Positions 1-39,861 of a stretch of DNA of 39,861 bases are shown piece by piece (positions within the stretch are counted from its first letter, which is position 1; the number at the start of each line of letters is the position of its first letter). The translations under genes and the position numbers were made by a program. Source of the stretch: an uncultured Bacteroidota bacterium (GTDB taxonomy: Bacteria; Bacteroidota; Bacteroidia; Bacteroidales; UBA12077); contig CAJXLE010000006.1 of NCBI GenBank assembly GCA_913055895.1, forward strand, positions 1 through 39,861, given 5' to 3'. The notes under the pieces were generated by a model. That model had not been told where the DNA came from, searched no databases, and saw nothing but the letters and a program-made list of their open reading frames with translations.

Positions 1-172
1 CCACCTCCTGGTCTTTACCGTTGAGCATCATGTACCTTTCATATTTGCCGGGGTTCAGTATACCCCTGCAGTCAAAGACATAACCCCCGCCATGCCCGCT
101 GGCATCGTAAGGGATTCCCCTTTTGTAGGAAAAACTTCTCACTTGTATGGTTAAGTTACTGGTTTGGTTCAT
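1..172 (-). CDS. RapZ C-terminal-domain protein (partial, 5' end only)
   Basis: Only the first 57 codons lie in the window; the gene continues past the left edge. The N-terminus contains SFSYKKGIPYDASGHGGGYV followed by FDCRGILNPG, which resembles the C-terminal domain of the RNase adaptor RapZ, found as a stand-alone or fused domain in Bacteroidota. The ATG at 172-170 overlaps the last 17 bases of the upstream kinase gene in another frame, so the two are probably translationally coupled. In E. coli, RapZ senses glucosamine-6-phosphate, and a kinase for amino sugars beside this domain fits a cell-wall sugar role. That role is inference, because the nucleotide-binding N-terminal half of RapZ is absent here. 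Confidence 0.75.
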   Translation of the reverse strand, partial: MNQTSNLTIQVRSFSYKRGIPYDASGHGGGYVFDCRGILNPGKYERYMMLNGKDQEV

Positions 173-1190
173 TGTATGAGATTTTATAATACATCAAACG
201 TTGCAATATCCGGTTAAGTTCCTGGTAATGGTCTATTCCCTGTACCCTCGGGTAGATGGTTTTCAGGTTGTTCAGGGCATAGGGTATGCTGCGTATGAAA
301 TGCTGCTTTTGTTCCTTCAGGCCTCTCAGCCCGTAGGCACCCAGTGTCTGGAGCACCCTCAGCAGGGCGATGGGATAAAAGAATTTCTTAAATTCCCGCA
401 CATCGATGGGTGTAAGCCTTCCTGCCACTTCCAGGTAGTAATCGACCATCTGCTGCCTGAGCTGATCAGGCAGTCCGGCCCGGGCCTGGTAGAGGAACGC
501 AGCCAGGTCGTATTGCAGGGGTCCTTCCCTTCCTCCCTGGTAGTCGATAAAATAGAGCCTGTCGTTATAGAGCATGATGTTACGCGACTGAAAGTCGCGG
601 TACATAAAATAATCCTGGTCGGTCTGACCGATCCACCGGGCCATCTCCTGAAAGTCATTTACCAGAGCCTCCTGGCTGTAATCGATTCCCAGGCGGTCGA
701 GGAATTCTTCGCGAAAATAATTCAGGTCATAGACCATTGAATGGTACCCAAACTGCCGGTAGGGGTGACAAATGGAAAAATCCATCTCTCTTCCGGCCAC
801 CACCTGTATCTGGGCCAGTCCCCGCAAAGCTTCCCGTATGCGTTCCCTCACCCCGGGTGTATTTTTGAAGCTGTCTTTCCCGCCGGTTATTACTGAGAAG
901 AGGGTGTTGTCGCCCAGGTCCTGTATGAGGTATACATCGTTACCGGGGTCGAACCCGAGCAATGCCGGCACCCGTATCCTTTGGCCGGTAAAAAAACGGG
1001 TCATCTCCACGAAGGCCCTGTTTTCTTTTTTATCGGGATTGTATACACCAATGGCTGTATGGCCGGGGCTTATCAACCTGTAATACTCCCGGTTGGACCC
1101 CGATTTGGGGAAAGGTTGGATTTGACGGACTTTTTCTCCGCACCATTTGTTGAATAAGTGGTGCAGGCCTTGTTGGTGGTTGGTGTTCAA
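156..1190 (-). CDS. AmgK-like phosphotransferase (aminoglycoside phosphotransferase fold)
   Basis: This 344-residue kinase-fold protein has the COG3178 signature. The catalytic loop reads YRDFQSRNIM, with the usual HxD histidine replaced by Tyr, and the metal-binding segment is FIDYQGGREGPLQYDLAAFL. The best-known family member, AmgK, phosphorylates N-acetylmuramate or N-acetylglucosamine at the anomeric position for peptidoglycan recycling. The substrate here is inferred. The start codon is TTG (1190-1188): a GGGAGAG ribosome-binding sequence lies just upstream, an in-frame TAA sits 18 bases before it, and no ATG is available before about residue 63. The following RapZ-domain gene overlaps its 3' end by 17 bases. 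A -7 box at 1265-1272 is the likely promoter. A MurU-type nucleotidyltransferase, if present, lies outside the window. Confidence 0.85.
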   Translation of the reverse strand: MNTNHQQGLHHLFNKWCGEKVRQIQPFPKSGSNREYYRLISPGHTAIGVYNPDKKENRAFVEMTRFFTGQRIRVPALLGFDPGNDVYLIQDLGDNTLFSVITGGKDSFKNTPGVRERIREALRGLAQIQVVAGREMDFSICHPYRQFGYHSMVYDLNYFREEFLDRLGIDYSQEALVNDFQEMARWIGQTDQDYFMYRDFQSRNIMLYNDRLYFIDYQGGREGPLQYDLAAFLYQARAGLPDQLRQQMVDYYLEVAGRLTPIDVREFKKFFYPIALLRVLQTLGAYGLRGLKEQKQHFIRSIPYALNNLKTIYPRVQGIDHYQELNRILQRLMYYKISYNEPNQ

Positions 1191-1264
1191 ATTCTCTCCC
1201 GGTTTTTAATGGATTGCCTGTTTTCTTTTGCGGTATGAATGATTATTTTGTCCCTGACGTTTCA

Positions 1265-1272
1265 CAAATTTA
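1265..1272 (-). promoter_or_regulatory. Bacteroidota-type -7 promoter box for the AmgK-like gene
   Basis: The minus strand reads TAAATTTG, an exact match to the Bacteroidota -7 consensus TAnnTTTG, 75 bases upstream of the TTG start. No clear -33 TTG element is visible at the expected distance, so this rests on the -7 box and position alone. Confidence 0.4.
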
Positions 1273-1349
1273 GGAATATCTGTTAATTTTATAGCTTCGA
1301 TCTTCAGATTTTATAAGATTATATTTTACATATTTAATTGGCCTTATGT

Positions 1350-1377
1350 AACTTATCCCGCCAGGGCAGGATAAGTT
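1350..1377. repeat. Palindromic REP-like hairpin
   Basis: The arms aacttatcccgcc and ggcaggataagtt form a 13-base inverted repeat with one mismatch around a very short loop. It lies between two divergent genes, so it is unlikely to end a transcript of either. The CCCGCCAGGGC core resembles short intergenic palindromes scattered through Bacteroidota genomes. The function is unknown. Confidence 0.55.
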
Positions 1378-1396
1378 TCATACGATTATCATTTAT

Positions 1397-1472
1397 TTAA
1401 TAATTCGGCCGTTTGGAACCTGCATGGAACAATCATGTCCTTGTTGTGTAGGTTACTGGATGCAGGTTTCAT
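1397..1472 (+). repeat. Dispersed 58-bp intergenic repeat, copy A (with weaker 5' extension)
   Basis: Positions 1415-1472 match the reverse complement of 27155-27211 with four differences over 58 positions (three substitutions, one gap). Weaker similarity, 18 of 24, extends back to 1397. The element ends in imperfect inverted repeats, ggaacctgcat and atgcaggtttc (10 of 11 complementary), and has an inner aacaa/ttgtt pair, so its transcript could fold into a hairpin. It has no coding potential. It resembles a small REP/MITE-like element. Confidence 0.75.
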
Positions 1473-1538
1473 TTTATCCTGTTAAGAATGAAAAACGCCA
1501 TTGCAAACAGTCATGGGTCCACCAGACCCTAATTTTTC

Positions 1539-1675
1539 AAATCCCGAAACCCGAGACCCATAATGCGAAAGCCCTAATCCAAAATCCAAAACCCGAAATC
1601 CAAAACTTCCAAGATATAAATCCCAAAACCTCAAAATCCTTAAGTCAAAATCCTTAAACCCAAATCCTTTAAACA
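1539..1675. repeat. Degenerate A/C-rich low-complexity array upstream of DPP IV
   Basis: About 137 bases are built from loose variants of aaatccaaaaccc and are almost free of G on the plus strand. The other strand is rich in short G runs such as GGGTTTTGGATTTTGG. Open frames here give only low-complexity peptides and are not called as genes. The array ends 8 bases before the DPP IV start codon, so it must form most of that gene's leader or promoter region. Confidence 0.65.
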
Positions 1676-1683
1676 TATTTTTT

Positions 1684-3870
1684 ATGAAAAGAATCATCTT
1701 CTACTTCGCCCTTGTGTTGATCCTTGCCCCTGTTGTGCATGGAGTTCAGGCCCAGGAGTCATTTGAAAAAATCACCCTGGAGGACATCTACAAGGAGAGA
1801 AAATTCAGCCAGAAATCGGTTCATGGCCTGCGTTCGATGGACGATGGCACCCATTACACTGTGGTGGAGGACAACGCCAGGATCGTTCGCTACAGTTATA
1901 AGACGGGCAACCAGACCGAGGTGATCTTTGATGCCGAAGATTACGATGCGATACCGGGTTTCAGACGCTATGAGTTCAGCCCCCGGGAGGACAGGATCCT
2001 GATAGCCACCCGGGTCAACCCGATCTACCGCCGTTCTTTTACAGCCGAATATTATGTGTACGACCGGCAGGATGAAACACTGGAACCACTGAGTGGTGAA
2101 GGAGCCCAAAGGCTGGCCACTTTTTCACCCAACGGAGCCAAGGTGGGTTTTGTCAGGGAGAACAATCTTTTCGTCAAGGACCTGGAAGAGGGCACGGAGA
2201 AGCAGATCACCCACGACGGGAAATACAACCACATCATCAACGGCACCACCGACTGGGTGTATGAGGAGGAATTTGCCATCACCCAGGGCTTCCACTGGTC
2301 GCCCGAAGGCGATAAGATTGCTTTTTACAAGTTTGACGAGAGCAGGGTGAAACTCTTCCACATGACGATGTACCAGGACAGGCTTTATCCCAACGATTAT
2401 ACTTTCAAATACCCCAAGGCGGGTGAAAAAAATTCCATTGTCCGGATATTTGTTTACCACCTGGATGAGGGCACCACCACCGAGATGGATACAGGTGAAG
2501 AGACGGATCAGTATATTCCCCGTATTAAGTGGACGCCCGACAACGATAAGCTTTGCATGATACGCATGAACAGGCTGCAGAACCAGGTGGAGATCATGCT
2601 GGCCGATGCGGCCGACGGCAGTTCGCAGGTGGTATACCGGGAGACCAATCCCTATTACATATCGCAGATAGGCGATGACTACCCCACCTTCATCAACGAT
2701 GGCCGGCAGTTCATCATCTACAGTGAGAAAAGCGGATACAACCACCTGTACCTGTATGACCTGGAGGGCAACCTGGTTCATCAGATCACATCAGGAGAAT
2801 GGGATGTGACCGGTTTTACAGGCTACGACGATCGGCAGGAACGGGTTTTTTACTCTGCAGCTAAGGAATCGCCGCTGCGCCGACATGTATATTCGGTCGA
2901 TATCGATGGCAGCGACGTGCGTAAGATTACCAGCAAAGAAGGCTGGAACGATGCCAGTTTCAGCCAGGGATACAAATATTATATCAACTACCATTCCACC
3001 GCCAACACACCACAGGTTGTCACCCTTCACAACAGGGAGGGTGAGCTGATCCGCACCCTTGAAGACAACAGCGGGCTGAACGACACGATTGAGGAGTATG
3101 GCTTCACCGACAAGGAGTTCATCAAGATCAACACCCCGTCCAGTGAATATGATTTACATGCTTACACCATCAAGCCTCCCGATTTCGACCCCGAAAAGGA
3201 GTATCCCCTTTTCATGTACCTGTATGGTGGTCCCGGATCACAGGAAGTTACCGACAGCTGGGGTGGCCGCATGGCCTGGTTCCAGATGCTGGCCCAGCGT
3301 GGTTATGTCATTGCCGTGGTTGACAACAGGGGTACCGGAGCCAGGGGGCAACACTTCAAGAAGATGACTTATGGTGAGCTGGGCAAATATGAGACGACCG
3401 ACCAGATTGAGGCGGCCCGGTATTTTGGTGACAAGCCCTATATCGATGCCAGCCGCATCGGCATTTTTGGCTGGAGCTATGGCGGTTTTATGTCGTCGAA
3501 CTGCCTTTTCCAGGGCCATGAGACCTTTTCGATGGCCATTGCTGTGGCCCCGGTGACCAACTGGCGCTATTACGATACCATATACACCGAGCGCTTCATG
3601 GGGCTGCCCCAGGAAAACCCCGAAGGCTATGATGAAAATTCACCCATCAACCATGTCGATAAGCTGAAGGGCGATTACCTGCTTATTCACGGTACAGGCG
3701 ATGACAACGTGCATTTCCAGAATTCGATAGAGCTGGCTGAAGAGCTGGTGCAAGCCAACAAACAGTTCGAGATGCAGTTTTATCCCGACAAGAACCATGG
3801 CATATACGGGGGCAATACCACGTTCCATCTTTATACGCGCATGACACGTTTTATAGAGGAAAACCTTTAA
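1684..3870 (+). CDS. Dipeptidyl peptidase IV, S9 family, secreted
   Basis: This exported serine exopeptidase removes Xaa-Pro or Xaa-Ala dipeptides from peptide N-termini. The 728 residues begin with a signal peptide ending near VQAQ (residue 24). An eight-bladed beta-propeller domain follows, containing DWVYEEEF at residues 190-197; its Glu195-Glu196 match the double Glu that binds the substrate amino group in DPP IV. The C-terminal alpha/beta hydrolase domain has the nucleophile motif GWSYGG (Ser598), Asp673 in HGTGDDNVHF and His705 in KNHG. The spacing is close to human DPP4 (Ser630, Asp708, His740). The enzyme is expected to act in the periplasm or at the outer membrane in peptide uptake. 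The TAA stop overlaps the stop of the convergent gene at 3867-4265. Confidence 0.96.
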   Translation: MKRIIFYFALVLILAPVVHGVQAQESFEKITLEDIYKERKFSQKSVHGLRSMDDGTHYTVVEDNARIVRYSYKTGNQTEVIFDAEDYDAIPGFRRYEFSPREDRILIATRVNPIYRRSFTAEYYVYDRQDETLEPLSGEGAQRLATFSPNGAKVGFVRENNLFVKDLEEGTEKQITHDGKYNHIINGTTDWVYEEEFAITQGFHWSPEGDKIAFYKFDESRVKLFHMTMYQDRLYPNDYTFKYPKAGEKNSIVRIFVYHLDEGTTTEMDTGEETDQYIPRIKWTPDNDKLCMIRMNRLQNQVEIMLADAADGSSQVVYRETNPYYISQIGDDYPTFINDGRQFIIYSEKSGYNHLYLYDLEGNLVHQITSGEWDVTGFTGYDDRQERVFYSAAKESPLRRHVYSVDIDGSDVRKITSKEGWNDASFSQGYKYYINYHSTANTPQVVTLHNREGELIRTLEDNSGLNDTIEEYGFTDKEFIKINTPSSEYDLHAYTIKPPDFDPEKEYPLFMYLYGGPGSQEVTDSWGGRMAWFQMLAQRGYVIAVVDNRGTGARGQHFKKMTYGELGKYETTDQIEAARYFGDKPYIDASRIGIFGWSYGGFMSSNCLFQGHETFSMAIAVAPVTNWRYYDTIYTERFMGLPQENPEGYDENSPINHVDKLKGDYLLIHGTGDDNVHFQNSIELAEELVQANKQFEMQFYPDKNHGIYGGNTTFHLYTRMTRFIEENL

Positions 3871-4265
3871 AAACCTGTTGCTCGCTTTTCTTTTCTCCAG
3901 TCCAGGAAATTCAGCAGTATGGAGAGGAGCAAAACCACCAGGAAGACGCCTCCGGTTGCTGTGTCCACCAGGGTGGATGAGAAATCCACCGGGAGAAAGC
4001 GCTCCAGGAGGTATTCGATGTAGGAGGCAGGCAGGTTGTTTTCGCCCAGCCGGTTTAGCACCTGGAAGTGCCAGTCGGTGAGGGGGCAGTATCCCAGCCC
4101 GTAGAAGAGTCCCAGCAGGAACCATGAGCTGCCCGTCAGCACAAGAGTTACGAGGTTCAGCTTGCGTGTTTTTTTCCATATCCACCCAAGGGCATTGAAA
4201 AGGGTCAGGGAGCCGTGGAACACCACGAAAAACCAGTCGATTGTATGCAGGAAGAAATGGTCCAT
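3867..4265 (-). CDS. Small multi-span membrane protein, DUF2784-like
   Basis: This 132-residue protein has about four hydrophobic segments: residues 8-25, 38-57, a weaker one in the middle, and one near 103-120. It carries a central GLGYCPLTDWHFQVLNRLG followed by LPASYIEYLL. A short CPLTxW stretch after a membrane span is typical of DUF2784 proteins, whose function is unknown; I make that assignment from memory of the motif. The C-terminus is basic (DWRKEKRATGF). The stop codon overlaps that of the convergent DPP IV gene. A longer overlapping minus-strand frame at 3640-4185 lacks membrane-protein features and runs into DPP IV, so I prefer this one. It ends a run of minus-strand genes downstream of mgsA. 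Confidence 0.75.
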   Translation of the reverse strand: MDHFFLHTIDWFFVVFHGSLTLFNALGWIWKKTRKLNLVTLVLTGSSWFLLGLFYGLGYCPLTDWHFQVLNRLGENNLPASYIEYLLERFLPVDFSSTLVDTATGGVFLVVLLLSILLNFLDWRKEKRATGF

Positions 4266-4425
4266 GGTTGGTTTGTCAAGTGCCCTGGTGGTGACAGGTG
4301 CCTGTATTTAAGAAATCCCTGAGGACTGAAAAAGGTTTTTCCTTTTGGCCAGCCCGGGATTGCTTGATGATGTTTTCTCTCAATTGCTGGAGTTAGAAAA
4401 GATTGTGTCCAATAAGGGGCGCCTT

Positions 4426-4824
4426 TTACTTTTTGGTGAAGTTGTGCAGCAGGTGTCGTGCTGTGGATTTGTTGGTGGCCAGGGGTATTTCCCAGACGTC
4501 GCACAGGCGCATCAGGGTGGCGATGTCGGGATCGTGGGGGTGTTTGCCCAGCGGGTCGCGGAAAAAGAAAACCATGTCGAGCTTGCCTTTGGCCACGAGG
4601 GTTCCGATCTCGGCATCGCCACCGTATGGTCCCGAATTGTAGCGTATGATATTTGTAAGGCCGGTCTCTGCAATCTTCTGGCCGGTGGTACCTGTGGCAT
4701 GCAACTGGAATTCGCTCAAGACTTCCCTGTGGTCCATCACAAATTTGACCATGTCGGCTTTTTTCCCGTCGTGTGCGATCAGTGCGATGTTGCCTTTTTG
4801 TTTGTTTTGGTTGGAATTTTTCAT
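4426..4824 (-). CDS. mgsA: Methylglyoxal synthase
   Basis: This enzyme converts dihydroxyacetone phosphate to methylglyoxal and phosphate, a bypass of lower glycolysis that relieves phosphate limitation or sugar-phosphate excess. The 132-residue protein aligns along its length with E. coli MgsA. It has IALIAHD at 13-19, the phosphate-binding HATGTTG at 42-48, GPYGGDAEIG with catalytic Asp70, and PHDPD with His97 and Asp100. The first 11 residues are Lys/Asn/Gln-rich and are unlikely to be structured. The start is the ATG after an A-rich leader with no clear ribosome-binding site, as is usual in Bacteroidota. The protein is cytosolic, and no partner enzyme such as a glyoxalase is seen nearby. 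Confidence 0.97.
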   Translation of the reverse strand: MKNSNQNKQKGNIALIAHDGKKADMVKFVMDHREVLSEFQLHATGTTGQKIAETGLTNIIRYNSGPYGGDAEIGTLVAKGKLDMVFFFRDPLGKHPHDPDIATLMRLCDVWEIPLATNKSTARHLLHNFTKK

Positions 4825-5113
4825 TTGATTCTTTCTTTCTTATTATGGCACCATAAAAGTTAACCCGCTGGAACGGGCAGTTATCCTATGATTGTTATTT
4901 ATTGCATTTAAAGCGCATTGCACTCCCTGTCTGCCCTGCTGCAGCCACATTGTGTCCTTTTCATACATCCGCAGGGAGGGAGATTTGCTTTTGATATGTT
5001 GTAATCGTACTTGTTATGGGCGGACAGCCACGTGTGGCGCCGAAAATGGCCTGCGGTGCAGCGTGCAAGTTAAACAATTATCATTACAAACTCAAAGGCC
5101 TGGTGTTTGATTT
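4825..5113. other. Gap between mgsA and the DUF4249 gene, with short palindromes
   Basis: No convincing gene is seen. A 72-codon plus-strand frame at 4892-5110 is Cys-rich, starts without any signal and resembles nothing I know. Short inverted repeats are present: cccgctggaacggg near 4864, ctccctg/cagggag flanking about 4923-4977, and gccacgtgtggc near 5027. On the minus strand this stretch would be the mgsA leader, so a structured leader is possible but not shown. Confidence 0.4.
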
Positions 5114-5995
5114 TTATTCACCTTCTTTTACTATGGTCCGGGCATGGGTAACCTGGGAGACCCGAAAATAGCCAAGGGCCTGGGCCCCCTCGATGTTTCC
5201 GGTGGCATTGGCGGGTGGTCCGGAAAGGTCGAACGGGTTGCCCGACTGGTTGACAATGTTTTCGAGTCCATTCATGTATCTTCGGTAGCCTTTGCTGATG
5301 GTGTGCAGTTTCAGTCCCACGGTGTCGCCCGGCTGAAAATCTTCAAAAAAGAACAGGTGGTTGACCCGCCGGCCTTCAAGCTCCTCCTGGTCGGAATAGA
5401 TTTCCACCTCATCGATGGTGTCCATCAGGGCTTGTTGGTTCCGGTAAAGGTTCACCATATAGTAGTTTTGGATGTCTTTGGGTTCTTCACCGTATGCCGT
5501 AATATAGAGGATGAGTGAATCCATGGGCGAATTTTCGACATACAGGGGATTTTCATAAAGGACGGCCTCAATGGTATCCAGGACCATACCGGGGATCATT
5601 GTTTCACTGGCCTGGTAGTGGGTTCGTTGGTTGATGGGCTCCTGCAGCCGGATGTCGAGGGTATAGGACTGCCCGGGCTGGCCGGCAAAGGGTTTGGTTG
5701 AGAGGTATAAGCCGTCCTGGTTGGGGGATTCTTCATAAGCAAAGGTATCCCGGGGGCTGACAAGTTTCACGCTGGCACCTGGGACGCCCGGTGTGGATTG
5801 GTTGCTGAAATAATCGGCCGAGGTGGTGAGTCGCACCTGGTGGCGTTGGTATTCGCTGGTCAGGGAGCCTTCTACCACCAGCAGTTGCGGCACTTCTTCG
5901 ATTTCCCATTCGATCTGTTCATCTTCGCAACCTGCCGTAAGAGCGACCAGCCATGCCAGCACAAGTGCTATGAACATGAACATCCTTCCTGCCAT
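5114..5995 (-). CDS. DUF4249 outer-membrane-associated lipoprotein
   Basis: This predicted lipoprotein has the signal MAGRMFMFIALVLAWLVALT followed by AGC, with lipobox Cys23. The mature part opens with acidic residues, then VPQLLVVEGSLTSE and PGASVKL, which fit the DUF4249 family. DUF4249 genes typically follow a TonB-dependent receptor, as here, and probably encode an accessory surface lipoprotein; the ligand is unknown. The start is uncertain. The frame is open upstream, and another ATG at 6097 overlaps the receptor's TAA as TAATG. That start would add 34 residues before the signal peptide, so 5995 is preferred on signal-peptide grounds while 6097 is favoured by coupling. About 293 residues are encoded from the chosen start. 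Confidence 0.85.
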   Translation of the reverse strand: MAGRMFMFIALVLAWLVALTAGCEDEQIEWEIEEVPQLLVVEGSLTSEYQRHQVRLTTSADYFSNQSTPGVPGASVKLVSPRDTFAYEESPNQDGLYLSTKPFAGQPGQSYTLDIRLQEPINQRTHYQASETMIPGMVLDTIEAVLYENPLYVENSPMDSLILYITAYGEEPKDIQNYYMVNLYRNQQALMDTIDEVEIYSDQEELEGRRVNHLFFFEDFQPGDTVGLKLHTISKGYRRYMNGLENIVNQSGNPFDLSGPPANATGNIEGAQALGYFRVSQVTHARTIVKEGE

Positions 5996-6096
5996 GGCCT
6001 TTTTCTTTTGCTGTATAACGCCCGGCCAACGACTGTTGGCTGTTGTCTTTTCTGTTGCTGTATTTTTTACCCCCATGGTATTGTTTTTATAGGTCA

Positions 6097-8460
6097 TTAG
6101 AAACTGAAATGATAGCTCACCGAGGGAAAGATAGAGAAATAGCTTGTGCGCATGGCTTTGGTGTTGTATGTGTTGCTGCTCTGGGTGAAATATATGGCGT
6201 CGGCATTTTTCCTGGCATAGGCGTTGTACACCGAGAAGATCCATTCGCCCCTGAAGTTGCGGCCGGGTTTCTTTTTGCCCTGCAGGGTCACAGACAGGTC
6301 GAGCCGGTGGTAGGTAGGCATGCGGTCCTGGTTGCGTCCGGTGTAGTAAGGGATCACCAGGTTGCCGTATTCATAGCGTGCGGCCGGTGCGTTGAGCGGT
6401 CTGCCTGATTTGATGGTCCAGTTGGCGGAGAGGCTGACCCGTGGCGTCAGGTCGTACATGGCCACCAGCGTCAGGTCGTGGGGCCTGTCGTAAGGAGAAG
6501 GATACCAGTCTTTTTCCTGTATGTCGTTGATCTTTCTCATTGAACGGGAGTAGGAGTAGCTCAGCCATCCGCTCAGCCTGCCGGTATTTTTTCTGATCAT
6601 CAGTTCGAGGCCATAAGCCTTTCCTTTGCCAAAGCGCAGGTCTTCCTCCATATCGGGGTTGAACTGTGGCTGGGCAAATTCGTCGAAGGCTATCTGGTTT
6701 TGCATGTTTTTGTAATAGAACTCCAGGGATGTTTCGATGCGGTTGTCCATGAAATTTCTGAAATAGCCCAGGCTGTACTGGTCAGCCACCTGGGGTTTGA
6801 TATTGGGATTGGCACTGACCCAAACATCCAGGGGCGTTCCCGAATTGGAGTTGGAGGCGATCAGCAGGTACTGGCGGGTGCGCGAATAGCTGGCTTTGAG
6901 CGAATGCCTTGGGGAAAAAGTATAATTGACACCCATCCTGGGTTCCAGTCCCCCGTAGGTGTTGTATATTTCCCCCTTTTGGTATTTTTTCTCGCCGGTG
7001 GCCTGGTACTGCTCGTTGATCTGGTTGACGACCCCAGGTCCGATATTCAGGAAGAGGGAATACCTTAGCCCGTATTTAAGGCGCAGGCGCTCCCCTATAG
7101 TTTGTTGGTTGCTGATATAAAGGGCACTTTCTATGCTGTTGACCTCGGGCATCTCAAAGGCAAAGTCTACTGTGTCCTGCTGTCCGTCGACCTGGCCCAC
7201 GTTGAAATCGTGCCGTGTGGCTTTGATTCCGAAACGCAGGGTATTGTCCTGGTTCAGGTGGTATCCAAAATCTGCCCGCAGTGAATAATCCTTCACAAAA
7301 GCTTTGTAACGGAAGGCGAAGGTTTTTTTCTCCCGGCCCACCGAGAGTTCATTTTCGAGCAGGTAATCGTAGTTGCTGGCCAAAAAGGTAAAGTTGGAGA
7401 AGAGCTTTTTGCTGAACAGGTGGTTCCAGCGTAAAGTGCCTGTATAGTTGCCCCAGTTGAACCGCGACTGGTTTTTGGGGTTGGGGGCAAAGGAAAAGAC
7501 ATCCCTCCCGAAGTATCCGGAAAGAAAGATGCGGTTGTTGGGGTTGATCCGGTAATTGGCTTTGGTGTTGAGGTCGTAGAAATGAAAGGGAAATTCCATT
7601 ATTTCAGGACTCCCTGAAAGTTCTTTTATCGTTTTGATGGCGGCATCCATATAGGTTCTTCTTCCTGAGAGCATGAACGAGCCCCTGTTTTTTACAATAG
7701 GGGCTTCCAGTGTCAGCTTGCTGGAGATAAGTCCGATCCCCCCACTGCCGGAGAATTCCTTCATGTTGCCGTCCTTCATACGTATGTCGATCAGCGAGGA
7801 GAGCCTGCCCCCATAGCGTGCCGGAATTTTGCCCTTGTAGAGTTCCACATTCTTGATGGCATCATTGTTGAAGACAGAAAAGATGCCCCCCAGGTGCGAT
7901 GCATTGTAGACGGGTGCTTCATCCAGCAGCATAAGGTTCTGGTCGCGGCCCCCGCCGCGTATGCTCATTCCCGAGCTCAGGCTGCCTGTACTTTTCACAC
8001 CCGGCAGGAGCTGCAGGCTTTTTATCATATCGGTTTCTCCCATCAAAACAGGAATTTTACTCATGGTCTGGCTGGTGAGCTTGTCGGTGCTCATCTCCAC
8101 GGAACTTACATTGCTGTTGGGCTGTTCGCCGGTTACCACCACTTTTTCCAGCTCCTGGCTGGATGGCTTCAGTTCAATGTTCAGGGTGGTGTCGCCGGTC
8201 AGGTCGAGTTCCATCTTATGGCTTTGGTATCCCACATAGGTACATACCAGGGTGTCGGCCGGTTTTTTGATTGGCAGGGAATAGAAGCCGTAGGCATTGG
8301 TGGTGGTGCCTTTCTGGGTGCCCTGGATGTATATGTTGGCACCAATCAGCACCTCACCATTGGTCCTGTCTTTCACATGACCGCTGATGGTGATTGTTTG
8401 TCCCGCGACCAGCGCAGGGAACAGCGCGATGAAAAGGAAGAGGCCGGCAGCCCTGAACAT
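6097..8460 (-). CDS. TonB-dependent receptor with carboxypeptidase-like N-terminal domain
   Basis: This outer-membrane active transporter has 787 residues from the chosen start. The order is signal peptide (1-20, ending VAGQ), a CarboxypepD_reg-like beta-sandwich (about 22-100, ISGHVKDRTNGEVLIGANIY), a plug domain (about 115-230, with SIRGGGRDQNLMLLDEAPVY), then a long beta-barrel ending in a terminal Phe (YHFSF), as outer-membrane proteins do. The first in-frame ATG at 8487 lies inside the predicted promoter (-7 box 8485-8492), so the ATG at 8460, which begins the signal peptide directly, is chosen. No SusD partner is present; a DUF4249 lipoprotein follows at once. The substrate cannot be read from the sequence, and this is not a clear SusC-type glycan receptor. 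Confidence 0.93.
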   Translation of the reverse strand: MFRAAGLFLFIALFPALVAGQTITISGHVKDRTNGEVLIGANIYIQGTQKGTTTNAYGFYSLPIKKPADTLVCTYVGYQSHKMELDLTGDTTLNIELKPSSQELEKVVVTGEQPNSNVSSVEMSTDKLTSQTMSKIPVLMGETDMIKSLQLLPGVKSTGSLSSGMSIRGGGRDQNLMLLDEAPVYNASHLGGIFSVFNNDAIKNVELYKGKIPARYGGRLSSLIDIRMKDGNMKEFSGSGGIGLISSKLTLEAPIVKNRGSFMLSGRRTYMDAAIKTIKELSGSPEIMEFPFHFYDLNTKANYRINPNNRIFLSGYFGRDVFSFAPNPKNQSRFNWGNYTGTLRWNHLFSKKLFSNFTFLASNYDYLLENELSVGREKKTFAFRYKAFVKDYSLRADFGYHLNQDNTLRFGIKATRHDFNVGQVDGQQDTVDFAFEMPEVNSIESALYISNQQTIGERLRLKYGLRYSLFLNIGPGVVNQINEQYQATGEKKYQKGEIYNTYGGLEPRMGVNYTFSPRHSLKASYSRTRQYLLIASNSNSGTPLDVWVSANPNIKPQVADQYSLGYFRNFMDNRIETSLEFYYKNMQNQIAFDEFAQPQFNPDMEEDLRFGKGKAYGLELMIRKNTGRLSGWLSYSYSRSMRKINDIQEKDWYPSPYDRPHDLTLVAMYDLTPRVSLSANWTIKSGRPLNAPAARYEYGNLVIPYYTGRNQDRMPTYHRLDLSVTLQGKKKPGRNFRGEWIFSVYNAYARKNADAIYFTQSSNTYNTKAMRTSYFSIFPSVSYHFSF

Positions 8461-8484
8461 ATGTTTATTGTTAAGATGAGGGTA

Positions 8485-8513
8485 CAAAGGTATTTTTTTG
8501 TGGCATTATTCAA
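8485..8513 (-). promoter_or_regulatory. Promoter of the TonB receptor / DUF4249 operon
   Basis: The minus strand has the -33 element TTG at 8513-8511, an 18-base spacer and the -7 box TACCTTTG at 8492-8485. Both elements and the spacing fit the Bacteroidota sigma-A consensus. Transcription would begin near 8478, which leaves the 8460 ATG with a short leader and excludes the ATG at 8487 as the start. Confidence 0.6.
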
Positions 8514-8635
8514 GGAGGATATACCACAAAGGCAGCAGTGTTTTTGTTCACCGGAAAGGCCGTTTTTGACGGGGTTTTAAAGGGCTGCCAAACAGACGTA
8601 TGGTGCAGGATGACGGAGCTGCATAGACCCGCTTT

Positions 8636-9124
8636 TTAGTCGTGGAAGACCTGGAAGACCCTGGATGTAAAAGTTTTCCTTTTGGGCTTTGGCGGTGCTG
8701 ATTTCATCCTGTAGGTTTCGCTTTGCAGTCCGGCGGCTTTTACTGCTTCAGGACGTATCCACTTTATGCATAAGCGGTATGAATCTTTGGCACGGAGGGT
8801 ACCAATATGTGTTTCACCATTGAAGGAGTAAAGTGTGATGGTGCTGTCGCGAAGGTCATATATTCCGGGGATGCTGAATGTACTTCCCGAGAATTCGAAC
8901 TTTTCGATGATAACGAAGCGATGGTTTGGTTTAAACAGCAGTTTGCGGGAACGGTGCCCTTCATTATTGCTGTCCCCGTTTGTTTTTGACAGAACCCAGG
9001 TGTGGTCCTGCAACTCTTTGTGGTTGAGCTGGATGGCAGAAGGTGAGTCATTCATTTTTCCCTGCATGAGCAGGATGGCGGAGAAAATCGGGATGATCCA
9101 TAATAGGGCTTTGCGTATATGCAT
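8636..9124 (-). CDS. Hypothetical exported protein, 162 residues
   Basis: I do not recognise a named family. A hydrophobic N-terminus (residues 4-22, ALLWIIPIFSAILLMQG) suggests a signal peptide or anchor. The rest alternates beta-like stretches: DHTWVLSKTNG, KLLFKPNHRFVIIEKF, GIYDLRDSTITLYSF. A Trp-containing first strand, a central F-x-P-N-x-R-F segment and then a GxY strand vaguely recall small lipocalin-like proteins of Bacteroidota, but this is only an impression. The C-terminus is strongly basic (PPKPKRKTFTSR). It stands alone between the receptor operon and the thioredoxin gene. Coding is supported by regular composition and a plausible export signal. Confidence 0.65.
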   Translation of the reverse strand: MHIRKALLWIIPIFSAILLMQGKMNDSPSAIQLNHKELQDHTWVLSKTNGDSNNEGHRSRKLLFKPNHRFVIIEKFEFSGSTFSIPGIYDLRDSTITLYSFNGETHIGTLRAKDSYRLCIKWIRPEAVKAAGLQSETYRMKSAPPKPKRKTFTSRVFQVFHD

Positions 9125-9483
9125 AAGAAAAATTTATTTCTATAGATGGGTACGGACACCCGGCCCGGGAGTTTTAAAAAGCCCGGGCAAATGGGGGAAG
9201 GATTTGATGAACCTCCTTTGGAAAATTATGAACAGAAGGCTGGGGTAGATCAATTGCTTTAATACGTAAAAAACTGTGTGTTAATCGATTACGTTGGCGC
9301 GGGATGAGCTTGGATTCAGTTACTTATAGAATCCAAAGGAGCTTGTTGGTCGGGTAAAATTCATCCTGGTAAAATATGGAATGGAAAAGGTTGGTGTGTG
9401 GGCGTTAGGGAGAATTACAAGGGATGATGAAACGGTAAAGGGCTGCCAGGCAGAACAGATCCCCTGGCAGCCTTCAGGTATTG
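9125..9483. other. Intergenic stretch, no gene seen
   Basis: Apart from the terminator-like hairpin near 9441-9472 there is one inverted repeat: gcccggg at 9163-9169 pairs with cccgggc at 9182-9188 across an A/T-rich loop, 40-60 bases upstream of the gene starting at 9124. No open frame of convincing composition is present. Confidence 0.5.
9441..9472 (-). terminator. Hairpin downstream of the thioredoxin lipoprotein gene
   Basis: A perfect 10-bp inverted repeat, ggctgccagg/cctggcagcc with a 12-base loop, starts 12 bases after the stop codon at 9484. Read on the minus strand it is followed only by CTTTACCGTTT, a weak U tract. It could be an intrinsic terminator or a transcript-end stabilising hairpin. 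Confidence 0.55.
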
Positions 9484-10023
9484 TTATTCTTTCAACAGGT
9501 ATTTTTTGATGTTGTCGCGGAACATTTGTTTGGTTTCGGACCTGGATCCTGCAATACCTGAGCTCTTGGTGGGTTTGCCTTCCACCGGGCAGTAAAGGAA
9601 AGTGGGGATGCCCCGAACACCAAAAGCAGCCGCCAGTTCCTTGTGTTTGTCCACATCCACTTTGTAGACGTTGATCTGGTCTTTGTATTCTTTGGCCAGT
9701 TCTTCCAGGATGGGAGAGGTGATGCGGCATGGTGCACACCAGTCGGCGTAGAAATCAACCACACAAGGCTTGTCACCCTGAAAATCCCATGTATCTGAGT
9801 TTTCGTAATCCACCACTTTCTTTTTAAATGTTTCCTTGTTCAGTTGAATGGCTGCTTTGCTTCCATCATCCTTTTTGCCCTGGTCGGATTGGGGCTCTTC
9901 CCCGACCTGGGTTTGCTTATTTTGCTTTTCGTCCGCTTTTTGTTCGGATGCCCCCGTGCCCTGGCAAGCCTGCAGGGTCAGACCTGCAAACGCCAATGCA
10001 ACAATGAATGCAACTTTTTTCAT
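9484..10023 (-). CDS. Thioredoxin-fold lipoprotein
   Basis: This 179-residue protein has a lipoprotein signal (MKKVAFIVALAFAGLTLQAC, lipidated Cys20) and a Gln/Lys-rich linker (about 22-60). A thioredoxin domain follows with active site WCAPC (Cys96, Cys99), VDFYADW before it and the cis-proline segment GIPTFL after it. It is a periplasm-facing, membrane-anchored thiol-disulfide protein and probably reduces or isomerises disulfides in exported proteins. WCAPC is less oxidising than the CPHC of DsbA. The redox partner is not in the window. The DUF6132 membrane protein upstream belongs to a family I recall near thioredoxin and rhodanese genes, so a link is possible. A hairpin closes the gene. 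Confidence 0.93.
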   Translation of the reverse strand: MKKVAFIVALAFAGLTLQACQGTGASEQKADEKQNKQTQVGEEPQSDQGKKDDGSKAAIQLNKETFKKKVVDYENSDTWDFQGDKPCVVDFYADWCAPCRITSPILEELAKEYKDQINVYKVDVDKHKELAAAFGVRGIPTFLYCPVEGKPTKSSGIAGSRSETKQMFRDNIKKYLLKE

Positions 10024-10129
10024 ATGATCGCTGGTTTAAATGTTTGACAAAAATTTGGGTTTTGATTCCTGAACGTTGGTAAGGGTGGTTTGTTCACCAC
10101 CCGGCCGAAATTGTTATGTCCTGGTTTGC

Positions 10130-10429
10130 TTACGATGGGTAGTGGTTTTCAGAATTCCAGGAAGCACGGTCTTTCTTTTGTCGTTGTTCATCAACCAGGT
10201 TGCCCAGGACAAACCCCATTACGATGCCATAAAATGCTGAGCCGTACCAGCTGGATGTGATCGGGCAGGTGCCGGTGGTGCATCCGATGAAATACCAGTA
10301 GGCATAGCCCCCTAGGATTCCGGGAATGAGCATGATCAGGGCGAACTTGTTTTTTCGTATCCATGCCTTATGCCGGGCCCAATCTCTTTGTCCGGCTGCC
10401 TTCCTTTGATTTCTGATCCATTTTTTCAT
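10130..10429 (-). CDS. DUF6132 family small membrane protein
   Basis: This 99-residue protein has a basic N-terminal third (MKKWIRNQRKAAGQRDWARH) and two hydrophobic spans, about 34-52 and 66-82. Between them is YWYFIGCTTGTCPITSSWYG, the two-Cys motif IGCxTGxCPITS typical of DUF6132. The paired cysteines suggest a redox or sulfur/metal role, but no activity is known to me. The frame is open up to 10477, but -7 boxes at 10457-10472 place the transcription start near 10450, so the start must be the ATG at 10441 or 10429. The latter begins with the natural MKKW and is chosen. Confidence 0.8.
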   Translation of the reverse strand: MKKWIRNQRKAAGQRDWARHKAWIRKNKFALIMLIPGILGGYAYWYFIGCTTGTCPITSSWYGSAFYGIVMGFVLGNLVDEQRQKKDRASWNSENHYPS

Positions 10430-10456
10430 ATCGTGTAACATCTTCACCAGTCTTTG

Positions 10457-10472
10457 CAAAGATACAAATATA
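10457..10472 (-). promoter_or_regulatory. Overlapping -7 boxes upstream of the DUF6132 gene
   Basis: On the minus strand TATATTTG (10472-10465) is followed directly by TATCTTTG (10464-10457). Both fit TAnnTTTG exactly. No clear -33 element is visible. They lie 28-43 bases before the chosen start codon. Confidence 0.45.
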
Positions 10473-10477
10473 CACAA

Positions 10478-10831
10478 ATTTATATACTTTTATATATGAA
10501 CAAATATGGCAAGTGTTTGATATCTGTGTACAGGTAATTTCAGGAAAGTTTGAGGGTCTGATTGTGAAGGATTTTGTGCAGCTATTTATCAGGTATTCAG
10601 GCGATTTTTGTTCAGGCGTCTTTACATTCAGGCGTCTTTACATCCAGGTGAATTTGTTTCCAGATCTAAGTGATCACATGATCACGGATGTTTCAGCTGG
10701 TTGTTCGCAGGCTTATCTATATTTGGAAAGATCTTGGGCACGTTGTGTTCATCTTCACAAGATTGTGATTTATTCAATGTTTTGGAATGTGTGACTTGTC
10801 CCGATGTGGTGTGGCCTCACCCTTGAAAAAG
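10478..10831. other. Intergenic stretch with a tandem repeat and a palindrome
   Basis: No convincing gene is seen; a 93-codon plus-strand frame at 10513-10794 spans the tandem repeat and shows no family features. The stretch holds a 16-bp direct repeat (10611-10642) and a palindromic tgatcacatgatca near 10673-10686. Confidence 0.45.
10611..10642. repeat. Two exact tandem copies of a 16-bp unit
   Basis: The unit ttcaggcgtctttaca occurs twice in direct succession. Degenerate partial copies flank it: ttcaggcgatttttg before and tccaggtg after. It is a short slippage-prone repeat without spacers. Confidence 0.8.
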
Positions 10832-11179
10832 CTACTGACTGGTTTGGATGATCATCAGGTGGATCTCCTCTTTCAGCCGTGGGAGGTCGTTGGCGAGGAT
10901 GTCCCACAGCAACTCGTTGGATACATGAGCGTCGCCGGTTCTTAGGCGCCGGCTGGTATCGGTGATTTTTTCCACCTGGGAGAGTTTCAAATCGGGGATG
11001 TGTCTGGCGATACGGGACAGGAAAAAACCTACTATCTCAACATTTCTCTCCACCGCCCTTCGCTTGATAAGGTGTTTGGAAAAATGCTGTAAATTTTTTT
11101 GATGGTCACTAAAATAGCTTTCAATCTCCTGTATGGCCTTGAGTATCTCATACAACCATGCCCTTGTCCTGTCGTCCAT
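10832..11179 (-). CDS. HepT-like HEPN protein lacking the HxY tyrosine
   Basis: This 115-residue helical protein has the HepT/DUF86 layout: MDDRTRAWLYEILKAIQEIE, then RRAVERNVEIVGFFLSRIAR, then LLWDILANDLPRLKEEI. HepT toxins are HEPN RNases with an Rx4-6HxY motif, and the tyrosine is adenylylated by the MntA antitoxin. Here the matching segment is RTGDAHVS: Arg, four residues, His, but Ser where Tyr is expected. The only tyrosines are residues 10 and 22. The loop between His and the conserved Trp is also shorter than usual. The gene overlaps the end of the MNT-like gene upstream by 32 bases. A start seven codons earlier (11200) is possible; MDDRT fits usual HepT starts better. Confidence 0.78.
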   Translation of the reverse strand: MDDRTRAWLYEILKAIQEIESYFSDHQKNLQHFSKHLIKRRAVERNVEIVGFFLSRIARHIPDLKLSQVEKITDTSRRLRTGDAHVSNELLWDILANDLPRLKEEIHLMIIQTSQ

Positions 11180-11468
11180 ATACAGATATTTTGGTAGCAT
11201 TGATGATTTTTTCCATGAAAGGATTTTTGAGGGCCTGCTCTTCGATAAGTTCCACCTGGCACCCCATCATTTCGCTGAGTGCATCTTTCAGGGAATAGTA
11301 GTTGTCTCCGTATTCCTCTGGCGGAAGGGGGTAAAACCGCACCATAAAGCCATGCGGACATGCCTGGGCCTCATCCAGTTCGCTGGCGTCAAAAGCAAAA
11401 AGTTCATCCACACGGTGGTTTTTGCAGAGTTTTTTGATGCTTTTTAGGTATATTTCGATGGCTTTCAT
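11148..11468 (-). CDS. MntA-like nucleotidyltransferase-fold protein with degenerate active site
   Basis: This 106-residue protein resembles the minimal nucleotidyltransferase (MNT) partner of HepT. Conserved features are the first helix, VDELFAF, the strand FMVRFYPLPPEEYGDNYYSL, the mid-segment VELIEEQALKNPF and the terminal ISVYG. Catalytically active members have GSx10DxD. Aligning without gaps, GS becomes Phe-Asp in LFAFDASELDEAQACPHGF, and DxD becomes Pro-His-Gly exactly ten residues later. All metal and nucleotide ligands of the motif are therefore missing. MntA normally silences HepT by adding AMP to its tyrosine, and that tyrosine is also absent in the partner. It is probably a binding-only partner. 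The gene is followed by the HepT-like gene with overlap, the classic pair order. Confidence 0.75.
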   Translation of the reverse strand: MKAIEIYLKSIKKLCKNHRVDELFAFDASELDEAQACPHGFMVRFYPLPPEEYGDNYYSLKDALSEMMGCQVELIEEQALKNPFMEKIINATKISVYGRQDKGMVV

Positions 11469-11663
11469 GTCAGCAAGTTATGAAATTATGTTACTTGAAT
11501 CAAGATTTTTCATCAGGTTGCACAGCAGGGTCCCGGGCAGCTGTTGATAAACCTTTTCGGCTGTTGTCTGTTATGCAATGATGATCCTGTATACTGCCTG
11601 CCAGAAACTCTAAAACGGTATACAGATCAGGTTGTTTGTTGAACAGTTAAAATTGTGGCACAT

Positions 11664-13706
11664 ATGGTATGGCCTTTGCTTAAGATAAGCTTTCCCCTGG
11701 AAGAGCCGGTGTTGATCTTTGCCCTGGTGCTGGTGATCATCCTTGTAGCACCCCCTTTGTTTCAGAAACTTCGAATGCCCGAGATCATTGGTCTGATCCT
11801 GGCCGGGGTGGCCGTTGGCCCTCACGGTTTGAACCTGTTGTCGGAGGACCTGGAGTTTTCCATTTTCGGGACCATCGGACTGCTGTACCTGATGTTTCTT
11901 GCCGGGCTGGAGATAGATGTAAAGGATTTCCGCAAGAACAAAGAGAAAAGTATAACTTTTGGGTTGCTGACCTTTTCCTTGCCTTTTGGGTTTACCCTGG
12001 CCGTGGCCCATTTTGCCCTTGATTTTTCTTGGATGGCTTCTCTCTTGATCAGTGCTATGATTGCCACCCACACGCTGGTTTCATATCCCATCGTCAGCAA
12101 CCTGGGTATATCCAGGAACCGGGTGATCAATGTGGGGATAGGGGGCACGATCATCACCGACACCATTGCTCTGCTCATCCTGGCGGTTATTGCCGAGTCG
12201 ACCCAGGGAGAGATCAACCTGATGTTTTGGCTGCGGTTCCTGCTTTATTTCTCGGTATTTGTTTTTATTGTCAACTGGGTCTTTCCCCGCCTCAGTCGTT
12301 GGTTCTTCAGAAATTACGACGGGCAGAGCAGCCTGGAATATGTTTTTGTGCTGACCGTTGTCTTTATCTCGGCCGTGGTGGCAGAGTTTGCCCATATAGA
12401 GCCCATCATAGGAGCCTTCTTTGCCGGCCTGGCCCTCAACCGGCTTATTCCCCACAACTCGCCCTTGATGAACCGGATCATGTTCATCGGGCATACCTTG
12501 TTCATCCCTTTTTTCCTGATCAGCGTGGGCATGCTGGTGGATTTTGGAATACTTTTCGAAAGCCGGGGCATCTTGTTGATCATAGGTGTGTTGTTTGCCC
12601 TGGCGGTGATCAGCAAATACCTGGCGGCTTACCTGACACAAAAGATTTTTCGCTACACCCTGCCTGAGCGCCATCTGCTCTTTGGTCTCAGCAATGCCCG
12701 TGCTGCCTCTGCCATCGCCATCATCATTGTGGGTTTCAACATGGGCATTGTCCAGGAGGGGGTGATGAACGCCACGATCATCCTGGTGCTTTTCACCTGT
12801 CTGATAAGCAGTTTGGTGACCGAGCGGTCCGGCAAAAAGATTGCCTATGCCCAGCAGGTGCAGATGCCCGATCATCGGGAGACCGAGGAGAGAATTCTCA
12901 TACCCGTCTCCAAACCCGACACCATCCCCGAGTTGGTGTCCTTTGCCGTGATGATCAAGAACCGCAAGTCGGAAGAGCCCCTTTTCCCCATCACCATCGT
13001 ACCCGACGATGAGAAGGCAGCGGAAAATGTAGCCTATTACAGCCGCCTGCTGGAAAAAGCCCAGGTACATGCTTCTGCCACCGATCATATGGCCCGCATC
13101 ATCTCGCGGGTCGACACCAATGTGGCCGACGGGCTGGCCCGCTCCATCAAGGAACTGCACATCAACAAACTGGTGATGGGATGGCATGGGCGCATGCCGA
13201 CGGTGGACTTTTTCTTTGGGACCTTGCTGGAGAACCTGCTCATGCGTACGGGCAAAGCCGTGTATGTGGTCAAGCTGCTTACCCCGGTGAACCTGATCGA
13301 TCGCATTCATGTGATGATGCCGCCTGCGGTGGAATATGAGGTGGGTTTTCGCGACTGGGTCACCGACATCCTGGACGTGGGCCGCCAGACCAACAGTTCT
13401 GTCCTTTTTTGGGGACATATCGACACCCACACCAGCATCCGTTCTATATTACAGGAGCGGGAGACAGCTGAAGATACCGATTACAGGGAGATGGAGTGTG
13501 GCGAAATCCTCCACACCATCTCAGGAGAGATAGCTGAAAACGACCTGCTGGTGGTGGTCAAGGCACGCCGCAACACCCTTTCATACAACAAAGAGCTCAG
13601 GAATGTACCTGAGCTCCTTGATCGTTACTTTAACCGAAACAACATCGTGGTGATCTATCCCGAGCAGGAGATTGTATACAAGGATGCCCTCGATGTGCAG
13701 GTGTAA
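11664..13706 (+). CDS. CPA2-type cation/proton antiporter with UspA-like C-terminal domain
   Basis: This inner-membrane monovalent cation/H+ antiporter has about 680 residues. Residues 1-390 form roughly 12 membrane spans with family landmarks: IIGLILAGVAVGPHGL, the GGTIITDT segment holding the conserved Thr-Asp, and EPIIGAFFAGLALN. The C-terminal cytosolic part (about 400-680) resembles universal stress protein domains: ERILIPVSKPD at its start, then VMGWHGR, FGTLLENLL and KAVYVVK. It lacks an obvious TrkA-N NAD-binding domain, unlike KefB/KefC. The likely job is pH, Na+ or K+ homeostasis, with the Usp-like tail a possible nucleotide-sensing module. An in-frame GTG three codons upstream (11655) is an alternative start. 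It ends 10 bases from a convergent gene. Confidence 0.92.
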   Translation: MVWPLLKISFPLEEPVLIFALVLVIILVAPPLFQKLRMPEIIGLILAGVAVGPHGLNLLSEDLEFSIFGTIGLLYLMFLAGLEIDVKDFRKNKEKSITFGLLTFSLPFGFTLAVAHFALDFSWMASLLISAMIATHTLVSYPIVSNLGISRNRVINVGIGGTIITDTIALLILAVIAESTQGEINLMFWLRFLLYFSVFVFIVNWVFPRLSRWFFRNYDGQSSLEYVFVLTVVFISAVVAEFAHIEPIIGAFFAGLALNRLIPHNSPLMNRIMFIGHTLFIPFFLISVGMLVDFGILFESRGILLIIGVLFALAVISKYLAAYLTQKIFRYTLPERHLLFGLSNARAASAIAIIIVGFNMGIVQEGVMNATIILVLFTCLISSLVTERSGKKIAYAQQVQMPDHRETEERILIPVSKPDTIPELVSFAVMIKNRKSEEPLFPITIVPDDEKAAENVAYYSRLLEKAQVHASATDHMARIISRVDTNVADGLARSIKELHINKLVMGWHGRMPTVDFFFGTLLENLLMRTGKAVYVVKLLTPVNLIDRIHVMMPPAVEYEVGFRDWVTDILDVGRQTNSSVLFWGHIDTHTSIRSILQERETAEDTDYREMECGEILHTISGEIAENDLLVVVKARRNTLSYNKELRNVPELLDRYFNRNNIVVIYPEQEIVYKDALDVQV

Positions 13707-13716
13707 CCTATAACCT

Positions 13717-16700
13717 TCAGCCATCTTCCGTTTTATCCGGTGCTTCGGGTATCTCGGGCAACGGTTCGTACTCTTCTTCTATTTTCTCCTTGATCACCTC
13801 AATGGCCTTGTTCAGCTGCTGGTCGATGCCCTGGTACTCTTTCCAGGGGTCGTTCTCCACGGTGATGTCGGGTTCAACCCCGTAGCCTTCGATGATCCAT
13901 TTGCTTTCTTCAGCCGAGTAGGAGGCAAACTGCGGAATGCGAAGTGAGCCGCCATCGATAAAGGGCAGGGAGCCAGTTATACCTACCACACCGCCCCATG
14001 TCCGGGTTCCGATCACCGGCCCGAGGTCGTTCTTTTTGAAGGAATAGGCAAACAGATCGCCATCGGAAGCCGAATAACGATCGACGAGCAGTACCATGGG
14101 GCCGCGCATCATCTTCGAAGGCGTATGGGAGGGTTCATCGACGTTGCGTCGCATGTTGGCCCGGGTGATTTCACGGCGCAACCGTTCAATGATCATGGGC
14201 GAGACGTTGCCGCCGCCGTTGCCGCGGTCGTCAATGATCAGGGCTTTCTTGTCGAGTTGTGGGTAGAAATGCTCCACAAACTCGTTCAGTCCGTGGGTGA
14301 TCATATCGGGTATGTGGATGTAGCCCACCTGTCCGTTGGTCTTTTCACTGACCGTCTCGATGTTGTCCTGCACCCAGTTGTAGTAATAGAGCTCGCTGAC
14401 ATCGCCCCGGGTGCTGACGATCTCCTTGTGGCTGCCTTCCATGGATGGCTCACTGTTGACCGTAAGCTCTACTTTATCCTCGGCCTTGCCTACAAGGATC
14501 TTATGCAGGTCGTCCATGCCTTTGACCGACTTGCCGTCGACCTGAAGGATGTAGTCGCCCTGCTCGACATCCACACCCAGTGCCTGGAGTGGTGAATGGA
14601 GCTCCTCACTCCAGTTGGCGCCGTCGAGTATCCGGTCGATCCTGAAAAAACCGGATTCGTGGCGGCTGATCTCGGCCCCGAGCAGTCCTGTCCTGGTGCG
14701 TTCGGGTTCGGGCCTGTCGCCGCTCTGGATGTAGGCATGGCCCACATTGGTCTCGCTGATCATCAGGCCGATCAAGTAGGTCAGGTCGTTGCGGTGGTTG
14801 ACATACGGCAGCAGTTCGCTGTAGCGTTCCTTCATCTTCTTCCAGTCGACCCCGTGCATGTTTTCCACGTAGAAAAAGTCGCGGAACTGCCTCCAGCTCT
14901 CGTGGAAGATTTGTTTCCACTCTTTATGGCGGTCGATGCGCACTTTCATGTCAGAAAGATCCACCGTCTCCTTCATCTCTATCTTGGCCGATGGCAGGCC
15001 GATTACAGCATATTTATCTCCTTTTTTGACCAGCATCTTGTTGTTGTTGGGAGAAAGGCTGTACTGCATGCCCTCGCCAAGGGTGGTCTCCTTTTTCTCA
15101 TCCAGGTCGAAGACCTTGAGCTTGCTGCCATTGTCATACTGGTTGTAGTAGACCTTGCTTCCAACGGCACTGATGTTGCCGTAGCTTGAAGCATCCACGG
15201 GCAGGGCCACAATGCGGTTGTGAATGCCTTCGCGGTCGATTTTCACATCCACCTCACCCTGCTCTTCTCCTTCTTTCTTCTCTTCTTTTGTGTCCTCGGT
15301 GCTTACCTGGTCGTTTTCCGGCTGGAAGGGCGAAGGTGTTGATTTTTGGAGCGTTGCCAGGTAAATTTTTTCCATGTCCTCGTAGGCATAGTTCCACTCC
15401 ACCCAGCTGTAGACGGGATCGAACGTACGCTGCGACTCGAAAACCAGGTACTTGCCGTCGGTTGAGAAAGAGGGGCCCGATGAGCTGTACCAGCCTTCGG
15501 TGACACGGAATTTTTCACCGTTTTGGGTGTTGTACACCCATACCACCGACATGTCGTTGTCGGATTCTTTGGAATAGGTGATCCACCGGCCGTCGGGCGA
15601 CCATGTATAGTCTTGTATTTCACCAAATTTGGATGTGTCCACCAGGGTTACTTCGCGGGTGTTGACATTGATATATTTGAGGCGAAACTCCGCGTCGCTC
15701 CACATGATTTTCTTGCTGCCGGGCGCCCAGGTCAGTCGATACTTGTATGTTGAACCTTCCCGGGTGAGCTGCACGGGATCCTCTTCTCCCTGCTGATCCT
15801 GCATGTAGATCTCGTATTCACCGGTCTTATCGGAGATATAGGCCACATGTTTGCCGTCGGGCGACCATTTGGCGTTGCGGTCGTGGTTGCCCGAAGAGCC
15901 GGTCAGGTTGTAGGTGATGCCTTCCCGGGCGGGTACGGAGAATACATCGCCCCGGGCGCTGAAAGCCACGCGTTTGCCATTGGGTGAGAGACCTGCGTCG
16001 CGTATCTTTTCGGATGCGTCCACTATCTCGTGGCGGCTGGCCAGCTGGTCGTTGGATATTTTGACCGGTACGCGGGTGGTTTCATGGTTGTCGAGGTCCA
16101 TCTTGTACAGGTAACCCCCGTTTTCAAACACCAGCTGATCCTTACCCATGGAGGGGAATTTCACGTCGTATTCCTCGAAGTTGGTGAGCTTGCTCAGTTC
16201 CTCGGTTTCCATGTCGTAGCGGTACAGGTTCATCCTCCACTCGCGGTCGGAGACAAAATAGATGCTGTTGTCCTTCCACATGGGGATGATGTCCTGGGAT
16301 TCATGGTCGGTGATGGCTTTTGTCTCGTGGGTCTCGAAATCGTGTACCCACACCTCGTCTGCCATGCCGCCCTTGTAATGCTTCCAGGTCCTGAATTCAC
16401 GGAAAACCCGGTTGTAGGCCAGCTTGTTGCCGTCGGGCGAGAAGCTGCAGAAGCCTCCTTTTGGCAGGGGCAGCTGTTCGGGCATACCCCCGTCCACCGG
16501 TATCTTGTATAGGTCGCCCTGGAATGCGTTGAAAGATTTCTGCCGCGAACGGAATATGATGTGTTGTCCGTCGGGCGTCCAGGTCATCACAATGTTGTTG
16601 GGACCCATACGGTCGGCCACATCATCGCGGCCGAGGGTGGCCGTATAGGTGAGTCGTGTGGGCGATCCGCCATCGCTGGGCATCACGTAGACCTCAGTGT

Positions 16701-16962
16701 TGCCGTCGTACTGGGCCGTAAAGGCAATCTTGCTTCCGTCGGGTGAGAACCGCGGGAACATCTCGTAGCCTTTGTGGGAGGTGAGCCTGCGGGCGGTACC
16801 CCCTTCTGCATCTACCGTGTAAAGGTCACCGGCATAGGAGAACACGACCTGGTCGCCGTGTATGGCCGGGAATCGCATAAGTCTGGCCGACTCCTCCTGG
16901 GCATGGGTATGTGACATGCCTGTAAGAACAGCCAGCAATAAAATGGTGAAAAGATGTCTCAT
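13717..16962 (-). CDS. Tricorn protease homologue (S41 peptidase), exported
   Basis: This 1081-residue protein is close to archaeal Tricorn (about 1070). It has a signal peptide (MRHLFTILLLAVLTGMSHTHAQ) that Tricorn lacks, so it acts in the periplasm. Residues 30-560 hold repeated PD40-type propeller blades with SPDG motifs (SPDGSKIAF, TPDGQHIIF, SPDGNKLAY). An acidic linker near 565-590 precedes the catalytic half. His742 in NVGHAYIQ matches Tricorn His746, a PDZ domain covers about 770-850 (GDYILQVDGKSVKGMDD), and the S41 core has DDRGNGGGN and the nucleophile motif RYSASDGD (964-968 region). It probably degrades oligopeptides from other proteases. An AGGA ribosome-binding site lies 6 bases before the ATG. 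It is divergent from the NagZ fusion gene. Confidence 0.94.
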   Translation of the reverse strand: MRHLFTILLLAVLTGMSHTHAQEESARLMRFPAIHGDQVVFSYAGDLYTVDAEGGTARRLTSHKGYEMFPRFSPDGSKIAFTAQYDGNTEVYVMPSDGGSPTRLTYTATLGRDDVADRMGPNNIVMTWTPDGQHIIFRSRQKSFNAFQGDLYKIPVDGGMPEQLPLPKGGFCSFSPDGNKLAYNRVFREFRTWKHYKGGMADEVWVHDFETHETKAITDHESQDIIPMWKDNSIYFVSDREWRMNLYRYDMETEELSKLTNFEEYDVKFPSMGKDQLVFENGGYLYKMDLDNHETTRVPVKISNDQLASRHEIVDASEKIRDAGLSPNGKRVAFSARGDVFSVPAREGITYNLTGSSGNHDRNAKWSPDGKHVAYISDKTGEYEIYMQDQQGEEDPVQLTREGSTYKYRLTWAPGSKKIMWSDAEFRLKYINVNTREVTLVDTSKFGEIQDYTWSPDGRWITYSKESDNDMSVVWVYNTQNGEKFRVTEGWYSSSGPSFSTDGKYLVFESQRTFDPVYSWVEWNYAYEDMEKIYLATLQKSTPSPFQPENDQVSTEDTKEEKKEGEEQGEVDVKIDREGIHNRIVALPVDASSYGNISAVGSKVYYNQYDNGSKLKVFDLDEKKETTLGEGMQYSLSPNNNKMLVKKGDKYAVIGLPSAKIEMKETVDLSDMKVRIDRHKEWKQIFHESWRQFRDFFYVENMHGVDWKKMKERYSELLPYVNHRNDLTYLIGLMISETNVGHAYIQSGDRPEPERTRTGLLGAEISRHESGFFRIDRILDGANWSEELHSPLQALGVDVEQGDYILQVDGKSVKGMDDLHKILVGKAEDKVELTVNSEPSMEGSHKEIVSTRGDVSELYYYNWVQDNIETVSEKTNGQVGYIHIPDMITHGLNEFVEHFYPQLDKKALIIDDRGNGGGNVSPMIIERLRREITRANMRRNVDEPSHTPSKMMRGPMVLLVDRYSASDGDLFAYSFKKNDLGPVIGTRTWGGVVGITGSLPFIDGGSLRIPQFASYSAEESKWIIEGYGVEPDITVENDPWKEYQGIDQQLNKAIEVIKEKIEEEYEPLPEIPEAPDKTEDG

Positions 16963-17091
16963 AGCATATCCTTTTTGGTTTTGTTACGTATATTCAAAAG
17001 CCATTCAAGATATGAAAAAATCATCACACAAAAAAACTTTCCGGCATCACCATTACAGGGGTTCAAACACTGTGGATCCGCGGAAATTGAG

Positions 17092-17099
17092 TATATTTG
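17092..17099 (+). promoter_or_regulatory. -7 promoter box for the NagZ/serine hydrolase gene
   Basis: TATATTTG matches TAnnTTTG exactly and lies 22 bases before the ATG at 17121, which implies a leader of about 15 bases. No good -33 TTG is visible at the usual spacing. Confidence 0.45.
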
Positions 17100-17120
17100 T
17101 GTATTTAACCGGCTTGTGAT

Positions 17121-20100
17121 ATGAGATCAGATCATGCCAGCAGAACCCTGCTTCTTGTAATTATATTAATTTTCAGTTTTTTATCTCTTTCAGCATATGA
17201 TCCGCCCGATAAAAGGGTGGGACCCGGTGCCCTGTTGTCTGTTGAATCGTCGTGGGTGGACAGTGTTTATCATGAAATGAACCTGAAGGAAAAGATAGGT
17301 CAGTTGTTCATGGTGGCAGCCTATTCGAACAAGGGGCAGGACCACTACCAGGAGACTTTGAAACTCATCCGGCAACACCACATTGGTGGTTTGATCTTTT
17401 TCCAGGGCCATCCCGACAAACAGGCCAAGCTCACCAACATCTACCAGAACTATTCCGACGTGCCCCTGATGATAGGGATGGATGCCGAGTGGGGTCTGGG
17501 CATGCGGCTCGACAGCGTGATCAGTTATCCCAGGCAGATGGCTCTTGGTGCCCTACAGGATGATTCACTTATATACCGGATGGGGCGGGATCTTGGTCAG
17601 CAGATGCGGCGTCTGGGCGTTCATATCAATTTTGCACCGGTGGTGGATGTGAACAACAATCCCCGCAACCCGGTGATAGGCAGCCGCTCGTTTGGTTCCG
17701 ACCGCCACAATGTTGCGCGCAAGGGTGTTTCCTACATGCATGGCATGCAGGATGAATGTGTTTTGGCCGTGGCCAAACATTTTCCCGGTCATGGCGACAC
17801 CGACCAGGACTCCCATAAGGTGTTGCCGGTCATACCCCACGACAGCACCCGCCTGGATTCCCTGGAGCTTTATCCCTTCCGTCGCCTGGTGCAGAATGGA
17901 GTAGGGGGGATGATGGTGGCGCATTTGAATGTGCCGGCCTACACGGAAGATCCTCAACGGCCTGCCACACTCTCCCCGCATATTGTTGACGATTTGCTCA
18001 AGGAACAGATGGATTTCCAGGGGTTGGTCTTTACCGACGCCCTGAACATGAGGGGGGTGACCGACCACTATGAGCCCGGTGAGATAGAGGCTGAAGCCCT
18101 GAAAGCCGGCAATGATGTGTTGTTGTACCCGCAGGATGTCCCACGGGCCATCTCTCATATCCGCAAACAGGTACGCAAGGGCATCATACCGGAAGAGATG
18201 ATCAACCAAAGCGTACGTAAGATCCTGGCCTTTAAGTACTGGGCGGGTATGGACACCCTGGATTGTGCCGCCAGTGACAAAGATATGGAGGTGAAGCCGG
18301 TGAGACGCGGGCATTTGCTCGGCGACCTGAACAGCAACCGTTACCAGGCCCTGAGGAATAAACTGGTAGAGAAAACACTCACCCTGGTGAGCGATCCCCT
18401 TGGCCAGGTGCCGGTGGCGCGTGCCGACACCCTGAAAATAGCCAGCCTGGCGCTGGGCACCAGTGTCCCCACACCTTTTCAGAGTGCCCTGGACCCTTAT
18501 GCTTCGGTCAGGCATTTTGGCTATCAGCCTGGTGATGACCCGGAGCGCCTTATGAATGAGCTTAAAGGGTACGACCTGTTGCTGGCTTCCGTGCATGGCA
18601 CCCATGAGATACCCTCGCGGCGTTACGGAGTGAAAGATGAATACATCTCGTGGATCAGTCAGATGGCTGGCCTGCAGTCCACCATCCTGGTGCATTTCGG
18701 CAATCCCTACGCCCTTCGTTATCTACCCGTACAGGATACCTCCCTGGCGGTGATCAACGCTTTCAACGATGAGGCCATAACACAAAAAAAGGCTGCCCAG
18801 GCACTTTTCGGAGCCCTGCCCATCACAGGCCGGCTGCCGGTGGATGTGGATGAAAACCTGCAGGCAGGTGACGGTATAGAGAGACAGGGACTAAAACGGT
18901 TGAGCTATGGCCTGCCGGAGGAGGCAGGAGTAAGTTCGCACAAGCTCAGCAAGATAGATACGATCATCCTGGCTGCCATCGACTCACAGGCCACCCCCGG
19001 CTGCCAGGTGTTGGTGGCGCGCAAGGGGAAAGTGGTGTATCACAAGTCTTTTGGCCATCACACCTATTTGGGCCAACAACCGGTTCGCCCGGACCATCTT
19101 TACGACCTGGCTTCCGTCACCAAGATCGTGGCAACCATACCTTCTCTGATGAGGCTATATGAGCAGGATACCCTTCATCCCGACTCCACGCTGGGTCATT
19201 ACCTGCCTTACCTGGACACGACCAACAAAGGCGACCTGGTGGTGCGCGATGTGCTTACCCACCAGGCCAGGCTGAAAAGCTGGATACCTTTTTATTACAA
19301 GACCCTGGAGCCTCTCTATCCCGGTGTTGACCTGATGGACAATGAGTTTTCGGAGGATTACCCTTACAAAATAGGCAGCCATGCTTTTATGGCCAGCAAC
19401 ACCCGCTATAAGGAAGGCATATATAACCATATACGCTCCGACAGTTTCCCTGTGCAGGTGTCCGGAAGTCTCTATATGAAGGAGGCTTACACCGACAGCG
19501 TATTCCGCTGGATCGACCAGTCGGAGCTGCTTGATGAAAAAGATTATGTATACAGCGACCTGGGGTACTACTATTTCTACCGGATCATTGAAAAAATCAC
19601 GGGCCGGCCCCTGGAAGACTATGTCAGGGAAAATTTCTACAAACCATTAGGTGCCGGTCATACAGGTTTTCTGCCCCTGGAGCGTTACGGGCCCGGCCAG
19701 ATCGTTCCTACCCAAAACGATATGGTCTTTCGCAGAGAGCTGTTGCGGGGCTATGTTCATGATCCGGGTACGGCCATGCTCGGCGGCGTGTGTGGTCATG
19801 CGGGTGTTTTTTCCAATGCCCTCGAACTGGGGCGCATCATGCAGATGTACCTTAACGGTGGAAGCTATGGCGGCACCAGGTTTTTCAAAGGCTCCACCAT
19901 CGAGCTTTTTACCCGCAGTCCCTATCTTGATGTCAACGGCAACCGACGTGCCCTGGGGTTTGACAAGCCGGTGCCCGAGAAAGATAAGCCTGGGCCTACT
20001 TTTTCGGGGATATCGCAGGAAAGTTACGGCCACACGGGCTTCACCGGCACTGTTGTTTGGGCCGACCCGGAGGAAGAGGTGGTATATGTGTTTTTGTCCA

Positions 20101-20198
20101 ACCGCATCCATCCCGACCAGCACAACTTGAAACTGATAAAGAACGACTACCGGACGCGGATACAAAAACAAATCTACCGGGCTATCTACAGACGATGA
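17121..20198 (+). CDS. Bifunctional GH3 beta-N-acetylglucosaminidase (NagZ-like) and serine beta-lactamase-fold hydrolase
   Basis: This 1025-residue exported protein has two enzymes in one chain. Residues 1-25 are a signal peptide. The GH3 half (about 35-370) has KHFPGHGDTDQDSH (residues 219-232), the NagZ loop with the catalytic-base His/Asp pair, and TDALNMRG with nucleophile Asp306. A GH3 C-terminal alpha/beta domain follows (about 400-600). The last part (about 610-1020) is a penicillin-binding/beta-lactamase fold: SVTK (Ser665, Lys668), YSD (811-813, in place of YxN) and HTG (971-973). Such fusions are known in Bacteroidota. NagZ removes N-acetylglucosamine from muropeptides; the second half could be a peptidase or esterase acting on the same fragments. 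The joint substrate is inference. Confidence 0.95.
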   Translation: MRSDHASRTLLLVIILIFSFLSLSAYDPPDKRVGPGALLSVESSWVDSVYHEMNLKEKIGQLFMVAAYSNKGQDHYQETLKLIRQHHIGGLIFFQGHPDKQAKLTNIYQNYSDVPLMIGMDAEWGLGMRLDSVISYPRQMALGALQDDSLIYRMGRDLGQQMRRLGVHINFAPVVDVNNNPRNPVIGSRSFGSDRHNVARKGVSYMHGMQDECVLAVAKHFPGHGDTDQDSHKVLPVIPHDSTRLDSLELYPFRRLVQNGVGGMMVAHLNVPAYTEDPQRPATLSPHIVDDLLKEQMDFQGLVFTDALNMRGVTDHYEPGEIEAEALKAGNDVLLYPQDVPRAISHIRKQVRKGIIPEEMINQSVRKILAFKYWAGMDTLDCAASDKDMEVKPVRRGHLLGDLNSNRYQALRNKLVEKTLTLVSDPLGQVPVARADTLKIASLALGTSVPTPFQSALDPYASVRHFGYQPGDDPERLMNELKGYDLLLASVHGTHEIPSRRYGVKDEYISWISQMAGLQSTILVHFGNPYALRYLPVQDTSLAVINAFNDEAITQKKAAQALFGALPITGRLPVDVDENLQAGDGIERQGLKRLSYGLPEEAGVSSHKLSKIDTIILAAIDSQATPGCQVLVARKGKVVYHKSFGHHTYLGQQPVRPDHLYDLASVTKIVATIPSLMRLYEQDTLHPDSTLGHYLPYLDTTNKGDLVVRDVLTHQARLKSWIPFYYKTLEPLYPGVDLMDNEFSEDYPYKIGSHAFMASNTRYKEGIYNHIRSDSFPVQVSGSLYMKEAYTDSVFRWIDQSELLDEKDYVYSDLGYYYFYRIIEKITGRPLEDYVRENFYKPLGAGHTGFLPLERYGPGQIVPTQNDMVFRRELLRGYVHDPGTAMLGGVCGHAGVFSNALELGRIMQMYLNGGSYGGTRFFKGSTIELFTRSPYLDVNGNRRALGFDKPVPEKDKPGPTFSGISQESYGHTGFTGTVVWADPEEEVVYVFLSNRIHPDQHNLKLIKNDYRTRIQKQIYRAIYRR

Positions 20199-20231
20199 GT
20201 TTTGACAGCAACAGGTCTTCGAGCTTCAACC

Positions 20232-21671
20232 TTAGTTATCAGGCTGTTGTCCAATTTTTCGCTGCAGCATTTTTTTCAGCGTCTCGTGGCCGATGCGTTT
20301 GGCAACGATTTTCTTGTCCTCATCGAGCAGGTAGATGGTGGGGGTGCTGTAGACGTCATATTTTTTCCTGAAATTGCTGCTGCGGGTGGGATCATATACA
20401 TTGACCCAGTCGAGCCCGTTTTTATCCAGGTATTTTTCCCATTCCTGGCGGTTGTTTTGGGTGTAAACAGCAAAAACCTGGAACTGGTCGCGGCTGTATT
20501 TATCATAAAGGTCATAAATCTTGGGCGTCACGGTTTGACAATGACCGCATGAGGGCTCCCAGAAATACAGCAGGGTGTACTTGCTGTCCATGCTGTAGAG
20601 CTTCTGCTGTTTGCCGTTGAGCAACTGCATGGTTAACTCCGGGGCCTGCTTGCCAATCAGGTTGGGTTTGATCTTCCTGACGCGGTCGCGGATGCGGGTA
20701 ATCGTAGCCGAATCAACCCATTCGGCTTCTCCGTTAAGATAGTAGTTCTCGGCCACATACACGAAGACCTTGTCCATCCCCATGATGTTGCTTTTTTGAT
20801 AATGGTTGAGCAGGTAACGCACCACATATTGAAAGTTGTCCTTGCTTCCCCGTGTTTGATCAACCACCCAGTCGACCTTTTTGATGATCGAATCCGGTTG
20901 CTGACGAAGAACGTTGTTGAAGTAGTGGTCGATCTTGTTGTGGAAGATGGGCGTGCGCACCAGCCGGGGATCCGACAAATCCATGTTGTCGAAATAATGG
21001 TCCTTGTAATAACGGTACCTTTTTACCCACCTCAGCGAGTCCTTGTTTTTTGCCGAGGAAGAAATGTTGAAGCCGGGCACTTCCGGATTCTTCATGGCCC
21101 GTATGATGGTTGCCAGGATGGAGCCTTCGTGTTGACCGGCAATCGTTTTCCACTTGCTGTCGACCTGTTGGTTCAGATCTTCAAGCTGATCCCTCCAAAT
21201 GCTGGTTGAATCGCTGTTTGGGTTGTTCTGAAGCTTTTTTTGCAGGGCATTTTTTTTCTGCGTCTGCACCATCATAAACTTTTGGTAATCATTGAATGCC
21301 CGGTTGATATCCGACCCCTCGAAGCGAAGCCTTTGAACCATGTTGGCCTTATCCGTGGTCATGGAAAAATGCTGATCCTCTCCAATCAGCACCTCAAAAT
21401 ATTTTTTGTCCGGTGTGATCACCAGGTATATACCCTGCCCCAGGGCCTCCGGGCCTTTGAAAGTACCTGTGCCGTTCTCATCAAGACGTATGGTGTCCTT
21501 GATAAACTGCCGGTTGCCGTAATGAAATCCCAGGTAAAGATCGGAGTTGCTTAAGCCATTGATTTGTACATCTATCTGATAACCGTCTTGTTGCTGACTT
21601 TGAGCGGCGGTGGTGAAAAGAGATGTACACATCAGCAACAATATGGAAAGGCTTTTGGTGAATATATGCAT
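20232..21671 (-). CDS. Exported thioredoxin-like protein, DUF4369/DUF5106-type
   Basis: This 479-residue protein has a signal peptide (about 1-24). An N-terminal beta domain (about 30-125, VQINGLSNSDLYLGFHYG) resembles DUF4369. A helical middle (about 130-330) contains paired helices and an MDLSDPRLVRTPIF segment typical of DUF5106. The C-terminal TlpA/AhpC-like thioredoxin domain has active site WEPSCGHC (Cys375, Cys378) and the cis-proline segment STPTIYLLD. Proteins of this layout in Bacteroidota are periplasmic thiol oxidoreductases of unclear substrate. CGHC is a disulfide-isomerase-like active site. An exact -7 box lies about 50 bases upstream. The gene converges on the NagZ fusion, and I see no terminator between them. 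Confidence 0.9.
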   Translation of the reverse strand: MHIFTKSLSILLLMCTSLFTTAAQSQQQDGYQIDVQINGLSNSDLYLGFHYGNRQFIKDTIRLDENGTGTFKGPEALGQGIYLVITPDKKYFEVLIGEDQHFSMTTDKANMVQRLRFEGSDINRAFNDYQKFMMVQTQKKNALQKKLQNNPNSDSTSIWRDQLEDLNQQVDSKWKTIAGQHEGSILATIIRAMKNPEVPGFNISSSAKNKDSLRWVKRYRYYKDHYFDNMDLSDPRLVRTPIFHNKIDHYFNNVLRQQPDSIIKKVDWVVDQTRGSKDNFQYVVRYLLNHYQKSNIMGMDKVFVYVAENYYLNGEAEWVDSATITRIRDRVRKIKPNLIGKQAPELTMQLLNGKQQKLYSMDSKYTLLYFWEPSCGHCQTVTPKIYDLYDKYSRDQFQVFAVYTQNNRQEWEKYLDKNGLDWVNVYDPTRSSNFRKKYDVYSTPTIYLLDEDKKIVAKRIGHETLKKMLQRKIGQQPDN

Positions 21672-21716
21672 GGATACTGTTTTTTGGTTCCTGGATCTTT
21701 AACGTGTAATAAATGA

Positions 21717-21724
21717 CAAAGTTA
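21717..21724 (-). promoter_or_regulatory. -7 promoter box for the thioredoxin-like gene
   Basis: The minus strand reads TAACTTTG, an exact TAnnTTTG, 46 bases before the start codon at 21671. No -33 TTG is seen. Confidence 0.45.
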
Positions 21725-21945
21725 ACGAATTCCCCCTATTAATTCATCAGAAATTCCAGTTTTAAGGTCTATATATCTGTATATCTGAATTTTTTAGAGG
21801 CCTGGCAACTGGTTGTCAGGTTTGTTTAAGTGTTTTATAGCATTTCTTAAACATTTTTACTGTTTCCTTGTTTCTATACCCGGAAGCTGATATCAAAAGA
21901 ATATGGACAGCTAAAGTCTGTTAAACAATCTAATTTAAAAAAAAT

Positions 21946-21968
21946 CGGGCATCAATCATATTTGCCCG
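21946..21968. promoter_or_regulatory. Inverted repeat overlapping a -7-like box upstream of the LExWM protein
   Basis: cgggca (21946-21951) and tgcccg (21963-21968) flank 11 bases that include CATATTTG (21957-21964), one base off the -7 consensus. It could be an operator over a promoter or a hairpin at the start of the leader. An AGGAG ribosome-binding site at 21993-21997 precedes the ATG at 22007. The rest of 21672-22006 is A/T-rich without a gene. Confidence 0.4.
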
Positions 21969-22006
21969 CAACATTTTCAAACCAAAAATTATAGGAGAAT
22001 AAAGAT

Positions 22007-22483
22007 ATGAAGACAAAGAAATTTTTCACAATCGTTCGACTGATGACTTTTATGGTGGCCATGGGTTTTCTTTCCCTCTCCACATATGCTTATACCACCA
22101 ACGATTTGGGAGTCAATACCTTTTCGGATGGCGAAACCGATTTATCTGAGGAAACCATTGAAAAACTTGACCTGGAACCCTGGATGGTCAGCGAGGATTT
22201 TTGGAGTGTGGAGTCTGGTGTCAGAAGCACGGACCCAGAAACAATTGCCCTGGAGGAGTGGATGATGGAAACGCCTTTCGAGGTAACCCGTGGTTCATCT
22301 GTTGAACGCATCGAAATGGAGCCCTGGATGAGCAATCCCTATCGTTTCAGGACCACCGAAGAACAACAGCTGAACCGGCTTGAAAGCTGGATGACCAGTC
22401 CATCATTCTTCCAGACCAGTGAAGAGCAGGAGCTCAACTCCATTGAAAATTGGATGTTGGAAGAAAGTTTCTGGACCATTTAA
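22007..22483 (+). CDS. Small exported protein made of LExWM repeats
   Basis: I cannot give this 158-residue protein a function. A signal peptide (about 1-28, ending STYAY) is followed by an acidic mature part with five repeats centred on a Trp-Met pair: LDLEPWMVSEDFW, IALEEWMMETPFEV, RIEMEPWMSNPYRF, RLESWMTSPSFF and SIENWMLEESFW. The last three are spaced about 25 residues apart, joined by TTEEQQLN and TSEEQELN. No Cys is present. The pattern of Leu/Ile-Glu, Trp-Met and then an aromatic residue six to eight later suggests short amphipathic helices that bind a surface or each other. It has a good AGGAG site and its own terminator, so it is monocistronic and perhaps well expressed. Confidence 0.85.
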   Translation: MKTKKFFTIVRLMTFMVAMGFLSLSTYAYTTNDLGVNTFSDGETDLSEETIEKLDLEPWMVSEDFWSVESGVRSTDPETIALEEWMMETPFEVTRGSSVERIEMEPWMSNPYRFRTTEEQQLNRLESWMTSPSFFQTSEEQELNSIENWMLEESFWTI

Positions 22484-22528
22484 TTTTAGGTTTAGGGTTA
22501 GGAACTGCATTTCCAATTTCTGATGGAA

Positions 22529-22557
22529 GCCTCGTCTGTAAAAGACGGGGCTTTTTT
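22529..22557 (+). terminator. Intrinsic terminator after the LExWM protein gene
   Basis: gcctcgtct and agacggggc form a 9-bp stem (one G-U) with a 5-base loop, followed directly by six T residues. It lies 46 bases after the stop codon. This is the clearest rho-independent terminator in the window. Confidence 0.88.
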
Positions 22558-22709
22558 ATATCCTTCCTGGTTGGATGATCAAGCAGCAGGGATCTGTTGA
22601 GCAGGATTTGATTTCATACTGTTTGCCACGATCTTTCAACGATAAAGAATAGTTAAGGAGAACTGACCGTCAAAATTGTATTAACTTTACCGGTTCAAAC
22701 CCTCTTCCT

Positions 22710-25700
22710 ATGACTGGTCTTACCCTATACAAAGCTTCAGCCGGCTCCGGCAAGACATTCAAGCTGACAGGTGAATACTTGCAGTTGCTTTTTCGCAACC
22801 CCGGCCTTTACAGGCATATCCTGGCTGTCACCTTTACCAACAAGGCCACCGGCGAGATGAAACAGCGCATCCTTTATGAGCTTGACCGACTGGCCAGCGG
22901 AAAAGACTCGGGTTACCGCCAGATGCTCCAGCAGCGCTTCGAAATGGATGAGCAGCAGGTGCAGCAGCAGGCCGGAAGGGTCTTGCACAACATTCTTCAT
23001 GATTACAGCCGGTTTTCAGTAAGCACCATCGATCGTTTCTTTCAACGTATTCTTCGCACCTTTGCCAGGGAGCTCGGCCTACAGTCGGGGTATACCCTGG
23101 AGACCGACCATGAGGAGATATTGAATTTTGTGGTTGATGAACTGTTGCTGGCCACCGAGAAGGACGGGCAGCTGAGAACCTGGCTGGTGGAGTTTGGCCG
23201 TTCGCGCATGAGCGAAGGCAAAAGTTGGGATTTCCAGGAGGACATCCTCAAGCTGGCCGGCGAACTGATGAAAGAGGAAGTCAAGGAACTCAGGCTGGCA
23301 GATAAGGAGAAAGCGGGCAACAGGGACCGTCTGACACACTATGTCAGTAAGCTCAAGAAGGAGCGGGCCCGTTTTGAGAAACATGTCCAGTCGCTCGGCC
23401 GGAAAGCCGCCGATGCGATGGCGCAAAACGGCCTGAACATCGACGATTTTGATCATAAGCGCACGGGGGTGGCCCGCTATTTTCAATATCTTAAAAACAA
23501 GGATTTTGTCAATGATTATGAAAAGCTCGAGGCCAAGACTCATACCATGAAAGTTTTGGATGATCCGGAAAAGTGGCCCGCCTCGGATGCAGACAAAAAC
23601 ACCAAAGAGCAGGTCATCTCTCTGGCCCGCAATACGCTCAACGACCTGCTGAATGAAGCCCTTGCCTATATAGACAACCACCGGAGGCATTATATTACGG
23701 TAAGGGAGATACTGAAAAACGTGTATGTGCTGGGACTGCTTGTCGACATCCAGCAGCGGGTGGCCCGGTACTGCCGGGAAAAGAATGTCTTCCTGATTGC
23801 CGATGCGGGAGAGTTTTTGCGCCGCATCATCGGCAACAACGACGCACCCTTCATCTACGAAAAGGCGGGGAGCACCTATCAGCACTTTATGATTGATGAG
23901 TTTCAGGATACCTCGCATTTTCAGTGGGACAATTTCAAGCCCTTGATAAGCAACAGCCTGGCTCAAGACCGCTACAACCTGCTGGTGGGTGACGTTAAAC
24001 AGTCGATCTACCGTTGGCGCAACAGCGACTGGAAGATCCTGCAGGATGATGTCTACCATGAGTTTGCCTCCATGCTGGAGAGCCAGGCCCTGGAGTACAA
24101 CTGGCGAAGCCGTGAAAATATAGTTGCTTACAACAACACCTTTTTTCACTACGCTCCCGTGATGCTCCAGAACCATTACGACGGCGAGGTGTTGCAACAG
24201 GGCATTGACAATCCCTACAACAACAAGCTGCAGGAAGCTTACCGGGATGTTCTGCAGAAAATGCCCCGCAACCATGAGGGGGGGCAGGTGGTAACGCGTT
24301 TCTTCCCCCACCAGGATAAGAAACAGTCGGAGGCCCGTGAAAAGGCCCTGGAGCAGCTTATCACGGATGTTGAAAAGATGCAGGACCAGGGCTACCCCCT
24401 CTCCGACATAGCTGTGATGGTGCGCACCCACGCCGAAGGTCAGCAGGTGGCCGATGCGTTGACCGAAAAACAAAAGGGGGCGGGCGGCCCGAAAGCTTAC
24501 CGCTACAATTTCATCTCGAATGATGCCCTTTATGTCATGCGTGCCGAGAGCGTCAAGCTGCTTTGTGCCCTGTTTCGTCACCTGGTGGCCCCTGATGATC
24601 CGGTCAACCAGGCCTTCATAAGGGATACCTACCGGCGGGTTTTCCTGGGCGAAGAGCCCGATGGCCAGCAGCAGCACGAGCTGTTTAAGCACCAGGGCAA
24701 CACCATGGCCGACAGCCTGCCCGAAGCGTTTACAGAACATCAGGAGGAGCTGAGGAGGATGCCCCTCTATGAGCTCACCGAGCGGCTCATCTATATTTTC
24801 AACATACACGATCTGCCCGGTGAGATCCCCTATTTACAGGCATTCCAGGAGACCGTGCTGGACTATTCGCGGCGGTATGCCTCCGACCTGAACTCCTTCC
24901 TTGAATGGTGGGATGACCATGCCCACAAGAAGATGCTTCAGCTGCCGGAAGATTATGATGCCATCCGGATACTTACCATACACAAGGCTAAGGGCCTGGA
25001 GTATAAAGTGGTGCTGATACCATTCTGCAACTGGGAGCTGAGCTTCTCGGCTTCGGGAGGGAAGAAAAAATACCTCTGGTGCACGCCCGGTCAGTCACCG
25101 CTGGATGAGGTGGAGGTGGTACCCGTCGAATACAACAAAAACATAGCCGCATCCCATTTCTACCAGGAATATTTCTCTGAGAAATTCCACCAGTATGTCG
25201 ACAAACTGAACATGCTGTATGTGGCTTTTACACGTGCCGAGGAAGTTTTGATCACCTATGCCCCCATAAAAACAGGCCCGGATGGTGCGCCCACCTACCG
25301 GAAAAAGGACAAGGCCATCACCCAAATGGGCGATTTGATTCATGCCGTCTACGAGAAGCAGGATCATTTCAGCAGGCCTGGTGACCCTTCCGCCCCATTT
25401 TGGGATTCCTTCGGTGATCACTGGGATCCCGAAAGCATGGTTTTCTCCCGAGGTGAAATACCGGGAGATACAGGAGAGAAGGAGCCGGCCGGAAATCGGC
25501 TTTTCCAGGAGACCTATCCTGTTTACAGCTCGAAGCCCAGCTTGCACCTGCGTTATGAGCACGAGGAATTCTTCTCCGAACATACCGACCTGTTTCGTGG
25601 CACAGTGGATTACGGAAGGATCATGCACCAGGTGTTCGAATACATCCATACCCTGGATGATGTTGAACCTGCCCTGGACAAGGTGTACCTGGATGGAAAG

Positions 25701-26027
25701 ATCAGCAGCAGCGAGCGGGACAGGCTGCAAAAGGATATGATACAGTCGATCAGGCAAAGCGGGGTGGAGGAATGGTTCTCGGGCAGCTGGCGTGTTTTCA
25801 ATGAAAAGGAGATCCTGCTTCCCGGCGGGCGGTCGCACCGCCCCGACAGGGTGATGTTCAAAGCCGGGCAAACGGTGGTGCTGGATTACAAGTTTGGAGA
25901 ACGCGAGGAAGACAGTTACAGGAGAAAGATGCACCGCTATCTGAAGGAGCTCAACAATATGGGATACAACAATGCCGTAGGTTACATATGGTATATCAAC
26001 CAGGAAAAACTGACCAAAGTAACATGA
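22710..26027 (+). CDS. addA: AddA-type UvrD-family helicase/nuclease
   Basis: This is the helicase-nuclease subunit of an AddAB double-strand-break processing complex. The 1105-residue protein starts directly with the Walker A motif KASAGSGKT (8-16), then has TFTNKATGEMKQR (motif Ia), DEFQDTS (396-402, Walker B), YNWRSREN, TIHKAKGLEYKVV (756 onward) and NMLYVAFTRAEE (motif VI). The C-terminal RecB-type PD-(D/E)xK nuclease carries RPDRVMF, VVLDYKFG (Asp1059, Lys1061) and a Q/Y-like helix KMHRYLKEL. All catalytic motifs look intact. It is followed, with an ATGA stop/start overlap, by a radical SAM gene and then by the AddB partner. The symbol is by family; many Bacteroidota annotations say only UvrD-helicase protein. 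Confidence 0.93.
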   Translation: MTGLTLYKASAGSGKTFKLTGEYLQLLFRNPGLYRHILAVTFTNKATGEMKQRILYELDRLASGKDSGYRQMLQQRFEMDEQQVQQQAGRVLHNILHDYSRFSVSTIDRFFQRILRTFARELGLQSGYTLETDHEEILNFVVDELLLATEKDGQLRTWLVEFGRSRMSEGKSWDFQEDILKLAGELMKEEVKELRLADKEKAGNRDRLTHYVSKLKKERARFEKHVQSLGRKAADAMAQNGLNIDDFDHKRTGVARYFQYLKNKDFVNDYEKLEAKTHTMKVLDDPEKWPASDADKNTKEQVISLARNTLNDLLNEALAYIDNHRRHYITVREILKNVYVLGLLVDIQQRVARYCREKNVFLIADAGEFLRRIIGNNDAPFIYEKAGSTYQHFMIDEFQDTSHFQWDNFKPLISNSLAQDRYNLLVGDVKQSIYRWRNSDWKILQDDVYHEFASMLESQALEYNWRSRENIVAYNNTFFHYAPVMLQNHYDGEVLQQGIDNPYNNKLQEAYRDVLQKMPRNHEGGQVVTRFFPHQDKKQSEAREKALEQLITDVEKMQDQGYPLSDIAVMVRTHAEGQQVADALTEKQKGAGGPKAYRYNFISNDALYVMRAESVKLLCALFRHLVAPDDPVNQAFIRDTYRRVFLGEEPDGQQQHELFKHQGNTMADSLPEAFTEHQEELRRMPLYELTERLIYIFNIHDLPGEIPYLQAFQETVLDYSRRYASDLNSFLEWWDDHAHKKMLQLPEDYDAIRILTIHKAKGLEYKVVLIPFCNWELSFSASGGKKKYLWCTPGQSPLDEVEVVPVEYNKNIAASHFYQEYFSEKFHQYVDKLNMLYVAFTRAEEVLITYAPIKTGPDGAPTYRKKDKAITQMGDLIHAVYEKQDHFSRPGDPSAPFWDSFGDHWDPESMVFSRGEIPGDTGEKEPAGNRLFQETYPVYSSKPSLHLRYEHEEFFSEHTDLFRGTVDYGRIMHQVFEYIHTLDDVEPALDKVYLDGKISSSERDRLQKDMIQSIRQSGVEEWFSGSWRVFNEKEILLPGGRSHRPDRVMFKAGQTVVLDYKFGEREEDSYRRKMHRYLKELNNMGYNNAVGYIWYINQEKLTKVT

Positions 26028-27016
26028 GTCAAGATAACAAGGAGCAGCGGGTTTACCCCTGGGGCAACAGCAGGCGTTTCAATGCCTACAGCGATTATTT
26101 CAAACGCAGGTTTGGAGAGCGTTTGCAGAAGGTGACCATCGACGCCGGTTTTACCTGTCCCAACCGCGACGGCACCAGGGGTTACGGTGGATGCACCTAC
26201 TGTGACAACGATGCTTTCAACCCGTCTTATTGCCAGCCGTCCAAGGATATAGCCCAACAGATCCGGCAGGGCATGGATTTTCATAAAAAACGCTACCGCA
26301 GGGCAAGGCGCTACCTGGCTTATTTCCAGGCCTATTCCAATACCTATGCACCGCTTGAGGAGCTGAAGGGGGTATACGACCAGGCCCTGGAGCAGCCCGG
26401 GGTGATGGGACTGGTGATAGGCACCCGGCCCGACTGCATAGACGATGAAAAGCTTGATTATTTTGCCCGTTTGTCGCAGGATTATTACATCATCCTGGAA
26501 TATGGCATCGAATCGTTTTACAACCGCACCCTGGAGCATATCAACCGTGGCCATTCGGTGGAAGACAGCATTGTGGCTGTCGAGAAGACAGCCCAGCGGG
26601 GCATCCACACCGGCGCCCACCTGATATTTGGTTTGCCCGGGGAGACACGCGACGACATGCTGCGGGAGGCCGACATCATCTCCCAGCTGCCCCTCGACAC
26701 GGTGAAGTTCCACCAGCTGCAGATCATCAAAAAAACGGCCATGGCCAGGGAGTACCATGAGCATCCCGAAAATTTCAATCTCTTTGGGCTGGATGATTAC
26801 ATCGATTTTGTCATCCGCTTTATGGAGAAGCTCAACCCGGCTTTTGTCGTCGAACGTTTATCGGGCGAGGTGCCGCCATGGATGCTGGTGGAAGACACCT
26901 GGGGTGAGATACGCGCCCATGAGGTGCGCTCCAAGCTGGAACAGCGCATGCACGACCAGGACACCTGGCAGGGCAGGCTGGCCCTTTACAACTCCTACAA
27001 ACAGTCGAATACGTGA
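26024..27016 (+). CDS. Radical SAM protein, YhcC/YtqA type (TIGR01212)
   Basis: This 330-residue cytosolic iron-sulfur enzyme opens with YPWGNSRRFNAYSDYFKRRF and binds its [4Fe-4S] cluster through TCPNRDGT...GGCTYC (Cys45, Cys57, Cys60; CX11CX2C). It also has ARRYLAYFQAYSNTYAPLEEL and LGLVIGTRPDCID-type stretches characteristic of this Elp3-related family. The reaction is not established to my knowledge; a role in RNA modification has been considered because of the Elp3-like core. The frame is open upstream to 25988, but the ATG at 26024 overlaps the addA TGA as ATGA, which indicates translational coupling, so that start is chosen. It sits between addA and addB; whether it serves DNA repair is unknown. 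Confidence 0.92.
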   Translation: MSQDNKEQRVYPWGNSRRFNAYSDYFKRRFGERLQKVTIDAGFTCPNRDGTRGYGGCTYCDNDAFNPSYCQPSKDIAQQIRQGMDFHKKRYRRARRYLAYFQAYSNTYAPLEELKGVYDQALEQPGVMGLVIGTRPDCIDDEKLDYFARLSQDYYIILEYGIESFYNRTLEHINRGHSVEDSIVAVEKTAQRGIHTGAHLIFGLPGETRDDMLREADIISQLPLDTVKFHQLQIIKKTAMAREYHEHPENFNLFGLDDYIDFVIRFMEKLNPAFVVERLSGEVPPWMLVEDTWGEIRAHEVRSKLEQRMHDQDTWQGRLALYNSYKQSNT

Positions 27017-27244
27017 AGCAGGCCTGCCCCGGGAAGGGTCCGGCCTGGAAGGGCAAGGTAAAAGCAGCGATGCAACGTTTCCTTTGCAGCGGATCACTCT
27101 TAACTGCTAAGGATGTTAAACAGATAATAACTGCATGAGAAGAACAACAATCCTATGAAACCTGCATCCAGTAACCTTCACAACAAGGACATGATTATTC
27201 ATACAGGTTCCATACGTCCAATATATTAACAAAAAAATAACCGC
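27017..27244. other. Gap between the radical SAM gene and addB
   Basis: It contains copy B of the dispersed repeat (27155-27229) and a G/C-rich stretch at 27020-27050. No gene is seen. The repeat separates addB from the otherwise tightly coupled upstream pair. Confidence 0.5.
27155..27229 (-). repeat. Dispersed 58-bp intergenic repeat, copy B (inverted relative to copy A)
   Basis: The reverse complement of 27155-27211 matches 1415-1472 with four differences, including the exact 18-mer ggttactggatgcaggtt. Weaker similarity continues to 27229. Its end repeats are ggaacctgtat and atgcaggtttc. It lies just 16 bases before the addB start codon. Confidence 0.75.
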
Positions 27245-30112
27245 ATGAAATATTTTCTACAGCAAACAGCACAGAGGGTGCTGTCTGAACACGGCGACCA
27301 CCTGCCGGAGCTGTGCCTGGTGTTTCCCAACCGGCGGGCCGGGGTCTTTTTCAAGCGTTACCTGGCAAAATCGCTCAAGAACCCTGTGTGGGCGCCCAGT
27401 GTGCTTACCATAGCCGACCTGATGCAGGAGTTGTCGGGCCTGCAGAAAGCCGACCATCTGTCGCTCATCTTTGACCTGCACCGCATCTTCCAGCAGCAGA
27501 AAAACAGCACGGAACCTTTCGATGAGTTTTACCGGTGGGGCGAGATGTTGCTGCGCGATTTCGACGACCTCGACAAGTACCTGGCCGACCCGGCCGATCT
27601 GTTCCGTAACCTGGCCGCTCTGAAGTCCATCGACAACCAGTTTGACTACCTCGATGAGGAGCAGCGGCAGGCCATCCATCAGTTCTGGGATGCTTTCGCC
27701 ATGGAGTCGCCTTCGCCTGAACAGAAGGATTTCATCAGTATATGGGAGATCCTCCATAACGTGTATCAACATTTTAACCAGGAACTGGATGAGAAAGGCC
27801 ATGCTTACGAGGGAAAGATATACCGCTCGGTGATCGACCAGGTCCATGCCGGTACACTGGAACTGTCCCACAGCCACTATGTTTTTGCCGGTTTCAACGC
27901 CCTGACACCGGCCGAGAAAAAGCTTTTCCATGAGCTGTCACACAGGCAGATGGCTGATTTTTACTGGGATTACGACCCTTACTACCTTCAGAACCACGAG
28001 GCCGGTCGTTTCATTCGCTCCAACCTGGCGGAGTTCCCGTCAAAAGAGCTAGACAGACAGGACAATTTCAAGGAAAAGAAGAACATCCGCTTCGTCAACA
28101 CCCCTTATAACATTGCCCAGGCCAAGATCCTTCCCGATCTTCTCAGATCGTTCGACACGAAGAAGCAGGAGACACCCGACCGTACGGCTGTTGTCCTGCC
28201 CGATGAGCAATTGCTCTTGCCGGTGCTAAGCAGCCTGCCGGATGACCTGCCTTCGGTCAACGTCACGATGGGTTATCCGCTGGATGCCACCCCTGCCTTC
28301 AGCCTTCTGCTGGCCCTGCTTGGTCTTCAGCAAAACATCAGGAAGCAGGATGGGCGGCTTTCTTTTTATTACAAAGATGTGCTGGCCATACTGAATCACC
28401 AGTATGTGGGCATGATCCGCAACTCCAGGGTGGAGCAGCTGAAGGATGATATCAACAGGCACAACAAGATCTATGTGGAAGCACGTGAACTGCAGGAGGT
28501 GGACCTTTTCAGGACCATCTTCACCCACCCGGAAAATTACAATTCGCTGAGCGACTACCTGCTGGATGTGTATGCACGTTTTTACCGTCGCCTGAGGGAC
28601 CACAGCGGGGAAGGTGACGAAACGCAGCGGATGGAGATGGAAAGCATTTACCACCTTTACCTGTCGGTAAAGAGGCTGAAAGAGGTGTTCGACAGCCGGC
28701 AGGTGGAGGTTGGCACCGAAACCTACCTCAGGATACTGGAGCGGGTGGTGCGCAACCAGAGCATCCCCTTCCAGGGGGAGCCTTTATCTGGCATACAGGT
28801 GATGGGCATATTGGAGACGCGGGCCCTCGATTTTGAGAACCTGGTGATCCTCTCGATGAACGAGGGTGTCTTTCCCACGGCAGAGTCGGCCCCTTCCTTC
28901 ATCCCCTTCAACCTGCGCAAGGGTTTTGGCCTGCCCACCCATGAACACAACGACGCCATATACGCCTACTATTTTTACCGCCTCATCCAGCGGGCCCAAA
29001 ACATCACCCTGGTTTACAACTCGTCAACCGACGGTCTGCAAACAGGTGAGATGAGCCGTTTTATGCACCAGCTGCTGCTGGAGTCGGGCCAGGATATCAG
29101 GCAGGAGACCGTGGTGTCGGGACTCAGCATACCCGGTGAAAATCCTGTTGAGATCCGGAAGGCTCCCGAGGTTATGCAGATACTGGACCAATACAACACC
29201 CTTCAGGGAGGCAGGAGGACCCTCTCACCGAGTGCCCTGAAGAACTACCTGGTGTGCCCGCTGCGTTTCTATTTCCGGTATGTTGCGGGGCTGGAGGAGA
29301 CCGAAGAGGTGGCCGAGGAGGTTGACATGCCCCTTTTTGGCTCTTTGCTGCACCACACGGCGCAACGCCTCTATGCACCCTATGCTCATGAAACAGGCTG
29401 GATCGATGAAGGCGACCTGGAAAAGATGAAAAGCGATGCCGAGGGGATGGAGCAGCACGTGTTGGATGCCTTCCGGGAGGAATATTTTTCCGACCACCCC
29501 GAAGATGAGCCCCTCTACTTGACGGGTAAAAATTTGCTTATCAAGGACATCATTCTTCAGTACATCGGTCAGCTGCTGGTGGCCGATACGAAATTTGCCC
29601 CTTTCCGGCCCCTGTCGCTGGAGCAAACCTACAAGGGATCTTTCTCCTTCTATGCCAATGGTGAGGAGAAGCAGGTGATGCTGAAAGGCACCATCGACCG
29701 GGTGGATGAGACGCGGGAAGGCATACGCATTGTCGACTACAAGACCGGCAACTCCAAGGGACGTGTCAAAGACATACCCTCTTTGTTCACCGGCAAGGGG
29801 CAGCACGATGCCCTGCAGGCCTTGCTCTATGGATGGCTGTACCATAGAAACCACGAGACAGGAAAAACCCTCATCCCGGGCCTCTATTATTTCCGGAATA
29901 TCTACAACAACGATTTTGATTACCGGCTTTTGACCCGGAAAAAAGATGCCATCACATTAGCGGCTGTGAAAGATGAGCTGGAGGAAAACCTGCAAGCCAC
30001 CCTGCAGGAGCTTTTCAACCCCGAAGTGCCTTTTGCCCAGACCGAAGACAAGGATGCCTGCAGGTACTGCCCCTATGCATCCATATGCAGGCGGGAACAG
30101 CTCCAGAGATGA
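27245..30112 (+). CDS. addB: AddB-type PD-(D/E)XK nuclease with iron-sulfur cluster
   Basis: This is the second subunit of the AddAB-type repair complex, 955 residues. The N-terminal half is an inactivated helicase fold: LCLVFPNRRAGVFFKRYL stands where other helicases have a Walker A motif. The C-terminal nuclease has GTIDRVDE (Asp818) and IRIVDYKTG (Asp831, Lys833). Four cysteines are placed as in B. subtilis AddB for a [4Fe-4S] staple around the nuclease: Cys671 in LVCPLRFYF, then Cys939, Cys942 and Cys948 in ACRYCPYASIC. The arrangement supports a working partner for the addA product encoded 1.2 kb upstream. AddAB resects DNA ends and loads RecA. The start follows an A-rich stretch with no ribosome-binding site. 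Confidence 0.92.
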   Translation: MKYFLQQTAQRVLSEHGDHLPELCLVFPNRRAGVFFKRYLAKSLKNPVWAPSVLTIADLMQELSGLQKADHLSLIFDLHRIFQQQKNSTEPFDEFYRWGEMLLRDFDDLDKYLADPADLFRNLAALKSIDNQFDYLDEEQRQAIHQFWDAFAMESPSPEQKDFISIWEILHNVYQHFNQELDEKGHAYEGKIYRSVIDQVHAGTLELSHSHYVFAGFNALTPAEKKLFHELSHRQMADFYWDYDPYYLQNHEAGRFIRSNLAEFPSKELDRQDNFKEKKNIRFVNTPYNIAQAKILPDLLRSFDTKKQETPDRTAVVLPDEQLLLPVLSSLPDDLPSVNVTMGYPLDATPAFSLLLALLGLQQNIRKQDGRLSFYYKDVLAILNHQYVGMIRNSRVEQLKDDINRHNKIYVEARELQEVDLFRTIFTHPENYNSLSDYLLDVYARFYRRLRDHSGEGDETQRMEMESIYHLYLSVKRLKEVFDSRQVEVGTETYLRILERVVRNQSIPFQGEPLSGIQVMGILETRALDFENLVILSMNEGVFPTAESAPSFIPFNLRKGFGLPTHEHNDAIYAYYFYRLIQRAQNITLVYNSSTDGLQTGEMSRFMHQLLLESGQDIRQETVVSGLSIPGENPVEIRKAPEVMQILDQYNTLQGGRRTLSPSALKNYLVCPLRFYFRYVAGLEETEEVAEEVDMPLFGSLLHHTAQRLYAPYAHETGWIDEGDLEKMKSDAEGMEQHVLDAFREEYFSDHPEDEPLYLTGKNLLIKDIILQYIGQLLVADTKFAPFRPLSLEQTYKGSFSFYANGEEKQVMLKGTIDRVDETREGIRIVDYKTGNSKGRVKDIPSLFTGKGQHDALQALLYGWLYHRNHETGKTLIPGLYYFRNIYNNDFDYRLLTRKKDAITLAAVKDELEENLQATLQELFNPEVPFAQTEDKDACRYCPYASICRREQLQR

Positions 30113-30131
30113 TAGTGGTTTTTTAGCATTT

Positions 30132-30773
30132 TCAGGGCGAGAGCCTCTGTATCTTCCATGACTGGCCGTCGGCGACGAATTCCAGGCGGTCGTGCAGGCG
30201 GCTTCGCCGGCCCTGCCAGAACTCAACCCTGTCGGGTATCAGCAGGTAACCGCCCCAGTAAGGCGGTCTTTGCATGGGTTGGTTTTTGAACTGTTCGGCC
30301 ACCCGTTCCATCTTGTCCTCCAGGTGCTGACGGTCGGGGATGACAGCACTCTGGTCGGAGACCCATGCTCCCAGCTGACTTTTGTAGGGACGGGAGAAAA
30401 AATAGCTGTCGGAGCGTTCGGCACCAACCTTTTTCACCCTTCCCTCCAGGCGTACCTGCCGCTCCAGCTCGGGCCAGAAAAGGGTCAGCGCAGCGAAAGG
30501 CCGAAGCAGCAGATGGTGTGCTTTTCTGCTGTTGTAATTGGTGTAGAAGACCACCCCTTTTTCGTCAAATTCCTTCAGGAGCACCGTGCGGCCCGCAGGT
30601 CTTCCCCGGCTGTCGACCGTGGCAAGGGTCATGGCCGTCGGCTCCAGGGCTTCAGCCCGTATGGCCTCATCGAGCCATTGCTGCAGCTGCTTCAGGGGAT
30701 CACCAGACACATCCTGCCTGGAGAGGGAGCGTTGCGCGTAATCCCTTCTTATCTGAGAGACATCGTTTTTCAA
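30132..30773 (-). CDS. pdxH: Pyridoxamine 5'-phosphate oxidase
   Basis: This FMN enzyme oxidises pyridoxine or pyridoxamine 5'-phosphate to pyridoxal 5'-phosphate. The 213 residues match the family length. FMN- and substrate-binding stretches are visible: RTVLLKEFDEKGVVFYTNYN, SRKAHHL, SRPYKSQLGAWVSDQS, and the C-terminal signature VEFWQGRRSRLHDRLEF. The N-terminus (MKNDVSQIRRDYAQRSL) resembles E. coli PdxH. It is the last gene of a compact minus-strand run, 18 bases after the YihY/BrkB gene, so it is probably cotranscribed with nadC. Confidence 0.97.
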   Translation of the reverse strand: MKNDVSQIRRDYAQRSLSRQDVSGDPLKQLQQWLDEAIRAEALEPTAMTLATVDSRGRPAGRTVLLKEFDEKGVVFYTNYNSRKAHHLLLRPFAALTLFWPELERQVRLEGRVKKVGAERSDSYFFSRPYKSQLGAWVSDQSAVIPDRQHLEDKMERVAEQFKNQPMQRPPYWGGYLLIPDRVEFWQGRRSRLHDRLEFVADGQSWKIQRLSP

Positions 30774-30791
30774 GATCTGTTTTTTTATGGG

Positions 30792-31724
30792 TTACGACGA
30801 TGGTTCCTGATGGTTCGTTTTGAGCTGGGCACTGCTGATGCTCGCGTTCAGCTCAAAACCGATGATCAGGGCAAGGGAGTTGAAATAGGTCCATATGAGC
30901 ACCACCATCAGGGTTCCGATGGAACCGTAAAGCTTGTTGAGCTGACCAAAGTTGTTGATGAACAGCGAAAAGATCAGCGAAGCCATGATGGTCAGAAAGG
31001 TGGCGAAGATGGCTCCCGGCGACACAAACCGCCAGGCCGGTCTCCTGGCCGGGGCCAGGTAGTAGATGAAAGATATGGCCACCAGGTGGAAGCCAATGAT
31101 GATCACCCACTTGCCGATCATGATCAGGTAGTAGGTAATACCAAATTCGAGGATGTTTTGTTCAACCAGCATGTTCAGCACCGACCGGCTGGAGATGATC
31201 AGCAGGGTGGCCGAGGTGACCAGTGTGGCCAGGATGAACACCAGGGCTATGGAGATGAGCCGCTGCATCAGCCAGCTGCGGGTTTCAACATAGTGATGGC
31301 TTGAGTTGAAGCCGTCGATCAGGGCGTGTATGCCGTTCATGGAGAAAAACAGGCTGGCCAGGGCACCAAAAGACAGGAGCCCCCAGTTTTTGCGCATCAC
31401 CAGGTCCACCAGCGTCGATTCCAAAAAATGAAAGGCATTCTTGGGGAGTATGTTTTCAAACAGCATCAACAGCTCTGTTTGAAAATTCTCTATGGGGATG
31501 TAGGGAATCAGTGTGAAGACAAAGATGATGCCGGGAAACAGGGCCAGCACGAAGTTAAAAGCCACCGATGAAGCCCGGGTGGTGAGGGCACCGTTGCGGA
31601 TGCCTTCGCTGAAGAATTTCACCACATCGTAAAGGGGTATCCTGTAGAATCCCGGCAGACTGATCCTTTGAGCTTTGTCTTTTATGTTTTCCGTCAATGA
31701 GTTGAGCTTCGTTCCTGTCTCCAT
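30792..31724 (-). CDS. YihY/BrkB family inner-membrane protein
   Basis: This 310-residue membrane protein has about six spans. Landmarks of the YihY/BrkB family are the N-terminal amphipathic IPLYDVVKFFSEGIRNGALTTRASSVAFNF, then FALFPGIIFVF-like and LTSATLLII-type helices, YYLAPARRPAWRFVSPGAI and a final YGSIGTLMVVLIWTYFNSLALIIGFELN. Early members were misnamed ribonuclease BN; the present view is a transporter-like membrane protein of unknown function. It lies between nadC and pdxH, 72 bases from the former and 18 from the latter. The C-terminus is short and polar. Confidence 0.93.
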   Translation of the reverse strand: METGTKLNSLTENIKDKAQRISLPGFYRIPLYDVVKFFSEGIRNGALTTRASSVAFNFVLALFPGIIFVFTLIPYIPIENFQTELLMLFENILPKNAFHFLESTLVDLVMRKNWGLLSFGALASLFFSMNGIHALIDGFNSSHHYVETRSWLMQRLISIALVFILATLVTSATLLIISSRSVLNMLVEQNILEFGITYYLIMIGKWVIIIGFHLVAISFIYYLAPARRPAWRFVSPGAIFATFLTIMASLIFSLFINNFGQLNKLYGSIGTLMVVLIWTYFNSLALIIGFELNASISSAQLKTNHQEPSS

Positions 31725-31796
31725 GTCTGGGCCTTCGGCAACTAGAATGCGGCATGATAAGATGCCATAAAAATAATAAGATTTTTACAATCTTTT

Positions 31797-32651
31797 TTAC
31801 TGAATTGCTTTCAGGCTCATATCCATGCTTTTGATGTGGTGGGTCAGGGCCCCCACTGACACGTAATCCACCCCGCATTCGGCATAGTCCCTGATCGTAT
31901 CCAGGGTGATGCCGCCGGAGGATTCCGTTTCAAAAGCTCCATCGATCATTTCAACGGCTTTTTGGGTGTCTTCGGTAGAAAAGTTGTCGAGCATCACCCG
32001 GTCGACGCCCCCTATGTCAAGCACCTGTTTGACTTCATCGAGGCTGCGCACTTCAATTTCTATGAGCGGGTCCATCTCTTTTTTCTGGAGGTATTTGAGG
32101 GTCTTGCGGATGGCCTGGTTGATGCCCCCCGCAAAGTCGATGTGGTTGTCTTTGAGCATGATCATGTCGTACAGTCCCATGCGGTGGTTGGTGCCCCCGC
32201 CCAGGGCTACTGCTTTTTTCTCCAGCCGGCGCAAGCCGGGAGTGGTTTTGCGGGTGTCCAGCACCTGTGTCTTGAGCCCCCTGAGCTTATCGGCATAACG
32301 GCGGGTTTGGGTGGCTATGCCACTCATGCGTTGCATGATGTTGAGCACCAGCCTTTCGGCCTGAAGTATGGAATGTATGCGCCCTTCCACCCGGAAGGCG
32401 ACGTCGCCGGGCTCGACAGAGGTGCCATCGACCAGGTAGGTTTCTGTTTTCAGGCGGCGGTCAATCTTGTGAAAAACGCGGAGGGCTTCCTCCATCCCGG
32501 CCAGGATGCCTGCTTCTTTGATGATCAGCTGTGATGCGCCTTTTTTTCGGGGGGGTATGCAGGCCAGCGAGCTGTGGTCGCCGTCACCGAGGTCTTCCTC
32601 TATGGCCAGCTCGAGTATGGGATCCAGGGATTCGTCGCTATTCAATCTCAT
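31797..32651 (-). CDS. nadC: Nicotinate-nucleotide diphosphorylase (carboxylating)
   Basis: Quinolinate phosphoribosyltransferase converts quinolinate and PRPP to nicotinate mononucleotide in de novo NAD synthesis. The 284-residue protein has EEDLGDGDHSS near the start, LNIMQRMSGIAT, DTRKTTPGLRRLEKKAV, GGGTNHRMGLYDMIMLKDNH, IEVRSLDEV, VMLDNFS and SSGGITLDTIRDYAECGVDY: the complete set of substrate and phosphate contacts. The ATG at 32651 overlaps the end of the DUF4783 gene by 14 bases, indicating coupling. No nadA or nadB is in the window. Confidence 0.97.
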   Translation of the reverse strand: MRLNSDESLDPILELAIEEDLGDGDHSSLACIPPRKKGASQLIIKEAGILAGMEEALRVFHKIDRRLKTETYLVDGTSVEPGDVAFRVEGRIHSILQAERLVLNIMQRMSGIATQTRRYADKLRGLKTQVLDTRKTTPGLRRLEKKAVALGGGTNHRMGLYDMIMLKDNHIDFAGGINQAIRKTLKYLQKKEMDPLIEIEVRSLDEVKQVLDIGGVDRVMLDNFSTEDTQKAVEMIDGAFETESSGGITLDTIRDYAECGVDYVSVGALTHHIKSMDMSLKAIQ

Positions 32652-33048
32652 TTTCGATGCGCAATTGGTGTATCAATGAACGGCCCTTGTCGTTTTTCTT
32701 CAAAAGCAGATACACCCGGAATTCACCGTTGAAGGTCACCAGCTTGCCGATGGCGTAACGGGCCGACTCCTTGCCTCCCTGGTGAATGAATTCGAAGCTT
32801 TTGGGCGGGTGGTTGACGAAAAAATTGTCCATGATGCGTTCAGCCTGCGACTTGCTGTATACATCCTCTTTTTCTCCCACTGCCAGCTCCAGGTTGTCGT
32901 TGAAGAAACGTGCCAGCTCCTTGGCTGTACCCACTTTGAAGGCAATGACAATGTCGCGGGGAACCTCTTCATCATTCATGAGGGTCCCGCCACGTAAAAA
33001 CAAGGTCCCGATCAAAAGGATGGGTATTATTTTTGTATATAGATTCAT
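32638..33048 (-). CDS. DUF4783 family exported protein
   Basis: This 136-residue protein has a hydrophobic N-terminus (MNLYTKIIPILLIGTLFLRGG) that looks like a signal peptide without a clear lipobox. The body is a small alpha/beta domain of the NTF2-like type: DIVIAFKVGTAKELARFFND, NFFVNHPPKSFEFIHQG, ARYAIGKLVTFNGEFRVYLLLKK. This matches DUF4783, a Bacteroidota family. It is the first gene of the nadC operon; its downstream neighbour starts within its last codons. The function is unknown, and a role in NAD synthesis is not implied by the fold. Confidence 0.9.
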   Translation of the reverse strand: MNLYTKIIPILLIGTLFLRGGTLMNDEEVPRDIVIAFKVGTAKELARFFNDNLELAVGEKEDVYSKSQAERIMDNFFVNHPPKSFEFIHQGGKESARYAIGKLVTFNGEFRVYLLLKKNDKGRSLIHQLRIENEIE

Positions 33049-33188
33049 GGTGCAAGGTTTTTAATATGGTTGCAAAAATTGAACCACAAACCATTGAAAC
33101 CGCCCACCAATATAAGATTATTTTCATGAATATAAAAATGGGGACTGGTAAATTGGGCGGTTGCTATGGAATGACATGTTTTTATTCG

Positions 33189-33196
33189 TAATTTTG
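33189..33196 (+). promoter_or_regulatory. -7 promoter box for rlmH and the sensor kinase
   Basis: TAATTTTG matches TAnnTTTG exactly, 40 bases before the rlmH ATG. A TTG lies upstream but at about 25 bases, longer than typical. Confidence 0.4.
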
Positions 33197-33235
33197 AATG
33201 GAAACCGGCGTTATGTAAAACGGAAACAATAAGCT

Positions 33236-33712
33236 ATGAAGATCACTTTGCTCGTGGTGGGCAAGAACAAGGAGCGTTATGTACAGCAAGCCCTGGATGA
33301 GTATGAAAAACGCATCAGGCGCTATGTACCCTTTGGCATTACAGAGGTGTCACCGGTGAAGGGATCGCGTAAGCTCTCGCTGAAAGAGGTCCGTCAAAAG
33401 GAGGCCGAAAACATCCGCAGAGCCCTGCCTGCCAGCTCAAGGGTTGTTCTTCTTGACGAGCGGGGCAATGAGCAGTCATCGGAAGATTTTGCCCGTTGGA
33501 TGCAAAAGCAGATGAGCTCGGGTATTCAGCACCTGGTGTTTGTTATCGGAGGTGCTTATGGTTTTTCAGAAGACTTGCGCCGGGAGTCCCACTGCGTTCT
33601 CTCCCTGTCGAAGATGACCATGTCGCACCAGGTGGTCAGGATCATGTTTGCCGAGCAGCTCTACCGGTCTCAAACCATATTACAGGGAGAACCCTATCAC
33701 CATGGAGGATGA
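33236..33712 (+). CDS. rlmH: 23S rRNA (pseudouridine-1915-N3) methyltransferase
   Basis: This SPOUT-fold methyltransferase modifies pseudouridine 1915 in helix 69 of 23S rRNA on the assembled 70S ribosome. The 158 residues include MKITLLVVGKNK, the SAM-binding trefoil loops VVLLDERGNEQSSEDFA and VFVIGGAYGFSED, and the C-terminal SLSKMTMSHQVVRIMFAEQLYR ending YHHGG. These are diagnostic. The 3' end overlaps the start of the sensor kinase gene by 11 bases. Confidence 0.98.
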   Translation: MKITLLVVGKNKERYVQQALDEYEKRIRRYVPFGITEVSPVKGSRKLSLKEVRQKEAENIRRALPASSRVVLLDERGNEQSSEDFARWMQKQMSSGIQHLVFVIGGAYGFSEDLRRESHCVLSLSKMTMSHQVVRIMFAEQLYRSQTILQGEPYHHGG

Positions 33713-36700
33713 AAAGCACATCATCATGCGCAAGACAATCGTTTATGCAGGCATTTTTGCCTTGCTCTTTGGACTGAGCCTTTTACTGGATGCCCACTAC
33801 GGTCCCGACGTCACCCGCAGGGTCAACGCCGAAAAAGTGCGCCAGACCCACCTGAAGAAGAAACAGGTGATGCAGGGTTACATGGAGCGTTTTCGCGACA
33901 GCATACAGGCAGGCGGTCTGGACAACATCGACAAGGATTTTTACTCAGACTATTCCGGTCTTTATGAAGAGCAGGGCCTGGCTTTCTTTGTCTACGATGC
34001 CCATGATCTGAGGTACTGGAGTGTCAAGAGCATACCCCTTCCCGAGCTGGATACCCTGGATAAGGAGGAACTCGTCAGGCTGGGCAACGGGTGGTATTAC
34101 ATCCGGCAGATGCGGTGCGACAGTTTCCGTGTGATGGGGGTTGAGCTGATCAGGCGAAATTATTCCTATGAGAATCAATATTTGGAAAACACCTTCCAGG
34201 AGGATTTTAACCTGCCCGGCAGTGTGAATGTGGTAAAGGACCGGGCACGGGGAGTTGCTGTGAAAGATATGAACGGGGATTACCTGTTTTCCCTGGTGCC
34301 TTCTGTTTACCGGCTGGGCAAGACGCCGGTTTATTATCTCTCGGTGGGCCTCTTCCTGGCTTCTTTCATATTCTTTTTCCTGGCTTTTTCAAAGATGTTG
34401 TCCCTGCAGAAAGGGCAAAGAAGAAAGGTCATCCTGTTTTTTATAACAGCTGCCGTCCTGGTGACCGGGCGATGGGCCATGTTGCATTTTCACTTCCCTG
34501 ATATGCTCTATCAGCTGGATGTCTTTGATCCCACCTTCTACGCATCGTCGGTTGTCAATCCCAGCCTGGGCGACATGCTCCTGCACCTGGTCGCCCTGTG
34601 GTGTTTGCTCTGGATGGTGGTCAGCCATTTTAAGGGCATGCTGCCCCGGAAAAAGGAGAGGGGGTTCAGGCCCTTCCTGGCATCCCTTGGCTGTTCGCTG
34701 CTCACCATCGGTTTCTTTGCCTTGCTCTACCACTTGTTTTACTCCCTGATCTTCAACTCAAGTTTCTCATTTGATTTTTATCGTTTTTTTGATCTGAAAA
34801 TCAACGGGTTGTTGGTTCTTCTGGCCATCTTCATATTGTTTTCCCTCTATTTCATCTGGCTGGACTTTTTTATGCACAAGATCAAAAACCAGATCAGCTT
34901 CAGGGGTTTCTGGCTGGTGTTTTTGCCCCTGTCCCTGTTGTTGCTGTTGGTGATCCTGCAACAGGGATGGTCGTTCAGCTGGTTTGTGGTGGCTTTCTTT
35001 TACCTGAGCCATCTGGTGGTGGCACTGATGGTGTTCTCCGGGGCAAGGTATTCCTATCCGCGGTTGATGGGCATCATCCTTTTGGCGGTACTTTTTTCCG
35101 TTTATTTTATCCACGACAACACCACCCAAAAAGAGCAGGAAAAGCGCAAGGTTTTGGTCTCCAACCTGGAAGGGGAGCGCGACCGTGTGGGCGAGCTTCT
35201 CCTGAGAAGACGGGAAGAGCGGATCGCAAACGACTCCCTCATCTCGCATTGGATGGTCAACCACCTGGAGAATGAGCGCCAGATCCTTGATTACCTGGCA
35301 AGTGAGTATTTTAGCGGTTTCTTTTCCAAATATGACCTGCAGACCTCCGTGTGTGCACCCGAGGATGACCTGAGTGTGCTCACCGACAACCGCACCGAAC
35401 AGCATCATTGCTACACCTATTTTGACCGGATGATCCGACAGGAGGGAATACCCCTGCCCGACAGCCGGTTCTATTTCCTGGACAACCTGAGCGGGCGCAT
35501 CAGCTACATCGGTGTTTTCCGCTACCACCAGGAAGACGAATACCAGGAGAGCACCCTGTACATCTCCATCGACTCCCGCCTTACCGAGAGACAGCTGGGC
35601 TATCCGGAGCTGCTTTTGGACAAGGACCTTTCCGGTCCCGACCCGCTCGAGGACTATTCTTTTGCCAAATATCAGTACGACCAGCTGATCCGGCGTTCAG
35701 GGGAGTACGGTTATCCCATGACGCTGACTTCCACATTCCAGATCGACGGGCAGGACCGTTTTAAGGAGCACCACGAATACAGCCACCTGGTGCACAAGCA
35801 GGATGACGAGACGGTGATCGTAATCAGCAAGCCGGTGCGGGGTTTTGCCGATCTGCTGGCGCAGTTCTCCTACCTTTTTGCCTTTTTCTACCTGGCCACC
35901 CTGCTGTTTATTTTTATCTCCGGGTTGCCGGAAAACATCACCCATTTCAACTACAATTTCAAGAACAAGATCAAGCTGTCCATCATATTGATACTGATCC
36001 TCTCGCTGGTGGCCGTGGGTTTTGGCACCGTTTTCTATACTTCGAACCAGTTCAGGCAGCAGCACAAAGACAACATCCGCGAGAAGCTGGAATCGCTGAT
36101 CGTGGAGCTGGAAGACAAGCTGGGAGGGGAGCCGGTGCTGACCGGCGATTACCAGGATTACATCACGCACCTGCTCACCAAGTTTTCCAATGTTTTTTAT
36201 GTGGACATGAACCTGTACGATCTGAACGGAAGGCTGCTGGCCTCCTCGCGCTCGCAGGTCTTTGAGCGCGACCTGATCAGCACCCGCATGCATCCTGAAG
36301 CTTACCATGAGCTGGCCATCAAGCAGCAACCTGAATACATCCATGATGAGTCGATAGGCGACATGAGCTACCACTCGGCTTATGTGCCTTTTTACAACGA
36401 CAACAAGGAAAAGCTGGCCTATCTGAACATTCCTTATTTCACCCGTCAGAAAGCCCTTCAAAAGGAGATCTACACCATTGTCATGGTGATGATCAACATC
36501 TATGTTTTCTTGATCATCCTGGGCACCGTGGTGGCCGTGCTGGTGTCCAACACCATCACCGAACCGTTGCGGCTTATACGGGAAAAGCTGGGGCATGTGG
36601 GACTGGACAAGACCAACGAGAAGATCGATTATCAGAGCCACGATGAGATAGGCGAGCTGGTGAGCGAATACAACCGCATGCTCGATGAGCTGGAGGCGAA

Positions 36701-37409
36701 CGCGGAGAAGCTGGCGCAGTCGGAGCGTGAGACGGCCTGGCGGGAGATGGCCAAGCAGATTGCCCACGAGATCAAGAACCCGCTGACGCCCATGAAGCTG
36801 AAGGTGCAATACCTGAAACGTGCCTGGGACGACCGTGTGGAGAATTTCGACCAGCGGATGCAGCAGTTCGCCGATTCTATGATCAGCCAGATCAACACCC
36901 TCTCGCAGATAGCTTCGGAATTTTCCAACTTTGCAAAGATGCCCCGGGCCAAAAACGTCAGGCTCAGCCTCCGGTCGGCCATCGACCAGACGGTGGAGTT
37001 GTTTGAGAACACCGAGCATGTTCGTGTAAGGAAAGAGGACGGCCTTGATGAAGACCTGTCCATCTATGCCGATCCCGACCAGTTTTCGCGGGTGCTGAGC
37101 AACCTGGTGAAAAATGCCATCCAGGCCATACCATCCGCACGTGAAGGAGAGGTGGTGCTGGGTGTGACGCGTCAAAACCAGAGGGCCATCGTATCGGTCA
37201 CGGACAATGGCGAGGGCATCCCCGATCATCTCAACGGCAAGCTCTTCCGGCCCAACTTCACCACCAAGTCGGGTGGCATGGGCATGGGCCTGGCCATCAC
37301 CCGCAAGATCATAGAAGACCTGGGGGGCCGTATCAGCTATGAGACCAGCCCCGGCCAGGGTACTACCTTTTTTGTGGAGTTGCCGGTGTATGAGGAGGAA
37401 GAAGGCTGA
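33702..37409 (+). CDS. Large NtrY-like membrane sensor histidine kinase
   Basis: This 1235-residue kinase starts at the ATG overlapping the rlmH end; the MRKT start at 33726 is an alternative. It has one span near residues 12-28, a periplasmic loop to about 210, a block of seven or more spans (about 215-470), a second extracytoplasmic region (about 480-710), two spans (about 720-780), a third sensory loop, and a last span before HAMP (about 930-970). HAMP has NTITEPLRLIREKL and DEIGELVSEYNRML. The H-box is QIAHEIKNPLTPMKLK (His1022), typical of NtrY. The N-box is NLVKNAIQAI, with DNGEGIP and GGMGMGLAIT after it, so the kinase core looks intact. No response regulator is adjacent. The C-terminus EEEEG is encoded by the first unit of a repeat array. 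Confidence 0.93.
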   Translation: MEDEKHIIMRKTIVYAGIFALLFGLSLLLDAHYGPDVTRRVNAEKVRQTHLKKKQVMQGYMERFRDSIQAGGLDNIDKDFYSDYSGLYEEQGLAFFVYDAHDLRYWSVKSIPLPELDTLDKEELVRLGNGWYYIRQMRCDSFRVMGVELIRRNYSYENQYLENTFQEDFNLPGSVNVVKDRARGVAVKDMNGDYLFSLVPSVYRLGKTPVYYLSVGLFLASFIFFFLAFSKMLSLQKGQRRKVILFFITAAVLVTGRWAMLHFHFPDMLYQLDVFDPTFYASSVVNPSLGDMLLHLVALWCLLWMVVSHFKGMLPRKKERGFRPFLASLGCSLLTIGFFALLYHLFYSLIFNSSFSFDFYRFFDLKINGLLVLLAIFILFSLYFIWLDFFMHKIKNQISFRGFWLVFLPLSLLLLLVILQQGWSFSWFVVAFFYLSHLVVALMVFSGARYSYPRLMGIILLAVLFSVYFIHDNTTQKEQEKRKVLVSNLEGERDRVGELLLRRREERIANDSLISHWMVNHLENERQILDYLASEYFSGFFSKYDLQTSVCAPEDDLSVLTDNRTEQHHCYTYFDRMIRQEGIPLPDSRFYFLDNLSGRISYIGVFRYHQEDEYQESTLYISIDSRLTERQLGYPELLLDKDLSGPDPLEDYSFAKYQYDQLIRRSGEYGYPMTLTSTFQIDGQDRFKEHHEYSHLVHKQDDETVIVISKPVRGFADLLAQFSYLFAFFYLATLLFIFISGLPENITHFNYNFKNKIKLSIILILILSLVAVGFGTVFYTSNQFRQQHKDNIREKLESLIVELEDKLGGEPVLTGDYQDYITHLLTKFSNVFYVDMNLYDLNGRLLASSRSQVFERDLISTRMHPEAYHELAIKQQPEYIHDESIGDMSYHSAYVPFYNDNKEKLAYLNIPYFTRQKALQKEIYTIVMVMINIYVFLIILGTVVAVLVSNTITEPLRLIREKLGHVGLDKTNEKIDYQSHDEIGELVSEYNRMLDELEANAEKLAQSERETAWREMAKQIAHEIKNPLTPMKLKVQYLKRAWDDRVENFDQRMQQFADSMISQINTLSQIASEFSNFAKMPRAKNVRLSLRSAIDQTVELFENTEHVRVRKEDGLDEDLSIYADPDQFSRVLSNLVKNAIQAIPSAREGEVVLGVTRQNQRAIVSVTDNGEGIPDHLNGKLFRPNFTTKSGGMGMGLAITRKIIEDLGGRISYETSPGQGTTFFVELPVYEEEEG

Positions 37410-37648
37410 GAGGAAGAAGGCTGAGAGGAAGAAGGCTAAGGCTAAGGCTAAGGCTAAGGCTGAGAAGAAGAGAAGAAGAGAAGAGGAAGAAGGCTAAGGC
37501 TAAGGCTAAGAAGAAGAGAAGAAGAAGAAGGCTAAGAGGAAGAAGGCTAAGGCTGAGGCTAAGAAAGAAGAAGAGAAAGAAGGCTAAGACTAAGAAGGAA
37601 GAAGGCTAAGGCTGAGAACTAAGAGAAGAAAGAAGGATAAGGCTGAGG
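37395..37648 (+). repeat. Purine-rich GGCTRA / GAGGAAGAAGGCTRA repeat array
   Basis: Three 15-base units, gaggaagaaggctga twice and then gaggaagaaggctaa, occupy 37395-37439. The first contains the kinase stop codon. They continue as runs of ggctaa or ggctga mixed with gaagaag/gagaag stretches until about 37648. The plus strand has almost no C or T outside GGCT. Each GGCTRA places a stop codon in the kinase frame, so the array is noncoding there. It makes up nearly all of the gap before the metallophosphoesterase gene. Confidence 0.85.
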
Positions 37649-37709
37649 AAGCTCTCTGTAGTTTGTGTTGGAGAATATATATGTGGTAACAAAAAAACGA
37701 TATAAGCTT

Positions 37710-39650
37710 ATGAAACGTTTGATGAGTATCTTCAGGGTTGGTTTTTTGTTGGGCCTGTTGGCCCTGGTGGCGGGTGTATTTTCCTTTCCACAGGTTCAGG
37801 GGCAAAACCTGCCGGTGAAAAAGCCGGATATGCCGCAACGTTCAGTAGGAATGACCAACCAGATCACCTTGCAGCAGGTGTATGATGCCCTGCAACAAAA
37901 AGGCAATGAAAAGGGGCTGGTCATTGATTTTGAGAACGAGGCCATCAGGGGAAGCATTTACAGCGGACCTTATCCTTTTGAGGAGCATGAGTCCGACCTT
38001 CATTACCGCCGTTATCGCCTTCATTCCGAGCTTAAGGAGGGTAAAGGCACCATACCCATAGCGCGCTTTTTTGAAGACAAGTACGATGCCAACGAGTGGG
38101 CCGACAGCTCCGTCACCCGGGGTGCCGTGGCCGTGCGTCTCGATTTATGGGAAAAGAAGGATGATGGTGTTCACCATCACGGCTTCCGCGACATCCTGGT
38201 GAATTTTGAAAAGGAGGATGACCGTTTCACCCTGGCCACCACCATCAGTGAAGGGCCTTTTGTCAACCTGCTGCGCAGCGACGACGGGGATGCCGGCACT
38301 ACCAGTGTCACCATCTCCTGGAGCACCCTGCAGCCCTCCGGCGGCAAGGTGGTTATAAGAGGAATGGACGTTTACGAGCATCGGGCAGAAGATATCACCA
38401 ACCACCAGGTAGAGGTTACAGGATTGCGCCATGACACCAAGTACAGGTATTATGTTCAAAGCGGCAATACGCGTTCTCCGGAATATGCTTTTACCACCGC
38501 CCCTGAAAAAGGCCAGGGTGAGGTGACGATAGCCTATACCGGCGACAGCCGCGAAGGTGTGGGAGGCGGTGAGCGCACCTTTATGGGTGTTAACCGCTAT
38601 ATACTGCGCCGCCTGGCTGATGATGCCTGGCGCCGTGGAGCCGAGATCTTTTTATTTGGGGGCGACCTGGTCAACGGGTATACCACCGATGTGGGTGATT
38701 TCCGCACCCAGCTCAAAGCCTGGAAGCAGACCATGGAAGGCTTTGCCCATTCCCGTTCCCTGTATCCCGCCCAGGGCAACCATGAGTCTCTCTTGAACGC
38801 TTATGGCGGGGAAGACAAATTTGTGATGATGGATAAGTTCCCTTACCATCAGAGTGCCGAAGCCATCTTTGCCGAGGAGTTTGTCCTGCCCAAAAATGGT
38901 CCTTCGCCTGAAGATATGCGCCGGCCATCCTATAAAGAGGAGGTCTATTCGTTCCAGTACGGGCCGGTGAAAGTTATTGCCTTCAACAACAACTACTGGT
39001 TCACCAGCAACCACCTGGTCAACCAGTATGGGGGGTCGCCCGAGGGATATATCATGCCCGACCAGTTGCAGTGGATTGTCCGTCAGATAAGGCAAGGCAA
39101 CCAGGATCCTACTGTCGATGCCATCCTGTTGTTTGCCCAGGAGCCTGTCTTTCCCAATGGCGGGCACGTGGATGATGCCATGTGGTATGGCGGCAACAAC
39201 AACATACGGGCCTACACCAACCACGGCGGGCGTTTGATCCCCGAGCAGGACGGCATCATAGAAGTGCGCAACAAGCTGTGGCGGGTTGTCAGCAACTCCC
39301 CGAAGGTAGCCGCTGTCCTTACTTCCGACGAACATGGTTACCACCGCACCCTGATCGACGATTCAACCCCTGTGGGCATCATGGAAGACGATACCGATGG
39401 CGACGGCAAGCTGGAGGAAGTCTCCCCCAACCGGGCTTTTGTCTATCCCACCTGGCAAATCGTCAATGGTGGCGGAGGGGCGCCTTACTATGCGCAGGAG
39501 AAAGCTCCATGGTCCAACCAGGTTGCCCTCTACAGCTCGCAATACAACTACACCCTGCTGCGTTACAGGGATGGCAAGATGCAGCTGGATGTATACAACC
39601 ACAACGGACAGCTTATTGACCATGTCGACGATCTGCTGAAAGGGAAATGA
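37710..39650 (+). CDS. Exported metallophosphoesterase with purple-acid-phosphatase-like N-terminal domain
   Basis: This 646-residue calcineurin-like phosphoesterase has a signal peptide (about 1-32, ending QVQGQ). A region of unknown fold runs from about 33 to 185. An Fn3-like domain (about 190-270, TSVTISWSTLQPSGGKVVIRG, then VTGLRHDTKYRYYVQSG) is as in purple acid phosphatases. The catalytic domain has GDSREG (Asp279), FGGDLVNG (Asp319), GNHE (Asn357, His358) and SDEHGYH (His542). DTDGDGKLEE near 555 looks like a calcium-binding loop. The substrate is probably a phosphate ester outside the cytoplasm. A GTG 15 codons upstream (37665) would lengthen it; the ATG at 37710 begins a normal signal peptide. 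Confidence 0.9.
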   Translation: MKRLMSIFRVGFLLGLLALVAGVFSFPQVQGQNLPVKKPDMPQRSVGMTNQITLQQVYDALQQKGNEKGLVIDFENEAIRGSIYSGPYPFEEHESDLHYRRYRLHSELKEGKGTIPIARFFEDKYDANEWADSSVTRGAVAVRLDLWEKKDDGVHHHGFRDILVNFEKEDDRFTLATTISEGPFVNLLRSDDGDAGTTSVTISWSTLQPSGGKVVIRGMDVYEHRAEDITNHQVEVTGLRHDTKYRYYVQSGNTRSPEYAFTTAPEKGQGEVTIAYTGDSREGVGGGERTFMGVNRYILRRLADDAWRRGAEIFLFGGDLVNGYTTDVGDFRTQLKAWKQTMEGFAHSRSLYPAQGNHESLLNAYGGEDKFVMMDKFPYHQSAEAIFAEEFVLPKNGPSPEDMRRPSYKEEVYSFQYGPVKVIAFNNNYWFTSNHLVNQYGGSPEGYIMPDQLQWIVRQIRQGNQDPTVDAILLFAQEPVFPNGGHVDDAMWYGGNNNIRAYTNHGGRLIPEQDGIIEVRNKLWRVVSNSPKVAAVLTSDEHGYHRTLIDDSTPVGIMEDDTDGDGKLEEVSPNRAFVYPTWQIVNGGGGAPYYAQEKAPWSNQVALYSSQYNYTLLRYRDGKMQLDVYNHNGQLIDHVDDLLKGK

Positions 39651-39678
39651 GGAGCATTTAAAAAAAGTGGATTTTGTT

Positions 39679-39708
39679 TTTGCAGAATAAAAAAAATCAA
39701 TATATTTG
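39679..39708 (+). promoter_or_regulatory. Consensus promoter of the tRNA-Gly transcript
   Basis: TTTG (39679-39682), an 18-base A-rich spacer and TATATTTG (39701-39708) match the Bacteroidota -33/-7 consensus with ideal spacing. It lies about 80 bases before the tRNA. Confidence 0.7.
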
Positions 39709-39789
39709 CATTCGCAAAATACGATGAATGGCGACATCGTCGTAGGCGTTGCAGCAAATCGTTCTTAACTTCTTGAAAGAAAAACATAA

Positions 39790-39861
39790 GCGAGAATAGC
39801 TCAGTTGGTAGAGCACAACCTTGCCAAGGTTGGGGTCGCGGGTTCGAGTCCCGTTTCTCGC
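39790..39861 (+). tRNA. tRNA-Gly (anticodon GCC)
   Basis: A full cloverleaf can be drawn: acceptor GCGAGAA/TTCTCGC, D arm GCTC-AGTTGGTA-GAGC, anticodon arm CAACC-TTGCCAA-GGTTG and T arm GCGGG-TTCGAGT-CCCGT with one G-U pair. The anticodon GCC reads GGC and GGU glycine codons. The last acceptor base is the last base of the window, so the discriminator base, any encoded CCA and possible further tRNAs lie beyond it. Confidence 0.97.

Follow-up and report, generated by a model that had tools for sequence, protein, structure and literature searches.

A HEPN-MNT gene pair without the catalytic residues of either partner is kept by purifying selection in three Bacteroidales species

Two overlapping genes on the 39,861-nucleotide stretch of Bacteroidales DNA analysed here (the window) encode homologs of the MntA antitoxin and the HepT toxin that have both lost their diagnostic catalytic residues. 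The joint loss has a single origin, it is found at the same locus in two congeners, the ancestral gene order is retained, and both genes are under purifying selection. HEPN/MNT has been described as the most abundant predicted prokaryotic toxin-antitoxin family, and in Shewanella oneidensis the antitoxin MntA uses its GSx10DxD motif to place three AMPs on Tyr104 of HepT (PMC7641770). In the pair described here both sides of this reaction are missing. We think it fairly probable that the pair has been domesticated as a catalytically inert HEPN-MNT complex acting by binding only. Below, G000 denotes the window's own genome and G001, G002 and G003 denote its congeners, of which G002 and G003 carry the same pair.

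The MNT-like (MntA-like) gene is an open reading frame of 106 codons at 11148..11468 on the minus strand, followed on the same strand by the HepT-like (HEPN, PF01934/DUF86) gene at 10832..11179 (115 residues from M8). The open frame of the latter reaches back to 11200 (10832-11200, 122 residues), and M8 at 11179 is the more likely start because the orthologs and the intact pairs of a sister genus begin there, with the same 32-bp overlap of the two genes (11148..11179, minus strand). The HepT-like protein matches PF01934 with 34.1 bits against a Pfam cut-off of 23.5 (E 2.4e-8). No Pfam model matched the MNT-like protein: PF01909 is matched by 31 of the 34 proteins in the MNT alignment, namely its intact relatives, and the MNT-like protein is not among them, while PADLOC model PDC-S09 matches it at 6e-14. 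Pfam, the multiple alignment and the predicted fold together rule out a wrong family assignment, and a frameshift or sequencing artefact is ruled out because three separate assemblies all show the frames open. At 10600-10660, in the spacer that follows the pair, lies a short direct repeat, TTCAGGCGTCTTTACAT, present nearly twice, head to tail.

Residues were assigned from multiple alignments that include 31 intact relatives of the MNT-like and 21 of the HepT-like protein, and these alignments bear out the claim of the initial annotation that both partners lack their diagnostic catalytic residues. In the MNT-like protein, the Gly-Ser position of MntA (11385..11390, minus strand) is occupied by Asp27-Ala28, with Asp-Ala in G003 and Asp-Thr in G002, and the Asp-x-Asp position (11349..11357, minus strand) by Pro38-His39-Gly40, with Gln-Cys-Gly in G003 and Glu-Lys-Gly in G002; the whole Ser-Asp-x-Asp of MntA reads Cys37-Pro38-His39-Gly40. 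The third metal ligand, Asp71 in S. oneidensis MntA, corresponds to Glu73 (11250..11252, minus strand) and to Glu and Met in the orthologs. Six catalytic or adjacent positions are 100% conserved among the intact relatives, and in the MNT-like protein every one of them is replaced; C15, V20, F26, N82 and Y97, conserved to the same degree, are kept. The Pro-His-Gly assignment had been made correctly at the outset. The earlier reading of Phe-Asp at the Gly-Ser position, by contrast, came from an ungapped alignment and is misplaced; the alignment is not gapless, as had been supposed, since all three motif-less MNT proteins share a one-residue deletion between the two motif halves.

The HepT-like protein is altered too, and not as narrowly around its active site as its partner. 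At the R-x4-H-x-Y position (10931..10954, minus strand) it has Ser83, Thr88 and Asp90, the orthologs having Ser/Lys/Asp (G003) and Ser/Gln/Arg (G002), and where helix 2 invariably ends in Glu-Ala in the family (11021..11026, minus strand) it has Phe59-Phe60. The family residues R83, H88, Y90, D91, E59 and A60 are thus lost, and L16, E51, R52, E55, I56, W99 and L109 are kept. No tyrosine occurs after Y29, which agrees with the earlier remark that the C-terminal half contains none; the His-x-Ser once read at the Rx4HxY position reflects a shifted alignment, in which HVS (92-94) properly aligns with a Ser-Val-Ser downstream of the motif.

Three of the retained residues, E51, R52 and E55, lie on helix 2 and do not vary among the HepT proteins, whether intact or motif-less. 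They lend some weight to the main alternative, in which the HepT-like protein would have remained an RNase toxin, working through a helix-2 metal site like the one described for Legionella HEPN, and the MNT-like protein would neutralize it by binding alone, much like a type II antitoxin. In a Legionella HEPN protein, R98A and H103A leave RNase activity and toxicity in place, and it is Q44A and E47A that abolish both (PMC11586414); a genome-scale screen, as reported in PMC3710099, also picked up HEPN proteins lacking the motif as toxins. Against this, the Glu-Ala pair (59-60) that adjoins the helix-2 site in sequence has been lost as well, the Legionella residues Q44 and E47 can be likened to this family only at the level of the helix, and binding without adenylylation neutralizes S. 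oneidensis HepT only poorly (PMC7641770). We therefore regard a surviving RNase toxin as unlikely and continue to favour an inert complex that acts by binding.

The same pair was found in two congeners among 59 related genomes. The proteins of G003 are 65% (MNT) and 74% (HepT) identical to those of the window, and the proteins of G002 are 52% and 64% identical; the GTDB scan records of the two orthologs are Bacteroidales bacterium isolate GSL_GSL3510_15 and an uncultured Bacteroidetes MAG. The database search for shared loss that had been suggested thus returned two congeners with the same losses at the same locus, and with losses common to congeners under purifying selection, private decay of one copy is ruled out. 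What is conserved jointly in the orthologs is the loss of the motifs in both partners; the Pro-His-Gly state itself varies, to Gln-Cys-Gly and Glu-Lys-Gly. Three such pairs are known, at least two of them from metagenome-assembled genomes.

Among distinct full-length MNT proteins, GSx10DxD is kept in 82 of 85, and Rx4HxY is kept in 60 of 63 HepT proteins; the exceptions in both cases are these three pairs and no others. With all 82 other MNT and all 60 other HepT proteins retaining their motifs, a chance loss of the motifs is ruled out. Searches across the class and the phylum yielded twelve further loci, all of them intact. Further motif-less relatives were found neither in 59 relatives and in genomes of the order (393), the class (395) and the phylum (395) nor in GTDB r220 contigs, viral contigs and phages, among the matches read and at the thresholds used, and a wide gap separates the three motif-less proteins (E of about 1e-60) from the next match (about 1e-25). 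Independent double losses may exist elsewhere, since the motif survey sets aside many weaker order-wide matches, together with two distant plasmid matches at 32-36% identity. HepT genes without the motif in other relatives of the order are frameshifted or truncated.

In each gene tree the motif-less genes form one clade with a support of 100/100, on long stems of 1.53 and 1.79 changes per column and with shorter branches inside; the trees are built on about 100 columns each, and the deeper placement is accordingly unsure. The three species share D27, C37, G40 and the deletion in the MNT-like protein, and S83 and F60 in the HepT-like protein, all of them derived, and at least part of each loss therefore predates the divergence of these species. 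All three carry the pair at the same locus: a tricorn-like S41 peptidase flanks it on one side (plus a Na+/H+ exchanger in two), and the other flank holds a thioredoxin, a TonB-dependent receptor and a small conserved ORF. Between the pair and the thioredoxin, at 10130-10477 on the minus strand, lies a gene for a small DUF6132 (PF19628) protein, which is matched in G003 and was not found in G002. In the fourth congener (G001, L136 on G001:C23, 9561-9774) the tricorn-like peptidase is followed directly by the thioredoxin, with no pair between them, and the sister genus has its intact pairs in different contexts. Since it occupies the same locus in three species and is absent from G001, the pair is a chromosomal insertion kept by vertical descent, or else one that was lost from G001.

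We examined selection on the two genes with a codon-model likelihood ratio using our own codon model and the three sequences. Neutrality (omega = 1) was rejected with 2dlnL values of 80.3 for MNT and 117.9 for HepT; omega = 0.3 was rejected too, and the rejections hold with the overlap left out. The omega estimates of about 0.01-0.10 are rough, being bounded rather than well measured, because synonymous sites are saturated. The three sequences differ at 17-29% of first and second codon positions versus 47-65% of third positions. In a neutral simulation at the divergence seen, about four stop codons per gene are expected, and the open frame survives in about 2% (MNT) and about 1% (HepT) of cases. 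Both proteins have thus been under strong purifying selection since the motif-less clade arose, which answers the dN/dS comparison across orthologs that had been proposed.

Conservation also extends to the sequence immediately ahead of the MNT-like start. A 37-bp block (11469..11505, minus strand), found by comparison of the three species, is identical in all three at 26 of 37 positions versus 2-6 of 37 in each of the next three 37-bp blocks. Within it lie the inverted repeat AAGT-N14-ACTT and a promoter-like TTG...TAACTTG; a core of 31 bp is present a single time in the genome of each of the three species and is absent from the other two genomes. We suggest that the block may have a promoter-like role; the neighbouring peptidase gene is preceded by a block conserved to the same degree (28 of 37), as expected of a promoter region. 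Scans for sigma-70 promoters and terminators returned chance numbers only.

These data bear most directly on the possibility that the pair is a relic in slow decay, with an inactive toxin, relaxed selection and frames that happen to remain open. All known catalytic residues are gone, several of the positions they occupied vary freely among the three species (PHG/QCG/EKG in the MNT-like protein; T/K/Q and D/D/R in the HepT-like protein), and the frameshifted or truncated HepT genes elsewhere in the order attest that decay is common in this family. However, purifying selection is strong outside the overlap too, no stop or frameshift has appeared in three species despite saturated synonymous divergence, and the upstream block is conserved. 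Decay is thereby largely refuted, and we hold it to be very improbable. The earlier view that the double loss reflects co-evolution rather than decay holds insofar as the joint loss is kept by selection, which the congeners, the single-origin clades and the rejection of neutrality establish; its further implication of reciprocal adaptation does not follow, because no intermediate orders the two losses.

The other HEPN proteins of these genomes invite a different use for an inert pair. No other PF01934 protein was found in G000 or G003, which rules out a resident intact HepT/MntA pair as a partner in trans there, and the motif-less pair is not plainly a helper of such a pair, since two of the three genomes hold no other PF01934 protein. 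In G002 the only other PF01934 locus, L028 (G002:C45), is an ordinary MNT/HepT pair in which MNT is intact and the HepT frame is broken, with the motif in another frame; this is ordinary decay, and it has taken place alongside the motif-less pair, which G002 keeps. The pair-less G001, on the other hand, has five PF01934 proteins above the cut-off, located elsewhere in the genome. One could accordingly imagine an anti-addiction role, in which the inert HEPN protein enters mixed dimers with intact HepT toxins that arrive on mobile elements, spoiling the active site that the two subunits share and allowing the host to lose or ignore such modules, all the more as the HEPN cleft with its RNase site arises by dimerization (PMC11586414). 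But this distribution concerns four genomes only, many pair-less relatives also have no HepT, and at no more than about 44% identity between the inert HEPN and intact HepT proteins the formation of mixed dimers is uncertain. We consider this role improbable, and a binding complex of the two inert partners themselves still accounts best for the pair.

Finally, the MNT-like protein could have become a different enzyme or a metal-binding protein, as all three species share D27, C37, G40 and C70 in the former active-site region, where the intact family has G, S, D and R, but three sequences cannot separate new function from shared ancestry and we give this reading little credence.

Both partners are predicted to have retained their folds. 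AlphaFold, with input alignments dominated by intact relatives, returned a pLDDT of 91 for the HepT-like and 86 for the MNT-like protein. The best PDB matches of the HepT-like model are the type VII HEPN toxins 7ae6, 5yep and 6m6u (Z 12.3-12.6), and those of the MNT-like model are the MntA chains 7aer and 7bxo (E about 8e-5). Helical bundles easily reach a high Z, and with Foldseek by itself no match of the helical HEPN model fell below an E of 0.001; the HEPN match carries weight mainly because HEPN toxins top the list and the sequence family agrees. PDB sequence searches with the three MNT proteins, or with the window's HepT-like protein alone, found no real relative, and searches with wider alignments found MntA and HepT chains.

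How might such a pair work? A former type VII (HepT/MntA) module would have entered the site in the common ancestor of the three Bacteroidales congeners, or have been lost in the fourth. The catalytic residues of both partners would then have been lost, at least partly before the species split, and the pair kept since as working genes. The likely order begins with loss of the RNase, which would have made adenylylation unnecessary and left the antitoxin's active site free to go. We infer that the HEPN-like protein still forms a helical dimer and still binds the MNT-like protein; indeed, the D39E,D41E variant of S. oneidensis MntA still forms a hetero-octamer with HepT (PMC7641770), so a pair without either reaction can still form a complex. 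Purifying selection on both partners therefore points to a binding function of the complex, which would act stoichiometrically. RNA held in the HEPN cleft would be the likeliest ligand, a part of the proposal in which we have less confidence than in the inert complex itself, and the MNT-like partner may have a structural or regulatory part in the complex. For HEPN proteins lacking the motif, RNA binding without cleavage has been proposed (PMC3710099). More speculatively, and with considerable doubt, the two enzymes may have turned into pseudoenzymes together, leaving the pair as a stable chromosomal regulator, possibly one that binds RNA, or leaving an inert HEPN that disables incoming intact HepT through mixed dimers.

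Inactive HEPN partners are already known or predicted; what sets this pair apart is that the RNase site and the modifying site are both lost and both proteins are kept by selection in several species. We found no description of a HEPN-MNT pair with both partners inactivated and kept by selection in open papers, most subscription papers lying outside our scope. Such a pair is a natural separation of binding from catalysis in HEPN-MNT, and it offers a test of what the HEPN-MNT complex does without either reaction, and of toxin-antitoxin domestication.

Compared with the type VII, Class I HepT/MntA system (S. oneidensis SO_3166/SO_3165; PMC7641770), whose toxin arrests growth as an RNase and is adenylylated by its antitoxin, the pair has the same families, the MNT-first order, the adjacency and the folds, as predicted, and it nests with intact relatives in both trees. 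Of the features that define Class I, a PF01934 protein next to an MNT homolog encoded upstream is present; GSx10DxD (G27->D, S28->A, D38->P, D40->G), an Rx4HxY motif in the PF01934/PF08780 HEPN (R->S83, H->T88, Y->D90) and the acceptor tyrosine are absent. The MNT-like protein also has no counterpart of the long fourth C-terminal helix of S. oneidensis MntA, and the NCBIfam equivalogs NF047752 (MntA antitoxin) and NF047751 (HepT toxin) score 12.5 and 13.8 bits against cut-offs of 60. The Legionella pneumophila HEPN-MNT pair (PMC11586414) likewise has a short MNT (about 108 residues) without the long fourth helix, and important residues in HEPN helix 2; unlike the present pair, its MNT keeps GSx10DxD and AMPylates the toxin, and its HEPN keeps Rx4HxY and the acceptor tyrosine. 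Class II HEPN/MNT pairs (PF05168; PMC7641770) resemble ours in a HEPN partner without the RNase motif, but belong to another HEPN family and keep both the MNT GSx10DxD and a conserved HEPN tyrosine, so that modification is possible; with a PF01934 HEPN and a lost MNT motif, our pair falls outside this class. A second HEPN/MNT pair in G000, L156 (G000:C243, 29-777), lies on another contig and is class-II-like, with a different HEPN type and an intact GSx10DxD.

The description of a non-catalytic HEPN protein, a HEPN fold without the RNase motif, does apply, in a DUF86/PF08780 group in which the motif is conserved in 83% (PMC3710099). Inactive HEPN proteins of the MtlR type share that fold without the RNase residues and are proposed RNA binders, yet they are described with mannitol genes and no MNT (PMC3710099), whereas here an equally inactivated MNT adjoins the HEPN. 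The PADLOC models of PDC-S09, a candidate defence family, match the MNT-like protein and all 33 homologs, the members in our alignment being otherwise intact nucleotidyltransferases. The pair descends from HepT/MntA, and we withhold the type VII label because it lacks both defining motifs and falls short of both NCBIfam equivalog cut-offs; it is best called a doubly inactivated HEPN-MNT pair.
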